This document shows positions 1 through 35,253 of a stretch of DNA of 35,253 nt, piece by piece. This DNA comes from Aestuariirhabdus sp. (lineage in GTDB: Bacteria; Pseudomonadota; Gammaproteobacteria; Pseudomonadales; Aestuariirhabdaceae): assembly GCA_030622755.1 (NCBI GenBank), contig JAUXFT010000015.1, positions 1-35,253 on the forward strand, in the 5' to 3' direction. The position numbers and the translations under genes were made by a program. Position 1 is the stretch's first letter. Every line of letters starts with the position of its first letter. The notes beneath the pieces were generated by a model, which had not been told where the DNA came from, did no database searches, and saw only the letters and a list, made by a program, of their open reading frames with translations.

Positions 1-501
1 AGCGACACTACCCACACCGCCAGCAGCTCCACTGACCACTACTGTGCCGCTATTGGGCGTAATACCGGCATCTTCCAGTGCCATCACACAGAGCATTGCC
101 GTTAAACCCGCGGTACCTATAGCCATAGCCGTATCCGCTGTCATATTCTCAGGCAAGGGAACCAACCATTCAGCCTTTACCCGCTGCTGTTGGCTGTAAC
201 CCCCCCAAAACTGCTCACCAACTCCCCAACCTGTAAGTACCACCTTATCTCCGGGCTTGTACGCCCGATTGGCGGATTCAACGACTCGTCCAGCCAAATC
301 TATCCCTGGCACCATCGGCCATTGGCGTACTATTTTTCCAGTCCCGGTAATGGCCATAGCGTCTTTATAGTTCAGACTTGAATAGTCAACTGCCAGTAGT
401 ACCTCTTCCTCAGGCAAATCTTCAGTTTGTAGCTGCTCAACCGCTGCAACTGTTTTGCCTTCATCCTCTCTCAACACCAATGCATTGAATGATCCAGACA
501 T
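1..501 (-). CDS. acuI: Acrylyl-CoA reductase, AcuI/YhdH-type MDR oxidoreductase (5' part, runs off window)
   Basis: The visible 167 codons are the N-terminal half of a medium-chain zinc-independent quinone oxidoreductase-like protein. It begins MSGSFNALVL and carries the YhdH/AcuI hallmarks SSLNYKDAMAITG, PGIDLAGRV and LTGWGVGEQFWGG. The last visible residues, SGAAGGVGSV, are the start of the Rossmann NADPH-binding motif. Members of this family reduce acryloyl-CoA to propionyl-CoA with NADPH, which detoxifies acrylate (for example from DMSP breakdown). There are two adjacent ATGs at 504 and 501; I use 501 because a GGGG ribosome-binding stretch sits at a better distance from it. The C-terminal catalytic half lies outside the window. 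The gene is divergent from a GntR regulator, which suggests control by it. Family assignment is strong; the exact substrate is inferred. Confidence 0.88.
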   Translation of the reverse strand, partial: MSGSFNALVLREDEGKTVAAVEQLQTEDLPEEEVLLAVDYSSLNYKDAMAITGTGKIVRQWPMVPGIDLAGRVVESANRAYKPGDKVVLTGWGVGEQFWGGYSQQQRVKAEWLVPLPENMTADTAMAIGTAGLTAMLCVMALEDAGITPNSGTVVVSGAAGGVGSVA

Positions 502-564
502 CATTATCCCCTTGTTTATTTCATGTTGGCAGTGAAGCGTGCATGTGAGCTTCAAGTGTTTGGC

Positions 565-594
565 AGTTTAATTATCTATTTTAATATTTGTCAA
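565..594 (-). promoter_or_regulatory. Candidate promoter for the acuI-like gene
   Basis: On the minus strand a consensus -35 TTGACA (589-594) is followed after 18 bases by TAAACT (565-570), a 4-of-6 match to the -10 box, about 65 bases before the start codon. The -35 lies inside the palindrome at 584-602, so a protein bound there would block RNA polymerase. The -10 match is modest. Confidence 0.45.
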
Positions 595-602
595 ACAAAT
601 AT
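584..602. promoter_or_regulatory. Palindromic operator candidate for the adjacent GntR/FCD regulator
   Basis: A perfect 7-bp inverted repeat, ATATTTG-TCAAA-CAAATAT, sits in the 177-base divergent gap. Its core TTGTCAAACAA fits the general GT-N-AC half-site layout known for FadR/GntR-family operators. It overlaps the -35 box of the acuI-like gene and lies about 80 bases before the regulator gene, so it could mediate both repression of acuI and autoregulation. This is inference from pattern and position. Confidence 0.5.
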
Positions 603-678
603 AATATTATGCAATCGTCGTACTTATTTTAAGTAGCCTCCAACCACCTATTTATGATCACCCGGATAGACAAACCCC

Positions 679-1422
679 ATGGCCATACAATTCGATAACC
701 TCAATTCACAAAGCCTTGCCAAACAGATTGCCGGTAATATTCGCGATGCCATTTTGCGTGGCGACCTTAAAGTTGATGAGCGGTTATCTACCGAAGAGGA
801 GCTTGCACGGCGGTTTGATGTGTCAAGGCCTACCATTCGTGAAGCACTTAAGCGACTCGCAGCACAAAACCTGATTCGATCCCGGCGAGGACCATCCGGG
901 GGAACGTTCGTTAAACGTCCCAGTCAGCAAGAGGTTAGCAATGCCTTGTGCAGTGCTACGACCCTCATGGTCAGCATGGGGGAGTTTCAGCTACAGGATA
1001 TCGCTGAAGCACGCCATCACATGGAGCGTACCTGCTGTCGCCTGGCAGCTCAGCGCATTACTGTGGCAGAGTTACAGCGAATGCGCGCCGCTCTGGCTGT
1101 TCAACGTCAACCGGTAACTGATGAAGAGTTCTGTTCAAGTGACGTAGAGTTCCATCGGGCACTCGTGGATGGCTGCGCTAATCCTGTTCTTCAATTCAAC
1201 ATGTTTTCCGTTATCGAATCCCTTCAGCCAATTGCTAATATGATTATCTCTCATTTTCACGATCGAGACGTTATCGTCAGGCATCATCAGTGTATTCTTG
1301 AAGCGCTCGAATCCGGGGATGCTGAAGCAGCTGTTGCCGCGCTCGATGAGCAAATGCTTTATCTCACCCAACAATATCGTGAGGCGCAAACATGGAAAGC
1401 AAATCAACCATCCGCTACTTGA
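679..1422 (+). CDS. GntR family transcriptional regulator, FadR/FCD subfamily
   Basis: The 247-residue protein has an N-terminal winged helix-turn-helix (about residues 10-75, with LSTEEELARRFDVSRPTIREALKRL, the typical GntR recognition helix, followed by the wing RRGPSGGTFV). An all-helical FCD ligand-binding domain follows (about residues 90-235). His residues in EFHRAL and VRHHQ are at the places where FCD domains hold their metal. Proteins of this kind usually repress a neighbouring catabolic operon until a carboxylate or acyl ligand binds. The divergent acuI-like gene and the palindrome between them make acuI the likely target; this is inference. The ATG at 679 has only a weak ribosome-binding site. 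The ligand is not predictable from sequence. Confidence 0.88.
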   Translation: MAIQFDNLNSQSLAKQIAGNIRDAILRGDLKVDERLSTEEELARRFDVSRPTIREALKRLAAQNLIRSRRGPSGGTFVKRPSQQEVSNALCSATTLMVSMGEFQLQDIAEARHHMERTCCRLAAQRITVAELQRMRAALAVQRQPVTDEEFCSSDVEFHRALVDGCANPVLQFNMFSVIESLQPIANMIISHFHDRDVIVRHHQCILEALESGDAEAAVAALDEQMLYLTQQYREAQTWKANQPSAT

Positions 1423-1506
1423 ATCGAGATTTTAAGTCCGGATTTGCAACCATTGGCCAATGCTCTATGCTTTGCTCCATTCATCCAATTAGTCACAGGA
1501 AATAGC

Positions 1507-1950
1507 ATGGAATATATCGTTTATCTATCTGGTGAAATCCACTCCGATTGGCGCGAACAGATTCGCGCTGGCGTCGAAAAGCTTAAATTGCCTGTTTCGC
1601 TCTATGCCCCTGTAACCGATCATGAATCGAGTGATGAAGTGGGTTCTAAAATTCTAGGAGAGGAGGAAAAACCTTTCTGGAAGGATCACAAGGCCAGCAA
1701 AATAAATGCTATTCGCACTAACAGTCTCATACAGCAAGCTGACATAGTGGTTGTACGCTTCGGTGATAAATATAAACAATGGAATGCAGCATTCGATGCT
1801 GGTCAAGCTGTTGCTATGGGTAAGCAACTGATCGTCATGCACTCTCCTGAATTAACTCACCCTCTTAAAGAAGTGGATGCCCAGGCGATGGCGGTTACCG
1901 AAACCCCACAACAAGTTGTAGAGATCCTTTCATACATCACCCAGGCCTAA
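1507..1950 (+). CDS. ytoQ: YtoQ family protein
   Basis: This is a 147-residue cytosolic protein starting MEYIVYLSGEIHSDW. I recognise the conserved YtoQ features YLSGEIH, KINAIRTNSLI, ADIVVVRFGDKYKQWNAAFDAG and GKQLIVMHS. The overall pattern resembles the nucleoside 2-deoxyribosyltransferase-like fold, but the family has no established function and I assign none. I chose the ATG at 1507 because AGGAAA lies just upstream and the family begins at this point. The in-frame TTG at 1444 would add a 21-residue tail with no family similarity. It follows the GntR gene by about 85 bases on the same strand. Confidence 0.8.
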   Translation: MEYIVYLSGEIHSDWREQIRAGVEKLKLPVSLYAPVTDHESSDEVGSKILGEEEKPFWKDHKASKINAIRTNSLIQQADIVVVRFGDKYKQWNAAFDAGQAVAMGKQLIVMHSPELTHPLKEVDAQAMAVTETPQQVVEILSYITQA

Positions 1951-1960
1951 CACCTATTAT

Positions 1961-1986
1961 CGAGGCTTTCTGTTTCACAAGCCTCG
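1961..1986 (+). terminator. Hairpin after ytoQ, possible terminator
   Basis: An 8-bp perfect stem CGAGGCTT/AAGCCTCG with a 10-base loop starts 10 bases after the ytoQ stop. The following ATCTTTACT is T-rich but not a clean T run, so intrinsic termination is only moderately supported. Confidence 0.5.
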
Positions 1987-2041
1987 ATCTTTACTACGCC
2001 AACACCCGCTTGTAGCCTGTATTTAACCCGCAGGAACAGGG

Positions 2042-2047
2042 TATAAT
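2042..2047 (+). promoter_or_regulatory. Possible -10 box for glyQS
   Basis: A perfect TATAAT lies 73 bases before the glyQ start, downstream of the ytoQ hairpin. I see no good -35 box at 16-18 bases upstream, so only the -10 is claimed. Confidence 0.4.
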
Positions 2048-2120
2048 TCGCCCCATTTTTCGACTCTCACAGAACCGTTACACCATCGGCTCTCAAAGGC
2101 ATATCCACCGGGGAATCACT

Positions 2121-3080
2121 GTGTCCAATCAAACGACACCCGATACAAGCACATTCCAGGGGTTGATACTGACCCTGCAAAAGTACTGGGCTGACCAGGG
2201 CTGCGTTATTTTGCAGCCTCTGGATATGGAGGTAGGTGCAGGTACCTTCCATCCCGCAACCTTTCTTCGTGCCATTGGTCCTGAGAGCTGGAGCGCTGCC
2301 TACGTTCAACCCAGCCGCCGACCCACTGACGGGCGTTACGGCGAAAACCCTAACCGCTTGCAGCATTACTACCAGTTCCAGGTTGTGATTAAGCCATCTC
2401 CAGATAATATTCAGGAGCTTTATCTTGGCTCCCTGAAAGAGATGGGGATTGATTCTCTGGTTCACGATATCCGCTTTGTTGAAGATAACTGGGAATCACC
2501 GACGCTTGGCGCCTGGGGACTTGGTTGGGAAGTCTGGCTCAACGGTATGGAAGTCACCCAGTTTACCTATTTCCAGCAGGCCGGCGGTATCGAATGTTAT
2601 CCGGTTACAGGAGAAATCACCTATGGTCTCGAGCGCATTGCTATGTATCTGCAGGGCGTTGATAGCGTTTATGACCTGGTATGGACCGAAGGATCCCAGG
2701 GTAAAATTACCTACGGTGATGTTTTCCATCAAAACGAAGTTGAGATGTCGACCTTTAACTTTGAAAAAGCAGATACTGACGAATTATTTAAACAATTCGA
2801 TTTCTATGAGTGCCAGAGTGCCAAGCTGGTTGCCGACAACCTTCCCCTGCCAGCTTACGAATATGTGCTGAAAGCCTCACACGCCTTCAACCTGCTGGAC
2901 GCACGGCACGCAATCTCCGTGACCGAACGTCAACGCTTCATACTTCGCGTAAGAACCCTGGCCAGATCTGTCGCTCAAGGTTATCTCGATACCCGCCATA
3001 AACTCGGCTTCCCCCTGGCTGAAGAGTCCATTCGCCAGGAAGTACTTGCCAGGCTTGAATCAGCACAGGAGAAGAAGTAA
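2121..3080 (+). CDS. glyQ: Glycine--tRNA ligase alpha subunit
   Basis: The 319-residue product is the catalytic alpha chain of the bacterial alpha2-beta2 glycyl-tRNA synthetase, which charges tRNA-Gly using ATP. It contains the class II core with characteristic stretches [51 protein letters not shown] and [16 protein letters not shown]. Length matches the family (about 300). The start is GTG at 2121, with GGGGA seven bases before it. The stop overlaps the glyS start by one base (TAATG), so the two subunits are translationally coupled, which suits a stoichiometric complex. Confidence 0.97.
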
Positions 3081-5182
3081 TGGCTGCTCAGGATTTTCTG
3101 GTTGAACTGGGGACCGAAGAACTACCTCCAAAAGCACTGAAGACCCTGTCTTCAGCTTTCACGCAAGGAATCTGCAGCGGCCTCAAAGAAGCTGGTATCG
3201 CGTTTGAATCTTGTCAGGCGTTTGCTAGCCCTCGCCGACTTGCCCTGCGAATCATAGCCCTGGAGTCCGCCCAACAAGACCAAAGAGTGGAACGTAAGGG
3301 CCCTGCGATTCAAGCAGCCTATGATGCCGATGGCAATCCAACCAAGGCCGCCGAGGGGTTTGCGCGCTCCTGTGGTGTCACTGTTGCTGAGCTTGAAACC
3401 CTGGAGCAGGGTAAAGGTGCATGGCTGGTTTACCGTTCAATCCAACAAGGCCAGCCTGTAACAGAATTGCTTCCCGATATTATTGATAAAACGTTGTCCC
3501 GACTCCCTATTCCCAAGCGCATGCGCTGGGGAAGCAGTCGAACAGAGTTTGTTCGACCTGTGCACTGGCTGGTGATGCTATATGGTGATCTGGTTGTTGA
3601 TTGTGAGTTACTGGGTATTCGTTCTGGTCGCACTACTCAGGGTCATCGTTTTCACTACAACAAGCCTATTACCATTCATTCTCCACGCAGTTATGACCAA
3701 CAACTCAGGGATACAGGGTATGTAAGCGCTAACTTCGATGAACGCCAAAACCTAATTAAAGATCAGATAATCGCTGTTGCAGCCTCCATCTCTGGTTCTG
3801 CAGTGATCGATCCTGCATTACTCGATGAGGTCACCGGTCTGGTTGAATGGCCTGTAGCGCTACTCGGAAATTTTGACGAAGACTTCCTGCAAATTCCCTC
3901 AGAATCCCTGGTCTCTTCAATGAAAGAGCACCAGAAGTACTTTCATCTTGTAGATGAAAAGGGAGCTTTGCTTCCTAACTTCATCACCATTTGCAACATC
4001 GAGAGTAAGGACCCTTCTCAGGTTATATCCGGTAACGAGAAAGTTATCCGTCCGCGCCTTGCTGATGCCAAATTTTTCTACGATACCGATCTGAAAACCA
4101 GCCTGGAGGATAAACGTCAACGGCTCAAACCTGTTGTATTCCAGGCTAAACTTGGCAGCCTTTACGCTAAAACCGAACGTATCGGTGCCATAGCCGCTCA
4201 TATTGCTGACTCCATAAATATAGATGTGCACAATGCCCGTCGCGCCGGAGAGCTCTGTAAAGCAGATCTCAACTCCGAAATGGTACTCGAGTTTGCAGAC
4301 CTGCAAGGCACAATGGGGCAGTATTACGCTCAGCATGATGGTGAGCACAGTGATGTATGCCAGGCACAGTTCGAGCAATACCTGCCTCGTTTTGCTGGCG
4401 ATCAACTACCAGAATCACTAACTGGCTGCTGTGTCTCTCTCGCTGATAAGCTTGATACCCTGGTGGGTATTTTCGGAATAGGCCAACCCCCGACAGGAAA
4501 TCGCGATCCGTTTGCCCTTCGACGCGCAACTCTGGGTGTGTTACGTATTATTGTCGAGAAAGAATTAGCGTTGGATTTGCGTCCCTTGCTTCATCACTGC
4601 GTCGAATCTTATCAACAAACCGGCACCCGGCTTCCACTGAATTTATCTGTGGATAATACTGTTGATACCTTTGTGGATAGCATTATTGATTTTATGCTCG
4701 AGCGTTTCCGGGCACACTATCAGGCTGAGGGTATACCTGTTGAGGTATTCCTGGCTGTACGTGCTTTATCACCAAGCAGTCCACTGGACTTCAATCAACG
4801 TGTTCAAGCTGTTGAACACTTCCGATCCCTTGAACCGGCTCAAGCGTTAGCGGCCGCTAACAAAAGGGTTTCCAACATTCTTGCTAAAGCAACCGGTGAT
4901 GTTCAGGGCCAGATTATTGATCAGTCTTTGTTGGTTGAAAGTGCCGAGAAAATTCTTTTTTCTGCAATAACTGATAAGCAGCAAGAGATACTACCTTTGT
5001 TGTCGAACGCTAACTATCAGCAGGTACTCGAGTCCCTGGCGAGCCTCAAGGAACCTGTTGATAAGTTTTTTGATTCAGTGCTGGTTAATGCTGATGATCA
5101 AGCGGTGCGAAGTAACCGTTACGCCTTGCTCAAGCAACTGCGTAACCTGTTTTTGCAAGTTGCTGATATCTCTCTTTTGTAA
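3080..5182 (+). CDS. glyS: Glycine--tRNA ligase beta subunit
   Basis: The 700-residue beta chain begins with the family signature FLVELGTEELPPKAL and contains ASPRRLALRI, KRMRWG, FVRPVHWLVMLYG and the HD-like helical region ADLQGTMGQYYA. The C-terminal DALR-like anticodon-binding part follows. It recognises tRNA-Gly and is needed for charging together with GlyQ. Length equals the usual 690-700. It starts within the glyQ stop codon and is followed after 60 bases by gmhB on the same strand. The glyQ-glyS-gmhB-plsC order is the mirror of that beside gyrB in Pseudomonas. Confidence 0.97.
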   Translation: MAAQDFLVELGTEELPPKALKTLSSAFTQGICSGLKEAGIAFESCQAFASPRRLALRIIALESAQQDQRVERKGPAIQAAYDADGNPTKAAEGFARSCGVTVAELETLEQGKGAWLVYRSIQQGQPVTELLPDIIDKTLSRLPIPKRMRWGSSRTEFVRPVHWLVMLYGDLVVDCELLGIRSGRTTQGHRFHYNKPITIHSPRSYDQQLRDTGYVSANFDERQNLIKDQIIAVAASISGSAVIDPALLDEVTGLVEWPVALLGNFDEDFLQIPSESLVSSMKEHQKYFHLVDEKGALLPNFITICNIESKDPSQVISGNEKVIRPRLADAKFFYDTDLKTSLEDKRQRLKPVVFQAKLGSLYAKTERIGAIAAHIADSINIDVHNARRAGELCKADLNSEMVLEFADLQGTMGQYYAQHDGEHSDVCQAQFEQYLPRFAGDQLPESLTGCCVSLADKLDTLVGIFGIGQPPTGNRDPFALRRATLGVLRIIVEKELALDLRPLLHHCVESYQQTGTRLPLNLSVDNTVDTFVDSIIDFMLERFRAHYQAEGIPVEVFLAVRALSPSSPLDFNQRVQAVEHFRSLEPAQALAAANKRVSNILAKATGDVQGQIIDQSLLVESAEKILFSAITDKQQEILPLLSNANYQQVLESLASLKEPVDKFFDSVLVNADDQAVRSNRYALLKQLRNLFLQVADISLL

Positions 5183-5242
5183 ACCCACCTACAGGAGAAG
5201 TGGGTATCTATTCTGCTTCCCCCGTTTTAAACAGGTCAGCTA

Positions 5243-5791
5243 ATGGCTCTTATTATTCTCGATCGGGACGGCGTCATTAATAAGGACTCCGACAAATACA
5301 TTAAATCACTTGATGAGTGGATCCCGATTCCTGGCAGTATTGAAGCTATCGCCCGCCTTTATAAAGCAGGTCATCTCATTGCCGTGGCAACCAATCAATC
5401 TGGCCTCGGCAGAGGATATTTTGAACGGGTTGATCTCGAAGCAATGCATCACGAACTTAACCACCTTGTTCATCAGGCGGGCGGGAAGATTGCTTGTATA
5501 GTCTATTGTCCTCATGCACCAGATGATAAATGCGGCTGCCGTAAACCCGCACCTGGACTCATTACTGAAATTGAACAGCAACTATCCATCAGTGCCAAAG
5601 GTGCGTACATCGTGGGGGATTCGCTCCGTGACCTGCAAGCTGGTCACGGTAAGGGGGCTATTCCTGTCCTGGTGAGAACCGGAAAGGGAGAAAGAACACT
5701 CACTAAAGGCGATCCGCTATTGGATCATTCTGAGGTTTACGATAGCCTAGAGGCCTTTACTGACAAGCTTTTGGAAAAGGGGGGGAAATGA
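5243..5791 (+). CDS. gmhB: D-glycero-beta-D-manno-heptose 1,7-bisphosphate 7-phosphatase
   Basis: The 182-residue protein is a HAD-family phosphatase that removes the 7-phosphate during ADP-heptose synthesis for the lipopolysaccharide inner core. Motif I is LDRDGVINKD, with the nucleophile and acid Asp near residues 7-9. Motif II is ATNQSG and the last motif is VGDSLRDLQAG. The zinc-binding loop typical of GmhB is present as C-P-H (YCPHAPDDKC) plus CGCRKPAPG. The ATG follows an AGG six or more bases upstream. The stop overlaps the next start (ATGA), so it is coupled to the acyltransferase, which also acts in envelope lipid synthesis. The related histidinol phosphatase is the main alternative, but no his genes are nearby. 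Confidence 0.92.
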   Translation: MALIILDRDGVINKDSDKYIKSLDEWIPIPGSIEAIARLYKAGHLIAVATNQSGLGRGYFERVDLEAMHHELNHLVHQAGGKIACIVYCPHAPDDKCGCRKPAPGLITEIEQQLSISAKGAYIVGDSLRDLQAGHGKGAIPVLVRTGKGERTLTKGDPLLDHSEVYDSLEAFTDKLLEKGGK

Positions 5792-6558
5792 TTTGTAAGT
5801 TGCTTTCACTGTTGCGCACAGTGGTTTTTTATAGCCTTTTCCTCACGTGGACCATACTTACATCGTGTCTGATTATTATTCTGTCACCCATCGTTGAAAA
5901 AACACGTCGTCATACTATTTTCGTACAGCCATACTGTCACGGTGTACTTTGGCTGTGCAAAATTATTTGCGGGGTAAAATACACAGTTTCAGGTCAGGAA
6001 AATATTCCAGGAAACTCAGCTGTCATCGTTTCCAACCACCAAAGCACCTGGGAAACCTTTCTGCTGCAAACCCTGTTTACTCCTCAGGTTCAGGTAGTTA
6101 AGAAAGAACTTATCTCCATTCCGTTTTTTGGTTGGGCACTTCACCTGTTAGGGGGCATTCCCATCGATAGAGGCAACCCCAAAAGGGCGTTGATAAAAAT
6201 AATTAGGATGGGAAGTGATTTTCTTAAGGATGGATATTGGATACTGGTTTTTCCAGAGGGGACTCGGAAGCCTTCCGGACAACTTGGGAAATTCAGTCAA
6301 GGTGCTTCCGCAATGGCCATTCGCAGCGGTAAGCCGGTATTACCCGTTGCTCATAATGCGGGCCACTTTTGGCCTGGTAACCGCTGGGTTAAGCGGCCTG
6401 GTACCGTAAACGTGATTATTGGTCCCGTGATCTCTATCGAAGACAAAACCAGTAAACAGATAACCAATGAGACGGTGCAGTGGATTCGTGAACAATTAAA
6501 CGAAATTGAGAATAAAAATTTAACGAATACTCATTCTGTAGAAACCATATCAAGCTGA
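5788..6558 (+). CDS. Lysophospholipid/1-acyl-glycerol-3-phosphate acyltransferase, PlsC family
   Basis: The 256-residue protein has an N-terminal hydrophobic segment (about residues 8-33) and then the acyltransferase core. Block I is NHQSTWETF (about residue 83), block III is FPEGTRKPSGQLGKFSQGA (about residue 150), and GGIPIDRGNP lies between. It would transfer an acyl chain to a lysophospholipid or related acceptor at the inner membrane. Block I reads H-X4-E rather than the common H-X4-D. I believe related proteins beside gmhB in Pseudomonas share this, but I cannot check it here. The start overlaps the gmhB stop (ATGA). The C-terminal tail (about residues 235-256) is polar and probably non-catalytic. 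Family is certain; acceptor specificity is not. Confidence 0.9.
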   Translation: MICKLLSLLRTVVFYSLFLTWTILTSCLIIILSPIVEKTRRHTIFVQPYCHGVLWLCKIICGVKYTVSGQENIPGNSAVIVSNHQSTWETFLLQTLFTPQVQVVKKELISIPFFGWALHLLGGIPIDRGNPKRALIKIIRMGSDFLKDGYWILVFPEGTRKPSGQLGKFSQGASAMAIRSGKPVLPVAHNAGHFWPGNRWVKRPGTVNVIIGPVISIEDKTSKQITNETVQWIREQLNEIENKNLTNTHSVETISS

Positions 6559-6634
6559 AACTATTTGTTTCTATTTCAACAAACAACTTTTTCCAGACAC
6601 CTCGCTTTCAGATATCTCTCTTCCCGGCATATTT

Positions 6635-6660
6635 CCCTGATTGAAACTCATTGATCAGGG
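6635..6660. other. Hairpin between the convergent plsC and phnA genes
   Basis: CCCTGAT (6635-6641) pairs perfectly with ATCAGGG (6654-6660), and weaker inner pairs extend the stem around a six-base loop. Neither side has an adjacent T run, so its role in ending the two converging transcripts is only suggested by position. A weaker AT-rich hairpin, TTTGTT/AACAAA at 6564-6583 followed by CAACTTTTT, lies just after plsC. Confidence 0.4.
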
Positions 6661-6682
6661 AGGGCCAGACCTACCCATTCCT

Positions 6683-7261
6683 CTATTTTTTTACGAATTT
6701 TGTAAGCATTACAATTTTCTGACCATTAACCCGACCTTCGATATGTTCATGGTTATCAGGGACGAGTGATATACCTCGAACAGCAGTGCCCCTCTTGGCG
6801 GTGAAGTTTGCCCCTTTTACGTTGAGATCTTTAATCAATACCACCGTATCACCAGCCTCGAGTACCGCACCATTACTATCGACGTGATTAATCGTATTTT
6901 GCTCTGGGTTTGTATCAGATACTGTGCTTTTCGCCCAGGCCAGGGTCTCCTCATCGAGATATAACATATCCAGTAAGTCCTGTGGCCAACCTTCAGCACT
7001 GTGTCGTGTAAGCATTCTCCATACCAACACTTGTACCGCAGGTACCATGCTCCACATACTATCATTCAGGCATCGCCAATGATTTACATCAGTGCCTTCA
7101 GAATTATCCAGCTGTTCACGGCATGTAGCACATGCATATACGCTATTTTCTACACTACCGTCGGCATTGGGTTCGACTCTGTACATCGCCAAACCATCCG
7201 CTGCTTTGCATAACTCACATCGGAATTCACTTCTTGCCTGCAATGCTGATTCCGTACTCAT
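6683..7261 (-). CDS. PhnA (YjdM) domain protein
   Basis: The 192-residue protein has an N-terminal zinc-ribbon-like part with CELC (about residue 16) and CATC (about residue 45). A linker follows, then a C-terminal YjdM/PhnA domain (about residues 125-192) with DSNGAVLEAGDTVVLIKDLNVKG and the closing MLTKFVKK. The family was named from the phosphonate locus of E. coli, but the name does not prove a role in phosphonate use and no phn genes are near. I start at the ATG at 7261 because the known long PhnA proteins begin MSxESAL and AGGTG lies upstream. An in-frame ATG at 7306 would add 15 unsupported residues. It lies downstream of the gyrB terminator, so it probably has its own promoter. Confidence 0.85.
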   Translation of the reverse strand: MSTESALQARSEFRCELCKAADGLAMYRVEPNADGSVENSVYACATCREQLDNSEGTDVNHWRCLNDSMWSMVPAVQVLVWRMLTRHSAEGWPQDLLDMLYLDEETLAWAKSTVSDTNPEQNTINHVDSNGAVLEAGDTVVLIKDLNVKGANFTAKRGTAVRGISLVPDNHEHIEGRVNGQKIVMLTKFVKK

Positions 7262-7372
7262 GTTAAATACACCTGGATAAGAAAGCCTGGATAAGAAAAT
7301 ATCCATTATAACGGATATTTACTGTTTAGAAGTTAAGGCTCCCGGATCAATATGACAAAGCCATTCAGATAT

Positions 7373-7516
7373 ACCCTTATTCTTATTATCTCCTTGAAAT
7401 AGATTTTCTTTCTTTATTGCTAACTATTTTCATCTAAAAAAAAAGAGATGAATAAGGGTAATATTCATCTCTTTTTCCTACCCTTATCAAATAATAAGCC
7501 ATTGTTTTATAAGGGT
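7373..7516. repeat. Four alternating inverted ATAAGGGT motifs
   Basis: The 8-9 base motif occurs as ACCCTTATT (7373-7381), AATAAGGGT (7451-7459), ACCCTTAT (7480-7487) and ATAAGGGT (7509-7516), alternating in direction. Copy 2 overlaps the loop of the gyrB terminator hairpin. Each neighbour pair can therefore fold against another, giving alternative structures in the gyrB 3' end. Confidence 0.6.
7440..7476 (-). terminator. Strong intrinsic terminator of the dnaA-dnaN-recF-gyrB transcript
   Basis: A perfect 15-bp stem (7440-7454 with 7462-7476) encloses the loop AGGGTAA. On the minus strand the stem ends in a long T run (the A run at about 7436-7445 on the plus strand). It lies 58 bases after the gyrB stop. 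The stem also has a T run on the plus side, so it can work in both directions. Confidence 0.88.
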
Positions 7517-7533
7517 TTTATCGACGATAACTA

Positions 7534-9975
<2,442 letters not shown>

Positions 9976-11076
9976 TTAGTATTCCGACTCTGAAACCTTT
10001 CCATGTTCCACGTGGAACATCTTTAATTTTACATCGTCTGACCATAAGCCAGCCAATGCTTGCTGTTCGATACAGGTAATAAATACCTGGCTTTCCATGT
10101 TGGCTAACTCTGTACACAAAGTTAGCCTGTGTTGATGATCCAGCTCTGCTGCCAAATCATCTATTAAAAACACACATTTTCGCCCGGATACCTGCTGATA
10201 CAATGCACCCTGGGCAAGCTTTAGGGCACAGACCAATAGTTTTTGTTGTCCGCGAGATAACCTGTCAGCCGCATTTACTCGTCCACACTTAACCCTTAGA
10301 TCGGCTCGATGAGGCCCGCTATGAGTAAAACCCGAAGCAAAATCTCTATCTAGTGCCGTATTTAAAACCTGATCATAGTTCGATTCTCTATCCCAACCGC
10401 GGTAATAAGAAAGGCGAATATCGGAATCCAGATCATTTAAAGCAAAGCGGCCGAGCACCTCATTGAATAAAGGAGCCAGGCGATCAAAATATTTCGAGCG
10501 AAACTTGTCAATCTCTAATGCATGAATAACTAAATACTTATCCCAGGTCACTAGCTCATTTGATGTTATTTTACCACGCCTAAGCAAATGATTGCGCTGT
10601 TTTAATACCCCCTGGTACTGCTTCCAAACGCTAAGGAAACGATGTTCCACGTGGAACACACCCCAATCAAGAAACTGCCTTCTTACTTTGGGGCCACCAG
10701 TCAGCAGTAAGAAGCTGTCAGGTGTAATCAACTGTAGCGGAAGTAATTCGGCAAGCGAAGAACTTGCTGTTGCCGTAGCGCCATCAATACGAATCTGACC
10801 ACCACCAGATAGATCACGCTTAACACCGACACGGTGAAACCTCTGTGAACCATCAACTTCCCCATAAACAGTGAAATCAGGACTACCATCACGAACTATG
10901 GGCTTTAGCCGAGCACTGCGAAACGAGCGTGCTAACCCTAAAATATGAACAGCTTCGAGAAGTGATGTTTTACCACTACCGTTTTCACCGATAATGATAT
11001 TGATACGAGAGGAGGGGGAAAGCTGCGCAACAGCAATGTTGCGCAAATTAGAAACCCGAAATCGGGAAATGGACAT
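9976..11076 (-). CDS. recF: DNA replication and repair protein RecF
   Basis: The 366-residue SMC-like ATPase loads RecA at single-strand gaps with RecO and RecR. Walker A is GENGSGKT (residues 30-37), the ABC signature is LSRGQQKLL (about residue 275), and Walker B is CVFLIDDLAAELD (about residue 305). The length is normal. Two parS palindromes lie in the coding region, at 10643-10658 and 10004-10019, and each is read as the peptide FHVEH (GVFHVEHRF and MFHVEHGK). The second is in the poorly conserved C-terminal tail. The gene is separated from dnaN by 15 bases and is co-transcribed with it. Confidence 0.96.
   Translation of the reverse strand: MSISRFRVSNLRNIAVAQLSPSSRINIIIGENGSGKTSLLEAVHILGLARSFRSARLKPIVRDGSPDFTVYGEVDGSQRFHRVGVKRDLSGGGQIRIDGATATASSSLAELLPLQLITPDSFLLLTGGPKVRRQFLDWGVFHVEHRFLSVWKQYQGVLKQRNHLLRRGKITSNELVTWDKYLVIHALEIDKFRSKYFDRLAPLFNEVLGRFALNDLDSDIRLSYYRGWDRESNYDQVLNTALDRDFASGFTHSGPHRADLRVKCGRVNAADRLSRGQQKLLVCALKLAQGALYQQVSGRKCVFLIDDLAAELDHQHRLTLCTELANMESQVFITCIEQQALAGLWSDDVKLKMFHVEHGKVSESEY
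10004..10019. promoter_or_regulatory. parS: parS centromere site 1
   Basis: TGTTCCACGTGGAACA is a perfect 16-bp palindrome and matches the bacterial chromosomal parS consensus, with the Pseudomonas-type core GTTCCACGTGGAAC. It extends by one further pair on each side (10003-10020). ParB, encoded at 22135, is expected to bind it, spread, and present the origin region to ParA. It is in the last codons of recF. Confidence 0.93.
10643..10658. promoter_or_regulatory. parS: parS centromere site 2
   Basis: This is a second exact TGTTCCACGTGGAACA, 639 bases from the first and inside the middle of recF. Two identical sites near the origin are typical of ParB loading regions. Both force the peptide FHVEH in RecF. 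Confidence 0.93.
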
Positions 11077-11091
11077 AGTAATCGGTCGGCT

Positions 11092-12198
11092 TTACAGGCG
11101 CATAGGCATTACGACATAAACAGAATCACCGTTCTCTTCCTCTTCGAGTAATGCGCTACTGTTAGGGTCAGATAGTGTGAATTTAACATTATCACCACTA
11201 AGTACAGACAGCACATCGAGAACATAACTAACATTAAAACCAATTTCGAGACTATCGCCCTGATAATTAACAGATACCTCTTCCTGCGCTTCTTCCTGCT
11301 CCGGATTATTTGCAGTAAGAGTAAGGCTACCGTCAGTAAGCACCAGACGAATACCGCGGTACTTTTCATTGGAAAGAATTGCAGTACGGCTGAACGCCTG
11401 GCGCAGTAATTGACGATCGCCGGTTACGATCTTATCTCCACCTTTCGGCAATACACGATCGTAATCGGGGAACTTGCCGTCAACCAGTTTCGATGTAAAG
11501 GTAAAGGTACCCGTATTAGCTCTAATATGATTACTACCAAGTGAAATACTCACCATCTGATCAGCATCAGTTAAGAGGCGAGCCAGCTCCATAATACCTT
11601 TACGCGGAACAATAACTTGATGCTTATTATCCTGGACATTGCAATCAGCCTCTACCGTACATAGTGCCAGCCGATGACCATCGGTGGCGACAGCGCGCAA
11701 GCTGCCATTATCAATTTCCAGCAGGAGACCGTTTAGATAATACCTGACATCCTGCTGAGCCATGGCAAAACCGGTGCGATCAATCAAACGGCGTAAATTA
11801 TGCTGGGCAATGGAGAAATTAAAGGAGTTAGCCCCCTCTTCAACGCTGGGGAATTCTGTGGCGGGAAGCGTTGATAAGGAAAAACGACTGCGACCAGACT
11901 TCACAATAAGTTTCTGCTCCAACTGAGTTAGCTCAATAAGCGCAGAATCGGGTAAAGATTTACAGATATCCATTAACTTACGAGCAGGTACTGTAATCTC
12001 ACCCTCATCAGCCGGATGCTCTAACAGAACCCGACCTATCAACTCGACTTCAAGATCTGTACCCGTAAGAGAAAGTTGATTACCTTCAACGACAAGCAAG
12101 ACGTTGGAAAGTACCGGCAAGGTTTGACGGCGCTCAACGACCCCTGCTACCAGCTGCAAGGGTCTGATAAGTGCTTCACGGCTAATCGTAAGTTTCAT
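11092..12198 (-). CDS. dnaN: DNA polymerase III beta sliding clamp
   Basis: The 368-residue ring-forming clamp holds DNA polymerase III on the template. The three repeated clamp folds are visible in length and in family stretches such as PLQLVAGVVERRQTLPVLSNVLL, FPDYDRVLPKGGDK and YRGIRLVLTDGSLTLTANNPEQEEA. It ends with VYVVMPMRL, the normal C-terminus. It lies 63 bases after dnaA and 15 before recF on the same strand. Confidence 0.97.
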   Translation of the reverse strand: MKLTISREALIRPLQLVAGVVERRQTLPVLSNVLLVVEGNQLSLTGTDLEVELIGRVLLEHPADEGEITVPARKLMDICKSLPDSALIELTQLEQKLIVKSGRSRFSLSTLPATEFPSVEEGANSFNFSIAQHNLRRLIDRTGFAMAQQDVRYYLNGLLLEIDNGSLRAVATDGHRLALCTVEADCNVQDNKHQVIVPRKGIMELARLLTDADQMVSISLGSNHIRANTGTFTFTSKLVDGKFPDYDRVLPKGGDKIVTGDRQLLRQAFSRTAILSNEKYRGIRLVLTDGSLTLTANNPEQEEAQEEVSVNYQGDSLEIGFNVSYVLDVLSVLSGDNVKFTLSDPNSSALLEEEENGDSVYVVMPMRL

Positions 12199-12261
12199 AG
12201 ATAATATCTCTGCTCTATCCCAGTCAAAATTATTTTCAGGACTCTCCGTCCCGGTATTATT

Positions 12262-13797
12262 TTAGGTCGTCAAAGAGCGCAACAAGCTCTTGTAATCTTC
12301 ACGTATCTCACTAACTGTTTCTCTTAATTCTTTAACCTTTCGACACGCATGCAACACGGTCGTGTGGTCACGACCACCAAAAGCATCACCAATCTCCGGT
12401 AAGCTATGATTTGTGACCTCTTTGGCCAAAGCCATTGCTACCTGGCGTGGTCTGGCAACAGAACGGCTGCGCCGTTTGGAAAGCATATCGGATATCTTGA
12501 TCTTATAATATTCCGCCACGGTACGTTGAATATTATCAATGCTGACCTGCTTTTCCTGAAGTGCGATCAGGTCTTTAAGAGATTCACGAATAAGTTCTAC
12601 AGAGATATCTCGTCCCATAAATTTTGCGCTGGCAATAACACGCTTTAGTGCACCTTCGAGGTCACGAACATTGGATCTGATTCGTTGCCCGATAAAAAAT
12701 GCGCAATCATGGGGAAGCTCAATCTGAGCCTGTTCGGCTTTCTTCATTAATATAGCCACACGAGTTTCTAGCTCTGGAGGCTCAACCGCAACCGTCAACC
12801 CCCAACCAAACCGCGACTTTAAGCGCTCTTCCAACCCATTAATTTCTTTTGGGTAACGATCACAGGTAAGTATCATCTGCTGACCACCTTCAAGCAAAGC
12901 ATTAAAGGTATGAAAAAACTCCTCCTGAGAACGCTCCTTATTGGCAAAAAACTGAATATCATCGATTAGCAGCGCGTCAACAGATCGATAAAAACGCTTA
13001 AAATCGTTAATGGCATTTAATTGCAAAGCCTTGACCATATCGGCAACAAAGCGTTCCGAATGGAGATAAACAACCTTGGCATTAGGATTTAACTTAACAA
13101 GCTGATTACCCACAGCATGCATAAGGTGAGTCTTACCTAAACCCACCCCCCCATACAAAAATAACGGGTTATATGCAGCACCAGGGTTTTCAGCAACCTG
13201 CTTGGAAGCAGCAAGTGCCAGTTGATTGGATTTACCTTCAACGAAGCTATTAAACGTAAAGGAGGTATTCAACGAACTGTTGTGTTTAATACCACCTTCA
13301 ACCTCAACAACGCGTTTACTGCCTGCTATGTTACTTGCAAGAGGAGGTGTCGCTATTTTCGGTGACGAAGAAACAACTGTGGAAGGCCCACTAAAAGCGT
13401 GTTTGGTTTGCGTCTGTGGTTGTTGGCTAGTAACAGGTGATGAAGTTTCCCCACGACTCAAAGCCTGAACACGCGCACTGTAACCTTGTGAACGAGCTCC
13501 TGTATCGGCAGGAACAGTACCAGTGTGACCACCACGAGTGGAAAAATTAGGTGAACGAGCGGCAATCGCCATAACAACCTGAGGTGAATAATTTTCTGCT
13601 AATTGATCGACAACTTCTTCAATACGAGGAAGAAATTTTTCTGTAACCCACTCGAGCACGAAACGGTTAGGTGCCAGTAAAGTAATAATATTGTTTTCAA
13701 CATCAACCTTAAGAGGGCGAATCCAGGTATTAAATTGCTGAGCAGGTAATTCTCCCTGCAAAACCTCAAGGCTACGATGCCAAAGATCAGTAGGCAC
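12262..13797 (-). CDS. dnaA: Chromosomal replication initiator protein DnaA
   Basis: The 511-residue AAA+ initiator binds DnaA boxes and melts the origin. Domain I starts [22 protein letters not shown] long low-complexity linker rich in Ser, Thr and Gln follows (about residues 90-175). Walker A is GGVGLGKTH (about residue 215), Walker B is [20 protein letters not shown], and the sensor/arginine-finger region is LKSRFGWGL. The C-terminal DNA-binding signature is [15 protein letters not shown] place the start at GTG 13797 because GGAG lies seven bases upstream and the protein then begins as in relatives. The longer frame from 13860 would begin upstream of the -10 box that I identify for this gene. 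Confidence 0.97.
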
Positions 13798-13841
13798 AGC
13801 GATACTCCAATATATAAAACTACAACTTGATAAAGGTACTA

Positions 13842-13870
13842 ATTCTACCCCCAAAAGCATGAGTTATCCA
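13842..13870 (-). promoter_or_regulatory. dnaA promoter overlapping a DnaA box
   Basis: On the minus strand TGGATA (13865-13870) and TAGAAT (13842-13847) are separated by 17 bases and lie about 45 bases before the GTG start of dnaA. The -35 is part of the perfect DnaA box at 13864-13872, so DnaA bound there would repress its own gene, as is known in other bacteria. Confidence 0.6.
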
Positions 13871-14100
13871 CAAGCTATTAAGATATTTATGGTGTGAAAA
13901 TAATAAAAAAAATACTTATTTATCAACAACTTACGAAAATACAGAAAAGGACGGCATGAAACAAATATTACGTGGATAACTTTGTGAATACATTTATAAC
14001 CGGTGATTAAAAACAGGCTGCACTACTCACTAGATATAGGGTAAATTAAAATCCGGATCCACAACATATAGACCCCTTATAAATACTGGCCTATAGGGGA
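13861..14100. other. oriC: dnaA-rpmH intergenic region with DnaA boxes, candidate oriC
   Basis: The 403-base gap between dnaA and rpmH holds a perfect DnaA box TTATCCACA (13864-13872, plus). It also holds one-mismatch boxes TTATCAACA (13920-13928, plus) and CGTGGATAA (13971-13979, minus) and weaker ones TGTGAATAC (13983-13991) and GGATCCACA (14055-14063). A very AT-rich stretch at about 13875-13925 could be the unwinding element. Pseudomonas origins lie in this interval, and the flanking genes diverge from it. A competing cluster exists upstream of mnmG, so the active origin is not settled here. Confidence 0.65.
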
Positions 14101-14109
14101 TAATTCCCA

Positions 14110-14138
14110 TTGACGAGGCACTACAAATTCCCTAAAAT
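14110..14138 (+). promoter_or_regulatory. rpmH promoter
   Basis: TTGACG (14110-14115) and TAAAAT (14133-14138) are separated by exactly 17 bases, each one base from consensus. They lie about 60 bases before the rpmH start, and no gene stands between. This is a strong sigma-70 candidate, as expected for a ribosomal protein gene. Confidence 0.82.
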
Positions 14139-14200
14139 TGCGCGTCCTTTGGTGGGGTTCGCCCACTGGGTAAATTCGCCAAGTTAACAGGTAACAGATC

Positions 14201-14335
14201 ATGAAAAGAACCTTTCAACCCAGCGTTCTGAAACGCAAGCGCACTCACGGTTTCCGTGCACGTATGGCCACCAAGAATGGACGCCTTGTAATCAAGCGTC
14301 GTCGGGCTAAAGGCCGTAAGCTACTGGCAGCCTGA
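14201..14335 (+). CDS. rpmH: 50S ribosomal protein L34
   Basis: This 44-residue basic protein begins [19 protein letters not shown] and ends AKGRKLLAA, which is the full L34 sequence pattern and length. It is a structural protein of the large ribosomal subunit. The start ATG at 14201 is 7 bases after an AACAGGTAAC stretch. It is followed six bases later by rnpA and is divergent from dnaA, the usual arrangement. Confidence 0.98.
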
Positions 14336-14341
14336 GTTTGA

Positions 14342-14740
14342 GTGTCAGCCATAATTGGCAGAAGTAACGGATTCTCTCGTAATCTTCGGTTATTAAATTC
14401 CGCAGATTATAAGCGAGTATTTGATGGCGCTGAGTTTAAGATATCGCATTCCAATTTTTTGATTCTTGCTCGGCGCAGTAACAATGACCTTCCTCGAATA
14501 GGATTAGTCATTGCTAAAAAAAATGTGCGCTTTGCAGTAGAACGAAATCGCATTAAACGAATTATTCGTGAATCCTTCCGCCAACATCAAGCTGACCTCT
14601 CGGGCCTGGATGTAGTAGTACTTGCCCGAAAAGGAATATCAGATCGAGATAATCGAACATTATTAGATCTATTTTCCAGGCAATGGACAAAACTGCTACA
14701 ACGCAGTAACAACCAAACTCAATCCAGCAAGCCTAAATAA
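14342..14740 (+). CDS. rnpA: Ribonuclease P protein component
   Basis: The 132-residue basic protein binds the RNase P RNA and helps to recognise the 5' leader of pre-tRNAs. The N-terminal LRLLNSADYKRVFDG and the RNR motif in VERNRIKRIIRESFR (about residues 70-85) are diagnostic. The start is GTG at 14342. It lies six bases after rpmH and is surely co-transcribed with it. It is followed at once by an intrinsic terminator rather than by yidD, which is the usual next gene. Confidence 0.96.
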   Translation: MSAIIGRSNGFSRNLRLLNSADYKRVFDGAEFKISHSNFLILARRSNNDLPRIGLVIAKKNVRFAVERNRIKRIIRESFRQHQADLSGLDVVVLARKGISDRDNRTLLDLFSRQWTKLLQRSNNQTQSSKPK

Positions 14741-14765
14741 AAAGACGTGTTTATCACGTCTTTTT
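14739..14765 (+). terminator. Intrinsic terminator after rnpA
   Basis: A perfect 11-bp stem AAAAAGACGTG/CACGTCTTTTT encloses the five-base loop TTTAT and ends in a T run. Its left arm overlaps the last bases of rnpA. It would end the rpmH-rnpA transcript and separate it from yidC. Confidence 0.9.
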
Positions 14766-14850
14766 ATACGCAGTTACAGACTTATCGCCCCGATAACAAC
14801 TATTTACCACTGCCACTATGGTTGAGGGGTGGAAAGCGATTAATATCAAG

Positions 14851-14856
14851 TATAAT
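14851..14856 (+). promoter_or_regulatory. Possible -10 box for yidC
   Basis: A perfect TATAAT lies 68 bases before the yidC start and downstream of the rnpA terminator, where a new promoter is needed. I see no convincing -35 at the right spacing. Confidence 0.45.
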
Positions 14857-14923
14857 GCTGCCTTTCGCTGTGCAAAAAATGACAGTAAAAGTTAATCACT
14901 AACCAAAACGGCTCTAGTATCCC

Positions 14924-16606
14924 ATGGATTTGCAAAGAACTATTCTTGTCGTTGCTCTGGCTGTAGTCGGCTACCTGCTGGTATTGCAATGGAACAATGA
15001 CTACAACCAAGCACCTACTACTCCCTCGCAACATACAACCCTGAGCAATCCGGCGTTACCGGAGAGTAAAGCAGAAACAATAACCAACGACTCAGATGCG
15101 CCAAGCGCAATGACTGAGCAAGAAGCCACTCTTGCTGATCAACCATCTGGTAGTAGCACTACTACTAATAGTGGAATGATCAAAATTACTACCGATGTAT
15201 TGGAGATAGAGATAGATCCAAGAGGTGGTGATATCGTAAAAGCTGCTTTTCCAACTTATCCGTTGCACAAAGAAACTCCTGATACACCCTTTGTCTTACT
15301 AGAGCGCAGCAAAGAAAGAACTTTTGTTGCACAAAGCGGATTAACGGGTACCAACGGACCCGACCTGAAAGGACACCCTCTGTACAGCAGTGCTTCATCA
15401 AGCTACCAATTGGCTGAAAACGATGATGTGCTTACTGTAGACCTGAGCCTGGTAGAGAATGGAGTTACAATAACCAAACGCTATGAGTTTAAGCGTAGTG
15501 AGTATGAAATTAAGGTCAGCCACATAATTAATAATGCTGGCACTACTCCCTGGACAGCTAATTTTTATGCTCAACTGAAACGGGATAACTCTGCAGATCC
15601 AAGCGGACAAGGCTCAGCTACCAGCTTTAGTACCTATATGGGTGCAGCCTTAAGAAGTAACGATGAGCCATACCGCAAACTATCTTTTGGGGACTTTAAA
15701 GACAGTCCCTTTAAAGAAACCATCACCGGTGGCTATGCTGCGATCCTGCAACACTACTTCGTTGCCGCCTGGGTACCTGATGCAGACTCAGCTCATAACT
15801 ACCAAACCCGTATTAACAGTAGCGGCGAAAACATCATCGGCTTCGTTGATAGATCACTGACTATTCAGCCCGGTCAGGAAGATATCGTCAGTGCTACGCT
15901 GTATGCCGGTCCAAAACTACAAGACAGGCTGGAAGCACTGTCACCCGGTCTGGAATTAACCGTCGACTACGGAATTCTCTGGTTTATCGCTCAGCCGCTA
16001 TTCTGGACGCTAACCATGATCCATTCCCTGGTAGGGAACTGGGGCGTCGCAATTATTCTGTTAACGGTATTAGTAAAAGCAATTTTCTACCCGCTTTCTG
16101 CTGCAAGCTATCGATCCATGGCTAATATGCGTCGTGTATCACCTCTACTGGCTCAATTAAAAGAGCGCTTTGGAGATGACCGACAAAAAATGAGTCAGGG
16201 GATGATGGAGCTCTACAAGAAGGAAAAAATTAATCCTCTTGGTGGCTGTCTGCCAATTCTCGTGCAGATGCCTGTATTCATTGCTCTTTATTGGACTTTG
16301 CTGGAAGGGGTTGAGCTTAGACAAGCTCCATTTATGCTGTGGATTGACGATCTATCCCAGATGGATCCCTACTTTATCCTACCGCTCATCATGGGTGCTT
16401 CCATGTTTGTGCAACAGCAACTTAACCCCACACCTCCAGACCCGATTCAGGCCCGAGTGATGAAGATGATGCCGATTATCTTCACCTTCTTCTTCCTTTG
16501 GTTCCCGGCTGGGCTGGTATTGTACTGGGTCGTAAACAACCTGTTATCCATCCTTCAGCAATGGATGATTACCAGACAGATCGAGGCTAAGGCCGCTACT
16601 AAATAA
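14924..16606 (+). CDS. yidC: Membrane protein insertase YidC
   Basis: The 560-residue inner-membrane protein inserts and folds membrane proteins, alone or with SecYEG; F0 subunit c of ATP synthase is a classic substrate. The N-terminal membrane segment is at about residues 5-23. The large periplasmic beta-sandwich domain spans about residues 80-340. The conserved five-helix core follows, with GNWGVAIILLTVLVKAIFYPL, KEKINPLGGCLPILVQMPVFIALYW and FFLWFPAGLVLYWVVNNLLSI. The length matches gram-negative YidC. It is preceded by its own promoter candidate and followed by a strong terminator. Confidence 0.97.
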   Translation: MDLQRTILVVALAVVGYLLVLQWNNDYNQAPTTPSQHTTLSNPALPESKAETITNDSDAPSAMTEQEATLADQPSGSSTTTNSGMIKITTDVLEIEIDPRGGDIVKAAFPTYPLHKETPDTPFVLLERSKERTFVAQSGLTGTNGPDLKGHPLYSSASSSYQLAENDDVLTVDLSLVENGVTITKRYEFKRSEYEIKVSHIINNAGTTPWTANFYAQLKRDNSADPSGQGSATSFSTYMGAALRSNDEPYRKLSFGDFKDSPFKETITGGYAAILQHYFVAAWVPDADSAHNYQTRINSSGENIIGFVDRSLTIQPGQEDIVSATLYAGPKLQDRLEALSPGLELTVDYGILWFIAQPLFWTLTMIHSLVGNWGVAIILLTVLVKAIFYPLSAASYRSMANMRRVSPLLAQLKERFGDDRQKMSQGMMELYKKEKINPLGGCLPILVQMPVFIALYWTLLEGVELRQAPFMLWIDDLSQMDPYFILPLIMGASMFVQQQLNPTPPDPIQARVMKMMPIIFTFFFLWFPAGLVLYWVVNNLLSILQQWMITRQIEAKAATK

Positions 16607-16627
16607 ACTGTCACTGGCAATACCAAG

Positions 16628-16667
16628 AAAAGGCCTTAATACTTTACGTTTTAAGGCCTTTTTTTAT
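16628..16667 (+). terminator. Intrinsic terminator after yidC
   Basis: A perfect 12-bp stem AAAAGGCCTTAA/TTAAGGCCTTTT (16628-16639 with 16651-16662) has an 11-base loop and continues into a T run. It lies 21 bases after yidC and 16 before mnmE, so mnmE needs read-through or a promoter within yidC. Confidence 0.9.
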
Positions 16668-16683
16668 ATCCACATGAGTGCAT

Positions 16684-18060
16684 ATGAACCAAATTCCAAA
16701 TTCAAATGTAGAGACTATCGCGGCTATAGCAACAGCCCCTGGACGAGGTGGTGTTGGCATAGTGCGTATTTCAGGGCCGATAGCTGAATCGATCGCTGAA
16801 GAAATATGTGGGAAAAAACTTAAAATCCGATACGCACATTACGGTCCGTTCAAGGGAACCTGTAATGAAATTATTGATGAAGGTATCGCGCTACTATTTA
16901 AGGCACCAAACTCGTTTACTGGAGAAGATATCATCGAGCTTCAGGCACACGGCGGACCGGTTATCCTGGATCTGCTGTTAAAATCAATTTTGTCACGAGG
17001 AGTCCGTCAAGCAAGACCTGGGGAATTTTCAGAGCGTGCATTTCTGAATGACAAACTTGATTTAGCCCAGGCAGAGGCGATAGCTGATCTCATTAACAGC
17101 TCTTCAGAACAAGCCGCACGTAGCGCTCTAAATTCATTACAAGGAGAGTTTTCACGTCTGATTGAACACCTTGTCGAAGCGGTAATAAAACTACGAATAT
17201 ACGTTGAAGCAGCTATAGATTTCCCCGAGGAAGAGATCGATTTTATCGCCGATGGCAAGGTATCAAATGAGCTACAAAAACTGATCAATGAATTAACGGA
17301 ATTGCGACAAAAGGCAGGGCAGGGTGCAATTTTGCGCGAGGGTATGAACGTCGTTATCGCCGGGAGACCCAATGCGGGTAAATCCAGCTTGCTCAACGCT
17401 CTCTCAGGCAGAGATAGTGCTATCGTCACCGACATTGCGGGTACCACAAGAGATCTGCTGAGAGAGCAGATAAATATCGATGGAATGCCTCTGCATATTA
17501 TTGATACCGCCGGCCTACGAGAAAGTAACGATGCAGTGGAGCAGATAGGCGTTAAGAGAGCGCTCGCTGAAATCGAAAAAGCTGATCGTGTTCTTTTAAT
17601 GGTCGATGCCGTAATAACAGAGCAAACGGATGTTCCTAATCACTGGCCTGAATTCGTAAACCTGCTGCCAGATAACAAAAAATTAATAATTATCAGAAAT
17701 AAAATTGACCAGATAAAAGAAGATCCCCGTATAGAAGAAAACGATGCAGGTACAGTAATCAGTTTATCCGCAAAAGAAGGACTGGGAATCGACCTGCTTC
17801 GCCAGCATTTAAAATCAATCATTGGTTTCGAAGGAACGACTGAAGGTAGCTTTATGGCGCGCAGAAGGCACCTGGACGCACTGGAGAGAGCTTATAATGC
17901 TCTTATAAAAGGCCAGCAACAGTTAGTACACTTAGGCGCTGGTGAGCTACTGGCGGAAGACCTTCGCGCGGTTCAACAATCCCTCGGTGAAATTACCGGT
18001 ACATTTACTTCTGATGACCTCCTCGGGCGTATTTTTTCAAGTTTCTGCATCGGTAAATAA
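16684..18060 (+). CDS. mnmE: tRNA uridine-5-carboxymethylaminomethyl modification GTPase MnmE
   Basis: The 458-residue protein works with MnmG to modify U34 at the wobble position of certain tRNAs. The N-terminal tetrahydrofolate-binding domain begins [20 protein letters not shown]. The inserted G domain has [12 protein letters not shown] (about residue 222), GTTRDL, DTAGLRE and RNKID. The C-terminal FCIGK supplies the conserved catalytic Cys of the MnmE family. I choose ATG 16684; an in-frame GTG at 16678 would add two residues. Ribosome-binding signals are weak for both. It is not adjacent to mnmG, which lies 685 bases downstream. Confidence 0.96.
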
Positions 18061-18745
18061 ACCATTACCAATGTTATTTAAACGTCCAGACTTCTGCTCG
18101 ATAAAATTGTAATACAGATACATCAGGCAATTATTGCTAAGACTATTTACTGCCTGGTATTTTCCTCCCCAGAAAAACCGAATCTTTTCTCCATGTTTCA
18201 TTTCAACATTAAAAATCAATTTCAGTCTTAGCAAATACTCCTGCGAAAAAAAACATGCACTGTAAATAAAATTTAAAAGCGAAATTACTCCCATATTTAG
18301 TTCTCTAAAAAAATCTCGTTTTAAAAAAATACAGGATGGTTTTTACAATAAAAAACGATTTATTAAGGCCACCTAAGCTCTGTGTGTAAAGGGTGTATCA
18401 ACTGAGCTCTAAAGGTGTGGATAAATACCCTGTGAATAAGTCGCTGGTTTATCCACACCTTACGCCGAGCCTATGCGCAGCTTACAGAAAGCTATTGTAC
18501 AGCCTTTGAAGTCAGATAAGCTTTTGATTTTAAAGGAGAATAATCACTTACCAACAGAATATGGCTTTACCATTAATAACAACAACAATAAGAACATATA
18601 TAAACATATATACTTTTCTATACTGATATAACTTATTTGCCTGTTTATAAAAAAGATTCTTTTTTACTCAGCAAGCCTTATACTTGTGCCCCTCAAAATG
18701 TCCTTATCTCAAATTCTTGGCAGCTTTCGCCAAAAGGTGGATTCT
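18061..18745. other. mnmE-mnmG intergenic region, second candidate replication origin
   Basis: This 685-base stretch has no convincing gene. From left to right it holds AT-rich DNA with no feature I recognise (18061-18375), then the DnaA-box cluster (18416-18457), then a mixed stretch to 18530. Very AT-rich sequence follows (18535-18670), including an 8-bp self-complementary element TAAAAAAG-ATT-CTTTTTTA (18648-18666). The order DnaA boxes, AT-rich DNA, mnmG start mirrors the E. coli oriC-gidA arrangement. It may instead be only an mnmG control region. Confidence 0.5.
18412..18461. repeat. 14-bp inverted repeat carrying two perfect DnaA boxes
   Basis: AAGGTGTGGATAAA (18412-18425) and TTTATCCACACCTT (18448-18461) are exact reverse complements with a 22-base spacer. 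Each arm contains a perfect DnaA box (18416-18424 minus; 18449-18457 plus). A third box with one mismatch, TGTGAATAA (18431-18439), is in the spacer. The box nearest the AT-rich stretch has the same orientation relative to mnmG as box R1 of the E. coli origin. Confidence 0.8.
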
Positions 18746-20641
18746 GTGGATTTTCCCTCACGCTATGGCGTAATAATTGTTGGTGGTGGACATGCAGGAA
18801 CAGAAGCTGCATTAGCTGCCGCGCGGATGGGAGTAAAAACGCTCCTCATTACACATAACATCGAAACGCTGGGACAAATGTCCTGCAACCCGGCAATCGG
18901 TGGAATTGGTAAAAGCCATCTTGTAAAAGAAATTGATGCTCTTGGTGGAGCCATGGCCCGGGCTACGGATAAGGGTGGAATTCAGTTCAGAGTACTTAAC
19001 TCAAGAAAAGGTCCTGCCGTTAGAGCAACTCGTGCTCAGGCTGATCGATTGTTATATAAAGCCGCCATTCGCCTGACACTGGAAAACCAGGAAAATCTGG
19101 AGATTTTTCAACAATCTGTTGATGACTTGATTCTGGAGCAGGACCGTGTAGTTGGTGTAGTAACTCAAATGGGGTTACGTTTTAAAGCCGATACCGTTGT
19201 ATTAACCGCGGGTACTTTTTTAGGTGGTGTAATACATATTGGATTGGAAAACCACCAGGGTGGCAGAGCGGGTGATCCTCCCTCGAATAGTCTGGCAGCT
19301 CGGATAAGAGAGTTACCGATTCGAGTTGAGCGGTTAAAAACAGGGACGCCTCCCCGGATAGATGCCAGATCTGTAGACTTCTCAGTGATGGAAGCACAAC
19401 CTGGAGACACTCCAACTCCGGTAATGTCATACATGGGTAGTATCGACGAGCACCCTCGTCAGGTGAACTGTTATATCACCCATACCAATGAACAAACCCA
19501 TGACATAATTCGCTCTGGCCTGGATCGCTCTCCGATGTACACCGGTGTGATCGAAGGAATAGGACCGCGTTACTGTCCCTCAATTGAAGATAAAATTAAC
19601 CGCTTTGCGGATAAAAAAAGTCATCAGATATTCGTAGAACCCGAAGGCCTGACAACCCACGAATTATATGCGAACGGTATCTCAACAAGTTTACCGTTTG
19701 ATGTACAGTTAGCCATGGTGCAGTCAATTCGGGGCTTCGAACAAGCTCATATAGTTCGACCCGGGTACGCAATCGAATATGATTATTTTGATCCCAGAGA
19801 TTTAAAACCTTCTCTGGAGTGTAAATTTATTTCCGGGATGTTTTTCGCTGGACAGATAAATGGTACAACCGGGTATGAGGAAGCGGGAGCGCAAGGCTTA
19901 CTCGCAGGAATCAACGCAGCTCGCCAATCCTTGCAAAAAGATGCCTGGTGCCCGCGACGAGATGAAGCGTATTTAGGTGTGTTAGTGGATGACCTGATAA
20001 CAAACGGTACATCAGAGCCTTATCGTATGTTTACTAGCCGGGCTGAATATCGATTAATCCTTAGGGAAGATAACGCAGATTTACGTTTAACCGAGATCGG
20101 CCGAGAAATGGGTTTGATTGATGATAAGCGATGGAAATCTTTCAGTGAAAAGAGAGAAGCCATTGAAACTGAAAAGCAGCGACTTGCCGAAACCTGGGTT
20201 AGACCAGAGACTGAAAAAGGTGATGCGGTAAACGCTCTGTTAGATACCCCAATTACCCATGAGTATAATTTACTGGAGCTGTTACGCAGACCACAGCTTA
20301 ATTATAGTGAACTGGCTGAAATTTCCGGAAGCACGGTAAGTGACCCAAAAGTAGCAGAACAACTTGAAATTCAAGTTAAGTATCAGGGATACATTGATCG
20401 CCAAACAGAGGAGATTGCTCGCTTCCGGCATCATGAACAAACCGCTCTCCCGCAAGAGTTCGATTACCATCAGATTGAAGGTTTATCGAATGAAATCAAA
20501 CAGAAACTAACAGATGCAAGGCCTGATACCCTGGGCCGGGCGTCACGTATTGCAGGGGTAACACCTGCGGCAATTTCTCTGTTACTGGTTCATTTGAAGA
20601 AGCGTTCATTACTGAAAAAACAGGCGCAAGGGACGGTTTAA
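18746..20641 (+). CDS. mnmG: tRNA uridine-5-carboxymethylaminomethyl modification enzyme MnmG
   Basis: The 631-residue FAD protein partners MnmE in wobble uridine modification. It starts with the dinucleotide-binding [17 protein letters not shown], followed by [23 protein letters not shown]. The second conserved Cys is in YCPSIEDKI and the C-terminal helical domain ends with [15 protein letters not shown] place the start at GTG 18746: AAGGTGG lies six bases upstream, the protein then begins DFPSRYGV as in relatives, and the length matches E. coli (629). Longer starts at 18686 or 18698 add an unsupported tail. The stop overlaps the rsmG start by one base. Confidence 0.96.
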
Positions 20642-21291
20642 TGGGAGGTTTACAACATCTACAGCAACCACTACGCCGTGGAGCTGACCAACTTGAGCTG
20701 GACCTTAGTGAGAAACAGCAGCAACGGCTGCTGAGTTACTTACAGTTATTGGCAAAATGGAACCGTGCGTATAACTTGACCGCAGTTAGACAACCGGAAG
20801 ATATGCTACCCCGTCATTTACTGGATAGCCTGGTAGTAAGCCCTTACTTACAAGGCCAGTCTTTTCTTGATGTGGGTACTGGTCCGGGTCTGCCGGGAAT
20901 CCCTCTCGCAATCTGTTTTCCTGAAAGAGAATTCTCTTTACTGGATAGTAATGGAAAAAAGACACGCTTTTTACATCAAGCGGTTGTCGAGCTGGGGTTG
21001 AGCAATGTTCAGGTATACCAGAGTCGTATAGAGAGTTTTAACGACAAAACCTCATTTGATGGCATACTTTCCCGAGCATTTAGTACATTGCATGATATGG
21101 TGGAAGGCTGTTACCGATTATGCCGAGAGGGTGGCTATTTTCTTGCCATGAAAGGAGTGTACCCTCAACAGGAGCTGGATGATTTATCGAATACCTATCC
21201 ACAGCTGAAACAGGAAGCCGTGCACAAGTTGCAGGTCCCTGGCTGTGAAGGTGAACGACATCTGGTTATGCTCCATAAAGTACACCCCTAA
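20641..21291 (+). CDS. rsmG: 16S rRNA (guanine(527)-N(7))-methyltransferase RsmG
   Basis: The 216-residue SAM-dependent enzyme methylates G527 in 16S rRNA. The family signature WNRAYNLTAVR is at about residue 40. The SAM-binding loop FLDVGTGPGLPGIPLAI is at about residues 75-92, and LLDSNGKKTRFLHQ follows. The length matches the family. The ATG overlaps the mnmG stop (TAATG), so the two are coupled. The parA start is 20 bases after its stop. Confidence 0.96.
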   Translation: MGGLQHLQQPLRRGADQLELDLSEKQQQRLLSYLQLLAKWNRAYNLTAVRQPEDMLPRHLLDSLVVSPYLQGQSFLDVGTGPGLPGIPLAICFPEREFSLLDSNGKKTRFLHQAVVELGLSNVQVYQSRIESFNDKTSFDGILSRAFSTLHDMVEGCYRLCREGGYFLAMKGVYPQQELDDLSNTYPQLKQEAVHKLQVPGCEGERHLVMLHKVHP

Positions 21292-21310
21292 AACAACAGG
21301 ATTACAAAGC

Positions 21311-22099
21311 GTGGGTAAGATACTAGCGATAACCAACCAAAAGGGCGGAGTGGGTAAAACCACAACCTGTATAAATTTGGCAGCGTCTTTGGTGGCAACT
21401 AAACGAACCGTATTATTGGTTGATCTTGATCCGCAAGGAAACGCCACCATGGGCAGTGGTGTGGCCAAGAATGAGCTGGATTGGTCGGTTTATGATGTTT
21501 TAGTCGGTGAATGTGAAGTAGAAAAGGCCATTCAGCATTGCGACAATTCAGGCTACGACCTGTTACCTGCTAATGGTGATCTGACGGCTGCAGAAGTTCA
21601 GCTACTCGATCTCAGTTCGAAAGAGAAGCGTTTAGCCTATGCTCTAAGGCGAGTTCGTGATAATTATGATTTCGTACTCATCGATTGCCCGCCCTCGTTG
21701 AATATGCTGACGATCAATGCCTTGACCGCATCGAATGGTGTAATTATTCCGATGCAGTGCGAATATTATGCGTTAGAAGGTTTAAGCGCATTACTAGACA
21801 GTGTTCACAAGATTGAGCAGATTCTAAATCCCGGGCTCGGAATCGAAGGCTTGTTACGCACCATGTATGACCCTCGTAATAGCCTGACTAACGAAGTTTC
21901 TAGCCAGTTAACACAACATTTCGGCGATCAGGTGTACCGAACCGTTATTCCTCGGAATGTGCGTTTGGCGGAAGCGCCAAGCCATGGCCTCCCTGCCTTG
22001 ATTTATGATAAACAATCAAAGGGTGCTATTGCTTATTTGGCACTGGCTGGCGAATTAATAAGAAAACAAGAACAATCCGGGCAAAAAATTTCTGCTTAA
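21311..22099 (+). CDS. parA: Chromosome partitioning ATPase ParA (Soj)
   Basis: The 262-residue P-loop ATPase binds DNA non-specifically when bound to ATP and moves ParB-parS complexes apart. The deviant Walker A KGGVGKTT is at residues 11-18, VDLDPQGNATMGSG follows, and Walker B is FVLIDCPPSLNMLTINAL. The start is GTG 21311, preceded by AGGA at nine bases; the protein then begins GKILAITNQKGG and has the normal 262-residue length. A longer in-frame ORF from 21245 overlaps rsmG and is rejected. It has no N-terminal HTH, which is typical of chromosomal rather than plasmid ParA. Confidence 0.96.
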   Translation: MGKILAITNQKGGVGKTTTCINLAASLVATKRTVLLVDLDPQGNATMGSGVAKNELDWSVYDVLVGECEVEKAIQHCDNSGYDLLPANGDLTAAEVQLLDLSSKEKRLAYALRRVRDNYDFVLIDCPPSLNMLTINALTASNGVIIPMQCEYYALEGLSALLDSVHKIEQILNPGLGIEGLLRTMYDPRNSLTNEVSSQLTQHFGDQVYRTVIPRNVRLAEAPSHGLPALIYDKQSKGAIAYLALAGELIRKQEQSGQKISA

Positions 22100-22134
22100 T
22101 GTAATTGGCAAGACTAAGGATATTTGGGGGCGCT

Positions 22135-23007
22135 ATGGCGGCTAAAAAGAGAGGATTGGGTCGCGGCCTGGATGCATTATTGGCTAATAGCGCACCACAC
22201 GAGAGTAAAAGAACCGGTGACTCATACGAGGATAAAACCTTAACCGAGATTCCGGTGGAGTTCATACAGCGAGGAAAATACCAACCCCGCCGTGATATGC
22301 ACCCTGAAGCGCTTGATGACCTTGCCAATTCGATAAAAGTTCAGGGCGTGATGCAACCGATTATTATCCGTCCAATCGGCATTGATCGGTATGAGATTAT
22401 TGCGGGTGAGCGCCGTTGGCGAGCGACGCAGCGTGCCGGTCTGGATAAGATCCCTGTAATTATTCGTGATGTGCCGGATGAATCAGCGATCGCAATGTCG
22501 TTGATTGAAAATATTCAGCGTGAAGATCTGAATCCAATCGAAGAGGCAATGGCACTCCAGCGGCTTCAGGAAGAGTTTGAGTTGACTCAGCAGCAGGTTG
22601 CAGATGCCGTAGGCAAGTCCAGAACGACAATAACAAACCTGCTGCGCCTCATTAGCCTGAATGCAGAAGTTCGCATGATGTTAGAGCATGGCGACCTGGA
22701 AATGGGGCACGCTCGCGCAATGTTAACTCTTTCTGATGAGTTACAGCTCAAAGCCGCCCAAACTGTAGTGGCAAGATCATTATCGGTTCGCCAGACAGAA
22801 TCGATGATTCGTAAACTGCAGGATGAAAGTGAAAAACCTGTCCTTATAAAAATAGTAAATCCGGATATTCGTAATCTTCAGGATTCATTATCTGAGCGCC
22901 TTGGAGCGGCAGTAAAAATCGATCATGGCGCTAAAGGAAAAGGCAAATTAATGATCCAATACAATAGTCTTGATGAGCTTGACGGTATTTTGGCACATAT
23001 AAAATAG
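22135..23007 (+). CDS. parB: Chromosome partitioning protein ParB (Spo0J)
   Basis: The 290-residue CTP-dependent clamp binds parS and spreads along DNA. It begins with KKRGLGRGLDALL, the ParA-contacting tail. The CTP-binding part has QPIIIRP and GERRWRATQRAGL, and ENIQREDLNPIEEA follows. The helix-turn-helix is TQQQVADAVGKSRTTITNLLRL, and the C-terminal dimer domain closes the protein. I chose ATG 22135 because GGGGG lies just upstream; the TTG at 22105 gives an unsupported extension. Its probable targets are the two parS sites in recF. Confidence 0.96.
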   Translation: MAAKKRGLGRGLDALLANSAPHESKRTGDSYEDKTLTEIPVEFIQRGKYQPRRDMHPEALDDLANSIKVQGVMQPIIIRPIGIDRYEIIAGERRWRATQRAGLDKIPVIIRDVPDESAIAMSLIENIQREDLNPIEEAMALQRLQEEFELTQQQVADAVGKSRTTITNLLRLISLNAEVRMMLEHGDLEMGHARAMLTLSDELQLKAAQTVVARSLSVRQTESMIRKLQDESEKPVLIKIVNPDIRNLQDSLSERLGAAVKIDHGAKGKGKLMIQYNSLDELDGILAHIK

Positions 23008-23325
23008 TCTAATGACCCCTTGGTTTTAGTATCTATACGAGAACACCTTTATAGAGCATTAGTAAAACGTACAATCTATATATGGTATTTAGTATTAATG
23101 ATTGTTCAATATATAGGGGTTGCTCGGGTGTTTTAGAGGTGATGCACAGTGTTGTTTTTATTACAAAAAACACAAATTGACTGCTATGAATACTTAGAAA
23201 GAACAGGTCCTCTACCTATTGAATGACGAGGGCATTCCTCCTATAATCACGACGCTTTAAGTCAGGGCAGGCAAATCCCGAAAGTTTAAAATGCTGAGGG
23301 ATGATCGAGCGATCAGTGAGGTTAT
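23008..23325. other. parB-atpI intergenic region
   Basis: This 318-base gap contains AT-rich DNA with a CTATATAT/ATATATAG inverted pair (about 23074-23119). A bulged hairpin GTGTTGTTTT/AAAAAACAC (23149-23173) could end the parAB transcript but has no T run. The atp promoter (23219-23247) and a roughly 75-base leader follow. I see no gene. Confidence 0.6.
23219..23247 (+). promoter_or_regulatory. Promoter of the ATP synthase operon
   Basis: TTGAAT (23219-23224) and a perfect TATAAT (23242-23247) are separated by exactly 17 bases. They lie about 80 bases before the atpI start and are the only near-consensus pair in the gap. No terminator lies between them and atpI. Confidence 0.82.
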
Positions 23326-23721
23326 GTGCGAACATCCATACCTGAAAATGATCGACCTGCAGTACGTCAGCTATTGATATACCAGTTTGTATCGGTATTG
23401 TTGATTAGTTTTGTATCTTCTCTGATAAGTTTTCAAGCAGTGTATTCTGCGCTTTTGGGCGGCTTGATTTTTATTGTCCCCAACGCGCTTTTTATATATA
23501 TGACCTTCTTCTCGGTAGAGGTTGGTTCTGCACGAAAGATCGCTAATTCAATATATATTGGTGAAGCGATAAAGTTTGGCTTGACTGCAGTGTTATTCGC
23601 AATCGTATTTGCACTGATAAAGCCTTTGAATGAATTGACGCTGTTCGTCACATTCTTTGTTGTATTGATGATAAATAGCTTGTCGCCGATATTTGTGAGG
23701 CGACCCAATGGTAATAAATAA
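23326..23721 (+). CDS. atpI: ATP synthase subunit I
   Basis: The 131-residue membrane protein has four hydrophobic segments (about residues 17-34, 40-62, 78-98 and 102-122). It ends RRPNG, as short AtpI proteins do. AtpI is thought to help c-ring assembly and is not part of the final complex. The start is GTG 23326 with GAGG five bases upstream; an overlapping ATG at 23324 is in another frame. As first gene of the operon and next to atpB its identity is secure, though sequence conservation in the family is low. Confidence 0.88.
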   Translation: MRTSIPENDRPAVRQLLIYQFVSVLLISFVSSLISFQAVYSALLGGLIFIVPNALFIYMTFFSVEVGSARKIANSIYIGEAIKFGLTAVLFAIVFALIKPLNELTLFVTFFVVLMINSLSPIFVRRPNGNK

Positions 23722-23728
23722 CGTTTGA

Positions 23729-24670
<942 letters not shown>

Positions 24671-24701
24671 AGCTTTTATTTTTAATTAACCTTAGTAATA
24701 A

Positions 24702-24956
<255 letters not shown>

Positions 24957-25002
24957 TTTAAATAACATCACCACATTAATTCCAATATAACGGAGAAGCG
25001 GT

Positions 25003-25473
25003 GTGAATTTTAATTTAACGTTTATAGGCCAGATGATTGCATTTGGTGTATTCGTTTATTTGGTCATGAAACATATTTGGCCACCAATTCTTAATGCGAT
25101 GGAAGAAAGAAAGAAAGCCATCACTGAAGGATTGAGTGCAGCTGAGCGTGCTTCACGTGATCTTGACTTAGCTAAGAAAAAAGCGGGTCAGGAAATGCGC
25201 GAAGCCAAGCAGCAAGCGGCTGAATTAATTGACCAGGCAAACAAACGCTCCAGTCAGATCATTGATGAAGCCAAAGAACAGGCCCGTCAAGAAGGTGAAA
25301 GAATTCTGGTTACTGCTCAGGCAGAAATTGAGCAGGAAAGAAACCGGGTTAAAGAAGCCCTTCGTGCTGAGGTAGCAGCGATTGCTGTTGCTGGTGCTGA
25401 GAAGATTCTGCGGACCACTATTGACTCTAGTGTACATGGCGAGATGCTTGATAATCTTGCTAAAGAACTTTAA
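25003..25473 (+). CDS. atpF: ATP synthase F0 subunit b
   Basis: The 156-residue subunit has one N-terminal membrane helix (about residues 5-22) and then a long charged coiled coil that forms the peripheral stalk. The segment KHIWPPILNAMEERKKAI is the family signature. The length equals that of E. coli. The start is GTG 25003 after CGGAGAAG. Confidence 0.96.
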   Translation: MNFNLTFIGQMIAFGVFVYLVMKHIWPPILNAMEERKKAITEGLSAAERASRDLDLAKKKAGQEMREAKQQAAELIDQANKRSSQIIDEAKEQARQEGERILVTAQAEIEQERNRVKEALRAEVAAIAVAGAEKILRTTIDSSVHGEMLDNLAKEL

Positions 25474-25485
25474 TAGAGGTTTGTC

Positions 25486-26022
25486 ATGGCAGAGTTAACC
25501 ACAGTAGCCAGACCGTACGCTAAAGCGGCGTTCGAGGCAGCGCAGACAACTGGCGAGCTAGACCTTTGGGGTGGCATGCTTGAGTTTGGTGCTGCGGTAG
25601 CTAGCGATGAGACAATGAAATTAGTATTGGATCATCCAGCTCTGACCCGCAAACAGAAAGCCGAAGCCTTTGCTGATATCTGCGAAGGTAAGCTGAATAA
25701 AGAAGGTAAAAACTTCTTCACGGTAATGGCTGAAAATAACCGCCTTGTTTTGTTGCCAGAAGTCAGCGTATTGTACGAAGACTTCAAATCGCAGCAAGAG
25801 AAGCAGGTCGATGTTCAGATCGAGAGTGCGTTTGACATAAGTGCTGAGCAAGAGCAAGCACTAGCGCAGGCATTAAGCAAAAAGCTGGATCGTAAAGTGA
25901 ATTTGAGTAGTGAAACTCACCCTGAATTATTGGGCGGAGTGATTATTCATGCCGCTGATCTGGTCATCGATGCGTCTGTTCGCAGCAAAATCTCGAGATT
26001 GGCTGAGGCGATTAACTCCTAA
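25486..26022 (+). CDS. atpH: ATP synthase F1 subunit delta
   Basis: The 178-residue subunit links the top of F1 to the b stalk. It begins [14 protein letters not shown] and ends with the conserved [29 protein letters not shown]. It starts 12 bases after atpF with AGAGG upstream. Confidence 0.96.
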
Positions 26023-26048
26023 TTAGAATTAGGATTGAGGATAAAAGC

Positions 26049-27593
26049 ATGCAGCAACTAAATCCCGCTGAAATTAGCGAAATTATCAAGAAGCGCATCG
26101 AGAAACTTGATGTGTCTTCTGAAGCCCGAAATGAGGGCACCATTGTCAGTGTTTCCGACGGTATCGTACGGATTCATGGTCTGGCAGATGTAATGTACGG
26201 TGAGATGATCGAGTTCGATGGCGGCCTGTACGGCATGGCTATGAACCTGGAGCGCGACTCTGTTGGCGCAATCATTCTGGGAAGCTACGAAGCTTTGGCT
26301 GAAGGCCAGACTGCTCGTTGTACAGGTCGTATCCTTGAGGTTCCGATTGGGCCACAATTGCTTGGCCGTGTGGTCGATACTCTGGGTAACCCTATCGATG
26401 GGAAAGGTGCCATTGAAGCTGAATTGACCGCCCCTGTTGAGAAAGTAGCTCCAGGCGTTATTGCACGTAAATCAGTTGATCAGCCGGTTCAAACCGGTTT
26501 GAAAGCTATCGATGCGATGATCCCGATCGGTCGTGGTCAGCGTGAGTTGATTATCGGTGACCGTCAGGTTGGTAAAACTGCGGTTGCGATCGACACAATT
26601 ATTAACCAGAAGGGCACAGGTATTAAATGTGTTTACGTAGCGATTGGTCAAAAGCAGTCTTCTATCGCTAACGTAGTTCGCAAGCTGGAAGAGCATGGCG
26701 CGATGGAGCACACTATTGTCGTCAATGCTGGTGCTTCAGATTCTGCTGCCCTGCAGTATCTTGCCCCGTTTGCTGGTTGTACCATGGGTGAATATTTCCG
26801 TGATCGCGGTGAAGATGCCCTGATCATCTATGATGATTTGACCAAGCAGGCTTGGGCTTACCGTCAGATCTCACTGTTGCTGAAGCGCCCACCAGGACGT
26901 GAAGCATACCCGGGTGACGTTTTCTATTTGCATTCTCGCTTACTGGAGCGTGCAGCACGTGTTAATGCTGAATACGTAGAGCAGTTCACAGGAGGTAAAG
27001 TTAAAGGAAAAACGGGTTCTTTGACTGCACTACCGATTATCGAGACTCAGGCTGGTGACGTTTCTGCGTTCGTACCAACCAACGTAATTTCGATTACGGA
27101 TGGCCAGATCTTCCTCGAAACGTCGCTGTTTAACTCTGGTATTCGACCTGCTATCAACCCGGGTATTTCGGTATCTCGAGTAGGTGGCGCAGCGCAAACC
27201 AAGATCATTAAAAAGCTGAGTGGTGGTATCCGTACCGCATTGTCACAGTATCGTGAGTTGGCGGCATTTGCTCAGTTTGCTTCTGATCTTGATGAAGCAA
27301 CTCGTTCACAGTTGGAACACGGTGTGCGTGTGACCGAATTGATGAAGCAGAAGCAATACTCTCCGATGACCACAGCCGAGATGGCTGTCAGCCTTTTTTC
27401 TGCAGAGAAAGGTTATCTGAAAGATGTTGAGCTGAATAAAGTTCTGGATTTCGAATCTGCCCTGGTCTCTTTTGCCTCCAGCGAATACGCTGATCTTATG
27501 GCTGAAGTGAATAAAACAGGCGGGTATAACGACGAGATCGAGAATACCTTGAAAGAGATGCTTGAAAAATTCAAGGCAACTCAAACCTGGTAA
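26049..27593 (+). CDS. atpA: ATP synthase F1 subunit alpha
   Basis: The 514-residue non-catalytic nucleotide-binding subunit shows [17 protein letters not shown] at the start and P-loop [15 protein letters not shown] (about residues 170-184). It also has [20 protein letters not shown] and the ATPase signature [17 protein letters not shown]. It forms the alpha3-beta3 hexamer with AtpD. A terminator-like hairpin follows its stop at once, before atpG. Confidence 0.98.
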
Positions 27594-27599
27594 TTGGAG

Positions 27600-27631
27600 A
27601 AAAAACAGTTAGCGAGGGTTAGCTGTTTTTT
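27600..27631 (+). terminator. Intra-operon terminator or attenuator between atpA and atpG
   Basis: AAAAAACAG (27600-27608) and CTGTTTTTT (27623-27631) form a perfect 9-bp stem around a 14-base loop, with the T run in the right arm. It starts seven bases after the atpA stop and 81 bases before atpG. The stem is AU-rich, so termination would be partial. Alternatively it protects or marks the 3' end of an upstream processed mRNA. Confidence 0.65.
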
Positions 27632-27680
27632 CACTGCTGCATTACTGAAACGTGATGTCATCAACCAGAATAGGTGAGTT

Positions 27681-28541
27681 ATGGCAGTCGGAAAAGAGAT
27701 TCGAACACAGATCGGCAGCATAAAAAATACGCAGAAAATCACTGGTGCCATGCAGATGGTAGCGGCCAGTAAAATGCGTAAGGCGCAGGGCCGTATGGAA
27801 GCCAGTCGCCCTTATGCACAGCGTATTCGTGAAGTGGTTGGCCACGTTGCTAACTCTTCTGCGGAGTACCAGCATGCCTATATGAAAGAGCGCGACGCGA
27901 AACGCGTCGGCTATATCATAGTTTCTTCAGATCGTGGCTTGTGTGGTGGATTGAACGTTAACCTGTTCAAGCACTCACTTAAATCCATGAAGTCCTGGGC
28001 TGACCAGGGTGCTGATGTTGATATCTGTGTAGTAGGTACTAAAGCAGCTGCGTTCTTCCGCCACTATGGTGGAAATGTTGTTGCAGCCATAAATGGTCTG
28101 GGTGACGAGCCCAACATCGCTGATCTTATTGGTGCGGTGAAGGTTATGCTCGACGCTTATGACAATGGCAAAATAGATCGTTTGTACTTGGTGTTTAATA
28201 CTTTTTTTAACACCATGATCCAGACGCCGGAAGTTGAGCAATTGTTGCCTCTCCCCGCGGACGACGATGAAAATCTCAAGCATCATTGGGATTACATCTA
28301 TGAACCTGACGCGAGAGAATTGCTCGATGGGCTTTTGATTCGTTATATCGAATCACAGGTTTATCAGGCTATTGTGGAAAACAATGCCTGTGAACAAGCC
28401 TCCCGAATGGTGGCAATGAAGAGTGCTACCGATAACGCAGGTGAGATTATAGATGAGTTACAACTGATCTATAACAAAGCCCGTCAGGCAGCAATTACGC
28501 AAGAAATTTCAGAAATTTGCAGTGGTGCGGCAGCCGTTTAG
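27681..28541 (+). CDS. atpG: ATP synthase F1 subunit gamma
   Basis: The 286-residue central rotor shaft starts [36 protein letters not shown] at its N-terminal helix. It shows [11 protein letters not shown] in the middle and a C-terminal helix with [18 protein letters not shown]. Length matches E. coli (287). The gap of 87 bases from atpA is the longest inside the operon and contains the hairpin. Confidence 0.97.
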
Positions 28542-28568
28542 GCGCCGATGACCAATGAGTATTTATAG

Positions 28569-29978
<1,410 letters not shown>

Positions 29979-30042
29979 TTGACAGACGGTGACCATTAAA
30001 TTGGTTACCGTCATCCTGTAATTCGATAAGAGGCAATTACCG

Positions 30043-30465
30043 ATGGCAATGACCGTACATTGTGACATCGTTAGCGCTGAAACCGCGATTTTTTCTGGGC
30101 TGGTAGAGACGGTTATCGCGACTGGTAGCGAGGGTGAGCTGGGTGTTTCACCCGGACACGCACCATTACTTACCGGCTTGAAGCCTGGTCCTATCCGGAT
30201 CATTAAGCAGAACGGTGAAGAGGAGATTTATTATATCTCCGGTGGCTATCTAGAGGTTCAGCCTAACAACATTAAGGTGTTGGCTGACACAGCCCTGCGT
30301 GCTGACGATATGAACGAAGCAGCTGCTGAAGCAGCTAAACAGGAAGCGGAACATGCGCTGGCTAACCAGAAGTCTGAACTGGACTACTCTCGTGCCGCCG
30401 CTCAGCTTTCTGAAGCTACTGCCCAGTTGCGAACACTTCAAAAGCTACGCAATAAAAACCGTTAA
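30043..30465 (+). CDS. atpC: ATP synthase F1 subunit epsilon
   Basis: The 140-residue subunit has the N-terminal beta-sandwich ([48 protein letters not shown]) and a C-terminal helical hairpin (about residues 90-138) that can inhibit ATP hydrolysis. It is the last gene of the operon and is followed by a strong terminator. Confidence 0.96.
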
Positions 30466-30490
30466 GAAGTAGTTATCGGTTTAAAATAAG

Positions 30491-30519
30491 AAGGGTGGCC
30501 ATTGCGCTACCCTTTTTTT
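30491..30519 (+). terminator. Intrinsic terminator of the atp operon
   Basis: AAGGGTGGC (30491-30499) pairs with GCTACCCTT (30506-30514) with one G-T pair, around a six-base loop, and is followed by a T run with a single G. It is 25 bases after atpC. Confidence 0.92.
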
Positions 30520-30553
30520 GTTTTAATTCCAGATTATAAAAAGGTTTACCACT

Positions 30554-31933
30554 ATGCGAGTCGATATTGTGATTCTGGCAGCAGGCCAGGGCAGCAGAAT
30601 GAAATCAGCGTTGCCCAAGGTTTTGCATACCCTGGCTGGTAAGCCGATGTTGCAACATGTGATCGAACGAGCACAGGAATGCGCCAACCATTTTGGCGGC
30701 GGCAGGATCCATGTGGTAATTGGTCATGGAGGAGAGCTGGTCCGGGAGCAGCTTTCAGATCAACCCGTTTCCTGGGTAGTTCAACAAGAACAAAATGGAA
30801 CGGGACACGCGGTAGCGCAAACACTACCCAATATAGATGGCGCTGATCGGGTGTTAATCCTCTATGGAGATGTGCCGTTAACGTCACCGGATACGCTAAT
30901 CGAACTGGTGGGAGCAATTGAAAACCACCCGTTATCATTACTTACAGTAAAACTCGATAACCCAATGGGCTATGGGCGAATTGTGAGAAATAACCTGGAT
31001 GAAATTGTTGCTATCGTAGAACAAAAGGATGCAACTCCGGACCAGTTAGCTATTGGGGAAGTGAATACAGGAATACTTGCGACATCTGCGGAAAAACTAA
31101 AAACATGGCTTCCTGCGTTAAAGGATAATAATGCGCAAGGAGAATATTACCTGACCGATGTGATTGCTATGGCAGTCGCTGAGGGTGGAAGTGTTGCACC
31201 TTGCAATGCACCGGTTGAGCAGGAGGTTCAGGGGGTAAATAACCGGGTTCAATTGGCGGAACTCGAGCGCTGGTTTCAACGTAAAAACGCTATAGTCCTT
31301 ATGCAATCCGGTGCGACTTTGAGAGACCCGGAACGTATAGATGTACGTGGCTCGTTAACCGTGGGCCAGGATGTTGTAATCGATGTGAACTGTGTTTTCG
31401 AAGGTGAAGTCATTATCGAAGATGGAGTGGTTATCGGCTCAAACTGCGTAATAAGTGACAGCGTGATTAAACAAAACAGCACCATCAAAGCAAACTCAGT
31501 ATTAGAGCAAGCAATAGTGGGTGAAGGTTGTGATGTTGGCCCCTTCGCAAGATTAAGGCCCGGAACTGAATTATGTAAAAATGCCAAAATAGGCAACTTT
31601 GTAGAAACCAAGAAAACCCTGGTCGGTGAAGGCAGTAAAATTAATCATCTGAGTTATGTCGGTGATGCTGAACTTGGCGCCGGTGTAAATGTAGGTGCAG
31701 GTACCATCACCTGTAACTATGATGGAGTTAATAAGTTTAAAACGACGATCAAGAGTGGTGCTTTCATAGGATCAAATACATCCTTGGTCGCTCCGGTTAG
31801 CATTGGAGAAAATGCAACAACCGGTGCCGGTTCCACCGTAACCAAAGATGTGAATGATAATGAATTGGCAGTGGCAAGAGGCCGGCAAAAGAATTTAAAT
31901 GGATGGCAACGCCCAACCAAAAAGAACAGCTAA
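30554..31933 (+). CDS. glmU: Bifunctional UDP-N-acetylglucosamine pyrophosphorylase / glucosamine-1-phosphate N-acetyltransferase
   Basis: The 459-residue enzyme makes UDP-GlcNAc for peptidoglycan and lipopolysaccharide. The N-terminal uridyltransferase has LAAGQGSRMKSALPKVLHTLAGKPM (residues about 8-32), QQEQNGTGHA and ILYGDVPL. The C-terminal left-handed beta-helix acetyltransferase has FARLRPGTEL, GNFVETKKT and NVGAGTITCNYDGVNK, with many hexapeptide repeats. It begins 89 bases after atpC, past the terminator, and is followed 31 bases later by glmS. The pair covers most of the path from fructose-6-phosphate. Confidence 0.97.
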   Translation: MRVDIVILAAGQGSRMKSALPKVLHTLAGKPMLQHVIERAQECANHFGGGRIHVVIGHGGELVREQLSDQPVSWVVQQEQNGTGHAVAQTLPNIDGADRVLILYGDVPLTSPDTLIELVGAIENHPLSLLTVKLDNPMGYGRIVRNNLDEIVAIVEQKDATPDQLAIGEVNTGILATSAEKLKTWLPALKDNNAQGEYYLTDVIAMAVAEGGSVAPCNAPVEQEVQGVNNRVQLAELERWFQRKNAIVLMQSGATLRDPERIDVRGSLTVGQDVVIDVNCVFEGEVIIEDGVVIGSNCVISDSVIKQNSTIKANSVLEQAIVGEGCDVGPFARLRPGTELCKNAKIGNFVETKKTLVGEGSKINHLSYVGDAELGAGVNVGAGTITCNYDGVNKFKTTIKSGAFIGSNTSLVAPVSIGENATTGAGSTVTKDVNDNELAVARGRQKNLNGWQRPTKKNS

Positions 31934-31964
31934 TACAGGCAAAAACTGAATACAGGAAATAACC

Positions 31965-33797
31965 ATGTGTGGAATCGTAGGGGCTGTAGCCCAGAGAGAT
32001 ATAGCGGATATTTTGCTCGAAGGTCTCAGGCGACTTGAATATCGTGGATACGATTCCGCCGGTGTGGCAATAGTTGATTCAGCGCTAAATTTACAGCGTG
32101 TACGCCGACTGGGAAAAGTAAAAGAACTGGCAGATGCAATACAGCAACAACCATTGCTGGGAGGTAGTGGCATAGCACACACTCGATGGGCAACGCATGG
32201 GGAGCCAAGTGAACGTAATGCACATCCGCATCTATCCCGAGAAGATCTTGCTATTGTTCATAATGGAATAATTGAAAACCACGAACCGCTACGTGAAATG
32301 CTGATCCAGGATGGTTATGAATTTACTTCTGAAACAGATACAGAGGTAATGGCTCATTTGATCCATAAAGAATTAGATAAAAGTGAGAGTTTATTACAAG
32401 CCGTGCAATCATCAGTAAAACAACTTGATGGCGCGTATGGAACCGTTGTGATGGATCGTCGTAATCCCAGTTGCCTCGTTGCCGCAAGATCGGGGAGCCC
32501 GCTGGTTATTGGACTTGGTATTGGTGAGAACTTCCTGGCATCTGATCAATTAGCATTATTACCCGTTACCCGGAGATTTATCTTTCTTGAAGAAGGGGAT
32601 GTTGTAGAGTTAACCAGAAAGAGTGTAAAAATTTACGCATCCACTGGCCAGTTAGTAGAGCGCAAAATTGTCGAAAGCGACCTTGATCATGACGCCGGAG
32701 ATAAAGGTGAATATCGCCACTACATGCTGAAAGAAATTCATGAGCAACCAGAATCGGTTGCCAATACCCTGGAAGGAAGACTTGGTGATTCACAGGTATT
32801 AGTTGACTCATTCGGAAGCAATGCCAAAGAGATTTTAAGCAAAGTAAAAAACATTCAGATAATTGCTTGTGGCACGAGCTATCACGCAGGAATGGTTGCA
32901 CGATACTGGTTTGAACAATTTGCAGGTATTCAGTGTAACGTAGAGATTGCATCAGAATTTCGGTATAGAAAAAGCTTTGTTCCACCCAATAGTTTATTTG
33001 TGAGTATCTCTCAGTCAGGAGAAACAGCAGATACCTTAGCCGCGTTAAGGTTGGCCAAAAAATCTGGCTTTATGGCATCGTTAACCTTGTGTAATGTTCC
33101 CGGCTCGTCATTAGTAAGAGAGTCCGATCTGGCTTTTCTTACCCGTGCGGGTGCAGAAATTGGTGTAGCTTCAACCAAGGCATTCACAACACAGCTGGTT
33201 TCAATATTGTTATTGGTAACCGCTATCGGCCGTCAAAATACGATGACAGCTGAAACAGAATCTAACATTGTGCAAGCACTGCGCTCATTACCGGAAGCTA
33301 TTCGTCAGGCACTTAAATTGAGTGCCTCCATAGAGCAGATGGCAGAAGACTTTAGTGATAAGCACCACAGTTTATTTTTGGGTCGAGGTAGTCAGTACCC
33401 CATTGCAATGGAAGGTGCACTGAAACTTAAGGAAATCTCATATATTCATGCTGAAGCCTACGCAGCAGGTGAGTTGAAGCATGGTCCACTCGCGCTAATT
33501 GACAGTCATATGCCCGTGGTGGTGGTTGCCCCCAATAATGAACTACTTGAAAAACTAAAATCCAATATGGAAGAGGTCAGGGCACGAGGTGGTTTGTTGT
33601 ATGTGTTTGCCGATAAGAAAGCACGCATGATGGAAGGTGATACAGTAAACGTTGTAACTCTTGATGATGTTGACGAAATTATTGCCCCCATCGTCTACAC
33701 AATCCCACTACAATTATTGTCTTACTATGTAGCGATAATAAAAGGGACTGATGTTGATCAGCCAAGAAATTTGGCGAAATCAGTAACGGTGGAATAA
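31965..33797 (+). CDS. glmS: Glutamine--fructose-6-phosphate aminotransferase
   Basis: The 610-residue enzyme forms glucosamine-6-phosphate from fructose-6-phosphate and glutamine. The N-terminal glutaminase uses Cys2 ([12 protein letters not shown]), with [18 protein letters not shown] further on. Two SIS sugar-isomerase domains follow: [31 protein letters not shown], then [28 protein letters not shown]. It ends with the highly conserved [11 protein letters not shown], which in E. coli is part of the Tn7 TnsD target sequence. No glmS riboswitch is visible in the 31-base gap upstream. Confidence 0.98.
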
Positions 33798-33816
33798 AAC
33801 TTTTGATGGTTATTTT

Positions 33817-33854
33817 TTAGTGTAGATTGACAAAAAAGTGTCAATCTACACTAA
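33817..33854. repeat. 16-bp perfect inverted repeat at the attTn7 position; possible Tn7-like end
   Basis: The arm TTAGTGTAGATTGACA (33817-33832) and its exact reverse complement (33839-33854) enclose AAAAAG. It is not followed by a T run, so it is a poor intrinsic terminator. A TGT at 33821 is the 24th base after the glmS stop, where Tn7 inserts. From there TGTAGATTGACAAAAAAGT resembles the Tn7 end as I recall it, TGTGGGCGGACAAAATAGT (14 of 19). It may be an unusual glmS 3' hairpin instead. Confidence 0.6.
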
Positions 33855-34003
33855 TTGCTCGACCACAGTAAACGATACTCGATTAATAAATGATTAATTC
33901 CAATTTTTTCAGTAACGGCACTTAAATATAAACGTTCAGAAATTCAAGCTTATGAAGCTAATAAGTATAAATTATATTCTGGATATTTTTACTGTTAATT
34001 CCT

Positions 34004-34029
34004 GGCGGTTTCAAGTAATAACTGCAATT
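34004..34029 (+). repeat. Left inverted repeat of the IS30-family element
   Basis: It begins GGCGGTTTC and shares TAATAA and TGCAATT with the right copy; mismatches are at 34013-34015 and 34022. It ends four bases before the transposase stop codon. Confidence 0.85.
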
Positions 34030-34032
34030 CAA

Positions 34033-35001
34033 TTACGCAGCAAGCAAGTCCACTCGCTGCCCCATAAATAATTCATTCGGTGACTTGCCACCTCTCGTGG
34101 CTCGCGGTCTATTGTTGAGGCGATTCATCACGTGCTCGATTTGCTCTTCAGTTACTTCACTGAAGTCTGACCCTTTAGGAAAATACTGCCGGATCAGTCC
34201 GTTGGTATTTTCATTTATGCCTCTCTCCCATGACGAGTAAGGGTGGGCAAAATAAATATCTGCCCCTAACCCCTCTGCAATCATTTCATGCCTGGCAAAT
34301 TCAAGACCATTATCCAGGGTAATAGTTTTCACTCTGTCCTTCAGGTGCTGCATGGATTTGACCGCCGCTTCTGCTAGCAAATCTGCCTGCTTCCCTGTTA
34401 ACAAAGCAATCACGGTATACAGCGTTTTACGCTCAACCATTGTTAACAGTGCGCTTTTTCGTCCTTTACCTATGACAGTGTCGCCTTCCCAATCACCAAT
34501 ACGGTTGCCTCTATCAACAACTGCTGGCCTATCATCAATGCCCACTCGATTCTTGATTTGCCCTCGTCGATCGTAGCTACCATAGCGCTTTCGGTATGGT
34601 TTTGAGGCTACCCTCAGGTGCTTATATAAATCGCCACCACTCGCCTTGTCGGCATAAATCAGTTGATACACCGTTTCGTGATGTAGCAATAAGCCTTTAT
34701 GCCTGGCTAGATAGTCCACAACCTGCTGAGGGCTTAGCTCCTGGCGAATCAGGGTCTCAATAAATCCTCTGATGTCACTGGTTATTTTACGGGCCTTATG
34801 AGCTTCTCTGCGTCGAGTGCTGGACAATTTCTGAGCTTGCTGTGGCCTGTATCCTCGTTGCCCTTTGTTCCTTTTGAGTTCACGGCTAATGGTAGAGGGG
34901 CTTCGCCCCACCAGACCTGCGATCTTTAGCTGTGAATATCCGGCTATCTTTAGTACGTAAATTTGGTATCGTTCGTTCTCGGTCAGCTGGCTGTAGTTCA
35001 T
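34033..35001 (-). CDS. IS30 family transposase
   Basis: The 322-residue DDE transposase has an N-terminal helix-turn-helix (about residues 3-45, ENERYQIYVLKIAGYSQ and GRSPSTISRELKRNKG), which binds the inverted repeats. The catalytic residues are the Asp in GDWEGDTVIGKG (about residue 175), the Asp in TLDNGLEFARHE (about residue 230) and the Glu in WERGINENTNGLIRQYFP (about residue 262). The frame is intact and full length, so the element could be active. It starts at ATG 35001 and reads towards glmS. Confidence 0.96.
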   Translation of the reverse strand: MNYSQLTENERYQIYVLKIAGYSQLKIAGLVGRSPSTISRELKRNKGQRGYRPQQAQKLSSTRRREAHKARKITSDIRGFIETLIRQELSPQQVVDYLARHKGLLLHHETVYQLIYADKASGGDLYKHLRVASKPYRKRYGSYDRRGQIKNRVGIDDRPAVVDRGNRIGDWEGDTVIGKGRKSALLTMVERKTLYTVIALLTGKQADLLAEAAVKSMQHLKDRVKTITLDNGLEFARHEMIAEGLGADIYFAHPYSSWERGINENTNGLIRQYFPKGSDFSEVTEEQIEHVMNRLNNRPRATRGGKSPNELFMGQRVDLLAA

Positions 35002-35061
35002 AAGTGCTTTATCTCTTGGTCGGGAGAAGTGCTGACTTTACCAGCTGGCCTCTCTCTTACC

Positions 35062-35087
35062 AATTGCACTTATTATCCGAAACCGCC
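35062..35087 (-). repeat. Right inverted repeat of the IS30-family element
   Basis: Read on the minus strand it begins GGCGGTTTCGG and matches the left copy at 22 of 26 positions. It lies 61 bases upstream of the transposase start. Confidence 0.85.
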
Positions 35088-35105
35088 GTGAACTTTGAAA
35101 AACCT

Positions 35106-35253
35106 ATGGGTAATTATATTTTTAACGTAGTTACTGATGAAGCCATGATACTGTTGAAAGTTAAGGAGGCAGATGATTCTCTCTGTCTTTTCTTTGATAG
35201 GCCTTATTCAGGCATCGTGAGAGTGGTGTTTTTTGGACAGGTTTTAGTGCCAA
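35106..35253 (+). CDS. Unidentified ORF running off the window
   Basis: An open frame of 49 codons from ATG 35106 reaches the end of the window without a stop. It begins MGNYIFNVVTDEAMILL and later has CLFFDRPYSGIVRVVFFG. I do not recognise it. The frame also stays open upstream through a GTG at 35088, the first base after the IS, up to the IS sequence. The IS may therefore have cut the gene or its control region. No clear ribosome-binding site precedes the ATG. Confidence 0.35.
   Translation, partial: MGNYIFNVVTDEAMILLKVKEADDSLCLFFDRPYSGIVRVVFFGQVLVP

Follow-up and report, generated by a model that had tools for sequence, protein, structure and literature searches.

A pair of parS-type palindromes within the recF gene of Aestuariirhabdus sp. 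has counterparts at the homologous codons of most gammaproteobacterial recF genes examined

The recF gene of Aestuariirhabdus sp. contains two copies of a 16-bp palindrome, TGTTCCACGTGGAACA, which are almost certainly chromosomal parS sites near the replication origin; this genome probably has no other full parS sites. They were found in a 35,253 nt stretch of DNA (contig JAUXFT010000015.1, positions 1 to 35,253), the whole of which is referred to here as the window. Corresponding sites occur at homologous codons in most of the Gammaproteobacteria examined, so that selection on DNA has fixed the codons of RecF there, and also part of its amino acids at both sites.

The gene (9976..11076, minus strand) specifies a protein of 366 aa that scores 360.6 bits against TIGR00611 (cut-off 172). 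As the initial annotation had stated, the two palindromes are identical, lie 639 bp apart (start to start) and share one reading frame, and both their coordinates and the ORF agree with this. The C-terminal site is at 10004..10019 and the internal site at 10643..10658, both are read on the minus strand as xTG TTC CAC GTG GAA CAx, and RecF carries FHVEH twice, in the contexts GVFHVEHRF (F141-H145) and KMFHVEHGK (F354-H358). The 16-mer fits the parS consensus and is identical to parS2 and parS3 of Pseudomonas aeruginosa, as given in an excerpt of PMC4368675. In the draft genome (3,411,162 bases in 238 contigs, 87% complete), no place other than the two recF copies came within two mismatches of the palindrome, and at three mismatches there were 12 further places, compared to eight for a reversed-pattern control. 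A chance origin of the pair was rejected, as none of 100 shuffles gave two matches even when three mismatches to the canonical parS were allowed, and the genome scan also speaks against it. This genome is probably unusual in that the recF pair are the only parS sites seen in it, in a draft that is 87% complete.

The window is a standard origin region. The genes gyrB, recF, dnaN, dnaA and parB were named by matches to NCBIfam profiles, and those we take to be glyQ and glyS (on the gyrB-recF-dnaN-dnaA side) and rpmH, yidC, mnmE, mnmG, rsmG, parA and the atp operon (on the parB side) were assigned their names from the ORFs. The intergenic stretch between dnaA and rpmH (13861..14201), about 3.2-3.9 kb from the palindromes, is a candidate origin region and has an exact DnaA-box-like sequence, TTATCCACA, at 13864. 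The cumulative GC skew reaches its minimum at about 15-17 kb, and the palindromes are about 3-8 kb from the likely origin. The few copies detected in this 87% complete genome are clustered beside dnaA and the turn in GC skew, as expected of parS. Three DnaA-box-like sequences at 18416-18457, between mnmE and mnmG, mark a second possible place for the origin. At the end of the contig, a gene for an IS30-family transposase (34033-35001; NF033563, 317.5 bits) adjoins glmS.

The expected binding protein is specified by parB (22105..23007, plus strand; TIGR00180, 197.4 bits), which has the CTP motif GERRWR and lies 11.4 kb from the nearer palindrome, in line with the distance of about 11.5 kb first proposed. 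The gene for the partner ATPase, parA (21245..22099, plus strand), has ParA-family matches and a KGGVGKTT motif, reached none of the NCBIfam cut-offs, and probably starts a little inside the listed ORF. The window ParB aligns to Caulobacter ParB (6t1f, E 2e-55) and carries R where Caulobacter ParB has residue 173 and G where it has residue 201, both being described as absolutely conserved among extant ParB orthologs (PMC7383237, in excerpt). The genome therefore carries a cognate ParB with the specificity residues of the parS type. Noc was considered and rejected, both as the binder and in the form of its binding site. The protein has R/G rather than Q173/R201 and its 220 bits fall below the Noc cut-off of 315, while the palindromes are of the parS type, the half-site bound by Noc being marked by A at position 1 and by C at position 6, according to the section of the source available.

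The distribution of the sites was examined in 258 recF genes of Gammaproteobacteria, comprising 30 from order-level relatives (this genome included), 28 from a class-wide draw, 80 named loci and 120 further regions. The class-wide genes were among the matches listed for the 224 genomes of the draw with recF, low-scoring recFs being left out, and the named loci are the best 80 of 435 and are rich in Pseudomonas. RecF proteins were aligned and the homologous 16-mer was read without seeking a palindrome, the tail site being placed by a protein-only score; the two variable positions were treated as Y and R when matches were scored. With at most one mismatch, the internal site is present in 194 of the 258 genes and the C-terminal site in 200, the mismatch counts being bimodal; the second number includes a weak one-mismatch form, TGTTCCGCGTGGAACA, with a broken core, in three Enterobacterales; recFs cut by contig ends (e.g. 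L048) were scored as missing the tail site. Both sites are found in 176 genes, one in 42 and neither in 40, so at least one is present in 218/258, and where both occur they are 612-693 bp apart. Among the 178 recFs outside the best-80 set, both sites are carried by some member of 106 of the 137 family codes, and any site by 126/137. When 274 class-draw genomes were scanned separately, 226 contained the 15-mer TGTTYCACGTGRAAC, and the reversed control pattern was matched in four.

Several genomes depart from the common arrangement. In two loci (L018 and L028) the 5' half of recF holds an additional parS-like site, which makes three with the usual pair. L032 has lost the internal site but not the tail site, and just beyond the recF stop codon, 60 bp from the tail site, there is a second full site. 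One class-draw genome (G152) contains the 15-mer twelve times in the forward direction and never in reverse, where one to three is the rule. In three Pseudomonas loci (L081, L083 and L084) the internal GTG has become GTC, accompanied in two by a change of GAA to GAG, with FHVEP retained; these are recent losses of the internal site, the tail site being intact.

Studies of other species suggest how such sites would act. ParB dimers would bind each 16-mer and close into CTP-bound clamps that slide out over the flanking DNA, and ParA would move the ParB complex and hence the newly copied origin; binding, clamp loading and segregation are all attributed to the present sites by analogy. Since any single one of parS1-4 suffices in P. 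aeruginosa (PMC4368675, in the excerpt available), such a role does not fully explain the strict retention of both recF sites. One speculative proposal, which we consider rather unlikely, is that Gammaproteobacteria inherited the pair from their common ancestor as the original centromere and have kept it at two homologous places in recF because two ParB-loading sites spaced by about 620 bp within the dnaA-dnaN-recF-gyrB operon offer something that a lone site in another place cannot, for example a link between ParB loading and the transcription or replication of the operon. It is less probable still that the sites are retained mainly because ParB dampens the dnaN-recF-gyrB operon at the level of transcription, and not for segregation. 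In P. aeruginosa, an excess of ParB lowers expression of PA0004 (gyrB) and its neighbours, which the authors link to parS1 and parS2 in recF; at the native level of ParB, however, the genes beside these intragenic sites are unchanged in parB-null and parS-null strains (both from excerpts of PMC5521831).

The fate of the sites in genomes that have lost ParB was followed in 37 named genomes. A ParB similar to that of the window (E up to 1e-20) was found in 0/16 Enterobacterales and Orbales genomes and in 20 of the 21 others, the exception being a Vibrionales draft. The 15-mer, the presence of which was checked in 26 of the 37, is absent from all 16 ParB-less genomes and present in 10/10 of the ParB-bearing ones. 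In the former, the internal position reads FHNEP or similar, and the tail is often MFRVEHG or MFRVEQG, that is, a palindrome in which CGC or CGT has taken the place of CAC. Conversely, 11 of 12 genomes with neither site in recF retain some ParB match (two of them weak), and the position in recF is therefore not obligatory. Exact sites occur elsewhere in three of these 12, in one case (G027) about 10 kb from recF, and Marinomonas and Marinobacterium retain the motif outside recF. It follows that the recF sites can be replaced, and that they decay in the absence of ParB. Palindromes can serve many proteins, and these might be bound by a factor other than ParB (e.g. another CACGTG-binding protein) or act in RNA, but this is very improbable given that the sequence is that of a verified P. 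aeruginosa parS (PMC4368675, as excerpted), that the sites are missing from 16/16 genomes without ParB, and that the motif is found at other places in some genomes whose recF lacks it (in G027, close to recF). As expected of chromosomal parS, the sites are conserved by selection at the level of DNA and are lost together with ParB.

That selection is evident in the codons. Where RecF has FHV[EK], this is spelled CAC-GTG-RAA in 190 of 199 internal sites and 194 of 205 tail sites, where the codon usage of the same genes would give 13.2 and 14.2, and the palindrome is present with at most one mismatch in 192/199 and 194/205, respectively. The codon preceding Phe ends in G in every case (199/199 internal and 205/205 tail, 404 in total), the residues before Phe being mostly V, L and M, with NTG codons. 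The final codon begins with CA in most RecFs, and, as the 16-mer does not include its third base, its residue alternates between H and Q. The initial annotation had proposed to check, in related RecFs, if FHVEH is confined to genes with the palindrome, and it is: all 76 internal and all 96 tail occurrences coincide with a palindrome (at most one mismatch), and RecFs lacking it read FHNEP, FHSDP, FYLDK and the like (tails with a protein score under 6 were left out of the residue counts, here and for palindrome-less sites).

The symmetry of the palindrome also pairs the synonymous third base of the Phe codon with the first base of the Glu or Lys codon, and the two covary. At the internal site there are 23 TTT-Lys, 1 TTC-Lys, 53 TTT-Glu and 122 TTC-Glu (Fisher p 4e-10, odds ratio 53), and at the tail 35, 8, 57 and 105, respectively (p 7e-8, odds ratio 8), compared to a background odds ratio of 2.2 (p 0.02) at the remaining F-x-x-[EK] of these genes. 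Base composition alone was rejected as the cause, since within GC strata the odds ratios persist (87 internal, 7.2 tail) above the background of 2.2. A model of correlated rates is favoured on the RecF tree (LR 32.0 internal and 24.1 tail, 4 df), the tree being a FastTree of RecF itself with the site columns excluded and several of the fitted rates being at extreme values. A conservative test of independent pairs (starred branches) did not reach significance (median p 0.25 and 0.625) and had too few informative pairs. The covariation of a synonymous codon with Glu/Lys indicates selection on DNA. The asymmetric forms, however, differ as DNA only in the orientation of one and the same site, and the Glu form outnumbers the Lys form by 53:1 internally and 57:8 at the tail; as the DNA site is identical, the scarcity of the Lys form indicates selection on the protein too.

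RecF has preferences of its own at these places. In the 59 genes where the internal palindrome is absent (at least three mismatches), Phe is found in 59/59 and His in 44/59, with Val in only 4/59, and at the tail F-x-V is frequent without a site, also outside the class (F-x-V..G). Since these residues persist without the palindrome, the sites lie where RecF had already half spelled them. The view that the palindrome forces FHVEH upon the protein thus holds for the codons, which are locked, and only in part for the residues, as RecF itself supplies F and H internally and F-x-V at the tail. Similarly, one site is indeed in the middle of the protein and the other in its tail, but the tail, thought to be variable, is not so at the site: F354 is invariant (59/59 aligned RecFs) and belongs to an ordered strand. 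In the predicted structure (mean pLDDT 96.6, with a mean of 97 for the 10-residue block of F354), the internal site falls where helix 129-143 ends, and the tail site is in and just past the C-terminal beta strand 351-357, both being predicted as ordered. Even so, the notion that FHVEH is conserved for RecF function, the palindrome merely following from the peptide, is hardly tenable, for although the retained F and H, the common F-x-V..G and the avoidance of Lys would fit it, it is contradicted by the codon locking, by FHVEH never being met without a palindrome and by the NNG codon that always precedes Phe.

The recF sites are a clean natural example of a single stretch of DNA under two codes, in which selection on DNA and on protein can be separated. 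They provide a simple sequence test for parS-dependent segregation in Gammaproteobacteria, with Enterobacterales as a natural loss experiment, and a deletion or swap of recF in these bacteria also takes out centromere sites.

Chromosomal parS of Caulobacter and Bacillus belong to the same 16-bp motif class and are bound by ParB with Arg173 and Gly201 (PMC7383237, in excerpt), but among 20 recF loci examined in the other classes of this phylum, a small sample, none had a site. The closest known system is that of P. aeruginosa, where, in the sections of the papers available, parS1 and parS2 are placed in recF, about 4 kb from oriC (PMC5521831, PMC3909081), and ParB occupies parS1-4 in vivo by ChIP-seq (PMC5098823). 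The same gene is used and parS2 is the same 16-mer, while parS1 differs in the last base. In Pseudomonas loci L064-L071, the internal site ends in ...GGAACC and the tail site, 630 bp from it, in ...GGAACA, from which parS1 is probably the internal site and parS2 the tail site. The internal site of Aestuariirhabdus is perfect, and its last residue is His where the P. aeruginosa counterpart spells Pro. According to the same partial sources, parAB of P. aeruginosa is about 7 kb away on the other side of oriC, and there are further strong sites, parS3 and parS4, outside recF, of which none was seen in the present genome (87% complete). In the published text available, class-wide conservation and codon evidence were not found, only statements on P. 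aeruginosa, and the survey of Livny (2007) could already note the conservation. The location of parS in recF was already known in P. aeruginosa; its breadth and the codon-level proof are new here.
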